Position numbers and translations under genes: made by a program. The notes below the pieces were generated by a model. That model searched no databases. It saw only the letters and a list, made by a program, of their open reading frames with translations, and had not been told where the DNA came from. Positions 1 through 64,000 of a stretch of DNA of 64,000 nt are shown one piece after another. This DNA comes from Herbiconiux ginsengi (GTDB taxonomy: Bacteria; Actinomycetota; Actinomycetes; Actinomycetales; Microbacteriaceae). The DNA lies in the NCBI RefSeq assembly GCF_900107435.1, contig NZ_FNPZ01000001.1:1088960-1152959 (forward strand). The letters run 5' to 3'. Each line of letters begins with the position of its first letter. Position 1 is the stretch's first letter.

Positions 1-533
1 GCCAGCTCGAGGGCGGCGTGCGATCGGCGGAGAACGGCGAGCTCCCGAGCCCGCTGCCGGCCGAGATCTACTGCCATTCGCTGACCGATCCGAGCATCCT
101 GTCGCCCGAGCTCCAGGAGCGGGGTGCGCAGACCCTCACCGTCTTCGGCCTGCACACCCCGCACCGCCTCGGTGCCACTGCCGACACCCTCCAGCGAGCC
201 GTGCTCGACTCGTTGAACAGCGTGCTCGCCGAGCCGATCGAACCCCTGCTGCTGACGGACGCGCACGGCCGCCCGTGCATCGAGACCAAGACGACGGCCG
301 ATCTCGAGCGCACCCTCGGCATGCCGGGCGGCAACATCTTCCACGGCCCACTGAGCTGGCCGTTCGTCGACGACGACGCGCCACTGACCACCGCCGCCGA
401 GCGCTGGGGTGTCGCGACCCGGCATCCGCGTATCCTGCTCTGCGGATCGGGTTCGCGGCGCGGTGGCGCCGTCTCGGGCCTCGGCGGCCACAGCGCCGCG
501 ATGGCCGTGCTCGAAGACGACCTCGATCGTTAG
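1..533 (+). CDS. NAD(P)/FAD-dependent oxidoreductase (phytoene-desaturase-like), 3' part
   Basis: Only the C-terminal end is present; the frame is open to the left edge, so the GTG at 18 is probably internal. What is seen is the C-terminal segment of the CrtI-like flavin oxidoreductases: a GGNIFHGPLSWPF stretch near residue 105 and the closing ILLCGSGSRRGGAVSGLGGH block, which in this family contacts FAD. These enzymes oxidise or isomerise lipophilic or polyene substrates. The substrate cannot be read from this fragment, and no carotenoid genes are visible downstream. The next gene starts 75 nt later on the same strand, so they may share a transcript. The family call is firm; the specific reaction is unknown. 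Confidence 0.75.
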   Translation, partial: QLEGGVRSAENGELPSPLPAEIYCHSLTDPSILSPELQERGAQTLTVFGLHTPHRLGATADTLQRAVLDSLNSVLAEPIEPLLLTDAHGRPCIETKTTADLERTLGMPGGNIFHGPLSWPFVDDDAPLTTAAERWGVATRHPRILLCGSGSRRGGAVSGLGGHSAAMAVLEDDLDR

Positions 534-608
534 GACCGTCGGTGAGGTCTTCTCGGCGAGGTCCCCGTCTCACCCATTTCCCGTCAACCGGAAGAAGCTG
601 GACACAGA

Positions 609-1412
609 ATGACCGACACCGCTGCCCGACCGACCCGAGTGGTGGTCTGGATGGAAGGCCGCCACGAACAGATCGACGAGAAGGTGCAGCGGCTGTATCC
701 CGACGGCATGGCCGGCGCCATCGCCGCCGGTCTGCGCGAGCAGTTCGAAGGGCCGCTCGAGGTGCGCATCGCGCTGCTCGACGACGGGCCCGACCACGGG
801 CTGAGCGAGGAGGTGCTCGCCGCCACCGACGTGCTGCTCTGGTGGGGGCACAAGGCGCACGGCGAGGTGTCCGACGAGGTGGTGGCGCGAGTGCAGTCGC
901 ACGTGCTCAGCGGTCTCGGGCTGCTGGTGCTGCACTCCGGGCACTGGTCGAAGATCTTCCGCACCCTCATGGGCACCTCATGCACCCTGAAGTGGCGCAA
1001 CGAGGCTGACCGCGAGCTGGTGTGGACGGTCGCCCCGTCGCATCCGATCGCTCAGGGCGTGCCGAGCCCGATCGTCATCCCCGAGCAGGAGATGTACGGC
1101 GAGTTCTTCGACATCCCGGTGCCCGACGAGGTCGTGTTCATCAGCTCGTTCTCGGGTGGCGAGGTGTTCCGCAGCGGCGTGACCTTCACCCGCGGCCTCG
1201 GCCGCATCTTCTACTTCAGCCCCGGCGACCAGGACTACCCGGTGTACTTCCACGAAGATGTGCGGCGGGTGTTGGCCAACGCGGTCGCCTGGGCGTCTCC
1301 CGGTGATCGCGAGCGGGAGCATCCGTCTCTCGCCCGCTTCGACTCGGGGTGGTTCGAGACCGAGTCGGAGCAGTCGGTGAAAGCCCGAGGCTCGGGAAGG
1401 ACCCCGGAATGA
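609..1412 (+). CDS. ThuA-domain protein
   Basis: 267 aa, matching the ThuA family (glutamine-amidotransferase-like fold, first described in trehalose utilisation). Visible family features are an LLWWGHKAHGEV stretch near residue 79, the LLVLHSGHW segment near 105 and the closing GRIFYFSPGDQ block near 198. It has no signal peptide or membrane helix and should be cytosolic. Its stop overlaps the start of the next oxidoreductase by ATGA, so the two are translationally coupled. ThuA proteins very often pair with Gfo/Idh/MocA oxidoreductases in sugar catabolism, so conversion of a sugar or keto-sugar is the likely theme. The biochemical activity of the family is poorly defined, and no transporter sits beside this pair to name the sugar. 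Confidence 0.8.
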   Translation: MTDTAARPTRVVVWMEGRHEQIDEKVQRLYPDGMAGAIAAGLREQFEGPLEVRIALLDDGPDHGLSEEVLAATDVLLWWGHKAHGEVSDEVVARVQSHVLSGLGLLVLHSGHWSKIFRTLMGTSCTLKWRNEADRELVWTVAPSHPIAQGVPSPIVIPEQEMYGEFFDIPVPDEVVFISSFSGGEVFRSGVTFTRGLGRIFYFSPGDQDYPVYFHEDVRRVLANAVAWASPGDREREHPSLARFDSGWFETESEQSVKARGSGRTPE

Positions 1413-2545
1413 CCGCGTTCCGGACCGTCTCGCACCACGGGTCTCTCACGGTCGTCATCGTCGGCGCCGGGGCGATGGGGCGGGAGTGGATGCGCACGGC
1501 TCACGAGAACCCCGATGTGGAGCTCGTCGGCGTGGCCGATCTCTCCGAAGACGCGGCCCGGTCCTCGCTCGCCGAGGTGGGTCTGGCCGGGGTGGCGACG
1601 GGGACGGATGGCGTCGACCTCGCGCTCGCGCTGGGCGCCGATGCGCTCATCGACGTGACGATCCCCGCAGCGCACCACGCGGTGACGATGAAGGCGCTGA
1701 ACGCGGGCCTGCCTGTGCTCGGCGAGAAGCCGGCCGCGGCGACGGTGGCCGAGGCGCTGTCGCTCGCGGCGGCGGCCGAGGCGACGGGCGAGCTGTTCGT
1801 GGTGAGCCAGTCGCGGCGTTACAACGCCGGCCTCTTCTCATTGCGGCACCTGGTGGGGTCGATCGGGCGGGTCGGCCTCGTCGACGTGGGCTTCTACCGC
1901 GACCCGCGCTTCGGCGGCTTCCGCGAGGAGATGGCGCATCCGCTGCTGCTGGACATGGCCATCCATCCCTTCGACGGCGCGCGGTTCCTGCTCGGTGTCG
2001 AGCCCGTGTCGGTCACCTGCGACGAGTTCAACCCGGTGTGGAGCCCGTTCGCAGGCGATGCGGCGGCCGCGGTCGACTTCCGGATGAGCGACGGATCGCG
2101 GTTCCTCTACAACGCGAGCTGGGCCAGCCCCGGGTTGCAGACCTCGTGGAACGGGGAGTGGCGGGTGAGCGGTGAAGCGGGGACCGTGCTGTGGAACGGC
2201 GACGATGAGCCGGTGTCGTCGGTGACCTCGGGTTCCTCCGTCGCTCCGGTGCCGCCTGGCGACTCGATCGCCGGATCGCTCGCCGACTTCGTGCTGGCCC
2301 TGCGTACCGGCACGGCGCCGTTCGGCGAGGTGCACGAGAACATCATGAGCCTGGTGATGGTGGAGGCGGCGGTGATCGCGTCGGAGCGGGGCGCGCAGGT
2401 GGAGATCGACGAGATCCTCACCGCGGCGCACCGCGAGGCCATCGCCGCCGAGAAGGATGCCGGTGCGGCGGCGGTGCTCCGCTCCTGGACCTCGGTGCGC
2501 GACGCCCTGTCGGCCGGCGGCCCGGCCCCGCTCACGAGCACCTGA
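1409..2545 (+). CDS. Gfo/Idh/MocA-family oxidoreductase
   Basis: 378 aa from the ATG at 1409, chosen because it overlaps the ThuA stop by four bases (ATGA); an upstream in-frame ATG at 1349 would lie inside that gene. The N-terminal Rossmann fold shows VVIVGAGAMGREW at residues 15-27, and the family EKP motif is at 106-108, where the lysine normally sits at the active site. A DMAIHPFDGARF segment near residue 188 carries the histidine that usually follows the catalytic region. Such enzymes oxidise or reduce sugars, inositols or amino-sugars with NAD(P). The coupling to ThuA suggests a carbohydrate substrate, but its identity cannot be derived. Cytosolic. Confidence 0.85.
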   Translation: MTAFRTVSHHGSLTVVIVGAGAMGREWMRTAHENPDVELVGVADLSEDAARSSLAEVGLAGVATGTDGVDLALALGADALIDVTIPAAHHAVTMKALNAGLPVLGEKPAAATVAEALSLAAAAEATGELFVVSQSRRYNAGLFSLRHLVGSIGRVGLVDVGFYRDPRFGGFREEMAHPLLLDMAIHPFDGARFLLGVEPVSVTCDEFNPVWSPFAGDAAAAVDFRMSDGSRFLYNASWASPGLQTSWNGEWRVSGEAGTVLWNGDDEPVSSVTSGSSVAPVPPGDSIAGSLADFVLALRTGTAPFGEVHENIMSLVMVEAAVIASERGAQVEIDEILTAAHREAIAAEKDAGAAAVLRSWTSVRDALSAGGPAPLTST

Positions 2546-2693
2546 CGGCAGCCTGCCGCACGCCCGCTCGCTGCTGGCGGAAGGGCGCGCTGTGACGCGG
2601 CACCCGAGCTGCAGACGCTCGGCCGGCGAGCGCGGACCATCAAGGCCGCACTGGAAGAAATGCGCCCGACCGCCGGTTAGTGTCGGAGAGGAG

Positions 2694-2710
2694 TGCCGGG
2701 TTGCCCGGCA
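2694..2710. promoter_or_regulatory. short perfect hairpin in the leader of the siderophore-interacting protein gene
   Basis: TGCCGGG, a three-base loop and CCCGGCA form a perfect 7-bp stem that ends 31 nt before the GTG start at 2742. It may be a leader hairpin or a leftover terminator of the upstream operon; no T tract follows. Function unproven. Confidence 0.3.
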
Positions 2711-2741
2711 GCGCTCCACCCGCCCATCGATCGGAGCATCT

Positions 2742-3581
2742 GTGTCGTTCACTCGCGAAGCCGTCCGTCATCCGATGGCCGTGCGGCACCTCGTGGTCGA
2801 CCGCGTGACCCCGCTGACGCCGGCGCTCAGGCGCGTCACCCTGGTCGGCGACCAGCTCGCCGGGTTCGCCAGCGACGGTCCGACCGACCACGTGAAGGTC
2901 TTCTTCGCCGACCCGGCCACCGGCATCCTGACCCTTCCCGAACGGGGGCCCGAGGGCATCCGCCGCCCCGAGTCGGGCACGATCGTGTCGCGCGACTACA
3001 CGCCGCGGGCTTTCCGGGCGGCCACGGCCGACTCACCCGACGAACTCGACATCGACTTCGTGCTGCACGGCGCGAACGGCACCGACGGCCCCGCCTCGAC
3101 GTGGGCGGCGAACGCCGCCCCGGGCGCGCCGCTCGTGATCGCCGGCCCGAGAGGATCGCGACGGGTGCCGAGCGGCATCGCCCGCGCCGTGCTGATGGCC
3201 GACGAGACGGCGCTGCCGGCCTTCTCCCGCTGGCTCGAACTCCTCGCGCCCGAGGTCGAGATCACGGCCCTGCTCGACGTCGCGGACGCATCCGTTCCGG
3301 CCTACCTGAGCGACGAGTTGCGACTGCGCGCCGACATCGTGTGGCTCTACCGGTCGAACGGTCCCCACCAGCTCTTGGCCGCTCTCCGTGGTCTCGGCCC
3401 GATCGACGACGAGACCTTCGTGTTCGGCGCCGGCGAGGCAGCCACGCTCATTCCCGTTCGGCGATACCTCCGGCGCGAGCTCGGCCTGCCCGCCGACCAG
3501 GTCTCACTGAGCGGCTATTGGAAGCGCGGCGAGGCGAACCTCGACCACCACGCTCCGCTCGATCCGTCGGATCCGGACTGA
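2742..3581 (+). CDS. siderophore-interacting protein (flavin-dependent ferric reductase family)
   Basis: 279 aa from GTG 2742, preceded by GGAG at 2732-2735; a further in-frame ATG lies at 2775. The SIP family (ViuB/YqjH-like) reduces ferric siderophores in the cytosol to release iron. Seen: the FAD-binding motif RDYTPR at residues 84-89, a ferredoxin-reductase-like N-terminal barrel, and the typical SIP C-terminal block GYWKRGEAN near residue 260. No siderophore transporter or IdeR/DtxR-like box is recognisable nearby, so iron regulation is not shown by the sequence. It points the same way as the upstream oxidoreductase genes but is separated from them by 196 nt without a gene and is probably a separate unit. 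Confidence 0.85.
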   Translation: MSFTREAVRHPMAVRHLVVDRVTPLTPALRRVTLVGDQLAGFASDGPTDHVKVFFADPATGILTLPERGPEGIRRPESGTIVSRDYTPRAFRAATADSPDELDIDFVLHGANGTDGPASTWAANAAPGAPLVIAGPRGSRRVPSGIARAVLMADETALPAFSRWLELLAPEVEITALLDVADASVPAYLSDELRLRADIVWLYRSNGPHQLLAALRGLGPIDDETFVFGAGEAATLIPVRRYLRRELGLPADQVSLSGYWKRGEANLDHHAPLDPSDPD

Positions 3582-3615
3582 TCGGCGGGCGGGCGGCCAC
3601 CGGCCACCTGCTCTG

Positions 3616-4164
3616 TCAGCCCCAGACGCTCGGCGCCGGCGCCTTGCTCGGCGGAAGTTGCGCGTCGACGCCCCAGGCACGCAGCCACTCGGGCATCCGG
3701 CCGTCGTGCGGAGCGTCACCCGCCAGCGCCCGCAATTCGTCCACCCCGACGATCCCACCGGAACGCTTCAGGAATCGGGCCCGGATGTACGCACGCGCGT
3801 AGATCTCGCCCTTCACCACGAAGCGCTGCTCCACGAAGAGGGCCTTCTCGTCGTAGCCCAGCACCCGCGTCTCCACCTCGAAGCGCTGCCACAGCTCGAG
3901 CGATCGCCGGAAGCTGATCGTCTCGGCCACCACCACCGGATACCAGCCCCGGGCGGTCAACGTCGCCCACATGCCCGTGCGCTGCATCAGATCCAGCCGC
4001 CCGAGATCGAGGATGGAGAGGTAGACGCCGTTGTTCATGTGCCGGAGCACGTCGAGATCGGTCGGGAGCACACGGAACGGGGTCGATCCGACGTCCCAGA
4101 TCCCGAGCGGCGAGCGGAAGCGCGAGCGGAGCGTCTGCAACAGGGTCCGGAAGAAGAAGTGCAC
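3616..4164 (-). CDS. acyl-CoA thioesterase-like (hot-dog fold) protein
   Basis: 182 aa from the GTG at 4164. This start is preferred because a -10-like TACGAT lies seven bases upstream (4172-4177), the leaderless pattern seen repeatedly in this window; a GTG at 4170 is also possible. The protein carries the hot-dog thioesterase signature DLDVLRHMNNGVYL followed by LGRLDLM, where the Asp/Asn-rich turn lies over the thioester in 4-hydroxybenzoyl-CoA-type enzymes, and a later VEQRFVVKGEIYARAYIRA strand. It probably hydrolyses an acyl-CoA, with unknown chain specificity. It is convergent with the siderophore-interacting protein gene and divergent from trhO. Confidence 0.75.
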   Translation of the reverse strand: MHFFFRTLLQTLRSRFRSPLGIWDVGSTPFRVLPTDLDVLRHMNNGVYLSILDLGRLDLMQRTGMWATLTARGWYPVVVAETISFRRSLELWQRFEVETRVLGYDEKALFVEQRFVVKGEIYARAYIRARFLKRSGGIVGVDELRALAGDAPHDGRMPEWLRAWGVDAQLPPSKAPAPSVWG

Positions 4165-4171
4165 GCACACG

Positions 4172-4177
4172 ATCGTA
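4172..4177 (-). promoter_or_regulatory. -10 box of a leaderless promoter (thioesterase gene)
   Basis: TACGAT on the minus strand, seven bases before GTG 4164. Confidence 0.45.
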
Positions 4178-4264
4178 GAGATGCGCAAATCGATCCGGTA
4201 CCTCGCCTGTGATTGTCTACAACGGCGGATGCGCGACGACGGGTTCGCACGCATCCGCGCCGAC

Positions 4265-4270
4265 TAAAAT
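4265..4270 (+). promoter_or_regulatory. -10 box of a leaderless promoter (trhO)
   Basis: TAAAAT, six bases before the GTG start at 4277; no Shine-Dalgarno sequence lies between. Confidence 0.55.
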
Positions 4271-4276
4271 CGCCGG

Positions 4277-5206
4277 GTGCCCATACCGAAGATCATCCTC
4301 TACTACGTCTTCGCGCCGGTGGCCGACCCCGAGGCCGTTCGGCTCTGGCAGCGCGATCTCGCCGAGTCGCTGGGGCTGCGCGGGCGCATCCTGATCTCGG
4401 CCGACGGCATCAACGGCACGCTCGGCGGCGAGCTCGACGCGGTGAAGCGGTACGTGCGCAAGACGAGGGAGTTCGGGCCCTTCGCCGGCCTCGACGTGAA
4501 ATGGAGCGAGGGCACCGCGCTCGAGGAGTCGCCGGCGTCGAAACACACGCCGTATCGCGCCAGCACCGACTTTCCGCGGCTCAGCGTGAAGGTGCGCGAC
4601 GAGATCGTGAGCTTCGGAGCGCCGGGAGAGCTGCAGGTCGATGCCGCGGGCGTGGTGGGCGGCGGGGTCAAGCTGCAGCCGGCCGAGCTCCATGACCTGG
4701 TGGCCTCGCGGGGCGACGACGTCGTGTTCTTCGACGGACGCAACGCGTTCGAGGCCGAGATCGGGCGATTCCGCGGGGCGGTGGTTCCGGATGTCGCCAC
4801 CACCCGCGACTTCGTCGCCGAACTCGACAGCGGCAAGTACGACCACCTGAAGTCCTCTCCCGTGGTCACCTACTGCACGGGCGGCATCCGCTGCGAGGTG
4901 CTCTCGTCGCTCATGAGCGCCCGCGGATTCTCGGAGGTGTACCAGCTCGACGGCGGCATCGTGCGCTACGGCGAGACCTTCGGCGACACCGGACTCTGGG
5001 AGGGATCGCTCTACGTGTTCGACGGCCGCGGCTCGATCGACTTCAGCCCCGACCCGGCGGTGATCGGCTCGTGCGTGTCCTGCGCGTCACCGACCTCGCG
5101 CATGCAGAACTGCGCCGACCCGGCCTGCCGTGCGCAATTGGTGGTCTGCGATTCGTGCGGCGACCTCTCCTCCACGATCCTCTGTTCTGGGCACGCGGCT
5201 GCCTAG
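4277..5206 (+). CDS. trhO: tRNA uridine(34) hydroxylase, rhodanese-family
   Basis: 309 aa. TrhO (YceA) proteins carry out O2-dependent 5-hydroxylation of the wobble uridine in tRNA. Domain order: an N-terminal acylphosphatase-like domain (residues 1-95, with the [14 protein letters not shown] block), then a rhodanese domain with the CxxGxR loop CTGGIRCE at 200-207 (Cys200), then a Cys-rich tail (CVSCASPTS ... CADPACRA ... CDSCG) that could bind zinc. Translation starts at GTG 4277 right behind a TAAAAT -10 box, so the mRNA is likely leaderless. The family identity is clear; the modified tRNA species in this host is inferred from other bacteria. Confidence 0.9.
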
Positions 5207-5243
5207 TTCGTCCACAGGCGGTCCCCGCGTCGCCGGCTCGTCG

Positions 5244-5249
5244 TAGGCT
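5244..5249 (+). promoter_or_regulatory. -10 box of a leaderless promoter (PEP-mutase-family gene)
   Basis: TAGGCT, six bases before ATG 5256. Confidence 0.5.
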
Positions 5250-5255
5250 CGGCCC

Positions 5256-6068
5256 ATGACCAGCCACGACAGCCAGCAGACCCACACCACGCACGAGCTC
5301 ATCCACGACCGGGCCGACGCCCTGCTCGCCCTGCACAAAGCGCCCGAGATCCTCACCGTGGTGAACGTGTGGGATGTCGCGAGCGCCTCCGTCATCGCCG
5401 ATCTGCCCGAGACGAAGGCGCTGGCCACGGCCAGCCACGGCATCGCGGCGGCCTACGGTTACGAAGACGGGGAGCGCATCCCGCTCGAGCTGATGATCGA
5501 AGCGGTCGGGCGCATCGCGCTGTCGACGTCGCTGCCCGTGAGCGCCGACCTCGAGGGCGGCTACGGAGACGCCGGCGAGACCGTGCGGCGCGCCATCGGG
5601 GTGGGAGTCGTGGGTGCCAACATCGAAGACCAGATGCGGCCGCACATCGAGTCGGTCGAGAACGTGGCCGAGGTGATGAAGGCAGCGGAGGCGGAGGGCG
5701 TGCGCTTCGTGCTCAACGCCCGAACGGATGCGCTGATCCGGCGCGGCGACCGACCGCTCGACGAAGCGATCGAGGATGCGATCGAACGGGGGCGGGCCTA
5801 CCTCGACGCCGGGGCCGCGTGCGTGTTCGTGCCCGGCCTCATCGACCGGCCGACGGCCGAACGGCTCGTGGAGGGGATCGGCATGCGCAAGGTGAGCGTC
5901 ATCGGAGTGCCCGGGTCGCTCGCGCCGGGCGACTACGAGCGGATCGGCATCGCACGCATCTCCTACGGGCCGTGGCCGCAACGAGTGGCGCTCACCGCTC
6001 TGCAGGAGTCGGCGCTGACGCTCTACGCCGGTGGTTTCCTCCCCGAGGGCACCCAGACGCTCACCTGA
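5256..6068 (+). CDS. isocitrate lyase/phosphoenolpyruvate mutase family protein
   Basis: 270 aa single-domain TIM barrel of the ICL/PEP-mutase superfamily, which cleaves or rearranges C-C or P-C bonds of 2-oxo acids with Mg2+. Seen: NVWDVASA near residue 37, the metal-site block SADLEGGYGD at 96-105, NIEDQ at 122-126 and NARTDA near 155. The isocitrate-lyase KKCGH signature is absent, so it is not aceA. Methylisocitrate lyase, oxaloacetate decarboxylase and carboxyvinyl-phosphonate roles remain open; no prp or phosphonate genes are adjacent. It starts behind TAGGCT and is probably a monocistronic leaderless transcript convergent with the LssY-domain gene. Confidence 0.8.
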   Translation: MTSHDSQQTHTTHELIHDRADALLALHKAPEILTVVNVWDVASASVIADLPETKALATASHGIAAAYGYEDGERIPLELMIEAVGRIALSTSLPVSADLEGGYGDAGETVRRAIGVGVVGANIEDQMRPHIESVENVAEVMKAAEAEGVRFVLNARTDALIRRGDRPLDEAIEDAIERGRAYLDAGAACVFVPGLIDRPTAERLVEGIGMRKVSVIGVPGSLAPGDYERIGIARISYGPWPQRVALTALQESALTLYAGGFLPEGTQTLT

Positions 6069-6095
6069 GCGGCGTCGCCCGCGCCCCCGCGCCAG

Positions 6096-7625
6096 CTACT
6101 GCGCGATGGCCGGCGTCACACGGCGAGCGCGACGCTCGCGGCGGGCTTCTCGACGCTCGACGGCGCGCCGGTGCGAGAAGCGGCGGGCGTCGGTTCCGGA
6201 GAGCGCCAGCAGCACCAGCACGTCGAACGAGAGCCCCACGAGGTTGGTCTGCAGCGTGATCTCGGGTCCGCCGTTCGCGAAGTCGAGCGCGGTCACGATC
6301 ACGGCCGCCGCGCTGATGCTCATCCCGGTGAACCGGGCCCAGTTGTGGCCGTGGTAGATGAGGAAGGCGAGCACCGAGTAGACCGTGCTGATCAGGAGGG
6401 CGACGGCGACGAAGAGCGCGACCACCAACGACTCGAGAAAACGCGCGTCGGCCGGGGTGAGTGCCCCGGTGATCGTGCGGAAGTCGAGCTCGCCGTCGCC
6501 GATCGAGAAGGCCACCACGGCGCCGGCGCCGAGCGCCGAGAGCACCCGCAGCACCATGAGCAGCACTCCCAGATAGATCGCCGCCGGCCGGCCGCGACCG
6601 GCGATCGGCGACTCGGTGAACACCGCGGACGGGGTCGGTGGCACGGGTCGCTCCACGCGTGCCGCCCGTTCGTCGCCCGCGTCCCAGGTGCTGACCCGGC
6701 GCAGGTCGATCACGGGCAGGTCGCCGTCGGTGACGATCGCATCCCCTCCACCGTTGACATGGTGATAGCCCGTCGAGAAGTTGCGGATCAGCTTGACCTT
6801 CGCCCGGTCGTTCCCCTCCACCAGCGTGGTCACGATGTGGTCGCGCTCCTTGTCGGTCTCCTTGTCGATTCGGTGCGTGACCTGGAGGGTGAAGAAGGAG
6901 ATGCCGATGCTGCGGTCGTAGGTTCCCGCCGCGAGCCAGTCGGCCTGATGGCCGCCCGGGAGCAGCCAGCCGCGCGGGCAGCGCCAGAACCGCACGTGGT
7001 GCCGCTTCGACGGATTGCCCGAGACCTCCTGCTGATAGGTGAAGTTCTGCACGTTGCCGAAGAGATACAGGCGCGAGACCGGGGCGCCCGGGTAGCTCCG
7101 CCGGAGCAGGGTGCCACGCACCGTGCGCAGGGCCGAGGTGAGCCCCATGTCGTCGGCGAGGTGCCAGCCGGCCCTGGTCATCGCCTCGTGGATCTGCTCC
7201 TCCGAGCCCCGCAGCGCGATGTTGATGGGGTCGCCGAGCAGGCCCTCACGGGTCTTCGCCCGGCCGATGAAGTAGTCGGGCACGTAGAAGAGGGTGAGGA
7301 TGCTGTGCACCCGCGGCAGCAGCAGATACGCCACCACCAGCCAGAAGACGAGCAGGAACCAGAGCTGCTGCCAGCCCTTCGCGAACGACTCGGTGGCCAC
7401 GAGGAACGCCAGCCACGCCGCGGCGGCCGTGCCGAACAAGAAGAACGCGCTGTCGACCACGAGTCCGACCGATCCCCGGAAGGTGCGCCGCCGGATGTGT
7501 TCGACCAGACTCGCTTCCTCGAGCTCGTCGATCGACAGCTCCGAGGTCTCCCGGGCGTTGAACTCGGCCGGGCTCGGCAGGATCTCCGGAGATTCGGCAG
7601 GTGCGCCGGTGGCGTCTTCTGCCAT
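6096..7625 (-). CDS. membrane protein with LssY C-terminal domain
   Basis: 509 aa with a GAGGAAAGGA ribosome-binding region before ATG 7625. An acidic N-terminal tail (1-45) precedes two membrane helices at about 55-75 and 85-105. The central soluble part (about 130-270) matches the LssY C-terminal domain, seen in LRGSEEQIHEAMTRAGWHLAD, the YLFGNVQNFTYQQE block and the YDRSIGISF segment. A second membrane region with four helices (about 355-475) ends in an Arg-rich cytosolic tail. LssY-type domains occur in PAP2-like and LPS-associated membrane proteins, but their activity is not established. It is convergent with the preceding gene and divergent from the ABC exporter. Function unknown; envelope location clear. 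Confidence 0.75.
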   Translation of the reverse strand: MAEDATGAPAESPEILPSPAEFNARETSELSIDELEEASLVEHIRRRTFRGSVGLVVDSAFFLFGTAAAAWLAFLVATESFAKGWQQLWFLLVFWLVVAYLLLPRVHSILTLFYVPDYFIGRAKTREGLLGDPINIALRGSEEQIHEAMTRAGWHLADDMGLTSALRTVRGTLLRRSYPGAPVSRLYLFGNVQNFTYQQEVSGNPSKRHHVRFWRCPRGWLLPGGHQADWLAAGTYDRSIGISFFTLQVTHRIDKETDKERDHIVTTLVEGNDRAKVKLIRNFSTGYHHVNGGGDAIVTDGDLPVIDLRRVSTWDAGDERAARVERPVPPTPSAVFTESPIAGRGRPAAIYLGVLLMVLRVLSALGAGAVVAFSIGDGELDFRTITGALTPADARFLESLVVALFVAVALLISTVYSVLAFLIYHGHNWARFTGMSISAAAVIVTALDFANGGPEITLQTNLVGLSFDVLVLLALSGTDARRFSHRRAVERREARRERRARRVTPAIAQ

Positions 7626-7758
7626 CCAGACCGTCCTTTCCTCAGACGGATTCTCTCAGCATTCGCTGAATTCTGTGACAACCGCCGACCGCCACCCTAG
7701 GCTGGAATGGCGGGAACGACCGCAAATTCCCTCTCCGGACACCGACAGGACAACATCG

Positions 7759-8661
7759 ATGCCCACCGGCGTACCCATCGAATTCGCCCGCTTGACGAAG
7801 TCGTTCGGGAACGTCGACGCCGTCTCCGACCTCACCCTCACCGTCGAACCCGGCCAGGTCACCGGCTTCCTCGGCCCGAACGGCGCCGGAAAGACCACCA
7901 CGCTCCGGATGCTGCTCGGCCTCGTGCAGCCCTCATCCGGCACCGCGACCTTCGGCGGCACGCCCTACGCGCGACTCGCCTCCCCGCTGGCCACGGTCGG
8001 TGCATCGCTCGAGGCGGCCAGCTTCCATCCGGGCCGATCCGCTCACAACCACCTCGCGGTCTACGCCCAGGCGGCGGGCCTGCCCAAGACGGCTCCGGCG
8101 GCGGCTCTCGAGAAGGTGGGTCTCGCCGACTACGGATCGCGCCGGGTCGGCGGCTACTCCCTCGGCATGCGGCAGCGCCTCGGCCTCGCCTTCGCCCTGC
8201 TCGGCGATCCGGCGGTGCTCGTGCTCGACGAGCCGATCAATGGTCTCGACCCCGAAGGCATCAAGTGGATCCGCCTCCTGCTGCGGGCGATGGCGGCCGA
8301 GGGCCGCACCGTGCTGATCAGCTCGCACCTCTTGAGCGAGGTGCAGCAGACGGTCGACGACGTGATCATCATCTCGCACGGCAAGCTCGTGCACCGCGGC
8401 GAGCTCTCGAGCCTCGACGTCTCCGACTCGAAGCAGGTGCAGGTGAACGCGGATGATCGCGAACGGCTCGCCGAGGTCATCCACGCCGCCGGTTACACGG
8501 TTTCGAACCTGCGGTCGGGCATCCTGGTCGACAACGCCGAGGCGGCAGAGATCGGGCGACTGGCGTTCGATGCGGGCATCGCGGTCACCGCTCTCTCGCA
8601 GAAACGCACCGGCCTCGAGGAATCGTTCCTCACCCTCGTGGGCGAGGAGGGATCGCTGTGA
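7759..8661 (+). CDS. ABC transporter ATP-binding protein
   Basis: 300 aa from ATG 7759 with AGGA about nine bases upstream; an upstream extension would run into the divergent gene. Walker A is GPNGAGKTT near residue 39, the signature is a variant YSLGMRQRLG, and Walker B is VLVLDEP followed by NGLDPEG and the switch histidine in SSHLL. The arrangement, with a 90-residue C-terminal extension, is that of DrrA/BcrA-type exporter ATPases. Its stop overlaps the permease start (GTGA), so the two form a coupled exporter. Substrate unknown; peptide antibiotics, drugs or lipids are the usual cargo of this class. Confidence 0.9.
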   Translation: MPTGVPIEFARLTKSFGNVDAVSDLTLTVEPGQVTGFLGPNGAGKTTTLRMLLGLVQPSSGTATFGGTPYARLASPLATVGASLEAASFHPGRSAHNHLAVYAQAAGLPKTAPAAALEKVGLADYGSRRVGGYSLGMRQRLGLAFALLGDPAVLVLDEPINGLDPEGIKWIRLLLRAMAAEGRTVLISSHLLSEVQQTVDDVIIISHGKLVHRGELSSLDVSDSKQVQVNADDRERLAEVIHAAGYTVSNLRSGILVDNAEAAEIGRLAFDAGIAVTALSQKRTGLEESFLTLVGEEGSL

Positions 8662-9461
8662 GATTCTTCGCCGCCGTGCACTCCGAGATCACGAAGCTCC
8701 TCAGCACCCGTCTGTGGTGGGTGCTCGCACTCATCATGGTGGGGTACGTCGCGCTCTGCGCCGGCGGTCTGGCCGCGATCTTCGGGGGCTTCGGCACGAC
8801 GGGGCGCGGCCCCGCCATCCCCGAAGCGCAGCTCCCCCTGTTGATCTTCAGCTTCGCGACCTCGGTGGGCTACGTCTTCCCCGTGCTCCTCGGAGCACTC
8901 GCGGTGACGAGCGAGTTCCGCTTCCAGTCACTCACCCCCACCTTCCTCGCGCAACCGCGACGCACCGTGGTGCTCGGCGGCAAGCTGCTGACGCTCTTCC
9001 TCGCCGGAGCCGCTTACGGCGTGATCGCGCTGATCGCGTCGATCGGGGCCGGCGCCGCCGTGCTCGGGGCCTTCGGTATCGACCCGCTGCTCGGCGAGCC
9101 CGACACCTGGGCGTTCATCGGGCGTTCCGTGCTCGCCATGGCTCTCTGGGCCGCGATCGGGGTGGGTCTCGGCGCGCTCGTGCCGAGCCAGATCGCCGCG
9201 ATCGTGATCGTGCTCGCGTTCACGCAATTCGTCGAGCCGCTCCTGCGGGTCGGAGCGAGCATCACCGACTGGTCGGCTCAAGTGGGGCAGTTCCTGCCGG
9301 GCTCAGCAAGCGACGCCCTGGTCGGCGCCAGCATCTACACCTCGATCTCACCGAGCAGCGTCGCGCTCGACTGGTGGCAGGGTGGGCTCGTGCTCGCGGC
9401 GATCGCGGTCATCGCGACTGTGATCGGGTTCTTCACGAGCTGGCGCCGCGACGTCTCCTGA
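8658..9461 (+). CDS. ABC-2 type transporter permease
   Basis: 267 aa, GTG start at 8658 overlapping the ATPase stop by four bases. Six hydrophobic segments are visible: residues 17-40, 55-75, 102-130, 150-172, 174-190 and 235-260. It starts with the FAAVHSEITKLLSTRLWW segment, typical of ABC-2 permeases in which an amphipathic helix precedes the first membrane span. It forms the membrane half of the exporter with the upstream ATPase. No regulator is adjacent, and nothing in the sequence identifies the exported molecule. Confidence 0.88.
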   Translation: MRFFAAVHSEITKLLSTRLWWVLALIMVGYVALCAGGLAAIFGGFGTTGRGPAIPEAQLPLLIFSFATSVGYVFPVLLGALAVTSEFRFQSLTPTFLAQPRRTVVLGGKLLTLFLAGAAYGVIALIASIGAGAAVLGAFGIDPLLGEPDTWAFIGRSVLAMALWAAIGVGLGALVPSQIAAIVIVLAFTQFVEPLLRVGASITDWSAQVGQFLPGSASDALVGASIYTSISPSSVALDWWQGGLVLAAIAVIATVIGFFTSWRRDVS

Positions 9462-9506
9462 CGCCGGGGAGCATCCGAACAGGCAAGACCGCAACCGGGA
9501 GGTGCC

Positions 9507-10502
9507 ATGGCCAAGGCGATCGTCGTGACCGAGAAGGGGGCGTCGGGGCGCCTGCTGGACATCGACGAGGAGGAGTTCTTCGAGAACACCGGCGGCGAGC
9601 ATCCGGTCGACCTCGACGTGCTCTACTCGAGTCTCAACTTCAAAGACGGACTGGCCCTGCTCGGCCGGCCCGGCGTGATTCGCGAGTGGCCGCTCGTGCC
9701 GGGCATCGACATCGTGGGCCGGGTGACGGCATCCGCGTCGCCCCGTTTCGAAGCCGGCGACCTCGTGGTGCTGAACGGCGACGGCATCGGCGAGCACCGG
9801 AACGGCGGCTTCGCCACCAAGGCCCGCGTGCGGCCGGATGCATTGCTGCACCTGCCGGGCGGGGTCTCCCCCGCACAGGCGGCCGCCATCGGCACGGCGG
9901 GCTTCACGGCGATGCTCGCGGTGTTGGCGCTGCAAGACAACGGAGTGACGCCGGAATCCGGCGAGGTGCTCGTCACGGGCGCGGCGGGCGGGGTCGGATC
10001 GGTCGCGATCGCCCTGCTCGCCGGCCGCGGCTATTCCGTGGTCGCGTCCACCGGCCGCGTCGAGGAACAGGGCGACTACCTCCGCGGACTCGGCGCCGCG
10101 CGCGTCGTCGACCGCGGCGCCCTCGGCGAACCCGGTCGCCCGCTGCAGAGCCAGGCCTGGGCCGGCGCGATCGACTCCGTCGGGAGCCACACGCTCGCGA
10201 ACGTCCTCGCGCAGACGAGCTACGGCGGAACCGTGGTCGCCTGCGGACTCGCCCAGGGCGGCGACCTGCCCGCCACCGTCATGCCGTTCATCCTGCGGTC
10301 CGTCACGCTGACCGGCGCGAACTCGGTCGAGGCTCCACTGGCTCTGCGCCAACGCGCGTGGGCCGATCTCGCGGCCGAACTCGACCTCGCCGTGCTCGAC
10401 AGCATGACGACCACCATCGGTCTGCACGAGGTGCTCGACGCGGCCGAGCGCATCCTGGCCGGTCAGGTACGTGGCCGAACGGCGGTCGACCTCAGTCTCT
10501 GA
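9507..10502 (+). CDS. MDR-superfamily quinone oxidoreductase, AcuI/YhdH-like acryloyl-CoA reductase
   Basis: 331 aa with GGGAGG five bases before ATG 9507. It is a zinc-independent medium-chain dehydrogenase/reductase. Seen: the YhdH/AcuI signature SSLNFKDGLAL near residue 41, LVPGIDIVGRV at about 66, TAGFTAMLAVLAL at about 131 and the NADPH site VTGAAGGVGSVA near 155. AcuI homologues reduce acrylyl-CoA to propionyl-CoA with NADPH and protect cells from acrylate. No DMSP or propionate genes lie nearby, so the physiological substrate is an inference from the family. Cytosolic; 45 nt downstream of the ABC permease and possibly cotranscribed with it. Confidence 0.85.
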   Translation: MAKAIVVTEKGASGRLLDIDEEEFFENTGGEHPVDLDVLYSSLNFKDGLALLGRPGVIREWPLVPGIDIVGRVTASASPRFEAGDLVVLNGDGIGEHRNGGFATKARVRPDALLHLPGGVSPAQAAAIGTAGFTAMLAVLALQDNGVTPESGEVLVTGAAGGVGSVAIALLAGRGYSVVASTGRVEEQGDYLRGLGAARVVDRGALGEPGRPLQSQAWAGAIDSVGSHTLANVLAQTSYGGTVVACGLAQGGDLPATVMPFILRSVTLTGANSVEAPLALRQRAWADLAAELDLAVLDSMTTTIGLHEVLDAAERILAGQVRGRTAVDLSL

Positions 10503-10532
10503 CGCCTCGCTGCTCGCGACCTGGGCTGAGGA

Positions 10533-10907
10533 TCAGTCGATGATCTCGGTGCCCTCGGTGGGCGGCAGCCGCAGCGCGCGGAGGAGTTCGATCGAGTGCG
10601 CGGTGGTGACGATGATGCGTGAGAACTCCTGCTCCTCGAGGTCGATCACGACCGAGGTGCGGGTGCCCTTCACGAGCAGGAAGTCTTTGCCGTCGTGGAA
10701 CTTCCACGTGCCGACGGCCAGCGTGAGCGGGATGGCCGCGCCGGGTGCCCGGATGCCGCGCACCCACACCCAGGGGTCGTCGGTGAGAGCGGCCGAGCGG
10801 ATGTTCTCCAGCGGCACCACGATGTCCGTTCGGCGGAACGAGAGCAGCTTCTCGGCGCGCGTCAATCGGATCTCGAGGCGATCGGTGTGGACGAAGAGAA
10901 CGGCCAT
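10533..10907 (-). CDS. conserved hypothetical protein, PH-like fold
   Basis: 124 aa, AGGA eight bases before ATG 10907. There is no signal peptide or membrane helix. The alternating strands, the WVWVRGIRAPGA turn near residue 46, the WKFHDGKDFLLV segment and a final amphipathic helix (EFSRIIVTTAHSIELLRAL) look like the small bacterial PH-like domain proteins of Actinobacteria, which have no assigned function. It is convergent with the AcuI-like gene. The upstream 92 nt hold an AT-rich TATATAA stretch that could be its promoter, between this gene and the end of hemL. Confidence 0.6.
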   Translation of the reverse strand: MAVLFVHTDRLEIRLTRAEKLLSFRRTDIVVPLENIRSAALTDDPWVWVRGIRAPGAAIPLTLAVGTWKFHDGKDFLLVKGTRTSVVIDLEEQEFSRIIVTTAHSIELLRALRLPPTEGTEIID

Positions 10908-10999
10908 GGTTCTATCCTGCCGTGGCTAGCCTGAAGAACAGCACCATTTCCGCCTGCCCGATATATAACGATTCGGGAATCCGTGCGGATCCCCGCGCC

Positions 11000-12451
11000 T
11001 CAGGCCGGGCGGCGCGCCGTGGCAGCCGCCTCGGCGGCGCGGGGCAGAGCGGCCAGGATGCGGCCGATCGCCTCGTCGTCGTGCGCCGCGGAGACGAACC
11101 AGGCCTCGTAGACCGAGGGCGGCAACGAGACACCGGCGTCGAGCATCGCGTGGAAGAACGGACCGTAGCGGAACGCCTCCTGCGCTTGCACCTCGGCGTA
11201 GTTCCGCGGCGCGCGCGACGACCCGAAGGTGAAGCTGAAGAGGTTTCCGGCACGTTGCACGCTGTGTGCGACACCTGCTCCGCCGAGCGCGTCGGAGACG
11301 GCGGAGGAGATCGTGGCCGCCGTGGCGTCGAGCGCGGCGTAGACGCCGGCATCCGCGAGTCGCAGGGTCGTCAGCCCGGCGGCGACGGCGATCGGATTGC
11401 CCGAGAGCGTGCCCGCCTGGTACACCGGGCCGAGGGGAGCCAGCGTGTCCATCACGTCGGCTCGCCCGCCGAGCGCGGCCAGGGGCATCCCACCGCCCAC
11501 GACCTTGCCGAAGGTGACCAGGTCGGGCAGGTAGGCGGGCACGTCGACCGGGCCGGGCGCATCCAGGTGCAGCTCGGCGACGGGGCTGCCGGAGTTCTCG
11601 AGCCCCCACCAGCCGGCCGGGCCCACGCGGAAGCCGGTGAGCACCTCGTCGACGACGAGCAACGATCCGTGGGCGTGGGCGATGTCGGCGAGCGCGGCGT
11701 TGAAGCCGGCACCGGGCGGCACCACGCCCATGTTCGCGGGCGCTGCCTCCACGATGATCGCGGCGATGTCGTTCCCGCGCTCGGCGAAGACCTTCCGCAC
11801 CGCTCCCAGATCGTTGTAGGGCAGCACGATCGTGAGTGCGGCGGTGGCGGCGGGAACGCCGGCGGAGGCGGGGAGGGCCAGGGTCGCGAGACCCGATCCG
11901 GCCTCGGCGAGCAGCGAGTCGGAGTGGCCGTGGTAGTGGCCGGCGAACTTGATCAGCAGGTCGCGGCCGGTGAATCCGCGAGCGAGCCGGATGGCGGTCA
12001 TGGTCGCCTCGGTGCCGGTGGAGACCAGCCGCACCTTCTCGACCGGATGCACGCCACCGGCCACGACGCGAGCGCGCACGAGCTCGGCGAGGTCGGTCTC
12101 GGCCGGGGTGGTGGCGCCGAAGGAGAGGCCGCGGGAGGCGGCATCCTGAACCGCCGCGACGACCTCCGGATGCGCGTGCCCGAGAATGGCCGGACCCCAC
12201 GAGCTCACCAGGTCGACGTACTCGGTGCCCTCGGAATCGGTGACGTACGGCCCCTGGGCCGAGACGAGGAACCGCGGGGTTCCGCCGACCGAGCGGAAGG
12301 CCCGCACCGGCGAGTTGACGCCGCCCGGGATCGAGCGCTGGGCGCGCGCGAACTGCTCGGCGTTGCCGGCACGGCTCGCGACCGCGGTGGTGGGCTCGGT
12401 CTCGTCGCGCTCGGACGACAGCGCCGCCCTGACGTCGCTCTCGGCGCTCAT
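11000..12451 (-). CDS. hemL: glutamate-1-semialdehyde 2,1-aminomutase
   Basis: 483 aa. It converts glutamate-1-semialdehyde to 5-aminolevulinate, the second C5-pathway step. The PLP lysine is in the [16 protein letters not shown] block (Lys at about 316), the aspartate/VDEVLTGFR region that holds the PLP ring nitrogen lies upstream, and the N-terminal [13 protein letters not shown] block is diagnostic for HemL against other class III aminotransferases. The start ATG at 12451 shares one base with the hemB stop (TGATG), so translation is coupled. The N-terminal extension before the conserved block is about 40 residues, somewhat longer than usual. Second gene of a hemB-hemL operon. Cytosolic. 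Confidence 0.96.
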
Positions 12452-13446
12452 CACAGTCCCTTCAGCGAGCGGGCGACCTCGACCGCCCAGTAGGTGAGCA
12501 CGACGTCGGCTCCGGCACGGCGGATGCTCGTCAGCGTCTCGAGGATGGCGCGCTCCCGGTCGATCCAGCCGTTCGCCGCGGCCGCCTCGATCATCGCGTA
12601 CTCGCCCGACACCTGGTAGGCCCAGACCGGCACCGGAACGGCCGCCGACACGTCGGCCAGCAGGTCGAGGTAGCTCATCGCAGGCTTCACCATCACGATG
12701 TCGGCGCCCTCGGCCACGTCGAGCAGCGCCTCGCGGAGGCCCTCGCGCCGGTTCGCGGGGTCGAGTTGGTAGGTCTTGCGGTCGCCGCGCAGCGTCGATC
12801 CGACCGCCTCGCGGAACGGCCCGTAGAAGGCGGAGGCGTATTTCGCGGCGTAGGCGAGCACCGCCACCTGCTCGAAGCCCTCGGCGTCGAGAGCGGCGCG
12901 CACGGCGGCGACCTGGCCGTCCATCATGCCGGAGAGACCGAGCAGTTGCGAGCCCGCCCGTGCCTGTTCGACGGCCATGTCGCGGTAGCGCTCGAGGGTG
13001 GCGTCGTTGTCGATGGAACCGTCGGGCGCGAGTACTCCGCAGTGGCCGTGGTCGGTGAACTCGTCGAGGCACAAGTCGGTCTGCACCACGAGGGCGTCGC
13101 CCGCCTCCGCCATCGCGACGCGGGTCGCGGCGTTCAGCACGCCGTCGGGATCGGTCGCCCCGCTGCCGACGGCGTCTTTCGCCGAGTCGGCCGGAACGCC
13201 GAACAGCATCACGCCGCCGAGTCCGGCTTCGGCCGCCTCGGTGACGGCCACCCGCAGGCTGTCGAAGGTGTGCTGCAGCACGCCGGGCATCGACTGCAGC
13301 GGCACGGGCTCCACGATGTCGTCGCGCACGAAGAGCGGCAGCACGAGCTGCGCCGGGTCGATGCGGGTCTCGGCGACGAGCCGGCGGAGGGCCGGAGTCG
13401 CCCGCAGCCGGCGGGGTCGAACCTCGGGGAAGGAGCCAGAGTTCAT
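12451..13446 (-). CDS. hemB: delta-aminolevulinic acid dehydratase (porphobilinogen synthase)
   Basis: 331 aa. It condenses two 5-aminolevulinate molecules to porphobilinogen. The two Schiff-base lysines are seen in [10 protein letters not shown] (Lys202) and [10 protein letters not shown] (Lys254). The metal loop reads [14 protein letters not shown] (Cys126, Asp128, Cys136), a Cys/Asp/Cys variant between the three-Cys zinc type and the Cys-free magnesium type. The leaderless promoter is visible: TAAGCT on the minus strand six bases before ATG 13446. First gene of the hemB-hemL unit, with a one-base overlap to hemL. Confidence 0.97.
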
Positions 13447-13452
13447 GGTTTC

Positions 13453-13458
13453 AGCTTA
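13453..13458 (-). promoter_or_regulatory. -10 box of a leaderless promoter (hemB)
   Basis: TAAGCT on the minus strand, six bases before the hemB ATG. Confidence 0.5.
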
Positions 13459-13491
13459 GATCGCCGTGCATGTGCGTCGGCCGGACGGCTC

Positions 13492-13555
13492 GACGACCGC
13501 CGGTTGAGACCACCGCGCGTTACGACTACCGACGGTTGCGACTACCGCCGGTTGC
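13492..13555. repeat. degenerate 16-bp tandem repeats
   Basis: Two adjacent 16-mers, GACTACCGACGGTTGC and GACTACCGCCGGTTGC (13524-13555), and a diverged copy GACGACCGCCGGTTGA at 13492-13507. The last copy covers the stop codon and final codons of the minus-strand MFS gene. Confidence 0.6.
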
Positions 13556-14792
13556 GATGGGCCAGACGCAGCTGCGCCACCAGTCCCACGATCGCGGCCA
13601 CGAGGATCGCGACGCCGTAGAGCAGCACCGCGCCGAGCAATCCGAGCGGGGCGATCAACTGACCGGCGATGATCGTCGGCACACCGAAGGCGAGGTATGC
13701 CACGAGGAAGACGCCGGCGAAGAGCTCGGCGCGCGATTCGGGCGAAGCCAGGGGTGCGAGCGCCCGGAGGGTGCCGGAGAACGAGGCACCGAACCCGACG
13801 CCGCCGATGACGCCGCCCACGATGAGCAACGGCAGCACACCGGCTACGACCCCGAGCACGATCACCCCGGTTCCGAGCAGCACGGCGGCCATTCCGGAGA
13901 CGACCGCCCGCCGCGCCGCGAAGCGGCCGAGCAGGAGGGCCGCGACCGCGGCGGCGGCCGGTTCGACGAAGGTGGTGACGCCGTTCAGTGCGCCGCTGTC
14001 GATGTGGAAGACGTCGCGGATGATCGACGGGACGAGCCCCATGAACAGGCCCGCGAGCATCCAGGACGCCAGTTGCACGGGCACACTCGCGGCGAATTCG
14101 ACGCGCGCGGCCCGGGGGATGGAGATGCGCGGGATGAGCGAACGCACGGCACCCGGACGCCCCGGGTTGGTCTCCTGCGAGAACACGACCACGAGGAGCG
14201 CGAGCACCATGATCACGGCGAGCGCCCCGAACACGATGGCCGCGGGAGCGAGGGTGAACTGCACCGCGAAACCTGTGATCAACGCCCCCAGTGCGAGCCC
14301 GCCGGCCGGTGCGACGCTGCCGACTATCGCTCCGAACCGGCGGAAGCGTTCGGGTGCGAGTTCGACCACCGCGGCCGTGAAGGCGCTCGTCGCGATGCCC
14401 GTGGCGAGCCCCTGCACGGCTCTGGCGAGGATGACCCAGCCCACGTCGGGAGCGAACACGAAGAGCACCATGGCCGCAGTCTCCAGGGCGAGCGCACCGA
14501 TCAGCACCGGACGCCGGCCGATGTGGTCGGAGAGCGACCCGCCCACCAGGAGCGCGGCGAGGAGGGCGATCGCGTAGATCGCGAAGGCGATCGTGAGCTC
14601 CCACGCCGGGAAGGCCCATTGCTCCTCGAGCAGGAGGAACAGCGGAGTCGGGGCTCCCGCCGCGAGGTAGAGGGCGGCGAAACCGATCGCCGTGCCGATG
14701 AAGGCCGTCGTGGGTGACAGGTGGAAGGATGCGCGGCGCCGGCCCGGCGTGACCACGGCTACGGCGGCGGTCGATTCCTCGAGAACGGACAT
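13542..14792 (-). CDS. MFS transporter (drug or sugar efflux type), TetR-controlled
   Basis: 416 aa from ATG 14792, chosen for the AGGAG about eight bases upstream; an ATG 48 bases further up lies in the operator region. Twelve hydrophobic segments are visible. The loop 2-3 motif GGSLSDHIGRRPVL, the MFS motif A, is intact near residue 62. It is a proton-driven exporter of unknown substrate. The divergent TetR gene and the shared inverted repeat in the 96-bp gap make substrate-induced derepression the likely control. Its 3' end runs into a short tandem repeat, which supplies its last codons. Confidence 0.85.
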   Translation of the reverse strand: MSVLEESTAAVAVVTPGRRRASFHLSPTTAFIGTAIGFAALYLAAGAPTPLFLLLEEQWAFPAWELTIAFAIYAIALLAALLVGGSLSDHIGRRPVLIGALALETAAMVLFVFAPDVGWVILARAVQGLATGIATSAFTAAVVELAPERFRRFGAIVGSVAPAGGLALGALITGFAVQFTLAPAAIVFGALAVIMVLALLVVVFSQETNPGRPGAVRSLIPRISIPRAARVEFAASVPVQLASWMLAGLFMGLVPSIIRDVFHIDSGALNGVTTFVEPAAAAVAALLLGRFAARRAVVSGMAAVLLGTGVIVLGVVAGVLPLLIVGGVIGGVGFGASFSGTLRALAPLASPESRAELFAGVFLVAYLAFGVPTIIAGQLIAPLGLLGAVLLYGVAILVAAIVGLVAQLRLAHRNRR

Positions 14793-14806
14793 CTCGTGAC
14801 TCCTGA

Positions 14807-14882
14807 TTCTTAACGCAATTCTTTTTGCTTTATGCACCATAATCGCGATGAGCGCTTAATGCAACTCCAATTGCGTTAGAAT
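14807..14882. promoter_or_regulatory. paired inverted-repeat operator between MFS and TetR genes
   Basis: TAACGCAATT (14811-14820) and its exact inverse AATTGCGTTA (14869-14878) face each other across 48 bp. With flanks the arms match over 14-15 bases (ATTCTTAACGCAATT against AATTGCGTTAGAAT), with one missing base. Arm 2 overlaps the TetR -10 box; arm 1 lies just upstream of the MFS ribosome-binding site. This is the expected layout for a TetR repressor acting on both genes. Confidence 0.65.
14877..14882 (+). promoter_or_regulatory. -10 box of a leaderless promoter (TetR gene)
   Basis: TAGAAT, six bases before ATG 14889, partly inside operator arm 2. Confidence 0.6.
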
Positions 14883-14888
14883 GCTTCC

Positions 14889-15437
14889 ATGGAGACCAAA
14901 ACAGCGCCTGCCAAGCGCACAGGTGGCCGTAGCGCACTGGTCTTGGGCGCGGTGAAGCGGGCAACAGAAGAGCTCATCGAAGAGAAGGGCCAGGAACGGC
15001 TCACCGTGCCGATGATCGCGGAACGCGCCAGCGTGAATCCCACCAGCATCTATCGGCGCTGGGGCGATCTGCCCTCGCTCATCAACGACATCGCGACCTA
15101 CCGGCTCGACCCGGCGCGCCCATTGCCCGAGAGCGGCACCCTGCGCGGCGACCTCGCCGGATGGGCGCAGGAGATCGTGGCGCACTACCGCAATCCGGTC
15201 AACGCGGCCCTCTTGCGCGGCGGAGCCGCCGTCGCCGGCGACCGGGAGTCGGACTGCCTGCGCAACCGGAGGGCGGAGGCGACGATGTTCGTCGAACGCC
15301 ACCCGGAGTCGGAGTTGTCGGCTGACCGGGTGATCGACCACCTGGTGGCGCCCATCGTCTACCGCGCGATCTTCTTGCCCTGGACCCTGGACGACGACAC
15401 CGCAAACCGTCTCGTGACAGAGCTCTTCGCATCCTGA
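14889..15437 (+). CDS. TetR/AcrR-family transcriptional regulator
   Basis: 182 aa. The N-terminal helix-turn-helix (about residues 17-62) shows the TetR pattern LTVPMIAERASVNPTSIYRRW. The C-terminal ligand-binding domain (70-180) is all-helical, of the TetR_C type seen in efflux regulators. It is divergent from the MFS exporter, with an inverted-repeat operator in the gap, so it most likely represses both genes until an inducer binds. A leaderless promoter TAGAAT-N6-ATG overlaps one operator arm, giving direct autorepression. The inducer is unknown. Confidence 0.88.
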   Translation: METKTAPAKRTGGRSALVLGAVKRATEELIEEKGQERLTVPMIAERASVNPTSIYRRWGDLPSLINDIATYRLDPARPLPESGTLRGDLAGWAQEIVAHYRNPVNAALLRGGAAVAGDRESDCLRNRRAEATMFVERHPESELSADRVIDHLVAPIVYRAIFLPWTLDDDTANRLVTELFAS

Positions 15438-15481
15438 GCACGATCACCGGGCACCAAACGCACGGCGGGCGCTCCGGCATC

Positions 15482-15712
15482 GTGCTCGGCATCGCGGCGA
15501 TCATCGCCGACATCGCAGTGAACTGGACCGTCTTCGTCATGGTCGGCGGACTCTCGTTGTTCAGGGTCATCAGTCAGAGCCTGTTCGCAGTGCTCATCCT
15601 TGTCACGGCTCGCCCCCTATGGAAATGGTTCGGTCGATCTTCGACACGAGAACGCGGCAACGTGAGCCGAGCCGAGTTGTCTCAGGGCTTCATCACCTCG
15701 GCAGAAGACTAG
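15482..15712 (+). CDS. small hypothetical membrane protein
   Basis: 76 aa from GTG 15482, 44 nt after the TetR stop. Two hydrophobic stretches (about residues 1-24 and 27-45) with a charged, polar C-terminus (WFGRSSTRERGNVSRAEL) suggest a two-helix membrane protein. Third codon positions are GC-rich over the first two thirds, as in neighbouring real genes. No family is recognised and no good ribosome-binding site is visible; the frame is open further upstream without an ATG. It may be expressed with the TetR gene. Moderate confidence that it is a gene. Confidence 0.45.
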   Translation: MLGIAAIIADIAVNWTVFVMVGGLSLFRVISQSLFAVLILVTARPLWKWFGRSSTRERGNVSRAELSQGFITSAED

Positions 15713-15723
15713 AACATATGTTC
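15712..15723. promoter_or_regulatory. SOS box (LexA operator) upstream of alkB
   Basis: GAACATATGTTC, a perfect GAAC-N4-GTTC palindrome matching the Gram-positive LexA consensus, with A-rich and TCGA flanks. It ends 22 bases before the alkB start and lies just upstream of the -10 TAGCCT, where LexA would block the promoter. Confidence 0.75.
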
Positions 15724-15732
15724 GAATGTCGC

Positions 15733-15738
15733 TAGCCT
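15733..15738 (+). promoter_or_regulatory. -10 box of a leaderless promoter (alkB)
   Basis: TAGCCT, seven bases before ATG 15746. Confidence 0.5.
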
Positions 15739-15745
15739 GGTCGAC

Positions 15746-16378
15746 ATGAACCTCGACTTCCAGACCTCGCTCTTCGACGACATCGATGCCGACCCCGAAC
15801 TCGACGAACTGTTCGGCACGGTGGAGCGCACCCAGCTCGCCGAGGGCGCCTGGGTCGACCTGCGGCCGGGCTGGATCCGCAACTCCGACGCCTTGTTCGA
15901 GCGCCTCGCGGTCGACGTGCCGTGGCACGCCGACCAGCGCGAGATGTACGACAAGATCGTGGCCGTGCCACGCCTGGTGTCACACTTCGGCGAGGGTTCG
16001 CTCTACCCCGATCCGGTGCTCAGTCGCGCGCAGCGGGCTCTCAACGACTACTACGGCCGCCCACCGGGCCAGGTGTTCGCCACCGCCGGTCTGTGCTTCT
16101 ACCGCACGGGCGACGACAGCGTCGCCTGGCACGGCGACCGGGTCGGTCGCACGATCGACCGCGACACCATGGTGGCGATCGTCTCCGTCGGGGCGGCCCG
16201 CACGCTCTCGCTCCGGCCGAAGGGCGGTGGAGAGACCCTGCGATTTCCCGTCGGCCACGGCGACCTCGTGGTGATGGGCGGCAGCTGCCAGCGCACCCAT
16301 GAGCACGCGATCCTCAAGACGAAGCAGGCGGTCGGCCCGCGTATCAGCGTGCAGTTCCGCCCGGTGTGGCCGAGATGA
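15746..16378 (+). CDS. alkB: alpha-ketoglutarate-dependent DNA dioxygenase AlkB
   Basis: 210 aa Fe(II)/2-oxoglutarate dioxygenase that removes alkyl groups from 1-methyladenine and 3-methylcytosine by oxidative demethylation. The iron ligands are seen as WHGDRVG (His129, Asp131) and THEHAILK (His187). The 2-oxoglutarate arginines are in RISVQFR (Arg199, Arg205), and the FYRTGDDSVAWHGD block is the nucleotide-recognition lid region. Its promoter carries a perfect LexA-type palindrome, so damage-inducible expression is predicted; in E. coli alkB is under Ada rather than LexA. Cytosolic and apparently monocistronic. Confidence 0.92.
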   Translation: MNLDFQTSLFDDIDADPELDELFGTVERTQLAEGAWVDLRPGWIRNSDALFERLAVDVPWHADQREMYDKIVAVPRLVSHFGEGSLYPDPVLSRAQRALNDYYGRPPGQVFATAGLCFYRTGDDSVAWHGDRVGRTIDRDTMVAIVSVGAARTLSLRPKGGGETLRFPVGHGDLVVMGGSCQRTHEHAILKTKQAVGPRISVQFRPVWPR

Positions 16379-16422
16379 GCCGTCACCCCCGCGGGCCTTA
16401 CCGCGTCGGGCGGATAGCGAGC

Positions 16423-17217
16423 CTAGTCGCCCGCCTCCGCGGCGCGGCGGGCGTTGGCCACTTCGATCACCGAGTTGATCAGGGACTCCGCCGAGCGACC
16501 TTTCGCGATCACGTCGACGCGCAGACCGTAGGCGCGCGCGTCTTCTGCCGTGCGCGGTCCGATCGCCGCTACGAGAGTCGACTCGGGGATGGGCCCGAGC
16601 TGCAGTTGAACCTGTTCGGCCACCGATCCGGAGGTCACGAACACGGCGTCGATCGCGCCGTCGGCGATGTCGGCGCGGATCTGCGGATCGACCTCGACTC
16701 CGATGGTGCGGTAGGCAACGACGGATTCGACGGTGTGGCCGCGCGCGATCAGGCCCTCGGTGAGCACGGGCTTCGCGATGTCGCTGCGCAGCGTCAGCAC
16801 CCGCAGCTCCGGGCCGAATTGCTCGAAGCGCTTCAGTTCACGCAGCAGGCCCTTCGCCGAGTTGTCTTCGGGCGGAACAAGATCGACCTTGTACCCGGCC
16901 GCCATCAAGGCGGCCGCGGTGGTCTCGCCGACCGCGGCGATGTGGGTCGAGGAGGGCACGGTGGCCTGATGCGCCGTCAGCACGTCGACGGTGGTGGCGC
17001 TGGTCATGGTGAGCCAGTCGAACGAGCCGGCGGCCAGGGCCTTCAGCGCTCGCTCGAGGGTCTCGGCGTCTTCGGTGGGGGCGAAGTTGATCATCGGTGC
17101 GACGATCGGTTTCGCGCCGACGGCGCGCAGATCGGCCGCGACACCGTGACCCCACGGTCCACCGCGGGGAACCAGGATGCGCCAGCCACCGAGCGGGCGC
17201 TGCGACCAGGCGGTCAT
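16423..17217 (-). CDS. hemD: uroporphyrinogen-III synthase
   Basis: 264 aa from ATG 17217, which overlaps the hemC stop by four bases (ATGA). It closes hydroxymethylbilane with inversion of ring D. HemD sequences are weakly conserved. The two-domain HUPs-like layout is visible, with FDWLTMTSATTVDVL in domain 1 and IDAVFVTSGSVAEQV plus LVAAIGPRTAEDA in domain 2, as is the position directly behind hemC. Last gene of the chdC-cpfC-hemC-hemD run on the minus strand. Cytosolic. Confidence 0.92.
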   Translation of the reverse strand: MTAWSQRPLGGWRILVPRGGPWGHGVAADLRAVGAKPIVAPMINFAPTEDAETLERALKALAAGSFDWLTMTSATTVDVLTAHQATVPSSTHIAAVGETTAAALMAAGYKVDLVPPEDNSAKGLLRELKRFEQFGPELRVLTLRSDIAKPVLTEGLIARGHTVESVVAYRTIGVEVDPQIRADIADGAIDAVFVTSGSVAEQVQLQLGPIPESTLVAAIGPRTAEDARAYGLRVDVIAKGRSAESLINSVIEVANARRAAEAGD

Positions 17218-18194
17218 TCGGTGCCGCCCGGCCAGTACTGGTCGCCGTCGGTGCCAGGTGCCCCGGGCGCCGACCCACCGAGGGGCGCGAGTTCGGCCGC
17301 GCCGTCTTCGAGCAGCTGCGCCGCCACGGCCTGCCCGAGCAGCTCCGCCACGAGATGGTCGTCTCCGAGGAGGGCGGCCGAGCGTTCGCAGCCGAGTTCG
17401 GCCGCGCCGTCGGGCTGGTACACGGTGGCCGAGAGGCGCAATTCGTCGTCGACGACCGTGGCCGTCGCGCCGACGGGGGCCGCGCATCCGGCCTCCAACG
17501 CGGCCAGCACCGAGCGCTCGGCGAGAACGGCCGTGCGCGTCGGGATGTGTTCGATGCTCAGCAACTCGGGAATGCTGTCTCCCTCTCGGGTTTCGATCGC
17601 GAGCGCACCCTGGCCTGGCGCCGTGGGCCAGATGTCGAGTGCGAAGAGTTCGGATGCTGCGTCTAGCCTACCCAGCCTTCCGAGCCCTGCTGACGCGAGC
17701 ACCACGGCGTCGAGGTCGCCTTCGACGAGACGGCCGAGACGCGTGTCCACGTTGCCGCGGATGTCGACGATCGTGAGGTCGGGGCGCAGGCTGAGCAACT
17801 GGGCGATGCGCCGCGGCGAGCCGGTGCCCACGCGGGCGCCCTCCGGCAGCTCGTCGAGCGTGAGCCCATCGCGGGTGCAGAGGGCGTCGCGCGGATCTTC
17901 CCGCTCGGGGATGGCTCCGATCACGAGTCCCTCATACGGCGCGGTCGGCAGGTCTTTCAGCGAGTGCACGATCATGTCGCACTCACCGGCGAGCAATGCC
18001 TCGCGGAGCGCGCTCGCGAAGACGCCCGTTCCGCCGAGGCTCGCCAGGGATTCGCGCGACCGATCGCCCTCGGAGGTGATGATCACGGTCTCGACCTCGA
18101 CGCCGGTGGCCTCCACGAGGGTCGCCGCCACGATGCCGGTCTGCGCGCGCGCGAGGGCGCTTCCGCGGGTCGCGATGCGCAGTGGGGCGCTCAC
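17214..18194 (-). CDS. hemC: hydroxymethylbilane synthase (porphobilinogen deaminase)
   Basis: 326 aa from GTG 18194, chosen because it overlaps the cpfC stop (GTGA) and is followed by the family start LRIATRGSALARAQT. It polymerises four porphobilinogens. The dipyrromethane cofactor cysteine is in EAGCAAPVGA (Cys237). The catalytic Asp region VDIRGNVDTRLGRL and the HSLKDLPT substrate loop are intact. Slightly long, because of an Ala/Gly/Pro-rich tail after residue 300. Four-base overlaps on both sides argue for a single transcript with cpfC and hemD. Confidence 0.96.
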   Translation of the reverse strand: MSAPLRIATRGSALARAQTGIVAATLVEATGVEVETVIITSEGDRSRESLASLGGTGVFASALREALLAGECDMIVHSLKDLPTAPYEGLVIGAIPEREDPRDALCTRDGLTLDELPEGARVGTGSPRRIAQLLSLRPDLTIVDIRGNVDTRLGRLVEGDLDAVVLASAGLGRLGRLDAASELFALDIWPTAPGQGALAIETREGDSIPELLSIEHIPTRTAVLAERSVLAALEAGCAAPVGATATVVDDELRLSATVYQPDGAAELGCERSAALLGDDHLVAELLGQAVAAQLLEDGAAELAPLGGSAPGAPGTDGDQYWPGGTE

Positions 18195-19366
18195 GGGGCG
18201 ATCCCCGCCACCGCGGGTTTGAACCCGAGACGCACGTTCTCGCAGCAACCCGGTCGGCACACGTCGTACCACGGGCCGAGTGCGGTGAGGGCCGGTCGGT
18301 CGTCGACCGCAGTGCCCTGCACGCGCTCGAGCACGAGGTCGACGAGGCCCGACACATAGGCCGGATCGACTCCCGGCGTCGGCACCCGCACACCGATCAG
18401 GCCGTGCTCGGCGCAGGAGGCGAGGGCCTCGTTGTCGAGATCCCAGAGCACCTCCATGTGGTCGCTCACGAATCCGAGAGGAACGATCACCACGGCCTTC
18501 ACGCCGCGGGCGGGCAGCTCGGCGATCGCGTCGTTGATGTCGGGCTCGAGCCACGGCTGTGACGGCGGCCCGGAGCGGGACTGGTAGACGAGCTGCCACG
18601 GGATGTCGGCGCCGGCGGTTGCCGCGGCCATCACGACCTCGGCCACGGCCTTGTGCTGTGCGGCGTATGCGCCCTCCGGTCCGAACCCGCGGGACGCCGG
18701 GCCGGAACGCTCGGCGTCGGCGCTCGGAATCGAATGCGTGGTGAAGAGCACCTCGACGTCGCGCGTGACGTCGAGACCCGGCAGCTGCTGGCGCAGCTCC
18801 TCGAGGGCCGAGAACACGCCGTCGATGAAGGGCTGCACGAATCCGGGATGGTCGAAGAACTGGCGCACCTTGTCGATCGTGAGCGATCCGGCGAGGCCCG
18901 TCTCCTCGAGGGCGGCGGCGAAGTCCTCGCGGTATTGGCGGCAGCTCGAGTACGAGCTGTAAGCGCTGGTGGCGATCGCGATCAGGGAGCGATGGCCCTG
19001 CTCGTGGGCACCGCGGAGGGTGTCGCGCAGATACGGATCCCAGTTGCGATTGCCCCAGAGCACGGGAAGGTCAATGTCTCGCGAGGCGAGCTCGGCCTCC
19101 AATGCCGCTTTAAGCATCCGGTTCTGGGCGTTGATCGGGCTGACACCGCCGAAGGCACGATAGTGATGGGCGACCTCTTCGAGCCGTTCGTCGGGGATAC
19201 CGCGACCGCGAGTCACGTTACGGAGAAAGGGGATGACATCGTCCTGCCCCTCCGGTCCACCGAAGGAGGCCAGCAGGATGCCGTCGTAGGCGACCGGCAC
19301 GGTCACGTGCTCCGGCCCGGAGGCCGCTGCGGCACTGGCAGCCGGCACGAGCGACTCGAGCGTCAC
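18191..19366 (-). CDS. cpfC: coproporphyrin ferrochelatase
   Basis: 391 aa, older symbol hemH. In Actinobacteria this enzyme inserts Fe2+ into coproporphyrin III rather than protoporphyrin IX. Seen: YDGILLASFGGPEGQDD at the N-terminus, the SAYSSYSSCRQYREDF block, and TTHSIPSADAE, which carries the catalytic histidine. One cysteine (SCRQYRED) and the C-terminal DVCRPGCCEN cluster match the cysteines that hold a [2Fe-2S] cluster in actinobacterial ferrochelatases. The start overlaps the chdC stop by four bases. It acts between CgoX and ChdC. Confidence 0.95.
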   Translation of the reverse strand: MTLESLVPAASAAAASGPEHVTVPVAYDGILLASFGGPEGQDDVIPFLRNVTRGRGIPDERLEEVAHHYRAFGGVSPINAQNRMLKAALEAELASRDIDLPVLWGNRNWDPYLRDTLRGAHEQGHRSLIAIATSAYSSYSSCRQYREDFAAALEETGLAGSLTIDKVRQFFDHPGFVQPFIDGVFSALEELRQQLPGLDVTRDVEVLFTTHSIPSADAERSGPASRGFGPEGAYAAQHKAVAEVVMAAATAGADIPWQLVYQSRSGPPSQPWLEPDINDAIAELPARGVKAVVIVPLGFVSDHMEVLWDLDNEALASCAEHGLIGVRVPTPGVDPAYVSGLVDLVLERVQGTAVDDRPALTALGPWYDVCRPGCCENVRLGFKPAVAGIAP

Positions 19367-20109
19367 TGCAGCACCTCGACGATCTCGGCGGTGTCGATGC
19401 GCCGGCCTGTGTAGAAGGGAACCTCCTCACGAACGTGCAAGCGAGCATCCGTCGCACGCAGGTGGCGCATCAGGTCGACCAGGTTGGTGAGTTCGTCGTC
19501 TTCGAGGGCCAGGATCCACTCGTAGTCGCCGAGGGCGAAGGAGGCGACCGTGTTGGTGAGCACCGAACGGTACTCCGACCCTTTGCGGCCGTGGTCGGCG
19601 AGCATCTGGCGGCGCTCCGCCTCCGGTAGCAGATACCACTCGTAGGAGCGCACGAACGGGTAGACGGTGAGCCAGCCGGCCGGCTCCTTGCCACGCATGA
19701 AGGCAGGAAGGTGATTGGCCGAGAACTCGGCGTCGCGGTGCACGCCCATCGCGTTCCAGGTGGGCAGGAGGGGCGCGAAGATGCGGGTGCGCCGGAGCTG
19801 ACGCAGCGCCCACTGCAGGGTCTCCGGCGCGCTGCCGTGCAGCCAGACCATGACGTCGGCGTCGGCACGGAAGCCGGAGACGTCGTAGAAGCCGCGCACG
19901 AACACGTCTTCCTCCTCGATCGACACGATGGTGTCGTCGAGCTGGCCGATCGCGTCGGGCACGTCGGTGCCGTCGATACCCAGCGGTGCGTCGGGATTGC
20001 GGCGGAACACCGCCCACAGGGTGTAGCCGACGGCCGGGACCGTCTCGGAGTCTTCGACGTCGCGGGCGAGGTAGGCCTGGGCGTCCTGGTCGACTGTCGG
20101 GTCAGTCAT
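19363..20109 (-). CDS. chdC: hydrogen peroxide-dependent haem synthase (coproheme decarboxylase)
   Basis: 248 aa, also called hemQ; chlorite-dismutase fold. It decarboxylates two propionates of coproheme III to give haem b, using H2O2. The reactive tyrosine is in TVYPFVRSYEWY (Tyr150) and the proximal haem ligand is in ADHGRKG (His173). The chlorite-dismutase distal arginine is not expected in ChdC and is not obvious here. RBS GAAGGA precedes ATG 20109. Leads the chdC-cpfC-hemC-hemD run with ATGA and GTGA overlaps; 64 nt separate it from the envelope trio upstream. Its presence shows that the coproporphyrin-dependent branch is used. Confidence 0.95.
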   Translation of the reverse strand: MTDPTVDQDAQAYLARDVEDSETVPAVGYTLWAVFRRNPDAPLGIDGTDVPDAIGQLDDTIVSIEEEDVFVRGFYDVSGFRADADVMVWLHGSAPETLQWALRQLRRTRIFAPLLPTWNAMGVHRDAEFSANHLPAFMRGKEPAGWLTVYPFVRSYEWYLLPEAERRQMLADHGRKGSEYRSVLTNTVASFALGDYEWILALEDDELTNLVDLMRHLRATDARLHVREEVPFYTGRRIDTAEIVEVLQ

Positions 20110-20173
20110 GATCCTTCTTCGTGGTTGGTGCGGTGGTTGGTGCGCAGCGTGCGGGTGTGATGGTGACGATCAT

Positions 20174-20455
20174 CTACTTCTTGCTCGCGAAACGGAAACC
20201 GAGAACGGCGGCGGCCGCCACGGCCGCGACCGCACCCGCGACGCCGACGGCGAACCCGATGGGGTTCTGGTCGCGGAAGCTCGCGATGCGGCTCTTCACC
20301 CGGTGCCCCGCGTGACGCGCCTGCTTGGGCAGGTTGAGCTTGAACTCGATGGCATCGAGGGTGGCCTTCAGATCGGCACGGGTCTTCTCGATATCGGCGT
20401 GCAGCTGCTCCTTCGAGCGCTGTGGGACCTCGGGCGCGGCTCCTGCGTCGCTCAT
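20174..20455 (-). CDS. DUF3618-domain membrane protein
   Basis: 93 aa. The DUF3618 signature is an N-terminal amphipathic helix, KEQLHADIEKTRADLKATLD, followed by a basic linker and one membrane helix at about residues 66-86 with a FASKK end. The start overlaps the stop of the holin-X-like gene (ATGA). Proteins of this type occur with Holin-X and YtxH-like proteins in actinobacterial envelope-stress clusters; their function is not defined. Last gene of a three-gene group inside the haem region. Confidence 0.8.
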   Translation of the reverse strand: MSDAGAAPEVPQRSKEQLHADIEKTRADLKATLDAIEFKLNLPKQARHAGHRVKSRIASFRDQNPIGFAVGVAGAVAAVAAAAVLGFRFASKK

Positions 20456-20859
20456 GACTGACCCAATCCCTTCACCGTGTTGATGTCCTTCTTGATGCTG
20501 GTGATCGCGTCTTCGGGAACGATCGGCATGCCCTTCTTGATGGAGGAGACTCCGATCAGCACGAGGATGACGGCCAGCAGCAGCAGCGCGCCGGCCACGA
20601 TCAAGGCGGCGGCCCAGGCAGGCAGAACGGTCGCCAGACCGAGCACGGCGGCCGCGACCAGGGTGGCGAGCGCGAAGAACGCCAGCAGGGCGGCCACCAC
20701 GAACAGGCCCACACCGATGCCGAGTTTGGCGAGCCGCGCGGTGAGTTCGCGCTTGAGGTTCTCGATCTCGTCCTTCAGCAGGGCGATGATGAGCGTGGGC
20801 AGCTCGCCGAGCAGGGAGACGAGGGAGCGACGGGCCCGTCGATCGCGCTCTTCAGTCAC
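20452..20859 (-). CDS. actinobacterial Holin-X-family membrane protein
   Basis: 135 aa from GTG 20859 with GAGAGGG six bases upstream. It has a charged N-terminus with an amphipathic helix (LPTLIIALLKDEIENLKREL), two strong membrane helices at about 46-70 and 76-102, and a polar tail. This is the layout of the putative Actinobacterial Holin-X family. Despite the name there are no phage genes around, and a role in envelope homeostasis is more likely than lysis. It overlaps the DUF3618 gene by four bases. Confidence 0.78.
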   Translation of the reverse strand: MTEERDRRARRSLVSLLGELPTLIIALLKDEIENLKRELTARLAKLGIGVGLFVVAALLAFFALATLVAAAVLGLATVLPAWAAALIVAGALLLLAVILVLIGVSSIKKGMPIVPEDAITSIKKDINTVKGLGQS

Positions 20860-20878
20860 GGAAAACCCTCTCCTGTTC

Positions 20879-21298
20879 TTACTCGTCGGATTCTGCGGCG
20901 TCGGCGCCCGGCGCCGCGGCCTTCGAGGGCGAGGCGGACTTCGCGGTCGTGGGCTTGCGTGCCGCGGGCTTCGCGGTGGTCGCGGGCTTCGCGGTCGCGG
21001 GCTTCGGCCTCGTCGATCCTGCCGTGCTCGCGGCGTTGCTCTGCTGCGGCCCGGTCAGCGGGTCGCGCCCGATCAGCGCGCCCAGCGCAGTGCGCGCCTT
21101 GTGCGAGAGGTCGGCCTTGACGGTGTCGACGCGCGCTCCCGCGAATTCCTGCACCTTGTGCACGCCCGACTGAACCGTCGGCGTGTTCCACACCTTCTGG
21201 GCACCCGCTTTGATCTGCTCGTACCGCTCTCGCCCGGCGCGTGTTCCGAGTACGTACCCCGTTGCCAGCCCGACGACGAAGATGATCTTTCCGCGCAT
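20879..21298 (-). CDS. YtxH-like membrane-anchored protein with Ala/Lys/Pro-rich tail
   Basis: 139 aa from ATG 21298 behind GGAG; longer frames would read into cgoX. It starts with MRGKIIFVVGLATGYVLGTRAG, a single short membrane helix of the YtxH type, then an amphipathic region (ERYEQIKAGAQKVWNTPT). The C-terminal half is a repetitive Ala/Thr/Lys/Pro tail (KPATAKPATTAKPAARKP) of low complexity. Function unknown; probably a peripheral stress-type envelope protein made with the two genes downstream (19-nt gap). Confidence 0.7.
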   Translation of the reverse strand: MRGKIIFVVGLATGYVLGTRAGRERYEQIKAGAQKVWNTPTVQSGVHKVQEFAGARVDTVKADLSHKARTALGALIGRDPLTGPQQSNAASTAGSTRPKPATAKPATTAKPAARKPTTAKSASPSKAAAPGADAAESDE

Positions 21299-21401
21299 GT
21301 GAACTCCGATCGATCGTGAGTGCAGGGTTGTTCCCAGCGTAGTCCCCTCGTCTGAAGCACGCATGGCCGCCGGATGCGGCCGGCCGGCCGTCGGTATCCG
21401 C

Positions 21402-23174
21402 TCAGTCGAGGTCGAGTCGGCGGTCGCCGCGCAGTTCGGCAGCCAGACCGGATGCGGTCGCGCGGGCGTGCTCGACGGTCGCGGCGAGTCCGGTGCCCGA
21501 CACCCACGCGCCCACGACGTCGATGCCGGCGACCTCCTCCACCGCGGCGAGCGTCTGACGCACGCGCGCCTTGTGCCCCACGGTCGCGAATGCGAGCGAC
21601 TCCGACCAGATCGTGGTGTCGAAGCCCGCCACGTCGGTCTCGGAGAGCGGAACGCCGAGCAACGTGGAGGCGTCGGCCAGAACGGTGGCGAGGTCGACGC
21701 CGGATTCGGTCGATGCGGTCGGCTCGCCGGATTCGGGCGCCCGTGCCGGTGCCCCGGATGCTTCGGCTTCGGGAGGCGCGGAAGGCCGGCTGCCTGCATC
21801 GCCGGTCTGCGCATCCGGACCCCGTCGGCCGTACGACAGCCGCAGCACGTGCCGGTGCACCGGGAGCGCATCGGCGAGCCACGCCCACTTGGCGCTCGAG
21901 TGCGTGAGCGCCTTGGCTGTGACGCCCGGGGTTCCGGGCGCGACGAGCACACCGGTGCCCCGTGGCTGCGCGTCGAGGCGCGCGTCGTCGATCACGAGCG
22001 TCGCGATGGCGATGGATGCCGGCTCGGGCCACTCGCCCAACGAAGGAACTCGGGGAGTGTCTCTGGCTGCCACGCTCGGTCGCGCGACGGAGCCGCGGGG
22101 CGAACTCGGGAGCGAGGAGGCCGCGGCATCGTCGTCATGCCCTACACCCGCTTCATCGAGCAGCGCGAGTCCGCAGCGGAACCCGGTGGCCACCACGATC
22201 GCCCGGCACAGCAGAACGACATCGTCGGCATTCCCGGCGGGGACGGCGTCCGCCGCGTCCGCACCGTCCGCCGCATCCGCACCATCCGCCGGCGCGAGCA
22301 CGACGGTCCAAGGCCGGCCGACCGCCGCGTCCGCCGCATCGTCACCCCGCGTCACCGACGCCACTCGCGTGCGAGTGCGGAACGTCACGCCGTAGTAACG
22401 GCAGTCGGCCTCGAGCGCGTCGATCAGGCGGTGCACACCACCCGCGATCCCCTGCACCTGCGAGCCGGCCGGCGCCTGCTCGCGCAGCGCCATCACCGCA
22501 CCCGAGAGCGAGCCCTGGGTGGTCATCGCCTGGGTGAGACCCGGAGCCACGGTGTGCACGTCGACCATCGAGGGATCGGCCGAGTGCACGCCCGCGACCA
22601 CCGGCGTCACGAGGCGATCGAGCACCCGGCGTCCCATCCGGCGGCGCACGATGTCACCCAGGTCGGTCTCGGTGCGCACCCGCAGCAGCGGCATCAGGCG
22701 GTCGAGGTAGGCGCGCAGCGATCCGCTCCACCCGATGACCCGGCGCACGTCGTCGGCGAGCGGAACCCCCGGAATGCCGAGCACGCCGGCGGCGGGCAGC
22801 GGTGCGCTCCCGCCGTCCCAGGCCACCCAGGCGCCGGCCGGATTCGGCGCCACGATGTCGCCGCCGAGGCCGAGTTCGGTCACCAGCGCCGCGACGGTGC
22901 CCTTGCGCGTGGCGAAGCTCTCGGCGCCGGAATCGAGCTGCACCCCGGCCAACTCACGGGTCGCGACGTAGCCGCCCACCGCATCCCGGGCCTCGATCAC
23001 CGTGACCGTGTTGCCGAGGTGCGCCAGTTGCCGCGCAGCGACGAGTCCGGCCACGCCGCCACCGATCACCACCACGTCGACGACGCCGGATTCGGCGTCG
23101 GAACGGATGCCGAACTGCGGCTGCCCGGAGGGCGACGCGGAGCCGGAAGCGGAAACGGATGCCCCATCAGTCAT
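21402..23174 (-). CDS. cgoX: coproporphyrinogen III oxidase (CgoX/HemY-type)
   Basis: 590 aa FAD enzyme, older symbol hemY/hemG. It oxidises coproporphyrinogen III to coproporphyrin III in the coproporphyrin-dependent pathway. The dinucleotide site VVVIGGGVAGLVAARQL is at residues 34-50, and the closing GAWVSGTGLAATVEHA block at the C-terminus completes FAD binding. It is about 100 residues longer than typical because of two Ala/Asp/Gly/Pro-rich insertions near 290-312 and 450-485, plus a Ser/Gly-rich N-terminal tail. Only three bases separate it from the hemE stop, so it is in an operon with hemE. It may be membrane-associated, but no transmembrane helix is seen. Confidence 0.92.
   Translation of the reverse strand: MTDGASVSASGSASPSGQPQFGIRSDAESGVVDVVVIGGGVAGLVAARQLAHLGNTVTVIEARDAVGGYVATRELAGVQLDSGAESFATRKGTVAALVTELGLGGDIVAPNPAGAWVAWDGGSAPLPAAGVLGIPGVPLADDVRRVIGWSGSLRAYLDRLMPLLRVRTETDLGDIVRRRMGRRVLDRLVTPVVAGVHSADPSMVDVHTVAPGLTQAMTTQGSLSGAVMALREQAPAGSQVQGIAGGVHRLIDALEADCRYYGVTFRTRTRVASVTRGDDAADAAVGRPWTVVLAPADGADAADGADAADAVPAGNADDVVLLCRAIVVATGFRCGLALLDEAGVGHDDDAAASSLPSSPRGSVARPSVAARDTPRVPSLGEWPEPASIAIATLVIDDARLDAQPRGTGVLVAPGTPGVTAKALTHSSAKWAWLADALPVHRHVLRLSYGRRGPDAQTGDAGSRPSAPPEAEASGAPARAPESGEPTASTESGVDLATVLADASTLLGVPLSETDVAGFDTTIWSESLAFATVGHKARVRQTLAAVEEVAGIDVVGAWVSGTGLAATVEHARATASGLAAELRGDRRLDLD
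22230..22330. repeat. GTCCGC/ATCCGC-rich direct repeats inside cgoX
   Basis: Short nine-base units such as GCGTCCGCC, GCACCGTCC and GCATCCGCA recur between 22230 and 22330. They encode the imperfect DGADAADGADAADA insertion of CgoX. This looks like slippage-prone expansion within the gene. Confidence 0.5.
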
Positions 23175-23177
23175 CGC

Positions 23178-24248
23178 TCAGCCCTCGCCCTGCGCGTGCA
23201 CCAGCTCGACGATCCGCGTCAGCACCGCGGGATCGGTCTCGGGCGGAACCCCGTGCCCGAGGTTCAGCACGTGCGCGGGAGCGGACCGCCCCCGCCTGAG
23301 CACGTCGAGCACATGCGCCTCGAGCACCGGCCAGGGCGCCGCGAGCAGCGCCGGATCGACGTTGCCCTGCAGCACGACTCCCCCGCCGAGGCGCGACGAC
23401 GCGACATCGAGCGGGATGCGCCAGTCGACTCCCACGACGTCGACCCCGATGTCGTGCATCGGCTTCAGCACCTCGCCGCTGCCCACTCCGAAATGCACAG
23501 TGGGCACGTCGAGGTCGGCGATCGAGGCGAGGGCAGCCGCAGAGTGCGGCGCGACCCGCTCCACGTAGTCAGCCACGGAGAGCGAGCCCACCCAGGAGTC
23601 GAAGAGCTGCCCCGCACTGGCGCCGGCGAGGATCTGCGCGCGGAGGAAACGGCCGGTGACGTCGGCGGCCCATCCCAGCAACGCCGCCCAGGCCGAGGGA
23701 TCGGCGTGCATCATGGTGCGGGCGCGCAGGTGGTCTTTCGAGGGCCCGCCTTCGACGAGGTAGGCCGCCAGGGTGAAGGGGGCGCCCGCGAATCCGATCA
23801 GAGGGGTGGTGCCCAGTTGCGCGACCGTGCGCGCGACGCCCGCCGAGATCGCCGAGAAATCGGCTCCCGACGGAGCGGGCAGAGCCGCGACATCCGCCGC
23901 GGTGCGAATGGGGGCGGCGAGAACCGGCCCGCGCCCGGGCTCGATCTCCACGTCGACGCCGGCCAGGCGCAGCGGGATCACGATGTCGCTGAAGAAGATG
24001 GCCGCGTCGACACCGTGCCGGCGCACCGGCTGCAGGGTGATCTCACTCGCGAGTTCGGGGTCGAGGCATGCATCGAGCATCCGCGTTCCGACGCGCAGCT
24101 CGCGGTATTCCGGCAGCGATCGGCCGGCCTGGCGCATGAACCAGACGGGGGTCACGGCGCCGCGCACACCACGGTAGGTGGTGACGAGGGGGGAGCCGGA
24201 GGTGCGGCCGTCGGAGAGCGGATGGGTCGCGGGCAGAGTCACCGCCAT
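23178..24248 (-). CDS. hemE: uroporphyrinogen decarboxylase
   Basis: 356 aa. It decarboxylates the four acetate side chains of uroporphyrinogen III to give coproporphyrinogen III. Signatures seen: PVWFMRQAGRSLPEY (residues 34-48, arginines binding carboxylates), IGFAGAPFTLAAYLVEGG near 152, and HVLNLGHGVPPETDP at the C-terminus. ATG 24248 directly abuts TAGGAT; the GTG six bases further (24242) is at the right distance for a leaderless start and may be the true one, shortening the protein by two residues. It leads the hemE-cgoX operon and is divergent from hemA, with 75 nt between them. Confidence 0.95.
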   Translation of the reverse strand: MAVTLPATHPLSDGRTSGSPLVTTYRGVRGAVTPVWFMRQAGRSLPEYRELRVGTRMLDACLDPELASEITLQPVRRHGVDAAIFFSDIVIPLRLAGVDVEIEPGRGPVLAAPIRTAADVAALPAPSGADFSAISAGVARTVAQLGTTPLIGFAGAPFTLAAYLVEGGPSKDHLRARTMMHADPSAWAALLGWAADVTGRFLRAQILAGASAGQLFDSWVGSLSVADYVERVAPHSAAALASIADLDVPTVHFGVGSGEVLKPMHDIGVDVVGVDWRIPLDVASSRLGGGVVLQGNVDPALLAAPWPVLEAHVLDVLRRGRSAPAHVLNLGHGVPPETDPAVLTRIVELVHAQGEG

Positions 24249-24254
24249 ATCCTA
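24249..24254 (-). promoter_or_regulatory. -10 box (hemE)
   Basis: TAGGAT on the minus strand; six bases separate it from the GTG codon at 24242, and none from the ATG at 24248. Confidence 0.4.
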
Positions 24255-24311
24255 CGGCGACCGCCTGAGCGGCGGCTCGCCCGTGCGCAGGCACCCGCCG
24301 TCGGGCAGGCG

Positions 24312-24317
24312 TACACT
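24312..24317 (+). promoter_or_regulatory. -10 box of a leaderless promoter (hemA)
   Basis: TACACT, six bases before GTG 24324. Confidence 0.5.
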
Positions 24318-24323
24318 TAATCG

Positions 24324-25667
24324 GTGCTCATCTGCCTGACAGCGAATCACCGCAACGCGAGCTTCGATCTCCTCGAGAAGCTGTCGGTGGGCACCTCCGA
24401 TGTCGCCAAGAGCCTCGTGGCCGAGAGCGACTTCGTGCAGGGGGCCGTGGTTCTGGCCACCTGCAACCGCTTCGAGGCCTACCTCGACATCGACGAACCA
24501 CTCACCGCCGGCGTCTCCCTGGCGGTGGAGCAGGCGGCCGAGTCCTTCAGCGCGGCTTCCGGAACCGATGTCGGCGAACTGCGCGACTCGCTCACCGTGC
24601 TCTGCGGCGACGGAGTGGCCGACCACCTGTTCGCGGTGTCATCGGGGCTGGAATCGGTCGTGGTCGGCGAAGACGAGATCGCCGGTCAGGTCAAGCGCGC
24701 GCTCACCACCGCGCGGGTCGAGGGCACCACCTCCTCCGATCTGGAGCGGTTGTTCCAGCGTGCCTCCCACACCTCGCGCGGCGTCAAGACGAAGACCGGC
24801 CTCGGCGGCGCGGGCCGCTCCCTCGCCCGCCTCGCCCTCGATCTGGCCGAGAGCCGCGTCACCGACTGGGCGCGCACCCGCGTGCTTCTGGTGGGCACCG
24901 GGCAGTACGCCCGGGTCACACTCGCCAACCTGCGTGATCGCGGCGTCACCGACATCCGCGTCTTCTCGCCCTCCGGTCGTGCGGTCGCCTTCGCCGCGAA
25001 GCAAGGACTCGAGGCCGTGCCCGCGGCGGGCTACCGGGATGCGATCGCCACCGCCGACGTCGTCATCACCTGCAGCACGGCCGAGACCGTGGTGCTCTCC
25101 GCCGACGACCTCACCGCAGCCGTCGCCCTCCCCGGCGCCTTCGAGCGCCGCCTCATCATCGACCTCGGCCTGCCCCGCAACGTCGACCCCGCCGTCGCGG
25201 GCATCGGCGGCACCGAACTGCTCGACCTCGAGACGATCAGCCTGCACGCCCCGCTCGATGAGCTGAACGCCGAATCGGATGCGCGGGCACTGGTGGGCGA
25301 AGCTGCCGCCGAATACCGGGCCGGCAAGGCCGAAGCGGAAGTCACGCCCGCCGTGGTCGCTCTGCGGTCGCACCTCTTCGACCTGCTCGACGCCGAGATC
25401 GACCGCGCCCGCTCACACGGCGACACGACGGAGACCGAGCGGATCGAGCGCGCGCTCCGGCACCTGGTGGGGGTCATCCTGCACTCGCCGTCGGTGCGGG
25501 CCCGCGAACTCGCCCGCGAGGGCCGTGCTGACGAGGTGTTCGCGGCCGTCGAGACGTTGTTCGGTCTCGGAGGGGTCGCTGCCACCAACGCTGACACGGC
25601 GCGCGCCGACGCCGAGCCGGCCGCAGAAGCCGTCGCGCTCGACGACTACCGCCGCGCCGAGGGCTGA
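24324..25667 (+). CDS. hemA: glutamyl-tRNA reductase
   Basis: 447 aa. It makes glutamate-1-semialdehyde from Glu-tRNA(Glu) with NADPH, the first committed step of C5 haem synthesis. The catalytic cysteine is in [11 protein letters not shown] (Cys47), the [18 protein letters not shown] block binds substrate, and the NADPH site is [13 protein letters not shown] near residue 187. The dimerisation helix is intact up to FGL. It starts with GTG behind TACACT-N6, so no leader is available for a riboswitch. It is divergent from hemE; the other haem genes lie on the opposite strand. Confidence 0.96.
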
Positions 25668-25980
25668 TCCTAGCGCCCCGGTCGCGTGGCCTTCCGCTCG
25701 GGGTGGGTGGTCTGTGCATTTCGGGCGAACGTGCGTCGCAACGGCCCCTCATAGGGGCTCAACTGCGCGCAGATTCGCCCGAAGCGAACCACTCAGTCGG
25801 GTTTGCGCTCGTTCGACTCGTCTCCCGCGCCGACACGGGCCGCGCGGAGACGCCCGCGACCCAGCACGTCGCCCGTTTCGTGAGGAGTCGCGTCGCACGA
25901 CCCCTCCCCGAGATCTTCGTGTCACGCCACTCCTCCCGAAACGCCGCACCCGCGCGCGGCCCCCGCCCGGTGCAGGCGCG
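25668..25980. other. 313-bp non-coding stretch between hemA and the Nudix gene
   Basis: No gene is supported on either strand. It holds a long imperfect hairpin in the first third (see the separate entry) and otherwise only GC-rich sequence with no recognisable promoter. Confidence 0.6.
25707..25792. repeat. long imperfect inverted repeat
   Basis: TTCGGGCGAA (25720-25729) pairs exactly with TTCGCCCGAA (25774-25783). A nested GCCCC/GGGGC stem (25744-25748 and 25754-25758) forms the apex, and outer GTGGT/ACCAC bases can extend it. It may terminate hemA transcription or be a REP-like element; no T tract follows. Confidence 0.5.
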
Positions 25981-26430
25981 ATGACCGAGGCGCCCACCAC
26001 CGCGCCCGAGTCAGGCGGCGACTCGGGCTCGTTGCCGACCATCCGCGTCGCTGCGCTCGCGCTCCTCCGCGAGCGCCGGGTGCTCATGGTCACCGCTCGC
26101 GCCCGCGACGTCTACTACATGCCGGGCGGCAAGATCGACCCCGGAGAGACCGCCGCCGAGGCCGCCGCGCGCGAGGCCTTCGAAGAGGTGAGCGTGCGGC
26201 TCGACGCGGCGAGCGTGCATCCGCTCTTCACCGTCACCGTGCAGGCGCACGGCGAGCCCGAGGGCCGGCTGGTCGAGATGCAGGTGTTCGAGGGCACGAC
26301 TCCGGATGCGCCGCGCCCGTCGAGCGAGGTCGACGCGGTGCACTGGGTCAGCTCCGCCGACCTGCACCGCTGCCCGCCCGCCGGCGCGGAGACCCTCCGC
26401 CGCCTGCACGCTCTGGGCCTCATCGACTGA
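25981..26430 (+). CDS. Nudix hydrolase
   Basis: 149 aa from ATG 25981; the longer frame upstream reads through non-coding sequence and the end of hemA. The Nudix box is GGKIDPGETAAEAAAREAFEEV (residues 49-70 include it): the G-x5-E-x7-REUxEE core is present, while the glycine normally after the last EE-x is replaced by serine (EEVSV). It hydrolyses a nucleoside diphosphate linked to another group; possible substrates are oxidised dNTPs, NADH or sugar nucleotides, and the sequence does not decide. Convergent with the antiporter gene. Cytosolic. Confidence 0.85.
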   Translation: MTEAPTTAPESGGDSGSLPTIRVAALALLRERRVLMVTARARDVYYMPGGKIDPGETAAEAAAREAFEEVSVRLDAASVHPLFTVTVQAHGEPEGRLVEMQVFEGTTPDAPRPSSEVDAVHWVSSADLHRCPPAGAETLRRLHALGLID

Positions 26431-26578
26431 GGCGTCGGCCGCGACCTTCCACGCGCGGGCTCGCGCATCCGGAGCTCTCGCCTGCATCCGCCCACCGCCG
26501 ATTCTGCGCCGTCCTCGCGGGACACCGCAAAGCGCGCGACTGCGGCACCTCGAGCGACCCACGACACCCGTGCGCCCC

Positions 26579-28192
26579 TCAGACCTCCTCGTCGAGGTCT
26601 CCCGCTCGCGCCTCGAGCCGGAGCTCCTCGGCGTCGAGCCGTGCCTGGATGCGACGCAACACCACGTCGTCGATCTGCCGCGTGTTGCGGAGTTGCGCGA
26701 TCGCGCGCCGCTTCACCGGCAGCACCGCGAGCCGAAGGGCGCTCTCGCCGTCGTCACCCGTCAGCTCGTCGTCGAGCGGCAGCACCGTCTTGTCGTCGTC
26801 GCGCATCCGCCGCGACACGGTGTCGAGCCGCGCGGTGTATTCCTCCAGCAGGGCATCGCGCACGGCGGGAGTGGCGCCGGCCTCCTCGGCCACGCGCGGG
26901 AGCTGCTCGATCACGGCTTCCAGCGCCGTGCGTTCGGCCAGCAGGTTCTCCCATTCCTCCGTCGGGTCGGGCGGCAGCCGCGCCCAGCGCACCACGGCCG
27001 GCATCGTGAGCCCCTGCACCACGAGAGTGAACAGGATCACGGCGAAGGTCACCGCGATCAACGTCTCGCGGTAGGGCAGCGGCGAGCCGTCTGCGGTCTC
27101 GAGGGGCAGCGCCAGCGCGGCCGCGAGCGACACCGCCCCCCGGAAGCCGGCCCAGGCGCCGGGGAACCGCTGCCGAGCGTGCACCCGCCGTGCCCGTTGG
27201 GCCGGCCGTCGATCGACGGCTCGCAAGACGTAGGGGATCGTGTTGAACCAGGCCAGCCGGATGCCCAGCACCAGCACGATCGCCACTCCCGACAACAGCA
27301 GCGTGAGCGGCCAGTCGACCGCCTCGATGCTCGTCACGATCAGGTGGAACTGGATGCCGATCAAGACGAACAGCGAGCCGTTAAGGATGTAGGTGGTCAC
27401 CTCCCAGAACCCGAAGCCCTGTCTCCGCGCCACCGCCGACGCGTCGAAATCCGGAAGGTGACTCGACACCAGTCCGCACACCACAACGGCCACAACGCCG
27501 GATGCGTGGAGCAGCTCGGCGGGCAGGAAGGCGACGAACGGCGTCAGCACGACGAGGGTGTTGACGAGCGACGGCTCCCGCACGAAGCGCCGCAGCCACC
27601 CGATCACGAAGCCGATGGCCAGCCCGATCGCGATGGCCACGAGGTACGACCAGAGGAATTCCAGCGCGACCGGCCCGATCTCGATGCCGGTTCCGCTCAC
27701 GGCCGCCCCGATCGCCACCGAGTAGAGCACGAGAGCCGTGCCGTCGTTGATCAGGCTCTCGGTGCGCACGGTGGTGAGGATGCGCCGGGGCAGCCCACGC
27801 GCCACCGAGGCGACGGCGGTCGCATCCGTCGGCGCGAGGATGGCACCGAGGGCGAGGGCGATCGGCCACGGCAGCCCGAGAGCACTCGCCGCCGCGCCGA
27901 CACCCACCGCGGTGACGAGTACGAGACCGATGGCCGCGAGCAGGATCACGCGCAGATTGCTGCGGATCTCCCGCAGCGAGGTCGTGACCGACTCCCAGTA
28001 GAGCAGCGCCGGCAGGAAGAGCAGCAGCACCAGGTCGGGCGGCAGCGCGACAGCGCCGGCCACGGGGATGAAGCCGATCGCGACGCCGAACAGCAGGAGC
28101 ACCAGGGCGGGCGGCAGCCGGAGCCGGCGCGCGAGCCAGCCGCCGCCGATGATGGCGGCGCCGATGACCACGATGAGCTGGAGGCCCTCCAT
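26579..28192 (-). CDS. Na+/H+ antiporter, CPA1 family
   Basis: 537 aa from ATG 28192; a GTG 18 bases upstream is an alternative. It has about twelve membrane helices, ending near residue 402. The CPA1 core motifs are seen: LFLPALLYWESV in helix 2-3, GAILAPTDATAVASV near 116 and TESLINDGTALVLYS near 144, which holds the Asn-Asp pair of the ion site. A hydrophilic C-terminal domain of about 130 residues (LPPDPTEEW ... AGDLDEEV) is coiled-coil-like and probably regulatory. It exchanges Na+ (or K+) for protons in the cytoplasmic membrane. The class-V aminotransferase gene ends 44 nt upstream, so the two may share a transcript. Confidence 0.9.
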   Translation of the reverse strand: MEGLQLIVVIGAAIIGGGWLARRLRLPPALVLLLFGVAIGFIPVAGAVALPPDLVLLLFLPALLYWESVTTSLREIRSNLRVILLAAIGLVLVTAVGVGAAASALGLPWPIALALGAILAPTDATAVASVARGLPRRILTTVRTESLINDGTALVLYSVAIGAAVSGTGIEIGPVALEFLWSYLVAIAIGLAIGFVIGWLRRFVREPSLVNTLVVLTPFVAFLPAELLHASGVVAVVVCGLVSSHLPDFDASAVARRQGFGFWEVTTYILNGSLFVLIGIQFHLIVTSIEAVDWPLTLLLSGVAIVLVLGIRLAWFNTIPYVLRAVDRRPAQRARRVHARQRFPGAWAGFRGAVSLAAALALPLETADGSPLPYRETLIAVTFAVILFTLVVQGLTMPAVVRWARLPPDPTEEWENLLAERTALEAVIEQLPRVAEEAGATPAVRDALLEEYTARLDTVSRRMRDDDKTVLPLDDELTGDDGESALRLAVLPVKRRAIAQLRNTRQIDDVVLRRIQARLDAEELRLEARAGDLDEEV

Positions 28193-28236
28193 CGGCCAAT
28201 TCTTCAGCACGAACGGGCGTGACGGGAAGGGCGGAC

Positions 28237-29325
28237 TCAGGCTTGGAGTGCCGCCACCACACGATCGACGTCGGCGATTTCGTTCCAGACGTGGAACGCG
28301 ACGCGCGCCCGGCCCGCCCGCGCCGACGCCGCGACACCGGCGGCCGAGAGTGCCGCGAAGCCGCTGCCGTCGGCATCCGGCCAGGTGACGATGGCGGTGC
28401 CCGTCGATGGAACGCCGAGCCTGCGGCAGAGTTCGTCGGCGAGACCGACGCAGTGCGACCGCACCGCCGCGAGGTCGGCCGACGCGAAGAGGTCGATGGT
28501 GGGGGCGGCGCCGATCCAGGCAGGCCAGGCGGGCGAGACGTCGAAGCGGCGGGCCGACGTCGCCAGGTGCATCCGCGGTCCGTAACAGGATCCCCACACG
28601 TCGTCGCCCGCATACCAGCCCGCGTCGACGGGCACCAGCCGGTCGGCGAACTCCGGCGAAAGGGTCATGAACGAGGCTCCGCGCGGTGAGCACAGCCACT
28701 TGTAGGCGTGGCAGATCGTGGCGTCGAAACGGCTCGCATCCACCGGCATCCAGCCCGCCGCCTGCGTTGTGTCGCACAGGGTCGCGGCACCGTGGCGGGC
28801 CGCGGCGGCGATGATCGCGTCGGCATCGGCGAGTGCCCCGGTGGCCGACTGCACCAGCGAGAACGAGACGAGAGTGGTCGACGGGCGGATGCCGGCCGCG
28901 AGCTCCTCGAGCGGAACGCAGCGCACCGTCAGCCGGCCCAGCTCCTCCTGCACGAGAAACGGGAACACCATCGAACTGAAGTCGCCCTCGACCACCAGCA
29001 CTTCCGAGCCGGCGGGGAGCGAGGCGGCCACCATCGAGGCCGACACCGACACCTGCGAGCCGATGGCCACCCGATCGGTGGGCACCGACACCAGCCGTGC
29101 GAAGGCGTCGCGCGCCACCTCGACGGCGACCCCGTAGGCGCCGGGATCGCGGTGCCCCTCCGCCCAGGCGGCCAGATCCCGCGAGAGAGCGGCGACGGCT
29201 TCCCGAGGCGGCACCCCGATCACGCAGGCCGAGAGATATCCCGGCCGCACGTCGAAATGCGCGGCCAGCGCCTCTCGACCGAGCGCAGCGGGGGCCGATG
29301 CCGCGACCGGACTCTCCGTCGTCAT
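28237..29325 (-). CDS. class-V aminotransferase-fold PLP enzyme
   Basis: 362 aa. PLP fold type I, class V (cysteine desulfurase / isopenicillin-N epimerase / kynureninase branch). The PLP lysine is in ICHAYKWLCSPRGASFM, preceded by the LCDTTQAAGWMPVD stretch holding the PLP aspartate. There is no active-site cysteine loop as in NifS/SufS, so cysteine desulfuration is unlikely. It is divergent from a LysR regulator, with an 81-bp gap containing a dyad, which is the usual layout of a LysR target. The substrate is not evident. Cytosolic. Confidence 0.82.
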   Translation of the reverse strand: MTTESPVAASAPAALGREALAAHFDVRPGYLSACVIGVPPREAVAALSRDLAAWAEGHRDPGAYGVAVEVARDAFARLVSVPTDRVAIGSQVSVSASMVAASLPAGSEVLVVEGDFSSMVFPFLVQEELGRLTVRCVPLEELAAGIRPSTTLVSFSLVQSATGALADADAIIAAAARHGAATLCDTTQAAGWMPVDASRFDATICHAYKWLCSPRGASFMTLSPEFADRLVPVDAGWYAGDDVWGSCYGPRMHLATSARRFDVSPAWPAWIGAAPTIDLFASADLAAVRSHCVGLADELCRRLGVPSTGTAIVTWPDADGSGFAALSAAGVAASARAGRARVAFHVWNEIADVDRVVAALQA

Positions 29326-29349
29326 GCCCCCAGCCTCGCGGCTCGAAAT

Positions 29350-29377
29350 TCATTCGACAACCGCCAGTGTCGGATGA
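29350..29377. promoter_or_regulatory. LysR-type dyad between the aminotransferase and LysR genes
   Basis: CGACA (29355-29359) and TGTCG (29368-29372) form a dyad with eight bases between, extended by TCAT/ATGA flanks. Size and place fit a LysR binding site that controls both divergent genes. Confidence 0.45.
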
Positions 29378-29394
29378 TTCGCATAAGGCTGCGT

Positions 29395-29400
29395 TATCGT
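29395..29400 (+). promoter_or_regulatory. -10 box of a leaderless promoter (LysR gene)
   Basis: TATCGT, six bases before ATG 29407. Confidence 0.45.
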
Positions 29401-29406
29401 TCAGGC

Positions 29407-30372
29407 ATGACTCTCTCGCCCCTCGCGAGCGCCTTCGACCTGGATTCGCAGACGCTGCGCGTCATCGCGGCCATCGCCGAGTACGGCTCGATCACCCGCG
29501 CCGCCGCCGTGCTCGGGTTCAGCCAGCCCGCCGTCAGCCAGCATCTGAAGCGGGTGGAGTCGCGGATCGGCATGCCGCTGGTCACGCGCTCGGGCCGCGG
29601 CATCCGGCTGACGGATGCCGGCGAGGTGCTCGCGCGCCACGCCGGAGTGGTGCTCGCGGCACTCGACGAGGCCGCCGGCGAACTCTCCGATCTGTCGGGC
29701 CTGCGGTCGGGCCAGGTGCGTCTCTCGGCCTTCCCGTCCGCGTCGTCGACGATCGTTCCGCACCTCATCCAGTCGATGGGGGCCGAGCACGCCGGGGTGC
29801 GGTTCACCTATCTCGAGGCGGAGCCGCCGGCGGCGGTGGCGTCGGTGCGCGACGGCGTGAGCGACATCGCGATCGCCTTCCACTACCCGGCCGACCGGAA
29901 CGATCCGTTCCAGGAGAGCGCGGAGGGCCTCGTGGTGCACGAGCTGGCCCGTGACGACCTGCTCGTCTTGGTGCCGGAACGGCACGCGGTGCTGAGTGGC
30001 GCATCCGGACCACGTGACAGCACGGCGACCGCCCGCATCGACCTCGCCGAGCTGCGCTCCGAGAACTGGATCGCCGGCTGCCCCCGCTGCCGTTCGCACC
30101 TGCTCGACTCGTGTGCACGCGCCGGCTTCGCTCCGAGCATCGCGTTCGAGACCGACAACTTCGTGGCCGTGATGAGCATGGTGGCCGCCGGTCTCGGCGT
30201 GGCCCTGCTGCCCTCGCTCGCGCGCGCCGCCTCACCCCTGCCGCCCGGCGTCGTCGCCCTGCCGAGCACCGGCAACGACCACCGGATGATCGTGGCCGTC
30301 ACCCGCCCCGGCGCCGACCAGATCCCCGCGGTCGGCGAGACCCTCCGCCTCCTCCGCGCCGTGGTGGCCTGA
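29407..30372 (+). CDS. LysR-family transcriptional regulator
   Basis: 321 aa from ATG 29407 (TATCGT-N6-ATG). The N-terminal winged HTH (residues 13-70) shows SITRAAAVLGFSQPAVSQHL, the LysR consensus. The effector domain follows from about 95 (SGQVRLSAFPSASSTIVPHL) and contains a CPRCRSHLLDSC segment near 222, whose three cysteines are unusual and could be redox- or metal-sensitive. It probably controls the divergent class-V aminotransferase through the dyad in the gap and represses itself. The effector is unknown. Confidence 0.9.
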   Translation: MTLSPLASAFDLDSQTLRVIAAIAEYGSITRAAAVLGFSQPAVSQHLKRVESRIGMPLVTRSGRGIRLTDAGEVLARHAGVVLAALDEAAGELSDLSGLRSGQVRLSAFPSASSTIVPHLIQSMGAEHAGVRFTYLEAEPPAAVASVRDGVSDIAIAFHYPADRNDPFQESAEGLVVHELARDDLLVLVPERHAVLSGASGPRDSTATARIDLAELRSENWIAGCPRCRSHLLDSCARAGFAPSIAFETDNFVAVMSMVAAGLGVALLPSLARAASPLPPGVVALPSTGNDHRMIVAVTRPGADQIPAVGETLRLLRAVVA

Positions 30373-30397
30373 CCGTGGTGGCCTGAAGGGGCCTGCC

Positions 30398-31411
30398 TCA
30401 GTACACGTACTCGAGGAAGTCGGTGCCGAGGGTGCGCATGGCCTCGAGCACACCGAGCCGAGCAGGCAGGTCGACGTCGTTGAATCGCATCGTCACCGCG
30501 TAGGCCACGCCGGCACGAGGGCCGACGACCACGCCCGCCTCGGAACGGATGCCCGCATCCGTTCCGGTCTTGTTGAACAACCGGATGCCGTGATCGGGCC
30601 CGGTGTGCGCCAAGGGATCGAGGCCGAACGCCCCGCCCACCATGGAGAGGTCGCTTCCGAGGCTCAGCCAGCCGGTCACGAGCCGCGAGGTGGTCTCGTC
30701 GACGACCTCGCCCCGCTCGAGCCCGCGGAAGAGCGTGGCGAGCTCGCGCGCAGAACCCACCGAGAGCTGCGGCGCGTCATCCGGCCCGCGCACGTCGCGC
30801 ACGATGTCGAGCAGCAACGTGCGGCGGAGGCCGAGCGACTCCGCGCGGGCGCGCACCGCGTCGAGTCCGATGCGCCGTAGCAGCACGTTCGTGGCCAGGT
30901 TGTCGCTGGTCGCGCCGATGAGGGCGGCGAGATCGGAGACGGGAAGCGCCGGAACCTGCAGGTGCTGCCACAATCCCGAGTCGCCCACCGAGTCCTGCGC
31001 TGTGCGGTTCAGGATGCTCAGAGCCTCGGCTCCGGGTGCCGGGCGAACCGTGCGCGGGCCCCCGCCGGAGGGTGCCGATCCGGGCAGCGGTGGTGTGGGA
31101 GGCACCGCACCCCCGGCCGAGCCCGAACCGTCGCGCGCCGAGATCCGTGCCGCCACCTCGATGAGCAGCAGCACCTTGCCGATCGACGCCGTGGGAACGG
31201 AGAGATGGTCGTCGACCGAGAACAGCACCTTTCCCGAACCGGCGTCGACCGCGCAGGCCGTGACCTGCACGCCTGAGAGCGCCAACTCGGTCAGCGAGGC
31301 GAACCCCTTGCGGAAGATCACTCCGTCGCCGTCGACCGCATCCGTCCGCCGCCCGCGGGGCGCGATCTCCTCCCGCTCGGATCGCGCGCGTCGTCGGATC
31401 GATTCCGGCAT
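30398..31411 (-). CDS. class A beta-lactamase-fold serine hydrolase
   Basis: 337 aa, AAGGAGG about ten bases before ATG 31411. The penicillin-binding fold motifs are present: S-x-x-K as SIGK (Ser76, Lys79), SDN (169-171) and KTG (281-283). No ExxLN omega-loop motif with the deacylating Glu of true class A beta-lactamases is recognisable. A Gly/Pro/Ala-rich insertion (about 95-127) separates the first two motifs. There is no signal peptide; the N-terminus is Arg-rich. This argues for a cytosolic or non-classically exported serine hydrolase rather than a secreted resistance enzyme. Convergent with the LysR gene. Confidence 0.75.
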   Translation of the reverse strand: MPESIRRRARSEREEIAPRGRRTDAVDGDGVIFRKGFASLTELALSGVQVTACAVDAGSGKVLFSVDDHLSVPTASIGKVLLLIEVAARISARDGSGSAGGAVPPTPPLPGSAPSGGGPRTVRPAPGAEALSILNRTAQDSVGDSGLWQHLQVPALPVSDLAALIGATSDNLATNVLLRRIGLDAVRARAESLGLRRTLLLDIVRDVRGPDDAPQLSVGSARELATLFRGLERGEVVDETTSRLVTGWLSLGSDLSMVGGAFGLDPLAHTGPDHGIRLFNKTGTDAGIRSEAGVVVGPRAGVAYAVTMRFNDVDLPARLGVLEAMRTLGTDFLEYVY

Positions 31412-31487
31412 GCTCAGGTGTCCTCCTTCGACTGGCCGGGCCCGGGATGCCCCGTTCCCCTCCAGACCCGCACCGCGTGGATGCGTG

Positions 31488-33500
31488 TTACCAGATGGTC
31501 ACACGTTCAGCTGGGTCCAACCAGAGATTGTCGTTTGAATCGACGTTGAACGCCGTGTAGAACTCGTCGATGTTGCGCACGATCTGGTTGCAACGGAACT
31601 CGTTCGGCGAGTGGGGGTCGATCGAGAGCAGGCGGATGACCTCCTCGTCGCGCGACTTCTGCTGCCACGCCTGGGCCCAGGAGAGGAAGAAGCGCTGGGC
31701 GCCGGTGAGGTCGTCGATCACCGGCGGCTCGGCGCCGTCGAGCGAGAGCAGGTAGGCCTTCCACGCGATGCCCAGACCGCCGAGGTCACCGATGTTCTCG
31801 CCGATCGTGAGCGCCCCGTTGACGTGGTGGTCGGGCACCTGCACCGGCGCGAGCGCGTCGTACTGCGCGATGAGCGAGGAGGTCAGCTTCTCGAACGCCT
31901 TCCGGTCGGCTTCCGTCCACCAATCGGTGAGCCGGCCGTCGCCGTCGAAGCGCGACCCCTGGTCGTCGAAGCCGTGCCCGATCTCGTGACCGATCACCGC
32001 GCCGATCGCGCCGTAGTTCGCCGCCGCATCCCGCGACTCGTCGAAGAACGGGTACTGCAGGATGGCGGCGGGGAAGACGATCTCGTTGAACCCGGGGTTG
32101 TAGTACGCGTTGATGGTCTGCGGAGTCATGAACCACTCGTCGCGGTCGAGCGGCTTGCCGATCTTGCCGAGTTCGCGCTGGAACTCGAACTCGCTGGTGG
32201 CGCGAACGTTCGCGATGAGGTCGGTCGGGTCGATGTCGAGGCTCGAGTAGTCGCGCCACTTCACCGGGAAGCCGATCTTCGGCGTGAACGTGGCCAGCTT
32301 CTCCAGCGCCCGTCCGCGCGTGGCCGGGCTCATCCATTCGAGCGTCTCGATCGACTGCCGGTAGGCCTCGATGAGGTGGGCGACCAGCACGTCCATCGCC
32401 GCCTTGGCGGTGGGTGGGAAGTGCTTCTCGACGTAGATGCGGCCGACGGCCTCGCCCATCGAGCCCTCCACCAGCGAGACTCCGCGCTTCCACCGGGCGC
32501 GCATGACCGGAGTGCCGGTGAGGGTGCGGGCGTAGAAGTCGAAGTTCTCCTCCACGAAGTCGTTCGAGAGGTAGGGCGCCCAGCCGTGGATGACCTGCCA
32601 GGAGAGCCAGTCCTTCCAGCTCGTAAGCGGTGCACCAGTGAGGGCTCCGGCGAGCCCGGTGACGAAGCTCGGCTCGCGCACGACGAGTTCGTCGAACACG
32701 CCGTCGGGCGCGCCGAGAGCGTCGCGCCAGAGGTCGAAGAGCGAGGTGTCGGCGTCGTCGTCATCGTCGACGTCGTCTCCGGATGCGTCGGGCACGTTCG
32801 CGAGGTCGCCCGGCAGAGCGAGGAACTCGTCCCACGAGACCAGGTTGTAGGTGGCCTGGGCGTCGCGGGTGCGCACGTTGTCCCAGTGCGACTTCGCGAT
32901 CAGGGTCTCGAGGTCGAAGACGCGCTGCGCGCGCTCGGCAGCGTTCTCGAGGCCGGCGAGTTCGAACATCCGCTGGATGTGACCGAGGTAGGCCTCGCGC
33001 ACCGACGCGAACTTCTCGTCGCGGAAGTAGCTCTCATCCGGCAGCGAGATGCCGCCCTGCTCCACGAACACGAGATAACGCTCGGGGTTGCCCGGGTCGT
33101 TGTCGACGAAGAGGCGCAGGAGCCCGGGCACGCCCTCGCGTTCCAGGCGGCCGAGGGTGCGGGCGAGATCCGACACGTCGTCGATGGTGTCGACCAGCGC
33201 GAGCTGCGGGGCAACCGGGGCGGCGCCGAGCTTCTCGATACGCTCCTCGTCCATGAAACTCGCGAAGAGATCGCCGAATTTGCGGGCCTCGGTGCCCTCC
33301 GGTGCATCCTGTGACTCTTCGATGATGTCGCGCACGGCCTTCTCCGCCGCTTCGGCGAGAACGTAGAAGGAGCCCCAGCGCGCCTTGTCTTCGGGGATCT
33401 CGGTGCGGGCGATCCACTTTCCGTTGACGTGCCGGAAGAGATCGTCTTGCGCGCGGATGTCGGGGTCGAGTTCGGTGGTGTCGATGCCGGATTCAGTCAC
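31488..33500 (-). CDS. M13-family zinc metallopeptidase (neprilysin-like)
   Basis: 670 aa. Zinc site HEIGH at residues 505-509 in VIGHEIGHGFDD, the third ligand region GENIGDLGG about 55 residues further on, and the NAYYNPGFNEIVFP substrate strand are all intact. It cleaves oligopeptides. The protein starts with MTESGIDTTELD and has no signal peptide or N-terminal membrane anchor, unlike eukaryotic neprilysins, so it is probably cytosolic, as are many actinobacterial PepO-like enzymes. GTG 33500 follows TAGAGT by six bases, giving a leaderless mRNA. The Asp-rich DDVDDDDDADTS segment near residue 250 is a low-complexity insertion. Confidence 0.92.
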   Translation of the reverse strand: MTESGIDTTELDPDIRAQDDLFRHVNGKWIARTEIPEDKARWGSFYVLAEAAEKAVRDIIEESQDAPEGTEARKFGDLFASFMDEERIEKLGAAPVAPQLALVDTIDDVSDLARTLGRLEREGVPGLLRLFVDNDPGNPERYLVFVEQGGISLPDESYFRDEKFASVREAYLGHIQRMFELAGLENAAERAQRVFDLETLIAKSHWDNVRTRDAQATYNLVSWDEFLALPGDLANVPDASGDDVDDDDDADTSLFDLWRDALGAPDGVFDELVVREPSFVTGLAGALTGAPLTSWKDWLSWQVIHGWAPYLSNDFVEENFDFYARTLTGTPVMRARWKRGVSLVEGSMGEAVGRIYVEKHFPPTAKAAMDVLVAHLIEAYRQSIETLEWMSPATRGRALEKLATFTPKIGFPVKWRDYSSLDIDPTDLIANVRATSEFEFQRELGKIGKPLDRDEWFMTPQTINAYYNPGFNEIVFPAAILQYPFFDESRDAAANYGAIGAVIGHEIGHGFDDQGSRFDGDGRLTDWWTEADRKAFEKLTSSLIAQYDALAPVQVPDHHVNGALTIGENIGDLGGLGIAWKAYLLSLDGAEPPVIDDLTGAQRFFLSWAQAWQQKSRDEEVIRLLSIDPHSPNEFRCNQIVRNIDEFYTAFNVDSNDNLWLDPAERVTIW

Positions 33501-33506
33501 CCGACA

Positions 33507-33512
33507 ACTCTA
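33507..33512 (-). promoter_or_regulatory. -10 box of a leaderless promoter (M13 peptidase gene)
   Basis: TAGAGT on the minus strand, six bases before GTG 33500. Confidence 0.5.
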
Positions 33513-33546
33513 CGCACGCGCTCTGCCCTGTGCGCCACTGGCAGCG

Positions 33547-33579
33547 AAAAGGGCTCCTCGGCCGCAGCCGGGGAGCCCT
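33547..33579 (-). terminator. Rho-independent terminator of the MalK-type ATPase gene
   Basis: A GC-rich stem (AGGGCTCC-CGGC against GCCG-GGAGCCCT with one mismatch, loop of three) is followed on the minus strand by TTTT. It lies 23-56 bp past the ATPase stop and before the next minus-strand gene. Confidence 0.75.
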
Positions 33580-33602
33580 CTTCGTGGATCTGGTCGGCCG
33601 GT

Positions 33603-34697
<1,095 letters not shown>

Positions 34698-34847
34698 CGT
34701 TGTCCTTCTTCTCCCCGGCAGGTACGTGCCGGACGATCCGTTGTGAGTTACGTGCAGTGCAACATACGTCGAGAAGGGGGCATTCCCCAAAACGGGGGGC
34801 TGATTGGCAGCTTCGAGCGAACGGCGCGGCCGCGATCTCGGTCGCGT

Positions 34848-35201
34848 CTAGGAGAGCAGTTTGGCCTTCGCCGCCGAGAACTCCTCATCGGTCAGGATGC
34901 CCTGATCCTTGAGGGCGGCGAGCTTCTGCAGCTCCGCGATGATGTCGGTGCCGCCGGCCGGAGCAGGCGCGGGGGCCGGGGCGGCGGGTTGCTGGGCGGC
35001 CACGGCGGCAGCGGCGGCGGCGTTGATCTGCTCCTGCTGTTGCTGGGCGGCGTATTCCTGCTGTTGCTGCTGGTCCTGCGCCTTGGCCTGAGCGTGACGT
35101 TGCATCCCGCCGCTGACCGCGGTGGCGGTTCCGGCGACGACGGCGGTGCGGGCGGCGAGGCCCAGGAGGCCGGGGCGGCCCATTCTTCTCATCATCGGCA
35201 T
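34848..35201 (-). CDS. SHOCT-domain protein
   Basis: 117 aa. A basic N-terminus and one hydrophobic stretch (LLGLAARTAVVAGTATAVSG) are followed by a Gln-rich coiled stretch (QDQQQQQEYAAQQQQEQ), an Ala/Pro linker and a C-terminal SHOCT motif (IIAELQKLAALKDQGILTDEEF). SHOCT domains are short oligomerisation or tethering modules. It is next to a DUF6325 gene on the same strand, a pair that recurs in Actinobacteria, possibly in envelope stress. Function unknown. Confidence 0.78.
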   Translation of the reverse strand: MPMMRRMGRPGLLGLAARTAVVAGTATAVSGGMQRHAQAKAQDQQQQQEYAAQQQQEQINAAAAAAVAAQQPAAPAPAPAPAGGTDIIAELQKLAALKDQGILTDEEFSAAKAKLLS

Positions 35202-35264
35202 GGTCTGTGTCCTGTCTGTCGGATTCGTCGGGTCTACGGAGTCGTGGATGGAGCGGGGCTGTTG

Positions 35265-35693
35265 CTACTCGGCGGCGATGGCCGCGAGCACCTCGTTGAC
35301 CACGGGGGCCGGGATGCGCTCGCTGCTGATCACGACGCCCCCACCACCCGCGAGCTTGCCGGCCAGCTTCTTGGCCCAGGTCAGCTCGATCACGAGGAGG
35401 GCCGCCGACGAGCCCGGCGGGATCTGCACGGCCAGCTCCTCGATGTCTTCGGCCGAGGCGAGGCCTGTGGCCTCGAGCGCGAACTCCTCGAGTCCGATGG
35501 CGTCGCCCGCGTCTTCGAGTTCGAGCAGCGTCACGTCGCCGTCGAGCGAGCGGGTGACGAAGAGCAGGTCGAGCAGGCGAACGGTGCCCGCATCGACCAC
35601 GTCGCGGAAGGCGTCGACGATCTCGGGGCCGGGGCGTTCTCCTTCGAAGCCGACGAGCAGCAGTTCGACCGGACCATAGGTGAAATCGGGCAT
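35265..35693 (-). CDS. DUF6325-family protein
   Basis: 142 aa from ATG 35693; a longer frame to 35777 lacks support. It starts YGPVELLLVGFEGERPGPEI, then VRLLDLLFVTRSLDGDVTLLEL and a C-terminal SSAALLVIELTWAKKLAGKL block, which are the hallmarks of the DUF6325 family. It is acidic, with no signal peptide or clear membrane helix. 63 nt upstream of the SHOCT-domain gene, so likely cotranscribed with it. No biochemical function is known. Confidence 0.72.
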   Translation of the reverse strand: MPDFTYGPVELLLVGFEGERPGPEIVDAFRDVVDAGTVRLLDLLFVTRSLDGDVTLLELEDAGDAIGLEEFALEATGLASAEDIEELAVQIPPGSSAALLVIELTWAKKLAGKLAGGGGVVISSERIPAPVVNEVLAAIAAE

Positions 35694-35862
35694 CGGGACC
35701 TCTCGTCGTAAGTGCAGCTCGCAGGCTCGCGCCGGTGCGCGCTCTGGGCTGACGTTCGGCACGTTACCAGTCCCCACCGACGGGTGCTAGAGGTCTGTCG
35801 GGAGCTGATCGACGTCGGGTCCGTGCGCAAGGATGTCTGGTGCTCGGGCTTCGGGCCGACCG

Positions 35863-35868
35863 TAGGCT
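35863..35868 (+). promoter_or_regulatory. -10 box of a leaderless promoter (MATE gene)
   Basis: TAGGCT, six bases before GTG 35875. Confidence 0.5.
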
Positions 35869-35874
35869 GAGCGG

Positions 35875-37194
35875 GTGCAGACGATCGACCGCGACATCCT
35901 CCGGCTCGCGGTGCCGGCCCTCGGCGCGCTGGTGGCGGAGCCGTTGTTCCTGCTCACCGACACGGCACTCGTCGGTCATCTGGGCGAGGATTCGCTCGCG
36001 GCGTTGGGTGTCGCGAGCGCGATCCTGCAGACCGTCGTGGGCCTGTTGATCTTCCTCGCCTACGCCACCACTCCCGCGGTCGCCCGGCGGCTGGGAGCCG
36101 GGGACCAGCCAGGCGCCATCAAGGCGGGCATCGACGGCATGTGGCTCGCTCTCGGCGTCGGCGTGCTGCTCGCCCTGATCGGCTGGCCGCTCGCCGGCGC
36201 GCTGGTGCGCTCGTTCGGCACCACCGCCGCCGTGTCGGCCGAGGCGACCACCTACCTCACGGTGTCGCTCATCGGACTGCCCGGGATGCTCGTGGTGATC
36301 GCCGCCACGGGCCTGCTGCGCGGTCTGCAGGACACCCGAACCCCGCTGGTCGTGGCGGTCGCCGGATTCGCCGCGAACGCGGGACTGAACGCGCTGCTGA
36401 TCTACGGCGCCGGCTGGGGCATCGCGGGCTCGGCAGCCGGCACGGTCATCGCGCAATGGGCGATGGCGGCCGTGTACGTCGTGATAGCCGTTCGGGCCGC
36501 GCGCCGATCGCGGGTGTCGCTGCGACCGGGGCTCGACGGAGTGACGGCGTCGGCATCGGCCGGCGGGTGGCTCTTCGTGCGCACGGCCAGCCTGCGGGCC
36601 GCACTCGTCGCATCCGTCGTCGTGGCGGCGTCGCTCGGCGTGACGCAGCTCGCGGCCTTCCAGATCGCGATGACCGTGTTCACGACGCTCGCGTTGATCC
36701 TCGACGCCCTCGCGATCGCCGGACAGGCGATGATCGGGCACGGGCTCGGCGCGTCCGAGGTGCACCGGGTGCATGCCGTGACCAGGCGGCTGATCCGCTG
36801 GGGGGTGCTCTCGGGCTTGGTGCTGGGTGCGGCGGTGGCCGCGGTCGCGCCGCTCGTCGGACCGGCGTTCAGCCCGAGCCCCGAGGTGCAGCAGGCACTG
36901 ACGGTGAGCCTGTGGGTGATGGCCGCGGGCATCCCGATCGGCGGCTATGTCTTCGTGCTCGACGGTGTGCTCATCGGCGCCGGGGATGCCCGCTACCTCG
37001 CGCTCACCGGGGTGGTGAACCTCGCCGTGTACGCGCCGCTCCTGGTGTGGGTGGCGGTGGCGCACCCCGCGGGTGCGGCCGGCCTGGGCTGGCTCTGGGC
37101 GGCGTTCGGCATCGGCTACATCGGTGCCCGCGCGGTGACTCTCGGGCTCCGGGCCCGCGGTTCCCGCTGGATCGTGACGGGCGCCCCCGCCTGA
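35875..37194 (+). CDS. MATE-family efflux transporter, DinF-like
   Basis: 439 aa with twelve predicted membrane helices arranged as two six-helix bundles. The DinF-branch features include LAVPALGALVAEPLFLLTDTALVGHL at the N-terminus (residues 10-35) and LRGLQDTRTPL near 146. It is a cation-coupled exporter of drugs or metabolites in the cytoplasmic membrane. DinF homologues are SOS-linked in E. coli, but no LexA-type palindrome is seen here. Leaderless GTG start behind TAGGCT. It ends against a strong inverted repeat shared with the convergent MBL-fold gene. Confidence 0.9.
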   Translation: MQTIDRDILRLAVPALGALVAEPLFLLTDTALVGHLGEDSLAALGVASAILQTVVGLLIFLAYATTPAVARRLGAGDQPGAIKAGIDGMWLALGVGVLLALIGWPLAGALVRSFGTTAAVSAEATTYLTVSLIGLPGMLVVIAATGLLRGLQDTRTPLVVAVAGFAANAGLNALLIYGAGWGIAGSAAGTVIAQWAMAAVYVVIAVRAARRSRVSLRPGLDGVTASASAGGWLFVRTASLRAALVASVVVAASLGVTQLAAFQIAMTVFTTLALILDALAIAGQAMIGHGLGASEVHRVHAVTRRLIRWGVLSGLVLGAAVAAVAPLVGPAFSPSPEVQQALTVSLWVMAAGIPIGGYVFVLDGVLIGAGDARYLALTGVVNLAVYAPLLVWVAVAHPAGAAGLGWLWAAFGIGYIGARAVTLGLRARGSRWIVTGAPA

Positions 37195-37200
37195 TCCCCT

Positions 37201-37289
37201 CGCTCTGATCGATTTCTTGCCCCGTCCCGCCCTATCCGGCGGAATATGGGGCCGGACGGGGCAAGAAATCCACGGACCTGCTCAGAGCG
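37201..37289. terminator. bidirectional hairpin between convergent genes
   Basis: A perfect 17-bp inverted repeat, GATTTCTTGCCCCGTCC (37211-37227) and its inverse (37254-37270), with an outer CGCTCTGA/TCAGAGCG pair (37201-37208 and 37282-37289). It sits exactly between the MATE stop and the MBL-fold stop and would end transcripts from both sides. Confidence 0.65.
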
Positions 37290-38055
37290 TGAGCACGTCT
37301 CCTGGGGTGGCCGCGACGGTCTCGCCGGAGAAGTGGGCGGAGGCGCGGGCCACGGCATCGGCGGGGGTGACCGTACCGGCGATGTGCGTGAGCACGAGGC
37401 GCGGCACCCCGGCCGCGGTCGCGGTGCGCCCGGCGTCCTCGGGAGTGTGGTGCGCCGGAGCGTCGTCGTCGGCCGCCCGGCCCGCGTCGTAGCCCGCCTC
37501 GACCAGAAGAGTCCCAGCTCCTTCGGCCAGCTCTTCGAGCGAGACGCACGGCGCGGAGTCGCCGGAATAGGCGAAGCGCGTCGAGCCGTCGCCGACCGCG
37601 AGCCCGAATGCGGGCACGCCGTGCTGCACCGGTCCCCATTCCAGCTGCAGCGACCCGATCGCGCGCTCGCCCCATCCGCTCATCTCCTGCATCTCGAACA
37701 CGCGGGGCAGCTCGTCGACGGAACTCGGCCCGAGGAAGGCCGACATCCGCTCGAGCAGCCCCTCGGGCCCGATCAGCGGAATCGGATGCTCGGGGCTCCG
37801 TTCCGCGAACCGCAACGCGTAGTAGGCCACGAGCAGGTCGGCGGTGTGATCGGCGTGACGGTGCGAGATCCAGATGGCGTCGAGGTCGGCCGGATGGATG
37901 TGCCGCTGCAGCTCGGCGAGGGTGCCCGTGCCGGCGTCGATCCACACGCTGGTGGGGTGCGCACCCGGCTCACGGTCGGATTGCAGCAGATACCCCGAGC
38001 ACGCATTGCCGGGGCGCGGATACGGCGTGGACGTTCCGAGCACGGTGAGACGCAT
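37282..38055 (-). CDS. MBL-fold metallo-hydrolase (RNase Z-like)
   Basis: 257 aa. The metallo-beta-lactamase signature HRHADHTADLL is near residue 65, with metal-binding GDSAP and the late histidine in LTHIAGT. It has the compact RNase Z/phosphonate-hydrolase-like layout (VLGTSTPYPRPGNACSGYLL at the N-terminus), without the RNase Z exosite arm. Substrate not evident. Its stop is part of the convergent terminator hairpin. A GGGAGG sits directly before ATG 38055, too close for a standard ribosome-binding site. Confidence 0.85.
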   Translation of the reverse strand: MRLTVLGTSTPYPRPGNACSGYLLQSDREPGAHPTSVWIDAGTGTLAELQRHIHPADLDAIWISHRHADHTADLLVAYYALRFAERSPEHPIPLIGPEGLLERMSAFLGPSSVDELPRVFEMQEMSGWGERAIGSLQLEWGPVQHGVPAFGLAVGDGSTRFAYSGDSAPCVSLEELAEGAGTLLVEAGYDAGRAADDDAPAHHTPEDAGRTATAAGVPRLVLTHIAGTVTPADAVARASAHFSGETVAATPGDVLTL

Positions 38056-38076
38056 CCTCCCATTGTCCGGCTCAGC

Positions 38077-39705
38077 TCACCCCGGCTCGACCACCCGCAC
38101 CGCCTCGGGCTCATCCGTCGCCGCATACTGCCGGAGCAGCTCGTGCTCCCGCTCGCGCCGCGGATAGAACACCAGAGCCACGATCGCTCCCACGATCATG
38201 AACGCCATACCGCTCGCATACGCCCAGTCGGCGCCGTGCAGGAAGGAGTCGCGTGCGGCTTTCACGATGCCGTCGGCGTACTCCGGATATTGCTTCGCAA
38301 TCGAGATCGCGCCGTCGAACGACTTCTGCAGTTGCGCCTGAATGCTGGTCGTGACCTCGCTCTGCACGCTGGCCGGCGCCGAGGCCACCGACTTGGCGAT
38401 GGCCGAGGCATACCCCGCGGTGAGGATCGCGCCGAGCAGCGACTGCATGACCGACCCGCCGAGATCGCGCTGCAGGTCGGAGGTGCCGGAGGCCATTCCG
38501 GCACGGCGGACGGGCACGGAGTCGGTGAGCGAACGCGACGCCGGAGGGCCGGCGAGCCCGACCCCGAGCCCGATCAGCGCGTACCCGACCCCCACCGGCA
38601 GATAGCTCGCCCCCACATCCCAGAAGAGGTACATGGTGAGGAAGGCCAGCAGGCAGCTCGAGAACCCGAGCAGGAACACCGGGCGTGCCCCGAACCGGAT
38701 GACGAGCCGACTCGACAGGGGCGCAGATGCGGTCATGAGAACGGCGGCGGGCAGGATCGATGCCCCGGCCTCGAGCGCCGTGTAGCCGAGCACGTTCTGC
38801 AGGAAGAGCTGGCCGACGTACATCGCGCCCATGAGAGACCCGAACACCACGGTTCCGGCCACGGCCGCCACCCAGAAGGTGCGCCGGCCCGCGACATGCA
38901 GATCGTAGAGCGGATTCCTCGCCCGCCTCTGGCGGAACACGAATCCCACTCCGGCCAGCACCGCGACGCCGCCCAGCACGGCCGAGAAGAGCTGCGCTCC
39001 CGGCACGGCGGCGAAGTTGATGCCGAGCACCAGCGAGACCACGAGAACGATCGAGAGCACACCACCGAGGTTGTCGACCGGCTCCGTGCCTTCGTTGACC
39101 TTCGCCGGCACCACCAGGATCACCAGCACCAGCGTGATCGCCGCCAGCGGAGGTGTCATGAGGAACACCGAACCCCAGTCGGCGATGCTCAGCAAGAAGC
39201 CCGACGCGAGCGGCCCGAGCGCCGCGATGGCTCCGCCGAGCCCCGACCACAGCGCGATGGCCGCGACCCGCTTCGGGCCGGTCCAGAGCGCCGCGATCAG
39301 GGCGAGCGTGGTCGGGTAGGCCATGCCGGCGGCGACACCTCCCACCACCCGGGCGAGGAAGAGCAGTTCGACCGACGGGGCGAAGGCCGCCATCAGAGCG
39401 GCGGGGATGCTCAGCGAGAGACCGATGACGAGCATCAGCTTGCGGCCGTATCGGTCGCCGATGGCACCGAGGTAGAGCACGGAGCCCGCGAGACCCAAGG
39501 AGAATCCCACCGCCACGAGATTCAGCGCCGTCTGGGAGGCGTCGAAGGCCTCACCGATGGAGGGAAGCGCGACGTTGGCGATCGAGAGGTTCAGATTCGC
39601 GACGCCCGACGCCAGGATCAGGGCGATCAGCACGATTCCGCCGCGCGCCGGCCCGGTGCCCTGGTTGCGGGTCGTGGCCTGCGCCGCTCCGGTCTTCTCG
39701 CTCAT
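38077..39705 (-). CDS. MFS transporter, DHA2 (14-TM drug:H+ antiporter) family
   Basis: 542 aa from ATG 39705 with GAGG just upstream. Fourteen membrane helices are visible. The N-terminal ANLNLSIANVALPSIGEAF is the DHA2 motif D1 region, and GAIGDRYGRKLML (motif A) follows helix 2. A soluble insertion near 455-500 (VTTSIQAQLQKSFDGAI) sits before the last helix. It exports drugs or metabolites using the proton gradient. The next gene on the minus strand, a LacI regulator, ends 109 nt upstream of its start, so joint expression is possible but not shown. Confidence 0.88.
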   Translation of the reverse strand: MSEKTGAAQATTRNQGTGPARGGIVLIALILASGVANLNLSIANVALPSIGEAFDASQTALNLVAVGFSLGLAGSVLYLGAIGDRYGRKLMLVIGLSLSIPAALMAAFAPSVELLFLARVVGGVAAGMAYPTTLALIAALWTGPKRVAAIALWSGLGGAIAALGPLASGFLLSIADWGSVFLMTPPLAAITLVLVILVVPAKVNEGTEPVDNLGGVLSIVLVVSLVLGINFAAVPGAQLFSAVLGGVAVLAGVGFVFRQRRARNPLYDLHVAGRRTFWVAAVAGTVVFGSLMGAMYVGQLFLQNVLGYTALEAGASILPAAVLMTASAPLSSRLVIRFGARPVFLLGFSSCLLAFLTMYLFWDVGASYLPVGVGYALIGLGVGLAGPPASRSLTDSVPVRRAGMASGTSDLQRDLGGSVMQSLLGAILTAGYASAIAKSVASAPASVQSEVTTSIQAQLQKSFDGAISIAKQYPEYADGIVKAARDSFLHGADWAYASGMAFMIVGAIVALVFYPRREREHELLRQYAATDEPEAVRVVEPG

Positions 39706-39814
39706 ACCTCGTCCCCCGATCTGACGCCTCGCCCGAGCGCCTGAGCACGACAGTAGTGCACCGGATGCGCGCACCCCTGTCGCCGCCGAAGACGTGGAGA
39801 ACCGCGGCCCGGGG

Positions 39815-40903
39815 TCAGGATGTGATGGAGAAGTCCCGGTCGTCAGGAGGCGGCACGGGCCCGGTCGTGTCGCCGACGTGGAATTCGCATTCGAAACGCA
39901 CGGAGGCGACCTCGGCCCCGGCCAGCAACTCCGTCACGGCGACGCCCGCGGCACGGCCCTTCTCGGCCGCCGGCTGCACCATGGTGGTGAGATCGTGCGA
40001 GGTGAGTCCCTCGATCCGCACCCCGTCGAATCCGGTGACGCTCAGTTCCTCCGGCACGGCCAACCCGAGTTCGTCCGCTGCCTGCAGGGCGCCGACCGCG
40101 AGCAGGTCGCTCTGGGCCATGATGGCGGTGGGTCGCGCATCCGGTGCCACCTCCAGCAGCGCACGGGCCGCTCGCGCACCGTCTTCGACCAGGTTGTAGC
40201 CCGCCGAGTACGCCCGCAAAGAAGGGAAGACACGGCGGCTTCCGGCCAGTCGGTCTCGTGTGACGGCGGTGGTGATCGCCGCCTCGCGCTCGGACGTGAT
40301 CGGTGCCGTCTCGCGCGCGACGTCGGTGGCGAGCGTGATCGCGCCCACCCTCCGGTGCCCGAGGTCGTGCAGATGCCGGGCGATCCGTTCGGCCGAGTCG
40401 ACGTTGTCGAGCGCCACGTCGACCACACCGTCGAGCGCTCCTCCCTCGATCGAGACCAGCGGCACGCCGCGTTGCCGCAGCGACAGCGCGACCCGGTCGA
40501 GAACGGGGCTGCAGCCCATGAGTACCGCCGCGTCGATCGCGGCCGATTGGATGCCGGGGCCCACCGCCCCCGTCTCCGTGAGGAGGAGGAGGCCGGTGCT
40601 GTCGACGCCGAGTCCCGTGGCGATGCCGTCGAGCGTGGCGATGTTGACGGGGTCGCGGAAGGCGAACAGCAAACGCTCGTCGAAGACGATGCCCACCACG
40701 CCGGATCGGCCCTGCCGCAGCGAACGCGCCCGTGGATCGGGGCCGGAATAGCCGAGGTCGAGCGCCGCCGCCATGACTTTCTCGCGGGTGGCCGCCGAAA
40801 CCGGACCGGCTCCACTGAACGCGAGCGACGCCGTGGACGCCGAGACGCCCGCACGACGGGCGACGTCGGCCAGCGTCGAACGCTGCTGCTCGGAGGCGGA
40901 CAC
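39815..40903 (-). CDS. LacI-family transcriptional regulator
   Basis: 362 aa. LacI HTH (residues 8-32) reads STLADVARRAGVSASTASLAF, then a periplasmic-binding-protein-like effector domain with GVVGIVFDERLL and the TGFDGVRI hinge block near 285. GTG 40903 follows TACACT by seven bases. Two adjacent perfect 14-bp palindromes occupy the -35 region of this promoter and of the divergent MFS gene, so the regulator most likely represses itself and that transporter. The effector is probably a sugar or a related molecule; not identified. Confidence 0.9.
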   Translation of the reverse strand: MSASEQQRSTLADVARRAGVSASTASLAFSGAGPVSAATREKVMAAALDLGYSGPDPRARSLRQGRSGVVGIVFDERLLFAFRDPVNIATLDGIATGLGVDSTGLLLLTETGAVGPGIQSAAIDAAVLMGCSPVLDRVALSLRQRGVPLVSIEGGALDGVVDVALDNVDSAERIARHLHDLGHRRVGAITLATDVARETAPITSEREAAITTAVTRDRLAGSRRVFPSLRAYSAGYNLVEDGARAARALLEVAPDARPTAIMAQSDLLAVGALQAADELGLAVPEELSVTGFDGVRIEGLTSHDLTTMVQPAAEKGRAAGVAVTELLAGAEVASVRFECEFHVGDTTGPVPPPDDRDFSITS

Positions 40904-40910
40904 GCTGGTC

Positions 40911-40916
40911 AGTGTA
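40911..40916 (-). promoter_or_regulatory. -10 box of a leaderless promoter (LacI gene)
   Basis: TACACT on the minus strand, seven bases before GTG 40903. Confidence 0.5.
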
Positions 40917-40917
40917 C

Positions 40918-40945
40918 TCGAATCGATTCGATCGAATCGATTCGA
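40918..40945. promoter_or_regulatory. tandem LacI-type operators
   Basis: Two directly adjoining copies of the perfect palindrome TCGAATCGATTCGA (40918-40931 and 40932-40945). They lie between the minus-strand -10 (TACACT, 40911-40916) and a plus-strand -10 (TAGGCT, 40946-40951), so a bound repressor would cover both promoters. Confidence 0.75.
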
Positions 40946-40951
40946 TAGGCT
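40946..40951 (+). promoter_or_regulatory. -10 box of the MFS gene promoter
   Basis: TAGGCT immediately after the second operator; transcripts would have a leader of about 60 nt before ATG 41022. Confidence 0.4.
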
Positions 40952-41021
40952 TGTCGAGCACCCTCACCGCACCCCGCCACCGAATCACCACCGCCGACCG
41001 CGAACGGACGCGAACCACCCC

Positions 41022-42269
41022 ATGACCGACATCCTCACCCGCCGGCAGCTGCACGCATGGCGCAATGCGATCTTCGTCGTGTTCGCCTTGAGCGGCATCT
41101 CGATCGCGAGTTGGGTCGCCCGCCTTCCTGCCGTGCGCGACCAGCTGAGCCTCGACACCGCCCAGATCGGCGTGCTCATCTTCGCCATGTCGGCCGGATC
41201 GGTGCTCGGTCTGATCGCCGCGCCACCCGTCATGCTACGGATCGGCGCCCGCGGGGGCATGGTGCTCTCGCTCTGCCTGGTCGCGACCGGAACCGTCGTG
41301 ATCGGCCTCGGCACCTCCGTGCTCAGCTCGGCCGTCGTTGTGGGCGCCGGCCTCGCGGTCTTCGGTTTCGGCAACGGCTCGGTCGACGTGATGATGAACG
41401 TCGAGGGAGCGGCAGCCGAACGCGCCATCGGCAAGACGCTCATGCCGCTGATGCATGCCTTCTTCAGCTTCGGAACCGTCGCCGGCGCGGGTCTCGGCGC
41501 GCTCGCATCCGCTCTCTCGATCGACGTCGCCGTGCACCTCTCGGTGATCGCCGCGATCATCGTGGTGAGCGTTCTCGTGGCCATCCGATTCGTGCCCCGC
41601 GGTGTGGAGGCCGACGACCCCGAGCTCCTCGCACCACGGGTGCCGTTCAAGGAACGCCTGCTCGCGAGCCTCGCGGTCTGGAAAGATCTCCGCCTGCTCG
41701 CCATCGGCGTCATCATGCTCGGCATGGCCTTCGCGGAGGGGTCGGCCAACGACTGGCTCACCATCGCGGTCGCCGACGGCTACCAGCAGTCCAACACCAC
41801 GGCTGCCGTCGTCTTCGGCGTCTTCACGGTCTCGATGACACTCGGCCGTGTCGCGGGCGGACCGGTGCTCGACCGCTTCGGCCGGGTTCCCGTGCTCCGC
41901 GTGAGCGCCCTGCTCGGCGTGCTGGGCATCCTGATCTTCATCTTCGGGGCGCCCATGCCGTGGCTGGCATATGTCGGTGCGGCCTTCTGGGCACTCGGCT
42001 GTTCGCTCGGTTTCCCCGTGGGCATGTCGGCAGCCGCCGACACCGACGACCCCAAGCAGTCGGCTGCCCGGGTGAGCGCCGTGGCGATCATCGGCTACGT
42101 CGCCTTCCTCGTCGGGCCTCCCGTCATCGGTCTGCTCGGCCACCAGTTCGGCATCCTGCCCGCCCTGCTGCTCGTGCTCGTGCTCGTCGCCCTGGCCGGC
42201 GTCTTCTCCCCCGCCGCCCGGGAGCGCGCCCGCGGTGGCGCCACGCCTTCTTCACTCCCTTCGCACTGA
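41022..42269 (+). CDS. MFS transporter, YbjJ-like
   Basis: 415 aa from ATG 41022; the longer frame back to 40773 enters the LacI gene. Twelve membrane helices. The N-terminal [25 protein letters not shown] and the [20 protein letters not shown] block are typical of the YbjJ/fucose-permease-like branch of MFS. Substrate uncertain: sugar import and metabolite export are both known in this branch. Control by the divergent LacI regulator through the double operator supports a carbohydrate-related substrate. nucS follows after 40 nt from its own promoter. Confidence 0.86.
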
Positions 42270-42297
42270 CGAGGGGATAGCGGCCGACCGGAGCGGA

Positions 42298-42303
42298 TAC
42301 GCT
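42298..42303 (+). promoter_or_regulatory. -10 box of a leaderless promoter (nucS)
   Basis: TACGCT, six bases before GTG 42310. Confidence 0.5.
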
Positions 42304-42309
42304 CTACTG

Positions 42310-43005
42310 GTGCGTCTCGTCATTGCCACCTGTTCCGTCGACTACGCCGGCCGCCTCAGCGCTCATCTGCCCCTGGCGAAGCGCCTCTTGATGCTGAAGA
42401 GCGACGGCAGCATCCTGGTGCACTCCGACGGCGGTTCCTACAAACCGCTCAACTGGATGAGCCCGCCCTGCACCGTCACCGAACTCGAACCCGACGAGGC
42501 ACAGGCGGATGCGGGCATCACCGCCGTCTGGAAAGTCACCCAGAAGAAGACCGACGACGTTCTCATCGTCTCGCTCTACGACATCGAGCACGACTCGGCG
42601 CACGAGTTGGGCATCGATCCCGGTCTCGTGAAAGACGGCGTCGAGGCCCACCTGCAGAAGCTGCTGGCCGAGCAGATCGACGTGCTGGGCGAGGGCCACA
42701 CGCTCGTTCGCCGGGAGTACATGACGGCCATCGGACCGGTCGACATCCTCGCCCGCGACTCCGGCGGCGCGGCGGTTGCGGTGGAGATCAAGCGACGTGG
42801 CGACATCGACGGGGTCGAGCAGCTCACCCGTTACCTCGAGCTGATGAACCGCGATCCGCATCTCGCGCCAGTGCAGGGCGTGTTCGCAGCCCAGGAGATC
42901 AAGCCGCAGGCGCGCACCCTGGCCCAGGACCGCGGCATCCGCTGCGTCGTACTCGACTACGACGCGATGCGCGGACTCGACGACGCCGACTCCCGCCTCT
43001 TCTAG
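42310..43005 (+). CDS. nucS: mismatch-specific endonuclease NucS/EndoMS
   Basis: 231 aa from GTG 42310, which gives the canonical actinobacterial start [15 protein letters not shown]; longer frames lack support. NucS cuts both strands at mismatches and provides mismatch repair in Actinobacteria lacking MutS/MutL. The N-terminal DNA-binding domain covers 1-110; the RecB-like nuclease core has GPVDILARD (Asp145) and AVEIKRRGD (Glu159, Lys161). The C-terminal DADSRLF is the region that contacts the DNA sliding clamp in homologues. The stop codon TAG doubles as the first bases of the next gene's -10 box. Confidence 0.95.
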
Positions 43006-43008
43006 GCT
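43003..43008 (+). promoter_or_regulatory. -10 box of a leaderless promoter overlapping the nucS stop
   Basis: TAGGCT, six bases before GTG 43015; its first three bases are the nucS stop codon. Confidence 0.5.
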
Positions 43009-43014
43009 GGTGGG

Positions 43015-43416
43015 GTGGCCCGCCGTGCACCCGCTTTCCCCAAGTCGTACTCGAACCGCCCTCTCCGCAAGGCGCTCGAGACCTTCGCGGCCCTCCCCAA
43101 CCGCACCACACTCGACGCCCTCCTCGCCGCGATGCGCACCGGAGGCCTCGTGGTCGACATCACCGGGTCGACGGATGCGACGGATCCGCAACTCCGCACC
43201 ATCCTGTCCACCGCCGGCGAGCTGGTGCTCCCGCTGTTCACCTCGGTGTCCGAGCTGCGGCTCGCGGTTCCGGTCGAGCTGCGCCCGACCGCGCAGGCGA
43301 TGATCCTCCCGGCGAAGGAGGCGTTGGCGCTCGTCTCCACGGCCGACTTCGTCGCGGTGCAATTCGACGTCGCGAGCCTCGCGCAGGTGGTGAAGCGGGA
43401 GTACGTGCTCGGCTGA
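43015..43416 (+). CDS. conserved hypothetical protein, SseB-like
   Basis: 133 aa from GTG 43015. No signal peptide or membrane helix. The layout of a helix-rich start (SNRPLRKALETFAALPNRTTLDALL), a central VVDITGS strand, and later VLPLFTSVSELRLAV and FVAVQFDVASL strands resembles the SseB N-terminal domain proteins of Actinobacteria, which have no assigned biochemical role. It directly follows nucS; whether the two act together is unknown. Confidence 0.65.
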   Translation: MARRAPAFPKSYSNRPLRKALETFAALPNRTTLDALLAAMRTGGLVVDITGSTDATDPQLRTILSTAGELVLPLFTSVSELRLAVPVELRPTAQAMILPAKEALALVSTADFVAVQFDVASLAQVVKREYVLG

Positions 43417-43437
43417 CCTCTGCTGCCGTCGCTCGGA

Positions 43438-44610
43438 TCAGCCGACCAGCGCCAGGGCCAGCGTCGCGGCCGGCACGATGATCAGCACCGCGACGAGCCC
43501 CAGCCCCATGAACCGGGGCCACGAGATGGTGACCCCGAGCGTCGTCAGCCGCTGGTGCCAGAGCAGGGTGGCGAGTGAGGCCCACGGCGTGACCAGGGGG
43601 CCGAGATTCACGCCGATCAGCAGCGCGACCAGCCGCAACGGGTCGCCCGCCAGGGGTTCGAGCACCAGGTACGCCGGGAGGTTGTTGATGGCATTGGCCC
43701 CGAGTGCTCCGACGGCGGCCAGGTGCAGGAGACTGAGCGGGTCGTCGCCCGATCCGGAGACCGCGGCCAGCAGCGACTCCAGACCGTGCGCGTGCGCCGT
43801 CTCGACCAGCACGAACAGCCCCACCGCGATGCCCAGCGCTTGCCACGGGATGAGGGACGGGCGGATTGCGCTCCGGTCGCGCACGAGGAAGGCGCCGAGC
43901 AATAGCACGGCGGCCGCCCCGGCGACGATCGCGACCGGAAGCCCGGAGACCAGCATCGGGAGCAGGGCCACGACCACGATCGCGCAGTAGACGAGGAGTG
44001 GACGATCGGAGATCTCTGTGCGCTCGGGAGCGACGAAGCGACCCCGCAGTGATCTCCGGAACACCAGCGAGAGGATGCCGGCGCTCAGCACGACACCGAC
44101 CACGGCCGGTGCCCACGCGGCGGCGATGAACCCGGCGGCGCTTCCGCCGAACGACTCGGCGGCCAGCAGGTTCGTGAGATTCGACACGGGGAGGAAGAGG
44201 GATGCGGTGTTGGCCAGCCAGACCGCGGCGAGCGCGAACGGGATCGGCGAGACCCCGATGTGCAGCGCCAGCACCACGACGACCGGGGTGACCAGCACGG
44301 CGGTGGTGTCGAGCGAGAGGAAGGCGGTGCAGACCACGGCGAGGGCGAGCACGAAGAGCCAGAGCAGCCAGATGCGCCCACGGCCCCAGCCGGCGAGCCG
44401 TTCCGCGAGCGCTGTGAACACACCGGCAGCGCTGGCCAGTTCGGCGACGACCGTGATCCCCACCACGAACGCGAGCACGGGAACGACCCGTTCGACGAGC
44501 GCTTCGAAGTCGGGCCAGGGCAGCGCGCCGCTGACCACGGCGACCGCGGCCGCGATGAGGAGGAGGGCGGTGAGGATCGGGCCGATCCGATTCGCGGCGG
44601 TCTGCTGCAC
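43438..44610 (-). CDS. SLC13/ArsB-NhaD-type permease
   Basis: 390 aa, ten to eleven membrane helices. The ion-transporter-superfamily features are a repeated hairpin with STDTT-like LSLDTTAVLVTPVVVVLA near residue 98 and ASLFLPVSNLTNLLAAE near 136, and ALGANAINNLPAYLVLEPL in the second half. This matches arsenite/Na+/dicarboxylate permeases (ArsB/NhaD); NLPA and SNLTN hairpins bind the ion. No ars genes or regulator are close, so arsenite resistance cannot be claimed. Convergent with the SseB-like gene and divergent from the HAD gene. Confidence 0.82.
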   Translation of the reverse strand: MQQTAANRIGPILTALLLIAAAVAVVSGALPWPDFEALVERVVPVLAFVVGITVVAELASAAGVFTALAERLAGWGRGRIWLLWLFVLALAVVCTAFLSLDTTAVLVTPVVVVLALHIGVSPIPFALAAVWLANTASLFLPVSNLTNLLAAESFGGSAAGFIAAAWAPAVVGVVLSAGILSLVFRRSLRGRFVAPERTEISDRPLLVYCAIVVVALLPMLVSGLPVAIVAGAAAVLLLGAFLVRDRSAIRPSLIPWQALGIAVGLFVLVETAHAHGLESLLAAVSGSGDDPLSLLHLAAVGALGANAINNLPAYLVLEPLAGDPLRLVALLIGVNLGPLVTPWASLATLLWHQRLTTLGVTISWPRFMGLGLVAVLIIVPAATLALALVG

Positions 44611-44656
44611 GTCGGCCGAGTATATGCCCGGTTGTGGGCCGCGAGCGCGCCGACAA

Positions 44657-44662
44657 TAGGAT
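44657..44662 (+). promoter_or_regulatory. -10 box of a leaderless promoter (HAD gene)
   Basis: TAGGAT, seven bases before GTG 44670. Confidence 0.45.
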
Positions 44663-44669
44663 GACTCGG

Positions 44670-45341
44670 GTGATCCGCAAAAACCCCTCCAAGCCGTGGT
44701 CGTGCATTCTCTTCGATCTCGACGGAACCATCACGGACTCCGCACCCGGGATCATCGGGCGCCTGTCGCGGACACTGCAGGCGATGGGGCGGCCGGTGCC
44801 TCTGCCGGCCGAGCTCGTGGCGTTCGTCGGTCCGCCGATCCTCGATGGTTTCCGCGACGTCGCGTCGATGAACGAGGACGAAGCCAAAGAAGCGCTCGTG
44901 GTCTATCGCGGGCTCGCCGCCAGCGAAGGACCGCAAGACGACGCGGCGGTCTACCCCGGCATGCTCGGTCTGGTGCGTACGCTGCACGCCGCCGGCATCC
45001 CGCTCGCTCTCGCGACCTCGAAATCAGAGGTGCAGGCGAACCGCATCCTCGACCACCTCGACATCGCCGACTGCTTCGCGGTGATCTGCGGCTCCTCCGA
45101 AGACGAGACACGCAGCGCGAAAGCGGATGTCGTGGAGGAGGCCCTGCGTCGCCTGCGCGATCAGGGGATCGACCTGTCGAACATCGTGCTCGTCGGCGAC
45201 CGCGAACACGACATCATCGGCGCCGCCGAGCACGGGGTCCCCGCCATCATGGTGGAGTGGGGCTACGGCTCCCCGGCCGAGGCACTGGGCGCGATCGCGG
45301 TCGTCCATTCCGTCGACCAGCTCCGCGACCTCCTCCTCTGA
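44670..45341 (+). CDS. HAD-family hydrolase (phosphoglycolate-phosphatase-like)
   Basis: 223 aa from GTG 44670, preferred because TAGGAT lies seven bases upstream; ATG 44661 and ATG 44634 are in-frame alternatives without ribosome-binding sites. HAD motif I FDLDGTITDS (nucleophile Asp16, Asp18), motif II LALATSKSEVQ, motif III region DVVEEALRRL and motif IV VLVGDREHDIIGA are complete. The cap is the helical C1 type of Gph/PpaX. It dephosphorylates a small metabolite such as phosphoglycolate; substrate not proven. Convergent with the LAxTG protein gene. Confidence 0.87.
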   Translation: MIRKNPSKPWSCILFDLDGTITDSAPGIIGRLSRTLQAMGRPVPLPAELVAFVGPPILDGFRDVASMNEDEAKEALVVYRGLAASEGPQDDAAVYPGMLGLVRTLHAAGIPLALATSKSEVQANRILDHLDIADCFAVICGSSEDETRSAKADVVEEALRRLRDQGIDLSNIVLVGDREHDIIGAAEHGVPAIMVEWGYGSPAEALGAIAVVHSVDQLRDLLL

Positions 45342-45355
45342 TCGCCCCGGCGGCC

Positions 45356-46504
45356 TCAGCCGCGCGAGCGGGTGAACCGGCGGACGAAGAGCATCGCGAT
45401 CCCGCAACCGAACACCGCGAGCGCTCCCAGACCGAGACCGGTCACCTGCTCGGCACCGGTGCTCGCCAGCGAGCCGGAGCGCCCTGCCGTGGCGCCCGAT
45501 CCGGTCCCGGTGCCCGATGAGCCACCGGACGTTCCCGCAGTTCCACCACCGGAGCCACCGCCGGGCGTGGTCGTGGGCGTCGGCGTCGGCGTGGGCGTTG
45601 GCGTCGGCGTCGGCGTCGACGGCGTGACCGCGATCGCCCGAAGGTTCAGCGTGGCCACGAAGTCCTTGGCCTCGGGATCGCCGCTCATCTCCTTGCCCGT
45701 GACGGTCAGCGTGCCCGTCTCCGTGCCCGCGGTCGTCGGCGTGAAACTCAGCTCGAAGGTCGCCGTCTGGCCTGGGCGGTAGGTCGCCCCTGCGGTGCCG
45801 AAACTCGACTGCGAGATGGTGACTCCGGGGATCGGCATACCCGAGCCGTTCAGAACCGAGATCTGCCCCTCCGTGAACTTCATCGGATCGATACCGCGCA
45901 CGACGATCTTCATGTTCACCTTCGCGGTCTCGCCGATCTTCACCGTTCCGAAATCCACGGTTCCCGCTCCGGCGGCGGTGGTCAGTTCGAAGTACGAGCG
46001 ATCGGTGTCGAGCGACTCGCCCGTGAACGCGATGCCCACGGCAAGGTCTCCCGGGTTGTCGAAATCGACGGCCTTCAATCCGATCATCTGGTTCGACACC
46101 GTCCCCGCCGCCGGGGCCGTGTACGTGACGGTGATCGTGCGCACCTGCCCGGGTTGGACCTCCTGGCCCGCCATCAGCGTCGTCGACACCAGAGTGAACG
46201 GCGCCGCCAGGGCTGCGAGCGGCGCAGGGTCCATCGACCAACCGTCGAGCCCGTCGTTCAGCAGGGAGATCGTGTGGGTGATGCTGGTTCCCTGCTTCAC
46301 ATATCCGAAGTCGGGCGTTCCTCCCGTGATCGCCACCGACACGAAATCGGCAGGGCCACGCAGGGCTCCGGCCGGCGCGGCGGTCGCCGGCGCCAGGCCC
46401 GAGGCCGACACGAGGATCCCCCCGATCATGGCCACGGCCGCCAGGGCGGCGCGACGAGCAAGTCGGGCAGCTCGAGAGCTTCGGACATCAGTGGACACAT
46501 TCAT
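45356..46504 (-). CDS. LAxTG cell-wall-anchored surface protein
   Basis: 382 aa. N-terminal signal peptide (Arg-rich start, hydrophobic core 16-35, TAAPAG cleavage area), then two Ig-like/choice-of-anchor-D domains (VDFGTVKIGETAKVNMK and GTETGTLTVTGK strands), a Pro-Thr tandem linker (about residues 295-311) and a Gly/Ser-rich stretch. It ends with LASTGAE (LASTG at 346-350), a membrane helix and the basic tail RRFTRSRG. LAxTG is the motif used by class E sortases; one such enzyme is encoded at 62.5-63.4 kb. It is probably exported and linked to peptidoglycan. Function of the ectodomain unknown; an adhesive or structural role is possible. Confidence 0.85.
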   Translation of the reverse strand: MNVSTDVRSSRAARLARRAALAAVAMIGGILVSASGLAPATAAPAGALRGPADFVSVAITGGTPDFGYVKQGTSITHTISLLNDGLDGWSMDPAPLAALAAPFTLVSTTLMAGQEVQPGQVRTITVTYTAPAAGTVSNQMIGLKAVDFDNPGDLAVGIAFTGESLDTDRSYFELTTAAGAGTVDFGTVKIGETAKVNMKIVVRGIDPMKFTEGQISVLNGSGMPIPGVTISQSSFGTAGATYRPGQTATFELSFTPTTAGTETGTLTVTGKEMSGDPEAKDFVATLNLRAIAVTPSTPTPTPTPTPTPTPTTTPGGGSGGGTAGTSGGSSGTGTGSGATAGRSGSLASTGAEQVTGLGLGALAVFGCGIAMLFVRRFTRSRG

Positions 46505-46620
46505 GGCAACTCGCTTCGTCGATGCACAGGCAGAGCCATCACCATTCCAGCCGCCGGCCCGACTCCGTTATGAGCAATTCCTACTCAGTCAATGGCCCCG
46601 ACTCTCACATCCGCGTTCCC

Positions 46621-46626
46621 TACTAT
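46621..46626 (+). promoter_or_regulatory. -10 box of a leaderless promoter (helical membrane protein)
   Basis: TACTAT, six bases before ATG 46633. Confidence 0.55.
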
Positions 46627-46632
46627 TTCCCC

Positions 46633-47925
46633 ATGGGCGATTTCTCCCTCATTCCGAGCCTCATCGTCTTCGCGGTGGTCGTGGTCGCGCTCATCGTCGG
46701 CCTGTCGCTCTTGCGCCGCCGCGCTCGCCGCCGCATCGCTCCCGAGATCGGGCGGGCGCCGGCTCGTGTCGAGGTCTCCGACCTCATCCGCTCCGCCAAC
46801 ATCCAGCTCGTGCAGATGGACGACGCCATCCGCGACGCCGACGAAGAGCTGCAATTCGCGATCGCCGAGTTCGGCCCCGAAGCCACGCACGAGTTCGCCG
46901 ACGCCATCGCCACCGCCAAGACCCGAGCCTCCGAAGCCTTCGCCCTCAAGCAGCGTCTCGACGACTCGGTGCCCGACAGCGAGCAGCGGCAGCGCGACTG
47001 GAGCAAGCGCATCCTCACGCTCAGCGATTCGGCCCACGCCCTGGTCACCGCCCAATCCCGGGCCTTCGAGCGTCGCCGGCGTCAGGAGACGACCGCTCCC
47101 GATTCCCTCCAGCGCGTGCGAGACGACATCGCGACCGGACGCGACCGGCTGCCTGCCGCGAGTTCCCTGCTCGAGACCCTCGGGGCCGAGTACGCCCCCG
47201 AAGCCGTCGCTCCGATGGCGGGCAGAACAGAGGCCGCCGAGCACGCATTCGACGAAGCCGAGCGACTCGTCGGAGCCGCCGACTCCGGCCTCGCCGCCGC
47301 GCCGCTGACGCCCGTCGCCGGCCAGGTGCAGGCCGCAGAAGCCGCGGTCCGACGCGGAGCGACCCTCCTCGATTCGATCGAGCGGATGCGCGACTCGCTG
47401 CGTGAGGCCGCCGGCTCCCGGGACGAAGCCGTCACCGCCGCCCGCGCCCTGGTCGCCGAGGCAGCACGCCTGCGCGACACGATCGAGGACGCCGACGCGG
47501 TGGCCCGGATCGTCGCCGCTTCGGCCGCCGTGGACGAGGTCGCGCACACTGCCGCCACACGCACGCCCCCGCATCCTGCCGCCGACCTCGACGCCCTCGC
47601 CGCCGCGACCGCGCGGCTCGACGAGACCCTGGCGGTGGCCCGCACCGCTCAGCAGCGGCTCGACTCCGCGCGTTCCGCCTTGGTCGGCGCCGTGCACATC
47701 GCGGAGAGCCACATCCGCACCGCGAGCGACTTCATCGCCGCACGCCGCGGGTCGGTCGGCACGGATGCCCGCACCCGGCTGGCCGGGGCCGAGCGTGAGC
47801 TGGGTCTCGCCCGGCTCGAAGCCGACCCGGTCGCCGCCCTCGACGGTGCTCGGCGGGCCGCGACCCTGGCGACGGACGCCGATGCCCTCGCCCGCTATGA
47901 CGCCGGAGGCTCTTTCCACAGCTGA
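46633..47925 (+). CDS. membrane-anchored helical protein of unknown function
   Basis: 430 aa from ATG 46633 (TACTAT-N6-ATG); longer frames cross the divergent promoter. One N-terminal membrane helix (residues 5-26) is followed by a basic stop-transfer RRRARRR and about 390 residues of Ala/Arg/Glu/Leu-rich helix with heptad character, consistent with a long coiled-coil or spectrin-like bundle on the cytosolic side. The helical half resembles the C-terminal part of actinobacterial TPM-domain membrane proteins, but the TPM domain itself is absent. Function unknown. It faces the gap to the AT-richer patch. Confidence 0.7.
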   Translation: MGDFSLIPSLIVFAVVVVALIVGLSLLRRRARRRIAPEIGRAPARVEVSDLIRSANIQLVQMDDAIRDADEELQFAIAEFGPEATHEFADAIATAKTRASEAFALKQRLDDSVPDSEQRQRDWSKRILTLSDSAHALVTAQSRAFERRRRQETTAPDSLQRVRDDIATGRDRLPAASSLLETLGAEYAPEAVAPMAGRTEAAEHAFDEAERLVGAADSGLAAAPLTPVAGQVQAAEAAVRRGATLLDSIERMRDSLREAAGSRDEAVTAARALVAEAARLRDTIEDADAVARIVAASAAVDEVAHTAATRTPPHPAADLDALAAATARLDETLAVARTAQQRLDSARSALVGAVHIAESHIRTASDFIAARRGSVGTDARTRLAGAERELGLARLEADPVAALDGARRAATLATDADALARYDAGGSFHS

Positions 47926-48099
47926 GCCGTCGTGGAGATCTCTCCACAGATTCGGGCGCGATCCGCATGGAGGGTCGGTGTACGCCAGGCTAGAGCCGCA
48001 GTGTCGTTATCGGCTCGAGCGGTGTGCGACCTACACCCACGAAATCGTGACGCCCATAGAATTTTCGAACAGGTCCAAGAGCTAACGCGAGGAGCGCCA

Positions 48100-48312
48100 G
48101 TGAGCACGAAATCCGTCCGAATCCACTACACGAATTATCGAGGGGTCACGGACTGGCGCGTCATCGAACCCGAGGCCATCTGGTTTGGGTCGACGGAGTG
48201 GCATCCCGAGCCGCAGTGGCTTCTGGATGCCGTCGACGTAGAGCGGGGCGAGAAGCGAACCTTCGCTCTCGTCGACCTTCACGAATGGCGAGAGAACACG
48301 GATACACCCTGA
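48100..48312 (+). CDS. small WYL-like domain protein
   Basis: 70 aa from GTG 48100, preceded by an ideal GAGGAG six bases upstream; a longer frame back to 47932 is less likely. It starts STKSVRIHYTNYRGVTDWRVI and continues EAIWFGSTEWHPEPQWLL and RTFALVDLHEWRE, the compact beta fold of the small stand-alone WYL-like proteins found in phages, plasmids and genomic islands. WYL domains are ligand (often nucleotide or nucleic acid) sensors in defence and stress regulators. Its stop overlaps the next start as TGATG, so the two proteins are made together. It has no HTH of its own. Confidence 0.7.
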   Translation: MSTKSVRIHYTNYRGVTDWRVIEPEAIWFGSTEWHPEPQWLLDAVDVERGEKRTFALVDLHEWRENTDTP

Positions 48313-49349
48313 TGTATCTCTCGGATCGCGAGATCGTTCCCCGCCTGGGAGAGATCGGGTTCGAATGCGACATCGACGCGCACCCGTTCAGGCCTGTCGA
48401 GCAGGTGCAAGCGAGTTCTGTCGATTTGCGTCTCGGGACCCGGTTCTGGCGGCCGAAGAGATTTCGAAGCGGCCTGACTTGGCCGTTCAGACGACAGATC
48501 GTGGACCTTCGGCATCGGTCGCTTCACGAGTCCTATCCGCGGCACGACTGGGAGGCCTTCAACGCCGGACCAGACGAAGTTCTCACGCTACGCCCGGGCG
48601 AGATGCTGCTGGCGAGAACATACGAGGCCTTCAGTATGCCTCCCGATCTCGCTGGGAGGATGGCTGCGCGGAGTTCATACGCTCGGTTGGGCCTGGCGAT
48701 TCATTGCGGTGCGGACCATATCAATCCCGGTTGGAAGGGCCGCATGCCGCTTCAGCTCGTGAACCTCTCCAAGCGCACGATTCGTTTCACCCCACTGACA
48801 CCGATCGCTCAAGTCATCTTCATTCAGCTCACGTCCAAGGCTGAACATCCCTACGGCGCACAGAACAAATATCGAGACGACGACGGTGGGCCGTCCTACT
48901 GGTGGCGCGACAAGATGGTCGAAGACCTTGCCTCCACTCATGGGGAGATCTCGCTCCCCCCGGCGATTCAGAAGAAGCTCCAAGCGCTCTTCGCGACGTC
49001 GTCGCTCACTCCCGATCAACTCGTGCGGATGTACCGATTCTTCAACTCCCGCAAGTCGAACGACCTTGCGAACTGGAACGACTCGATCGATGACTTCGCT
49101 CGAGTCGAGGGGCGAAGGTCCATGCTCTCCACCATCTTCAGAAGGGGAGTTCCCACTGCCGCGGCTCTCGCGATCGGAGCGCTCTTGAGCTTTCTCGTAA
49201 TTCCGTGGTCTGGCTGGCACGCCGCAGCGGCTGTGGCGAGCGTGATCCTTATCTCACTTACCGTTCTGATCGTCACGTCGCGAAAGCCGGAATTCCTGGA
49301 CTCCAACGAACTCCTGCGTCTACGACGCCAATATCCCGGCGATTTCTAA
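48312..49349 (+). CDS. membrane-anchored dCTP-deaminase-fold protein lacking conserved acidic residues
   Basis: 345 aa from ATG 48312 (TGATG coupling with the WYL-like gene). Residues 1-190 align with dCTP deaminase: YLSDREI at the N-terminus, SSVDLRLG at 35-42, the RSS-x-ARLGL substrate loop at 120-128, HINPGWKG at 136-143 and a terminal NKYRDD. Canonical Dcd has IDPGW and a catalytic Glu in the following VLEFYN strand; here these are Asn138 and Gln148, so two acidic residues read as amides. A helical linker (about 200-275) leads to two membrane helices at about 281-299 and 302-323 and a cytosolic tail. Deamination is doubtful; nucleotide binding or sensing is plausible. Lower GC than its neighbours suggests transfer. 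Confidence 0.8.
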   Translation: MYLSDREIVPRLGEIGFECDIDAHPFRPVEQVQASSVDLRLGTRFWRPKRFRSGLTWPFRRQIVDLRHRSLHESYPRHDWEAFNAGPDEVLTLRPGEMLLARTYEAFSMPPDLAGRMAARSSYARLGLAIHCGADHINPGWKGRMPLQLVNLSKRTIRFTPLTPIAQVIFIQLTSKAEHPYGAQNKYRDDDGGPSYWWRDKMVEDLASTHGEISLPPAIQKKLQALFATSSLTPDQLVRMYRFFNSRKSNDLANWNDSIDDFARVEGRRSMLSTIFRRGVPTAAALAIGALLSFLVIPWSGWHAAAAVASVILISLTVLIVTSRKPEFLDSNELLRLRRQYPGDF

Positions 49350-49361
49350 CATGGGCGTGCG

Positions 49362-49616
49362 TCAGGCATCGACAGGGCGAAAGCGAGGTACGCGTGACCC
49401 GTTCAGCACAACGGTCTCGAGGAACATCCCAACGGGGCGGGCCCACATCGCCGTTTCACCGGATCGCCGATAGATCACTAACATCGCGGATGTCTCCGAG
49501 TCTTCGGCAGTGCCGAGAACATCGTAATAGCCGCCTTTGAAGTGCCGGTATCGTCCTGGGACCACCGCCAGAGTCTCCGTGTCGGTCTGATCAACCGCCA
49601 AAACCGTTCCCGGCAT
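49362..49616 (-). CDS. DUF1653-family protein
   Basis: 84 aa. The DUF1653 core is clear: PGRYRHFKGGYYDVLGTAED, SAMLVIYRRSGETAMWARP and MFLETV, a small beta-barrel of unknown function that recurs in bacteria and phages. It is convergent with the deaminase-fold gene (12 nt between the stops) and divergent from the MerR gene, in the AT-richer patch. No catalytic residues can be named; cytosolic. Confidence 0.78.
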   Translation of the reverse strand: MPGTVLAVDQTDTETLAVVPGRYRHFKGGYYDVLGTAEDSETSAMLVIYRRSGETAMWARPVGMFLETVVLNGSRVPRFRPVDA

Positions 49617-49693
49617 CTCGACTCCTCAACTCGTGTTCGAAGAATGGCACGTTACGCGCAGGGCCACGAACACGTCAATTTTAACATAAAACA

Positions 49694-49731
49694 ATGGCTA
49701 ACTTAGTAATTGATTCATAGGGTTAAGCCAT
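49694..49731. promoter_or_regulatory. dyad in the AT-rich MerR promoter region
   Basis: ATGGCTAAC (49694-49702) and GGTTAAGCCAT (49721-49731) are inverted copies with one base inserted, around a very AT-rich segment, and end on the MerR start codon. Possible MerR autoregulatory site. Confidence 0.4.
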
Positions 49732-50275
49732 GATCTCCTCGCAGGATGCCACCGCCGCGCTCGAGACCGCGGCTGTTCTCGCCTGCTCTGGAGTGCCCGC
49801 TTCGACATTGAACTACTGGGTGAGTAAGGGCCTCTGCGAGCCGAGCGTGATGCCCGGCCGAGGTCAGCGGTCTCCTCGATATTGGAGCGCCCGAGACCTC
49901 GTGACCGTTCGCGCCATCAAGGCTCTGAGAGAGGCCGGCTGCCCGCTTCAGATCGTGTCCCGGGTCAAGGCGCTGCTTCTGACCGAGTGGGACACGGAGA
50001 TCGCTTCGAGTGTCTTGTTCTACGACGGAAACGACGTGGTGCTGATCGACTTCGACAGACAGGCCGTACTAAGCGTCGTGAGAGAGACTGGGCAGGGCAT
50101 CTTCGTGGAAGCGATGCAGATGATGACGTTCCCCATTCGCCGGTGGCTCGATGAAGCAGATGCACTGCTCAAGCCGATCGACCTGGACGATGTCAGATCG
50201 CGCGAGAGAGCCAGTCGCGGTCGCACCGCCACCCGCTCGCTTGTCCCCGCACGACGGACGACTAGAACTGCCTGA
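49730..50275 (+). CDS. MerR-family transcriptional regulator
   Basis: 181 aa. The N-terminal MerR winged helix reads VPASTLNYWVSKGLCEPSV and SPRYWSARDLVTVRAIKAL (residues 23-66); the arm and wing are complete. The C-terminal part is not a metal-binding MerR domain: it holds VLFYDGNDVVLIDFDRQAVLSVV, a small beta-rich effector domain of unknown ligand, and a basic tail. It lies at the edge of the AT-richer patch, with a dyad over its start. Target genes could be its divergent DUF1653 neighbour or itself. Confidence 0.78.
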   Translation: MISSQDATAALETAAVLACSGVPASTLNYWVSKGLCEPSVMPGRGQRSPRYWSARDLVTVRAIKALREAGCPLQIVSRVKALLLTEWDTEIASSVLFYDGNDVVLIDFDRQAVLSVVRETGQGIFVEAMQMMTFPIRRWLDEADALLKPIDLDDVRSRERASRGRTATRSLVPARRTTRTA

Positions 50276-50298
50276 GACCGAGCGCCATACTCCCTTCT

Positions 50299-50952
50299 AT
50301 GGGATCAGAGGCAATCGGATCGGTCACGATCAGAGACGAAAGCGGCGCGACGCTCGCGCACGCTCACGACGTGAAGGCACTGCTGGAGAGTCGTGAGTTC
50401 ATCCTGCGCGGCCCGCTCCGGCGGGTTCTTCGGGTCGACCAGCTCCGCGACGTGGCTGCCGAGGGCGACCGCCTCCGATTCGGGCACGGGAACGAGCGGT
50501 ACGAGCTGATCCTGGGCCCGTCGGTCGCAGCTCGCTGGGCCAAGAAGATCCTCACCCCGCCGCCCACGCTCGCGGCCAAACTCGGCATCGCCCCCGAGCG
50601 GCCCGCCGTCGTCATCGGCCGTGTGACGGATGCTCGACTCGTCGAGGCCCTGCTCGGCGCGACGACCGGTGGCGAGCCCGGAACACCGCCGGATCTCGCG
50701 ATCGCGGAGATCGACGACGCCGAAGGGCTTGAGAACGCGGTGGCAGAGCTGCCGACGGGTCTGCCGATCTGGCTCGTGCACCGCAAGGGCCCGGGCACCG
50801 ATTTCGGCGACACCGCGATCCGTCAGCGGATGCGTTCGCTCGGGTTCATCGACACCAAAGTGGCGGCGGTGTCGGATGCGCGCACGGCGACGCGGTACTC
50901 GCCGCGCCCGACGAAGACCGAAGCACCCGCAGGGGAGTCGCCTATGAGGTGA
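50299..50952 (+). CDS. hypothetical protein, DUF3052-like C-terminus
   Basis: 217 aa. Two parts: an N-terminal beta-rich half (residues 1-85: SVTIRDESGATLAHAHDV ... YELILGPSVAARWAKKIL) and a C-terminal half (105-205) with PAVVIGRVTDARLVEALLG, PIWLVHRKGPGTDFGDTAI and MRSLGFIDTKVAAVSD, which resembles DUF3052-type domains. GC content is back to the chromosomal level. No signal peptide; likely cytosolic. Function unknown. It is 23 nt behind the MerR gene and could be cotranscribed with it. Confidence 0.6.
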   Translation: MGSEAIGSVTIRDESGATLAHAHDVKALLESREFILRGPLRRVLRVDQLRDVAAEGDRLRFGHGNERYELILGPSVAARWAKKILTPPPTLAAKLGIAPERPAVVIGRVTDARLVEALLGATTGGEPGTPPDLAIAEIDDAEGLENAVAELPTGLPIWLVHRKGPGTDFGDTAIRQRMRSLGFIDTKVAAVSDARTATRYSPRPTKTEAPAGESPMR

Positions 50953-52132
50953 CTCCGCCGCCTCCGCTCGCGTTCGATCCCGAGAAGGTGAAGATCATGA
51001 CTCCATCGACGAGGGTGAGATACCCGCCGTAGGTGTAGTTGGAGAGGGTGTAGCGCACCGTGCCGAACTCGCCCGAGGGGAGGGAGTAGTCGCCATTGCC
51101 GATGATCGTGCCGGGTGCATCGGGCAGCACTTCCCAGCCGTTCGGCGTCCAGGCGCCGATCGTGAACGTCGGCCGCGGATCGACCGACCAGACGAGGTTG
51201 GTCACGACTTCACCGTCGCCTGTCTCGGCGTAGAAGTCGCAGCCTTCGGGCGCCAGCACGGGCTGAGCGATACAGGCGTCGAGATAGCCCGCGGCTGCGG
51301 CCTGCCCGGCTGCTTCGCCCTCCGGAGTGAGTGAAGCCGTCAGGGTCGCGTCGACGCCATCGACATCCGCCGTGAAGGAGTCGACGGTGACGGTGTCGTC
51401 CTCGATCTGCACCTTGCCGTCGGCCGACGGAGCGCCGACGACATAGCTGCCGGGCAGAGCCGCGAGCGGGCGCGCGATGATGGACTCGACGGGCTCATCG
51501 ATCGCGATGCCGTTGACGGTCACCCCGGATCCCGTCGGGCCGTCGAACGTGACCCGGATGGAGTTGTAGTCGATCGGATCGAGGGCCCAGGTGTCGACGA
51601 AGATCGCTTCCCGGCCGGTGCGTGTGAGCCGGAACGACTGGCTGAACTCGTCGGCGCCCTGCTGGATGCTGGCGACGACCGTGGCTCCGCTGCTGTCGAT
51701 GCCCGTGGAGTCGATCGTGTATCCGGTGACATGTGCGCCGGCGGCCGCGTAGGCCGCGTCGGTGAGCAGATCCGGGAGCATGTTGTCGGGCACGCCGCCG
51801 CCCAACGCCACGGCGTCTTCGATCCGGCCGTCCACGACCGCGGCGAGGTACGCGTCGACGATCTTCTCCGGAGCGTTCCGAGCGGCTGCAGTGGAGACGG
51901 CGATCCAGGTCAGGCCACCCGCCACGAGCGCGAGGAGGACGACGAGACCCACGCCGATCCACACGAAGAGGAGCGGTCTGCCGCGCCGAGGCGGGGGAGG
52001 AGATGCGGGCTGCGACTGCGAGGGCAGCGGCGGAACGCACGGCTGCTGCACGCTGGGAGGCTGCACGGATGCAGCCTGCGGGAACGAGCCTTCAACCGGT
52101 GGAACCGGAGGAACAGGTGGATCGACCGACAC
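50942..52132 (-). CDS. hypothetical single-pass membrane protein with Pro-rich N-terminus
   Basis: 396 aa from GTG 52132, with a GGGGGG stretch about six bases upstream; GTG 52174 would add 14 residues. A cytosolic Pro/Gln-rich tail (residues 1-55) precedes one membrane helix (LLFVWIGVGLVVLLALVAGG, about 60-80). About 310 residues follow outside the membrane, with a DUF4878-like domain (NAPEKIVDAYLAAVVDGRIEDAV) and later beta-rich repeats. A cysteine pair near residues 303 and 311 could form a disulfide. Function unknown; surface-exposed. Convergent with the DUF3052-like gene, with stops overlapping by 11 bp. Confidence 0.7.
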   Translation of the reverse strand: MSVDPPVPPVPPVEGSFPQAASVQPPSVQQPCVPPLPSQSQPASPPPPRRGRPLLFVWIGVGLVVLLALVAGGLTWIAVSTAAARNAPEKIVDAYLAAVVDGRIEDAVALGGGVPDNMLPDLLTDAAYAAAGAHVTGYTIDSTGIDSSGATVVASIQQGADEFSQSFRLTRTGREAIFVDTWALDPIDYNSIRVTFDGPTGSGVTVNGIAIDEPVESIIARPLAALPGSYVVGAPSADGKVQIEDDTVTVDSFTADVDGVDATLTASLTPEGEAAGQAAAAGYLDACIAQPVLAPEGCDFYAETGDGEVVTNLVWSVDPRPTFTIGAWTPNGWEVLPDAPGTIIGNGDYSLPSGEFGTVRYTLSNYTYGGYLTLVDGVMIFTFSGSNASGGGGVTS

Positions 52133-52220
52133 GAAAGACCCCCCGATCACTCGCCACCCGGAGATGTCCTCCACGGGTGACCCTCGATCGGATCGGTCAC
52201 GGATCCGATCCGGTCGTTCG

Positions 52221-52304
52221 TGCGCGAGGGGGGACTTGAACCCCCACGCCCTTGCGGGCACTGGCACCTGAAGCCAGCGCGTCTGCCAATTCCGCCACTC
52301 GCGC
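52221..52304 (-). tRNA. tRNA-Leu (anticodon CAG)
   Basis: 84 nt, minus strand. The acceptor stem GCGCGAG pairs with CTCGCGC, the D-arm is GGCGGAATTGGCAGACGC, and the anticodon stem-loop CTGGC-TTCAGGT-GCCAG gives anticodon CAG. A long class II variable arm (GCCCGCAAGGGC) and the T-arm GGGGG-TTCAAGT-CCCCC are complete. The discriminator base is A and no CCA is encoded. It reads CUG, the most used leucine codon in high-GC genomes. Confidence 0.97.
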
Positions 52305-52540
52305 GAACTAGGAGAGATTAGCACGAGCGAGGGCCGCTCGCGAACCACGGGGGCCGAGCCGCCTGAGAGTGCATTAACACCCAAGACAAGTAACATCGAC
52401 GTAGCATTCACGCCTTTATCAGCACGCGCCGCCTGCGCGAAGCGACAATCGACACCACGGAACCGGAGACGACGACAGAGCACGGCGCCCCACGAGGGAA
52501 CCGCGCACAGGCGGGTTCGAGCAAGGAGATCGGGAGAGAC

Positions 52541-53335
52541 GTGGGAATACTGGACAACTTCGAGAAGGGTCTCGAACGCGCCGTCAACGGCGCGTTCGCG
52601 AAGACCTTCCGCTCGGGGCTCCAGCCGGTCGAGATCTCTTCGGCGCTGAAGCGCGAGCTCGACACGAAGGCGGCGGTCGTGTCGCGCGATCGCATCCTCG
52701 TTCCGAACAGCTTCCGCGTGCTGCTCGCTCCCGGCGACTACCAGCGCATGACGGGCATCGGCCCGACACTCGTCGACGACCTGAACCAGATCGTGCAGCA
52801 GCACGCCGCGCAACAGGGCTTCCAGTTCGCCGGCGGTGTCACCATCGATCTCGTGAACGACCCGAAGCTGACCACCGGCGTCATCCAGATCGATTCGGCC
52901 AATGTTCAGGGGAACGTCACCTGGACGCCCGTGCTCGACATCGCGGGCCGACGGCATCCGATCACGAAATCGCGCACCATCATCGGCCGGGGCAGCGACG
53001 CCGACATCACGGTCGACGACACCGGAACCTCGCGTAAGCACGTGGAGATCCTGTGGGACGGCACGCACGCACAGGCCCGCGACCTCGGTTCCACCAACGG
53101 ATCCCAGCTGAACGGCCAGGCCTTCCAGCGCGCCAATCTCGAGCCCGACTCGGTCATCCAGATCGGCCGCACGAACATCGTCTTCCGCATCGTCCCCCAG
53201 TCGTCGAGCGGGTCACGCAACGCAGCCCCCGCTGCGACCGCGAGCGCCGCGCGGCCACAGAACGCGGCCCACAACCAACATCCGGCACACGACCCCAACC
53301 GCCCGCCCCTCGATCCCGGCGGATTCTGGCGGTAG
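52541..53335 (+). CDS. fhaA: FHA-domain protein FhaA (DUF3662)
   Basis: 264 aa from GTG 52541 with GGGAGA just upstream. N-terminal DUF3662 domain (residues 1-125, start GILDNFEKGLERAVNGAFAK), then an FHA domain (about 143-215) with IIGRGSDADITVDD, the SRKH phosphothreonine-binding motif and DLGSTNGSQLNG. The C-terminus is low-complexity Ala/Asn/Pro and ends in GGFWR. FhaA binds phosphorylated partners such as the MviN pseudokinase and is a PknA/PknB substrate that modulates peptidoglycan synthesis. First gene of the fhaA-fhaB-pstP-rodA-pbpA-pknA-pknB block. Confidence 0.94.
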   Translation: MGILDNFEKGLERAVNGAFAKTFRSGLQPVEISSALKRELDTKAAVVSRDRILVPNSFRVLLAPGDYQRMTGIGPTLVDDLNQIVQQHAAQQGFQFAGGVTIDLVNDPKLTTGVIQIDSANVQGNVTWTPVLDIAGRRHPITKSRTIIGRGSDADITVDDTGTSRKHVEILWDGTHAQARDLGSTNGSQLNGQAFQRANLEPDSVIQIGRTNIVFRIVPQSSSGSRNAAPAATASAARPQNAAHNQHPAHDPNRPPLDPGGFWR

Positions 53336-53344
53336 GGCGGCGAC

Positions 53345-53962
53345 ATGAGCGAACTCACCCTCCTCATCCTGCAGCTCGCCTTCCTGGCGCTGCTCTGGGT
53401 GTTCATCTTCATCGTGGTCTACGCGATGCGGTCCGATCTGTTCGGCCAGCGGGTCCGTCGACTCAAAGAGGCACCGGCGGGCGCGGCGGCCGGTGCCGGA
53501 GCGGGCCCCGGCGCATCCGGAGGCCCAGCGACACCGGGAGCAGGCATTCCCGCCGGCGTCGCGGCCGGCGGGGCAGCCGGCTCCGCTCCAGCGGCACCCG
53601 CCCCGAAGGTCCCCACCTTCGTTCCCGCCCCCGGCACCGAACTGAGCGGGCCGCCCCACGCCACCACGAGCAACGCCGGGCGCCTCGTCATCACCTCGGG
53701 TGCGAAGTCGGGCAGCGAGATCCCGCTCGGCACCGAGCCGCTCACCATCGGCCGCTCCTCCGATTCCAGCGTCGTCATCCGCGACGACTACACATCCACC
53801 CACCACGCCCGCCTCATGATCTGGGGCGACGAGTGGGTCATCCAGGACCTCGACTCGACCAACGGAACATTCCTCGACGGCCAGAGGGTCACCGCGCCGG
53901 TGCACATCCCTCTGAACACGCCCATCCGGATCGGCGCCACGAGCTTCGAGCTCCGGCGGTAG
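53345..53962 (+). CDS. fhaB: FHA-domain membrane protein FhaB (FipA-like)
   Basis: 205 aa. An N-terminal membrane helix (residues 4-28) is followed by a Gly/Ala/Pro linker (about 45-100) and a C-terminal FHA domain (about 112-205) with LTIGRSSDSSVVI, TSTHHARL and DLDSTNGTFLDG. In mycobacteria the homologue FipA links PknA-phosphorylated FtsZ to FtsQ and acts in division under oxidative stress. Seven nucleotides before it is the fhaA stop, and pstP follows after three, so it is in the operon. Confidence 0.92.
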   Translation: MSELTLLILQLAFLALLWVFIFIVVYAMRSDLFGQRVRRLKEAPAGAAAGAGAGPGASGGPATPGAGIPAGVAAGGAAGSAPAAPAPKVPTFVPAPGTELSGPPHATTSNAGRLVITSGAKSGSEIPLGTEPLTIGRSSDSSVVIRDDYTSTHHARLMIWGDEWVIQDLDSTNGTFLDGQRVTAPVHIPLNTPIRIGATSFELRR

Positions 53963-53965
53963 CCA

Positions 53966-55312
53966 GTGGCGATTGTGACCGTGAGCGCGGCCGTGTCCCA
54001 CGTTGGAAAGATCCGCTCCAACAACCAGGACTCGGGCTTCGCGGGCGAAACGCTCTTCGCCGTGGCCGACGGCATGGGCGGCCACGCCGGGGGAGACGTC
54101 GCCTCCGCGCTGGCGCTCAAGCGCCTGGCCGAGATCGACGGGCACTACAACTCCGCCGTCGACGCCGAATTCGCCCTGCAGGAGGCGATCGTCGCCGCGA
54201 ACGCGGTGCTCACCGAGACCGTCTACGAGCATCCGGAACTCACCGGCATGGGCACCACGCTCAGCGCCCTGGTGCGCGTCGGGCACAGCGTGGCCCTCGC
54301 CCACATCGGAGACTCCCGCGTCTACCGCCTGCGCGACGACGTGCTCACCCAGATCACCATCGACCACACCTTCGTGCAGCGCCTCGTCGACTCGGGACGC
54401 ATCACCCCCGAAGAGGCGAAGACCCACCCGCGCCGGAGCGTGCTGATGCGCGTGCTCGGCGATGTCGACGCCGCGCCCGAGGTCGACCTCCAGGTGATGG
54501 ACACGCGGCCCGGCGACCGCTGGATGCTCTGCTCCGACGGCCTGAGCGGTGTGGTCGAGCGCGACGACATCGAGAAGATCCTCAAGAACAACATCGCACC
54601 GAAGGATGCCGCGAACGCGCTGATCAAGGAGAGCCTCGACCACGGCGCTCCCGACAACGTGACCGTCGTCGTGGTCGACGTGCATCAGTCGTTCGAGTCA
54701 CCCGAGGCCACCCCGGTGATGGTGGGCTCGGCGGCCCAGCCCATCGCCTTCGAGAAGCCCGCGGGCCGGCGTCCGACGCGCATGACGGGCATCCCCGGCC
54801 TCCGCTTGCACCCGCGCGGCCCCGCCTCCACCGAACCGAGCCACTTCGAGCCCGAATCCGACGACTACCTCGACGAGCTGATCGAGGAGGACAGACGGCG
54901 CAGCCGACGGCGCAAGGTCACCTGGCTGGTGGGGGTGCTCGTCGTGCTGGCGCTGATCGCAGGCGGTCTCTACGCCGGCTATCGCTGGACCCAGACCCGC
55001 TACTACGTGGGCGAGTCCAACGGCACGGTGGCGATCTTCCAAGGAGTGCAGCAGACCGTCGGCCCGATGGCCCTCTCGCACGTGTTCCAGGAGACCGACA
55101 TCCCGACGGATGCGCTCCCTCCCTTCAACCAGCGGCAGGTCGAGAACACCATCAGCGCCGACTCGGTCACCGCTGCTCTGGAGATCGTGAAACGACTGAG
55201 CGACGCGGCTGCGTCGGGGGTGGCGGACAGCACCGACGGTGACGGCACGAGCACCGGCACACCGCCACCGACGCCCGGTCCGACGACCACTCCGAACGGA
55301 ACGGCGCCATGA
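53966..55312 (+). CDS. pstP: Ser/Thr protein phosphatase PstP (PP2C family)
   Basis: 448 aa from GTG 53966. The PP2C catalytic domain covers about 1-240: NQD at the start (SNNQDSGF), ADGMGGHAGGD for the metal pair, GTTLSALV and ALAHIGDSRVYRL, LCSDGLSGVV and APDNVTVVVVD. After a juxtamembrane linker, one membrane helix lies near 313-332 (VTWLVGVLVVLALIAGGL) and an extracellular domain of about 110 residues ends in a Pro/Thr tail. It reverses PknA/PknB phosphorylation. The stop overlaps the rodA start by four bases (ATGA). Confidence 0.95.
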   Translation: MAIVTVSAAVSHVGKIRSNNQDSGFAGETLFAVADGMGGHAGGDVASALALKRLAEIDGHYNSAVDAEFALQEAIVAANAVLTETVYEHPELTGMGTTLSALVRVGHSVALAHIGDSRVYRLRDDVLTQITIDHTFVQRLVDSGRITPEEAKTHPRRSVLMRVLGDVDAAPEVDLQVMDTRPGDRWMLCSDGLSGVVERDDIEKILKNNIAPKDAANALIKESLDHGAPDNVTVVVVDVHQSFESPEATPVMVGSAAQPIAFEKPAGRRPTRMTGIPGLRLHPRGPASTEPSHFEPESDDYLDELIEEDRRRSRRRKVTWLVGVLVVLALIAGGLYAGYRWTQTRYYVGESNGTVAIFQGVQQTVGPMALSHVFQETDIPTDALPPFNQRQVENTISADSVTAALEIVKRLSDAAASGVADSTDGDGTSTGTPPPTPGPTTTPNGTAP

Positions 55313-56721
55313 CGAACGCCACCGGTCCGTTGACGGCCCCGAACGCCGTGCCCGGCCCCGCGGCCGCCACCCCCGGCCGGGGCTTCCGCCGCATCCGGGT
55401 GCCTCAGAAACTCCGCAACCTCGAGCTCTTCCTGCTGCTGTTCGTGTGCGCCGTCAACGCCTTCGCGGTCGTGCTGGTGCAGTTCGGCGCTCTCGGCTAC
55501 GCCGACATGACCGTCTTCACCCTCGGCGCCGGGCTCGCCGTGCTCGTCTTCGGCATGCACGTCGCGCTGCGCTTCGTGGCCACCAACGCCGATCCGTTCA
55601 TCCTGCCGATCGCCGCGCTCTTGAACGGCATCGGCATCGCGGTGATCTACCGCATCGACATCGCCGAGAATCTCACCGGCTGGGAGAGCACGGCCGTGCG
55701 GCAGGTGGTCTGGAGCGGCGTCGCCATCGCGCTGGCGATCGGTGTCATCCTCGTCATCCGCAACCACCGGGTGCTGCAGCGCTACACCTACATCGCCATG
55801 TTCGTGGCCGCGGTCCTCCTGCTGCTGCCGATGCTGCCGGTGATCGGCCAGGAGATCAACGGGGCCCGCGTCTGGATCCACGTCGGCGCCTTCTCGTTCC
55901 AGCCCGGTGAGGTGGCGAAGATCGCCCTCGCCGTCTTCTTCGCCGGCTACCTGGTCTCGCGTCGCGACAGCCTGTCGATGGTCGGCACCAAGTTCTTAGG
56001 GCTGCGCTTCCCCCGTGCCCGCGACCTCGGGCCCATCCTGGTGCTGTGGGCGCTGTCGATGTCGGTCATCATCTTCCAGCGCGACCTCGGCACCGCGCTG
56101 CTCTACTTCGGCCTGTTCGTGGTGATGATCTACGTGGCCACGGGCCGCGCCAGCTGGGTGGTGCTCGGCGTCGGGCTCTTCCTCGCGGGCGGTGTCATCG
56201 CCGGTCAGGTGCTCACCTACGTCAACGACCGTTTCACCAACTGGCTGGATGCGTTCAATCCGGCCATCTACGACGAGGTCGGTGGCAGCTACCAGCTGGT
56301 GCAGGGCCTGTTCGGTCTGGCGAACGGCGGACTCATCGGCACCGGTCTCGGTCAGGGCCGTCCCGACATCACGCCTCTGGCGCAGAGCGACTACATCGTC
56401 GCCTCGGTCGGCGAGGAGCTCGGGCTGGCCGGTCTGTTCGCCATCTTCGCGCTCTACCTGCTCTTCATCTCGCGCGGCCTCCGGATCAGCTTCGCGGGGC
56501 AAGACGACTTCGGCCGCCTGCTCGGTGTCGGCCTCTCGTTCACCGTCGCGCTGCAGTGCTTCATCGTGATCGGCGGCGTCACCCGGGTCATCCCGCTCAC
56601 CGGTCTCACCACACCGTTCATGGCTGCCGGCGGCTCGTCGCTGGTGGCCAACTGGATCATCGTGGGCCTGTTACTGCGGCTCTCGGACACAGTTCGCAAT
56701 CAGCCAAGGCTGGTGATCTAG
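55309..56721 (+). CDS. rodA: SEDS-family peptidoglycan glycosyltransferase RodA
   Basis: 470 aa with about ten membrane helices. SEDS signatures are seen: INGARVWIHVGAFSFQPGEVAK near residue 183, the periplasmic loop with NPAIYDEVGGSYQLVQGLFG, and the closing GLTTPFMAAGGSSLVANWI. SEDS proteins polymerise glycan strands from lipid II; the partner class B PBP is the next gene, which matches the RodA/PbpA elongation pair. Coupled to pstP by ATGA and followed by pbpA after four nt. Confidence 0.95.
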   Translation: MTNATGPLTAPNAVPGPAAATPGRGFRRIRVPQKLRNLELFLLLFVCAVNAFAVVLVQFGALGYADMTVFTLGAGLAVLVFGMHVALRFVATNADPFILPIAALLNGIGIAVIYRIDIAENLTGWESTAVRQVVWSGVAIALAIGVILVIRNHRVLQRYTYIAMFVAAVLLLLPMLPVIGQEINGARVWIHVGAFSFQPGEVAKIALAVFFAGYLVSRRDSLSMVGTKFLGLRFPRARDLGPILVLWALSMSVIIFQRDLGTALLYFGLFVVMIYVATGRASWVVLGVGLFLAGGVIAGQVLTYVNDRFTNWLDAFNPAIYDEVGGSYQLVQGLFGLANGGLIGTGLGQGRPDITPLAQSDYIVASVGEELGLAGLFAIFALYLLFISRGLRISFAGQDDFGRLLGVGLSFTVALQCFIVIGGVTRVIPLTGLTTPFMAAGGSSLVANWIIVGLLLRLSDTVRNQPRLVI

Positions 56722-56725
56722 AGCC

Positions 56726-58177
56726 GTGACCCGAGAACTCAAGCGCGTGAGCATCGTGGTGTTCCTGATGTTCCTGGCCCTGTTCGCGTCGACCACCACG
56801 ATCCAGTTCTTCCAGGCCGACAACCTCGCCGGCGACGCCCGGAACGCCCGCACGATCTACGCCAGCTACGACACCGAGCGCGGCGCCATCCTGGTCGGCG
56901 GCCAGCCCGTGGCCGAGTCGGTGCCCACCGACGACGAGTACAAATATCAGCGGGTCTATCCGCAGGGTCCGCTCTACAGCGCGGTCACGGGCTACTACAC
57001 GCTCGGCCAGGGCTCGAGTCAGATCGAGCAGACCCTGAACGACTACCTCTCCGGCACCAGCGACTCCCAGTTCCTCGACTACCTGAACCGCCTGGTCACC
57101 GGACAGAACCCGCAGGGCGCCTCCGTCGAGCTGACGATCGATCCGGTGGTGCAGCAGGCCGCCTACGACGCGCTCGGCAGCTACCAGGGTGCGGTGGTCG
57201 CCATCGAGCCCTCCACCGGCCGTATCCTGGCCATGGTCTCCAAGCCCGATTTCGACCCGAACACCCTGGCCGTGCACGACACGCAAGCCGTGCTCGACAC
57301 CTATGACGCCCTGCTCGCGGCGCCCGGCGATCCGCTCATCAACAAGACCATCAACGACCTGAATCCGCCCGGGTCGACCTTCAAGATCGTCACCACCTCG
57401 GCGGCGCTGCAGAACGCGAACCTGCCGGTCGACCACACCGAACCGAACCTCGCCCGGTTCCCCCTGCCCGGCAGCGACCGCACCGTCAGCAACGCCGGCG
57501 GCGGCACCTGCGGTGGCGGCGACTCGGTCACGATCGCGACCGCGTTCATCCTCTCCTGCAACATCCCGATGGCCGAGCTCGGCGTGGAGATGGGCGAGCA
57601 GCCGCTGGCCGACATGGCGAAGGCCTTCGGTTTCGGCACCGAATTGACGGTGCCGATGGATGTCTCCACCAGCGTCTACCCCCGGGGGCTCGACGATGCG
57701 CAGCTCGCGCTCTCGGCCTTCGGGCAGGGCAGCGACGTGGCCACGCCCCTGCAGATCGCGATGCTCTCGGCCGCGGTCGCGAACGGAGGAAAACTGATGA
57801 CACCCAATCTGGTGGATGCCATCCAGGCGCCCGATCTCAGCCTGCTCGAGAGCTTCGAGGCGAAGGAACTGTCGACGCCTTTGACTTCTACAACGGCTTC
57901 GCAACTTTCGGATCTGATGGTGCAGGCAGTCGATAACGGCGCAGCGACTAATGCAAGAATAGACGGGGTCAGTGTGGCCGGTAAGACCGGAACCGCGGAG
58001 AACGGGGAGGGCGATCCCTACACCCTGTGGTTCACCGGTTTTGCGCCCGCAGACAACCCTCGGGTTGCCGTCGCAGTGGTCGTGGAAGATGGCGGTGGGT
58101 TGGGCCAGTCCGGTTCCGGAAACGAGTTGGCCGCACCGATCGCAAAACGAGTACTAGAGGCGGTGCTGAGTAAATGA
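56726..58177 (+). CDS. pbpA: class B penicillin-binding protein PbpA
   Basis: 483 aa from GTG 56726. An N-terminal membrane anchor (residues 7-28), a short pedestal domain, then the transpeptidase domain with GSTFK (Ser217, Lys220), SCN (277-279) and KTG (420-422). It lacks the C-terminal PASTA domains of FtsI-type actinobacterial PBPs, matching mycobacterial PbpA. It cross-links glycan made by RodA. The stop TGA is shared with the pknA start (ATGA), so PBP and kinase are translationally coupled. Confidence 0.95.
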   Translation: MTRELKRVSIVVFLMFLALFASTTTIQFFQADNLAGDARNARTIYASYDTERGAILVGGQPVAESVPTDDEYKYQRVYPQGPLYSAVTGYYTLGQGSSQIEQTLNDYLSGTSDSQFLDYLNRLVTGQNPQGASVELTIDPVVQQAAYDALGSYQGAVVAIEPSTGRILAMVSKPDFDPNTLAVHDTQAVLDTYDALLAAPGDPLINKTINDLNPPGSTFKIVTTSAALQNANLPVDHTEPNLARFPLPGSDRTVSNAGGGTCGGGDSVTIATAFILSCNIPMAELGVEMGEQPLADMAKAFGFGTELTVPMDVSTSVYPRGLDDAQLALSAFGQGSDVATPLQIAMLSAAVANGGKLMTPNLVDAIQAPDLSLLESFEAKELSTPLTSTTASQLSDLMVQAVDNGAATNARIDGVSVAGKTGTAENGEGDPYTLWFTGFAPADNPRVAVAVVVEDGGGLGQSGSGNELAAPIAKRVLEAVLSK

Positions 58178-59958
58178 GACCCACAGCAGGGGTGACCTTC
58201 GGTGGCCGGTACGAGCTGTCCAGTCGCATCGCGATCGGCGGCATGGGCGAGGTCTGGCAGGCCACCGACCTCGTGATCGGCCGCACCGTGGCGATCAAGA
58301 TCTTGAAAGACGAATACCTGGGCGACCCCGGGTTCCTCGAGCGTTTCCGCGCCGAGGCCCGGCACGCCGCCCTCGTCAACCACGAGGGCATCGCCAACGT
58401 CTTCGACTACGGCGAGGAGGAGGGCAGCGCCTACCTCGTGATGGAGCTCGTGCCCGGTGAAGCTCTCTCCACCATCCTCGAGCGCGAGCACGTGCTCTCG
58501 ACCGACCGCGTTCTCGACATCATCGCCCAGACCGCGCTGGCCCTGCAGGCAGCACACGCCGCCGGTCTCGTGCACCGCGACATCAAGCCGGGAAACCTGC
58601 TGATCACCCCCGACGGCCGGGTCAAGATCACCGATTTCGGCATCGCCCGCATCGCCGACCAGGTTCCGCTCACCGCAACCGGTCAGGTGATGGGCACGGT
58701 GCAGTACCTCTCGCCCGAGCAGGCGAGCGGCCAGCCCGCGTCGCCCACCACCGACATCTACTCGCTCGGCATCGTGGCCTACGAGTGCCTCGCCGGCAAG
58801 CGGCCGTTCTCGGGCGAATCGCAGGTCGCCATCGCGATGGCACAGATCAACGACACGCCGCCCGACCTGCCGGTCACGGTGGCCGAACCGGTGCGCAACC
58901 TCGTGCTCTCGTGCATCGCCAAGAAGCCCGAAGACCGCCCGTCCTCCACGGGCAATCTCGCGCGCGCCGCAATGGCGCTGCGCCGGGGCGACATCGCCTC
59001 CGCCGCGGCCGCGGTTCCGGCCGTACTCGGCAGCGAACCGTTGCCCCCCACCATGGCAACGCGCTTGATGCCGGCTCCCGGCGCCACGCAGGCCACCACT
59101 GTTCTCTCCACCCCGAACGGCGCGAACGGCAACGGTCTGGTTCCCCCGGCCACTCCGCCGTCGACGGATGCCGCGGAGGAGCCGAAGAAGCGCAGCCCCT
59201 GGACGTGGCCGCTCATCGTGCTGATCATCATCCTGGGTCTCGTGCTGATCGGCACCATCGTCGCGCTCGTCGTGCAGGCCAACGGCAACAGTGCGCCGGC
59301 GACCCCGAGCAGCAGCGCACCGACACCGACGCAGACCACGCCACCGCCGACGACCCCCACCCCGACGCCCACTCCGACGACCGTCGCGATCAGCGAGGCC
59401 GACCTCAAGGGCAAGACCTTCGACGAAGCGGCCCAGATCCTCTCCGACAAGGGTCTCAGCGCGAATAGGGTGCCGGGAAACGCCGCACCCGCGGCCGATA
59501 AGGTCGACGTGGTCTACCAGGCCACGCCGGTCGGCAACGTACCGAAGGGCACGACGATCGACCTCACGGTCTACACTGCCGTCATCACGCCCACTGCGCC
59601 GACGACCCCGGTGCAGTTCACCGGAACGACCAAGCCCACGGTGAGCGAAGACAACGCGGTTCCGGCCGGCGGCACCTTCGACGTGCAATGGTCGTCGTAC
59701 AGCTGCCCCTCCGGCACCACGCTCGACGGCTACACCCTCGAGGCCACCAACGCGACGGTGCCCACCGGCATCACGGGAACCACGGCGACCCTCACGGTCA
59801 CCGGCGCCGCAGGCGACAAGGTCGACGTGAAGTACAGCGTCACCTGTTCGGGCACGGCATCGGGCTTCTCCTCGGGCATGACCACGCAGCTGAACATCGT
59901 CACGCCGCCCACCAATGGCGCCGAGGGCGGCAACAGCGGCCCCGGCAACGGCAACTGA
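58174..59958 (+). CDS. pknA: Ser/Thr protein kinase PknA with PASTA and extra C-terminal domain
   Basis: 594 aa. Kinase domain about 12-265: glycine loop IAIGGMGEVW, VAIK (Lys42), HRDIKPGN (Asp136) and DFG (154-156), all intact. A membrane helix lies at about 343-368, followed by a Pro/Thr linker, one PASTA domain (about 400-470: LKGKTFDEAAQILSDKGL) and a further beta-rich domain to about 580, with two cysteines (YSCPSG, VTCSG) that could form a disulfide. Mycobacterial PknA has no PASTA domain, so this ectodomain is richer. It controls growth with PknB; both are reversed by PstP. Confidence 0.93.
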   Translation: MRPTAGVTFGGRYELSSRIAIGGMGEVWQATDLVIGRTVAIKILKDEYLGDPGFLERFRAEARHAALVNHEGIANVFDYGEEEGSAYLVMELVPGEALSTILEREHVLSTDRVLDIIAQTALALQAAHAAGLVHRDIKPGNLLITPDGRVKITDFGIARIADQVPLTATGQVMGTVQYLSPEQASGQPASPTTDIYSLGIVAYECLAGKRPFSGESQVAIAMAQINDTPPDLPVTVAEPVRNLVLSCIAKKPEDRPSSTGNLARAAMALRRGDIASAAAAVPAVLGSEPLPPTMATRLMPAPGATQATTVLSTPNGANGNGLVPPATPPSTDAAEEPKKRSPWTWPLIVLIIILGLVLIGTIVALVVQANGNSAPATPSSSAPTPTQTTPPPTTPTPTPTPTTVAISEADLKGKTFDEAAQILSDKGLSANRVPGNAAPAADKVDVVYQATPVGNVPKGTTIDLTVYTAVITPTAPTTPVQFTGTTKPTVSEDNAVPAGGTFDVQWSSYSCPSGTTLDGYTLEATNATVPTGITGTTATLTVTGAAGDKVDVKYSVTCSGTASGFSSGMTTQLNIVTPPTNGAEGGNSGPGNGN

Positions 59959-60034
59959 TCCACCTTCCTCCTCCCCTCCACCCGCACCCGAGCGACCAGA
60001 GACCTTTCCCGACATCGATCCAGGAGCAACAACA

Positions 60035-61735
60035 GTGACCGACGACAACCGTCTTCTCGCCGGGCGGTATCGCCTGGGCGAACTGATCGGCCGCGGCGGG
60101 ATGTCGAACGTGTACTCGGGCCGCGACGAGCGGCTCGGCCGCCAGGTCGCGATCAAGCTGCTCAAGTCATCGCTCGCCGGCGATCCGGTGTTCCGCACCC
60201 GTTTCCGTCAGGAGGCGCAGGCGGCGTCACGGATGGCGCACCCCACCATCGTGCGGGTGTTCGACGCCGGCGAAGAGCGTGTGGCGGAGCCGGGCGGCTT
60301 CGAAGGCGTCGTGCCGTTCATCGTCATGGAGTTCGTCGAAGGCAAGCTCCTCAAAGACGTGATCCGCGAGGGCCCGGTCGACTCGGCCGAGGCCATCCGC
60401 ATCACCGAGGGCATCCTCACCGCCCTGGAGTACTCGCACCGCGCGGGCGTCGTGCACCGCGACATCAAACCCGGCAACGTGATGATCACCCACGGCGGCC
60501 AGGTGAAGGTGATGGACTTCGGCATCGCGCGGGCGATCTCCGACTCGTCGGCCACCGTCGCACAGACCACCGCGATCCTCGGCACCGCGCAGTACTTCTC
60601 CCCCGAGCAGGCACGCGGCGAATCGGTCGACGCCCGCACCGACCTGTATTCCACCGGTGTGGTGCTGTTCGAGATGCTCACCGGGGAGCCGCCGTTCAAA
60701 GGCGAGACCCCGGTGGCCGTGGCCTATCAGCACGTGAGCGAGATGCCGGTCGCGCCGTCGAGCATCAACCCGATGGTGTCGCCCGCGATCGACCAGGTGG
60801 TGCTGCACGCACTCGCCAAAGACCGCTTCGCCCGATTCCAGAGCGCCGTGGAGTTCCGCACCGACCTCGAGATCGCCGGTGCCGGCCGAATCCCCTCGAA
60901 GCGCCTCCCGGCCGACGACTTCCAGTCCTCGCTGTTCGGCGCTCCACCGAGCCTCGCCCAGGGCACCGAAGCTGCGCTCACGCAGCTCGCCGGCGACGAC
61001 GAGTACGCGGTGCGCACGCAGTCGAGGCCTCCTGTGGTGTGGATCTGGGCGGGCATCGCCTCGGTGGCCGTCATCCTGGTGGCCATCGTGTTCTGGGTGC
61101 TCACCCTGCAGCCCACCGATGAGCTGCCCTCCGCGTCGCGCGAGATCCCGACCGTCACCGGCCAGACCTATGAGGCGGCGGATGCCACGCTGCAGCAGCT
61201 CGACCTGGTCACGGCACGGTTCGACGTCTACAGCGACACGATTCCGGCCGGCCAGGTGGTCGACACCGATCCCGGAACGGGCACCATCGTGAGCCCGGGA
61301 ACCGTGGTCAGCGTCAACGTCTCGCAGGGCAAGGAGGCGATCGCCGTGCCGAACCTGCAGAACATGAGCGCGACGGATGCTGCGAACGCCATCACCGCGG
61401 CGAAGTTCGTGGTGGGCCAGACCAACAAGGAGAATTCCGCCGACGTGCCGGCCGACGTCGTGATCCGCAGCGATCCTGCCTCCGGAACCCAGGCGCACGC
61501 CGGCGATACGATCAACATCTTCGTCTCGACCGGGATGGTGACGGTTCCGGATGTCGCCGGCCAGCCGATCGACGTCGCGAGCAGCTCCCTCACTCAGCTG
61601 CTCCTCGACGTGAAGGTGGAGCAGGATCCGGGGTGCAAGAGCGCCCCGTCGAATCCCGTGTCCACCCAGTCCATCGCTCCGGGCGACGCGCTGCAGAAGT
61701 CGGAGATCACCATCCGCTACTGCACCGGCGCGTAG
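60035..61735 (+). CDS. pknB: Ser/Thr protein kinase PknB with PASTA repeats
   Basis: 566 aa from GTG 60035 with AGGAG nine bases upstream; the longer frame to 59915 has no ribosome-binding site. Kinase domain about 8-275: GRGGMSNVY loop, AIKLLK (Lys41), HRDIKPGN (Asp near 143) and DFGIARA. Membrane helix about 333-357, then three PASTA domains (about 368-565; IPTVTGQTY, VPNLQNMSATDAANAI and VPDVAGQPIDVASSSL). PASTA domains bind muropeptides or lipid II. Last gene of the block, convergent with the trpG-like gene. Confidence 0.95.
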   Translation: MTDDNRLLAGRYRLGELIGRGGMSNVYSGRDERLGRQVAIKLLKSSLAGDPVFRTRFRQEAQAASRMAHPTIVRVFDAGEERVAEPGGFEGVVPFIVMEFVEGKLLKDVIREGPVDSAEAIRITEGILTALEYSHRAGVVHRDIKPGNVMITHGGQVKVMDFGIARAISDSSATVAQTTAILGTAQYFSPEQARGESVDARTDLYSTGVVLFEMLTGEPPFKGETPVAVAYQHVSEMPVAPSSINPMVSPAIDQVVLHALAKDRFARFQSAVEFRTDLEIAGAGRIPSKRLPADDFQSSLFGAPPSLAQGTEAALTQLAGDDEYAVRTQSRPPVVWIWAGIASVAVILVAIVFWVLTLQPTDELPSASREIPTVTGQTYEAADATLQQLDLVTARFDVYSDTIPAGQVVDTDPGTGTIVSPGTVVSVNVSQGKEAIAVPNLQNMSATDAANAITAAKFVVGQTNKENSADVPADVVIRSDPASGTQAHAGDTINIFVSTGMVTVPDVAGQPIDVASSSLTQLLLDVKVEQDPGCKSAPSNPVSTQSIAPGDALQKSEITIRYCTGA

Positions 61736-61744
61736 CGGGAGAGG

Positions 61745-62383
61745 CTACACAGCCCTCAGCAGCGGGTTCAGCTCGGCCGCCTTCGCCGGTGCATCCTCCA
61801 GGCCGGCGGTGGCCAGCCAGTTGCCGAGCATCTTGTAGCCGCCCTCGGTCAGCACGGACTCCGGGTGGAACTGCACCCCATAGATCGGCGCCGTCACGTG
61901 GCGTACTCCCATGATGACGCCGCCCTCGGTGCGCGAGGTCACCACGAGACTCTCGGGCACGGTGCCGTCGACCACGGCGAGCGAGTGGTACCGCGTGGCG
62001 GTGAAGCCGTCGGGCACACCGTCGTAGAAGGCGCTGTCGTCGTGGTGGATGACCGAGGTCTTGCCATGCATCAGCTCTTCGGCGTTCGTGACGGTGGCGC
62101 CGAGGGCCTCGGCGATCGCCTGGTGGCCGAGACACACACCGAGCAGCGGGGTGTTCGACTCGAGCGCCGCGAACACGACCGGGATCGAGACGCCGGCATC
62201 CGCGGGCTTGCCGGGGCCGGGGGAGAGAAGCACCGCGTCGTACTCCGCGATCGTGGCTGCCGCGTCGGACGCCTCGAAGGCGTCGTTGCGCACCACCGTG
62301 GTCTCCGCGCCCAGCTGCTGGAGGTAGCCGTTCAGCGTGTAGACGAAGCTGTCGTAGTTGTCGATCACCAGAACGCGCGTCAT
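61745..62383 (-). CDS. aminodeoxychorismate/anthranilate synthase component II (glutamine amidotransferase)
   Basis: 212 aa from ATG 62383, fixed by the ATGA overlap with the 53-aa gene; the longer frame is unsupported. Class I glutamine amidotransferase: LLGVCLGHQAI (Cys84) and GVQFHPESVLTEGG (His and Glu of the triad) near 178; IDNYDSFVYTL at the N-terminus is the TrpG/PabA signature. It supplies ammonia for anthranilate or 4-amino-4-deoxychorismate. No trpE/pabB is adjacent; in Actinobacteria the homologue next to pknB is a conserved neighbour, often annotated trpG. Which of the two roles applies cannot be decided here. Confidence 0.9.
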   Translation of the reverse strand: MTRVLVIDNYDSFVYTLNGYLQQLGAETTVVRNDAFEASDAAATIAEYDAVLLSPGPGKPADAGVSIPVVFAALESNTPLLGVCLGHQAIAEALGATVTNAEELMHGKTSVIHHDDSAFYDGVPDGFTATRYHSLAVVDGTVPESLVVTSRTEGGVIMGVRHVTAPIYGVQFHPESVLTEGGYKMLGNWLATAGLEDAPAKAAELNPLLRAV

Positions 62384-62541
62384 TGGTCTACCGTCACATC
62401 CTGAACCGGCGCGGTCAAATCGTCGATCCACGGGAAGACCCAGAATGCCAGCACCGCGAGCACGATGGCGGCCAGCACCACGAGGATGAGGATGCGCACC
62501 CACACCGGGCCGGGCAGGATGCGCCAGAGAGCTGCGTACAT
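62380..62541 (-). CDS. small single-pass membrane protein
   Basis: 53 aa: a short cytosolic start MYAALWRILPGPVWVRI, one strong membrane helix (LILVVLAAIVLAVLAFWVF, about residues 18-36) and an acidic tail ending in DVTVDQ. The stop TGA overlaps the trpG-like start (ATGA), and the start lies three bases after the sortase stop, so it is the middle gene of a sortase/small-protein/amidotransferase operon. No family is recognised; a small partner of the sortase or an unrelated membrane peptide are both possible. Confidence 0.65.
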   Translation of the reverse strand: MYAALWRILPGPVWVRILILVVLAAIVLAVLAFWVFPWIDDLTAPVQDVTVDQ

Positions 62542-62544
62542 GGT

Positions 62545-63357
62545 CTAGGCCCCCACGATTCCGGCGATCTCGGCGGGCGCTCCCGCCGAGCGCGGCTGCC
62601 AGTCGGTCAGCACGCCATAGGCGATGATGCGCTCCGATGCGATGTAGAGCGGGTTGCAGCTGGTCAGCGTGATCAGTCGATCGGTCGGTGTCGCGCCCTC
62701 GACCTGCGGCACGGGGTCGATCACTCCGACGCCGTAGGGTGTCACGTATTCGAGGCTGCGGAAGGTGTAGGTGTACCAGCCGTCTTGCGTCTCGACGTAG
62801 ATCGGGTCGCCCACCTGGAGCTCGTTGATCTTCAGGAACGGGCTGCCCCAGCCGTCGCGGTGCGCGGCCACCGCGAAGTTGCCCACGGCTCCGGGCATCT
62901 GCGTGCCCGGATAGTGCCCGGCGCCGCCGTTGTTGAGCACGGAACGCGGATCGACGCCTTCGGCGATGGTCTTCTTGAAATCGGCGCCGAAGCGCGGCAC
63001 GTACATCACCGCGAACTGCTCGGTCGTCGCGGGCGCGGCGAGAACCGGGGGCTCGCCGTACCGGAAGGTCGCGGCGTCGGCCGCGGGGCTCGTGGTCGGG
63101 GAAGGGGTCGCGGAGTTCGACCCGTCGCCCGCCCAGGTCTGCGAGAGGTTGTTCGCGTCGGAGGCCTGCTGGTTGTTGAGCATGATGCCGTTGATCGAGA
63201 ACTGCCAGCCGAGAAAGAGGAGCACGAGGACACCGGCCGTGATGAGCAGTTCTCCGGCGATTCCGACCACCCGGGAGAAGACGCTGCGCTTCTGCTTCCG
63301 GGGGCGCCGGAGGGGCGGTTCGTCACCGTCGGGCGCCGAGTCGGGGAGCTCACTCAT
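62545..63357 (-). CDS. class E sortase
   Basis: 270 aa from ATG 63357; the longer frame upstream is unsupported. A basic, polar N-terminus and one membrane helix (about residues 33-55) are followed by a Ser/Pro/Thr linker and the sortase beta-barrel with AVAAHRDGWG (catalytic His), TLTSCNPLY (Cys234) and SERIIAYG (Arg243). The TLTSCNP block and overall layout are those of class E sortases, which join LAxTG proteins to peptidoglycan. A candidate substrate is the LASTG protein at 45.4-46.5 kb. First gene of the operon with the 53-aa protein and the amidotransferase; divergent from crgA. Confidence 0.9.
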   Translation of the reverse strand: MSELPDSAPDGDEPPLRRPRKQKRSVFSRVVGIAGELLITAGVLVLLFLGWQFSINGIMLNNQQASDANNLSQTWAGDGSNSATPSPTTSPAADAATFRYGEPPVLAAPATTEQFAVMYVPRFGADFKKTIAEGVDPRSVLNNGGAGHYPGTQMPGAVGNFAVAAHRDGWGSPFLKINELQVGDPIYVETQDGWYTYTFRSLEYVTPYGVGVIDPVPQVEGATPTDRLITLTSCNPLYIASERIIAYGVLTDWQPRSAGAPAEIAGIVGA

Positions 63358-63447
63358 AGCGACAATCCTAAGAGGCGGAAGCTGTGCTGCGACCCCGAGT
63401 GCGTCGACCTGTGGAAAACCGGTGGAGAACGCCCGATGAAAGCCCGT

Positions 63448-63453
63448 TAGAAT
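63448..63453 (+). promoter_or_regulatory. -10 box of a leaderless promoter (crgA)
   Basis: TAGAAT, seven bases before ATG 63461. Confidence 0.6.
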
Positions 63454-63460
63454 CGTCGGC

Positions 63461-63730
63461 ATGGCCCGAGACAAAGCACCCACGAAGGACGTCACCCGCC
63501 GCTCGAGAGACGTTCAGCGCTCCTCCGGCGACGAGTCCTCCGCGAAGACCCCGAATCCGGTGTGGTTCAAGCCGGTGATGTTCGGGTTCATGATCGTGGG
63601 TCTGCTCTGGATCATCGTGTTCTACGTCAGCCAGGGCGTCTTCCCGGTTCCCGCGCTCGGCAGCTGGAACATCCTCGTCGGCTTCGGCATCGCCTTCATC
63701 GGCTTCATCATGACCACACGGTGGCGCTAG
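63461..63730 (+). CDS. crgA: cell division protein CrgA
   Basis: 89 aa, two membrane helices (about residues 40-60 and 69-85) joined by a short loop (SQGVFPVPALGSWN), with a charged cytosolic N-terminus. The NPVWFKPVMFGFMIVGLLWII block is typical of CrgA. It is a divisome scaffold that recruits FtsI and PBPs and links septation to growth. Leaderless TAGAAT-N7-ATG promoter. Next to a rhomboid-like gene and close to pknB, as in other Actinobacteria. Confidence 0.93.
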   Translation: MARDKAPTKDVTRRSRDVQRSSGDESSAKTPNPVWFKPVMFGFMIVGLLWIIVFYVSQGVFPVPALGSWNILVGFGIAFIGFIMTTRWR

Positions 63731-63750
63731 AAAACACACCTCGAACACGC

Positions 63751-63770
63751 TAATTACATTGATGTAATTA
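63751..63770. promoter_or_regulatory. 20-bp AT-rich perfect palindrome
   Basis: TAATTACAT-TG-ATGTAATTA, perfect arms of nine bases. Placed between crgA and the rhomboid-like gene, next to DnaA boxes. Likely a protein-binding site; the protein is unknown. Confidence 0.55.
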
Positions 63771-63786
63771 TCCCCAATGTGGAAAC

Positions 63787-63827
63787 AGCTGTGGATAAGT
63801 CCACAGCTGTGGATAACTCTGTGGATT
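63787..63827. promoter_or_regulatory. DnaA-box cluster
   Basis: TGTGGATAA, the inverse of the DnaA consensus TTATCCACA, occurs at 63790-63798 and 63808-63816, with a partial TGTGGATT at 63820-63827. AGCTGTGGA and its inverse (63787-63795 and 63800-63808) also form a short hairpin. AT-rich DNA precedes it. Confidence 0.65.
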
Positions 63828-63885
63828 CGGGGGATGACGTGCCGTCGGCCGCACGGATCCGTCCGGCCTGAGCGTCGACGAACCG

Positions 63886-64000
63886 TCAGACCAGAGCTTT
63901 GGCGACCGTGATGCCCACCAGCGCCACCGCGAGTGCAGCGAGCAGCAGGATCTGCACGTTCCGCATCCGGATCGGCCGCGTGCGCACGAAGATCAGCGCG
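63886..64000 (-). CDS. rhomboid-like membrane protein, 3' part
   Basis: Only the last 37 codons are inside the window; the gene continues past the right edge. They read ALIFVRTRPIRMRNVQIL followed by a hydrophobic helix (LLLAALAVALVGITVAKALV) and stop. Rhomboid intramembrane serine proteases often end in a last helix of this kind, and the gene next to crgA in Actinobacteria is commonly a rhomboid protease; the call rests mainly on this neighbourhood. Catalytic residues are outside the window. Confidence 0.5.
   Translation of the reverse strand, partial: ALIFVRTRPIRMRNVQILLLAALAVALVGITVAKALV

Follow-up and report, generated by a model that had tools for sequence, protein, structure and literature searches.

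The 64,000 nt window analysed here, from contig NZ_FNPZ01000001.1 of Herbiconiux ginsengi, contains an AT-richer islet of four genes between two flanking genes without a family assignment (Table 1). The first islet gene encodes a small WYL-like protein, and its stop codon overlaps by one base the start of the second, which encodes a dCTP deaminase-like protein that we call DCD-2TM; a DUF1653 gene and a MerR-family regulator gene follow, and all four reading frames are open. The names given to these genes in the original prediction are right at the family level (the dCTP deaminase family match has E 3.6e-35; the other scores are in Table 1). The WYL-like protein matches Pfam WYL at E 0.0017, under Pfam's cut-off; it has a WYL-like match only and, at its length, is not a WYL-domain regulator with a DNA-binding domain and a WYL domain in one chain. 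A search of solved structures with this protein gave nothing meaningful, and the same search with the DUF1653 protein gave one relative, 3be3, of unknown function. Between the DUF1653 and MerR genes, which diverge, lies a probable control region; a consensus scan of this gap (49617–49729) found no sigma-70-type promoter. We note an imperfect inverted repeat, TGGCTAAC / GTTAAGCCA, seen by eye at 49695–49730 and running into the MerR start codon, a possible regulator site.

Table 1. Features of the islet and its surroundings (positions in the window)
Feature	Position	Strand	Basis or remark
Left flank gene	46522..47925	+	no family; conserved, present in 16/16 genus genomes searched
Acquired islet, approximate ends	47957..50281	.	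GC; alignment to uninterrupted site in G007
WYL-like small protein, 70 aa, GTG start	48100..48312	+	phrog_3715 1.7e-21
DCD-2TM protein, 345 aa	48312..49349	+	Pfam/NCBIfam match, model
Dcd-fold domain, residues 1-194	48312..48893	+	family score, fold search
N138 codon (E. coli Dcd D128 position)	48723..48725	+	sequence alignment
Q148 codon (E. coli Dcd catalytic E138 position)	48753..48755	+	sequence alignment
Helical linker, residues 197-252	48900..49067	+	AlphaFold2 model
Membrane segment 1, residues 279-297	49146..49202	+	hydropathy; model helix 255-296
Membrane segment 2, residues 304-322	49221..49277	+	hydropathy; model helix 301-323
DUF1653 protein, 84 aa, tail-to-tail with DCD-2TM	49362..49616	-	Pfam 5.5e-23
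AT-rich gap, divergent DUF1653 and MerR genes	49617..49729	.	GC 0.442; probable control region
MerR-family regulator, 181 aa	49730..50275	+	MerR_1 5.5e-10
Right flank gene	50299..50952	+	no family

One-kb windows from 48.0 to 50.5 kb have GC contents of 0.590–0.609, versus 0.638–0.743 in all other segments of the window. The value for the patch as a whole (47955–50283, 2329 bp) is 0.598, and no segment of equal length is as low among 3540 from the same genome (mean 0.694, sd 0.023, minimum 0.626; sampled as 20 x 20 kb, 400 kb in all) or among 1141 from the rest of the window. GC at third codon positions (GC3) is 0.743, 0.716, 0.667 and 0.746 in the four genes; compared with 175 long ORFs of the genome sample (mean 0.891, minimum 0.723, 1st percentile 0.745), two genes thus fall under that minimum and the other two close to the 1st percentile. 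For the two short genes among the four, GC3 is a noisy measure. A larger set of 228 ORFs (GC3 mean 0.903) was set aside because its composition filter biases it upward. The stretch 49675–49730 has a GC content of 0.286, and 56-bp windows equally low start only at 49669–49679; the whole 113-bp gap is less extreme, 66 of 63,887 windows being as low, with the minimum near 14789. The AT-richer patch at about 47.95–50.28 kb, its AT-richer third positions and the AT-rich stretch at 49675–49730 had all been predicted from the letters, and the calculations bear them out.

In three relatives of the same genus, G007, G010 and G011, the flank genes are adjacent, separated by 78, 56 and 115 nt, respectively. 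Aligned with the empty site of G007, the homology ends near 47957 on the left and restarts near 50281 on the right, so the comparison with related genomes proposed in the original prediction does find junctions there. The interval from the left flank gene to the tRNA-Leu(CAG) gene (47926–52219) measures 4298 nt here versus 85–2855 nt in 13 genus relatives (12 lengths printed as gaps and that of G011 read from rows; G008 and G010, whose contig ends before the tRNA, are left out). Its contents differ among genus relatives, and in those 13 no match to any of the four islet genes was detected there. No direct repeats pair the two islet edges, and no integrase or transposase was recognised in the ORF list for 43–56 kb or in a scan of eight proteins, in agreement with the predicted lack of integrase, IS element and flanking repeats. 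The islet has the foreign composition and the absence from the site in relatives that mark a genomic island; it has neither an integrase or transposase of its own nor the flanking repeats that would mark a mobile element. The patch, about 2.3 kb long, is almost certainly an islet gained by horizontal transfer, and the interval that holds it, from a conserved gene to tRNA-Leu, is variable.

Composition, the empty sites and the lack of the WYL-like and full-length deaminase-fold genes in the 15 other genus genomes thus uphold the idea of an accessory insertion. For the other two genes the idea needs qualifying: DUF1653 is common at other places in the genus, occurring in 13 of the 16 genomes, this one included, and there are distant MerR matches (24–36% identity) in 58 of 60 relatives including this genome. 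The sole DUF1653 match of this genome is the islet copy (49362–49616), and 12 of its 15 genus relatives carry one elsewhere. The WYL-like gene was found in this genome alone among the 16, and so was the full-length DCD-2TM protein (E 1e-30), which is likewise confined to this genome among 398 of its family (494.7 bits; the next best match, 137 bits, covers the Dcd part only) and 395 of its phylum (1e-45); its C-terminal half occurs in 1 of 396 phylum genomes. The phylum of genome G454 gave a full-length DCD-2TM in 1 of 392 genomes (1e-35), G454 itself. These profile searches scored the best few candidates per genome, and the larger groups were sampled. An ordinary Dcd is also encoded elsewhere in this genome. 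Among phage records, relatives of the WYL-like protein occur in 253 and Dcd in 261; by tblastn no phage or plasmid record covers 80% of DCD-2TM and none matches its C-terminal half alone. Six phage or plasmid matches were inspected, and four are annotated as Dcd of ordinary length and two have no annotation there. Single-sequence back-translation scans of genome contigs and viral contigs found nothing.

DCD-2TM scores 121.3 bits against TIGR02274 (NCBIfam dCTP deaminase), above the curated cut-off of 92.8, and a Foldseek search with residues 1–194 matched 4a6a_A at 7.3e-16. In a viral fold search only Dcd- or dUTPase-like proteins appear among the 50 matches listed, and their TM-scores, normalised by query length, do not exceed 0.43. 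An AlphaFold2 single-chain model from 45 sequences has a mean pLDDT of 83.7 (mostly above 88 in the Dcd part except a loop at about 51–80, about 58–85 in the linker and about 79–91 in the hairpin); a poor model from five sequences (pLDDT 53.7) was left out. The five members aligned fit the definition of the group, a single chain that joins a Dcd domain, a linker and a pair of membrane helices; four of the five show two hydropathy peaks, L071 showing one (cut-off 1.4). DCD-2TM is a long, membrane-anchored and probably inactive variant of Dcd, a point that the original prediction missed.

The expected loss of activity comes from two residues. Alignment to wild-type E. coli Dcd (1xs1), from whose printed form the correspondence was numbered, places N138 on D128 and Q148 on E138, which we take to be the motif III aspartate and the catalytic glutamate of the E. 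coli enzyme; DCD-2TM therefore has neither of the acids of an active dCTP deaminase. Both are kept in all of the best 80 of 195 viral Dcds (78 by script, two by eye), none longer than 236 aa, a set that leans to ordinary enzymes because it was selected by likeness to a canonical Dcd query. They are invariant in 40 picked from those 80, and so are S121, R125, Q167 and Y181, which presumably line the pocket and which DCD-2TM keeps; its Q/G-rich C-terminal arm is altered. At 54 other Dcd-like loci the motif was obtained in 51 cases, many of them near-identical, with E in 51/51, D in 48/51 and H in 3/51; because the motif III position can be H, the change of D to N alone is weak evidence. The Glu has been varied in solved structures, which PDB titles name as E138A, E138D and E145Q, and the alignment offset makes E145 of the M. 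jannaschii protein the same residue as E138. The trimeric dUTPases belong to the same superfamily, and excerpts of PMC4827122 report that human dUTPase with its motif III Asp changed to Asn has activity below detection and unaffected binding; the Asn is engineered there and natural in DCD-2TM, which scores as a Dcd and not as a dUTPase. The same excerpts describe DCDs as homotrimers with sites that respond to dTTP and are in allosteric communication via a central channel (PMC4827122).

Four full-length relatives were found, at 32–37% identity: L071 on an IMG/VR contig, and L075, L077 and L084 in a Candidatus Tariuqbacter MAG, a Tepidisphaeraceae MAG and an Isosphaeraceae MAG, respectively. They were retrieved with a DNA pattern for INPGWxGxxxLQ, which demands N and Q, so that these residues in the four are not independent evidence. 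The pattern hit one viral and 14 genome stretches, with full-length relatives in one and three of these; in the remaining 11, either no frame with the pattern turned up or those that did were unlike Dcd. A profile scan of viral contigs returned the L071 contig again (as L086). The searches neutral to N and Q (profile, YWWRDK motif and FW motif) gave no further full-length member: YWWRDK found L071 only, and FW brought in, besides L071, a near-identical pair of phage Dcds, L246 and L247; both retain D and E, and L247, whose gene is complete, has no membrane part. We note that L247:11587-12279 encodes this 230-aa phage Dcd with the SxDLRLxxxFW-type motif of the DCD-2TM group.

The partner genes recur beside some of these relatives. 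L071 has a 63% identical WYL-like gene directly upstream. At L077 and L084 the gene immediately downstream, on the other strand, encodes DUF1653 (tblastn 3e-12 and 1.7e-13), the arrangement seen in the window. DUF1653 was not found beside L071 or L075, nor the WYL-like gene beside L077, L084 or L075 (where the contig starts 171 nt upstream of the DCD-2TM gene), and MerR was not above noise at any of the four loci. Near L084 lie genes for an N6/N4 methylase, for a BglII-like endonuclease (Pfam 0.00087, below cut-off; PADLOC 3.4e-8) and for an HTH_3 protein. Near L071 there are a DUF3489 gene and, where the contig ends, part of a methylase gene; the two L077 neighbours tested have no PADLOC match. 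At L125:11294-13122 the methylase gene and the endonuclease gene are convergent and overlapping, 1.3 kb from the L084 DCD-2TM gene. At L075:1499-4652, beside the DCD-2TM gene, lie a ParE toxin gene with an adjoining ORF (a possible antitoxin) and an AriA/OLD-like ATPase gene. The neighbourhoods of L084, L075 and L071, few as these loci are, hint at defence. The islet itself, compared with known anti-phage systems in PADLOC 2.0.0, gave only weak matches to WYL (0.01) and mad1 (0.004), and is not one of those systems.

Among known proteins DCD-2TM is closest to Dcd (TIGR02274; Pfam DCD), sharing its fold in residues 1–194 and the four kept residues named above; it differs in the N138/Q148 pair and in about 150 extra residues that form the linker and membrane hairpin. 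The comparable WYL-domain regulators from defence loci are, we take it, of the CapW/BrxR type, from which the islet differs in that its WYL-like protein is small and lacks a DNA-binding domain, with a separate MerR nearby. The likeness to them (PMC9122601, PMC9122589) is a WYL-like domain beside an accessory gene. Nucleotide-gated membrane effectors such as Csx23 (PMC11014256) offer an analogy in joining a ligand-binding part to membrane helices; the sensor fold differs, and the islet has no CRISPR or cyclase gene. A dUTPase-containing system from DefensePredictor, where excerpts of PMC13092281 have the dUTPase domain predicted, not validated, in defence, is set beside DCD-2TM by description alone and not by sequence, membrane part or partners. 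We recognised no description of such a membrane pseudo-deaminase in an open-licence paper library, which leaves out most subscription papers and preprints.

The acquisition of the islet and the anatomy of DCD-2TM are well supported; the function of the protein we infer. The variable interval and the lack of integrase or repeats would also suit old native DNA that the relatives lost rather than DNA gained here, but the foreign composition and the occurrence of the full-length gene in 1/398 family genomes speak against this, no phylogeny was found that joins the gene to actinobacterial relatives throughout the family, and we dropped the idea as very improbable indeed. A decaying prophage remnant with phage nucleotide-metabolism genes was dropped as hardly likely: the phage records with WYL-like and Dcd relatives and the IMG/VR contig of L071 fit it, yet the four frames are open, no phage record covers 80% of DCD-2TM or matches its C-terminal half, and the partner arrangement is common to MAG loci.

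Passing the curated cut-off of an active-type dCTP deaminase counts against the reading of DCD-2TM as a silent enzyme and, with the fold match and the several pocket positions kept, for an enzyme that is active and tethered to the membrane, either a dCTP deaminase or a bifunctional one, supplying dUTP or dUMP there. The amides in place of both catalytic acids, the ordinary Dcd elsewhere in the genome and the altered C-terminal arm argue the other way, and this alternative was dropped as improbable. A nucleotide-responsive regulatory or stress module (WYL-like protein, MerR, membrane anchor) with no role in defence seems rather unlikely; regulators adjoin both here (MerR) and near L084 (HTH_3), and WYL domains bind ligands according to the title of PMC4012209, but the rare and patchy spread is more in keeping with accessory conflict genes than with housekeeping stress control.

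We think it likely that the DCD-2TM proteins form a catalytically silent, membrane-anchored group of Dcds. For the islet as a whole we give an even chance to the reading that it encodes a membrane-anchored, probably silent nucleotide-binding protein with small partners, acting as a sensor or effector, perhaps in defence; against this, five members are known in all, four of them from the N/Q-demanding pattern, the partners are inconstant, MerR being unshared and DUF1653 common in the genus, and the PADLOC matches are weak. Its core would be a two-gene operon (WYL-like, DCD-2TM) with the convergent DUF1653 gene and the MerR regulator. The Dcd domain may form a homotrimer like its relatives, which would still bind nucleotide without turnover and could relay the effects of ligand binding to a three-hairpin bundle in the membrane, perhaps under modulation by the WYL-like and DUF1653 proteins. 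The likeliest use would be to detect nucleotide pools thrown out of balance, for example by phage infection or replication stress, and to respond at the membrane; because the partner genes also adjoin relatives in distant bacteria, a nucleotide sensor may fit better than metabolic clutter. A role of the islet in defence is possible, though we lean against it. Less likely again would be a new class of nucleotide-gated membrane effector, in which a dCTP-deaminase trimer, made a pure sensor by the change of both acids to amides and carrying a fused hairpin of two helices, would read the dNTP changes of infection and act on the membrane, with the WYL-like and DUF1653 proteins tuning it. If the sensor reading is true, a pseudo-deaminase that keeps its pocket and sits at the membrane would show an enzyme of nucleotide metabolism turning into a switch, and the islet would give a testable setting for DUF1653 and phrog_3715, two families without a function.
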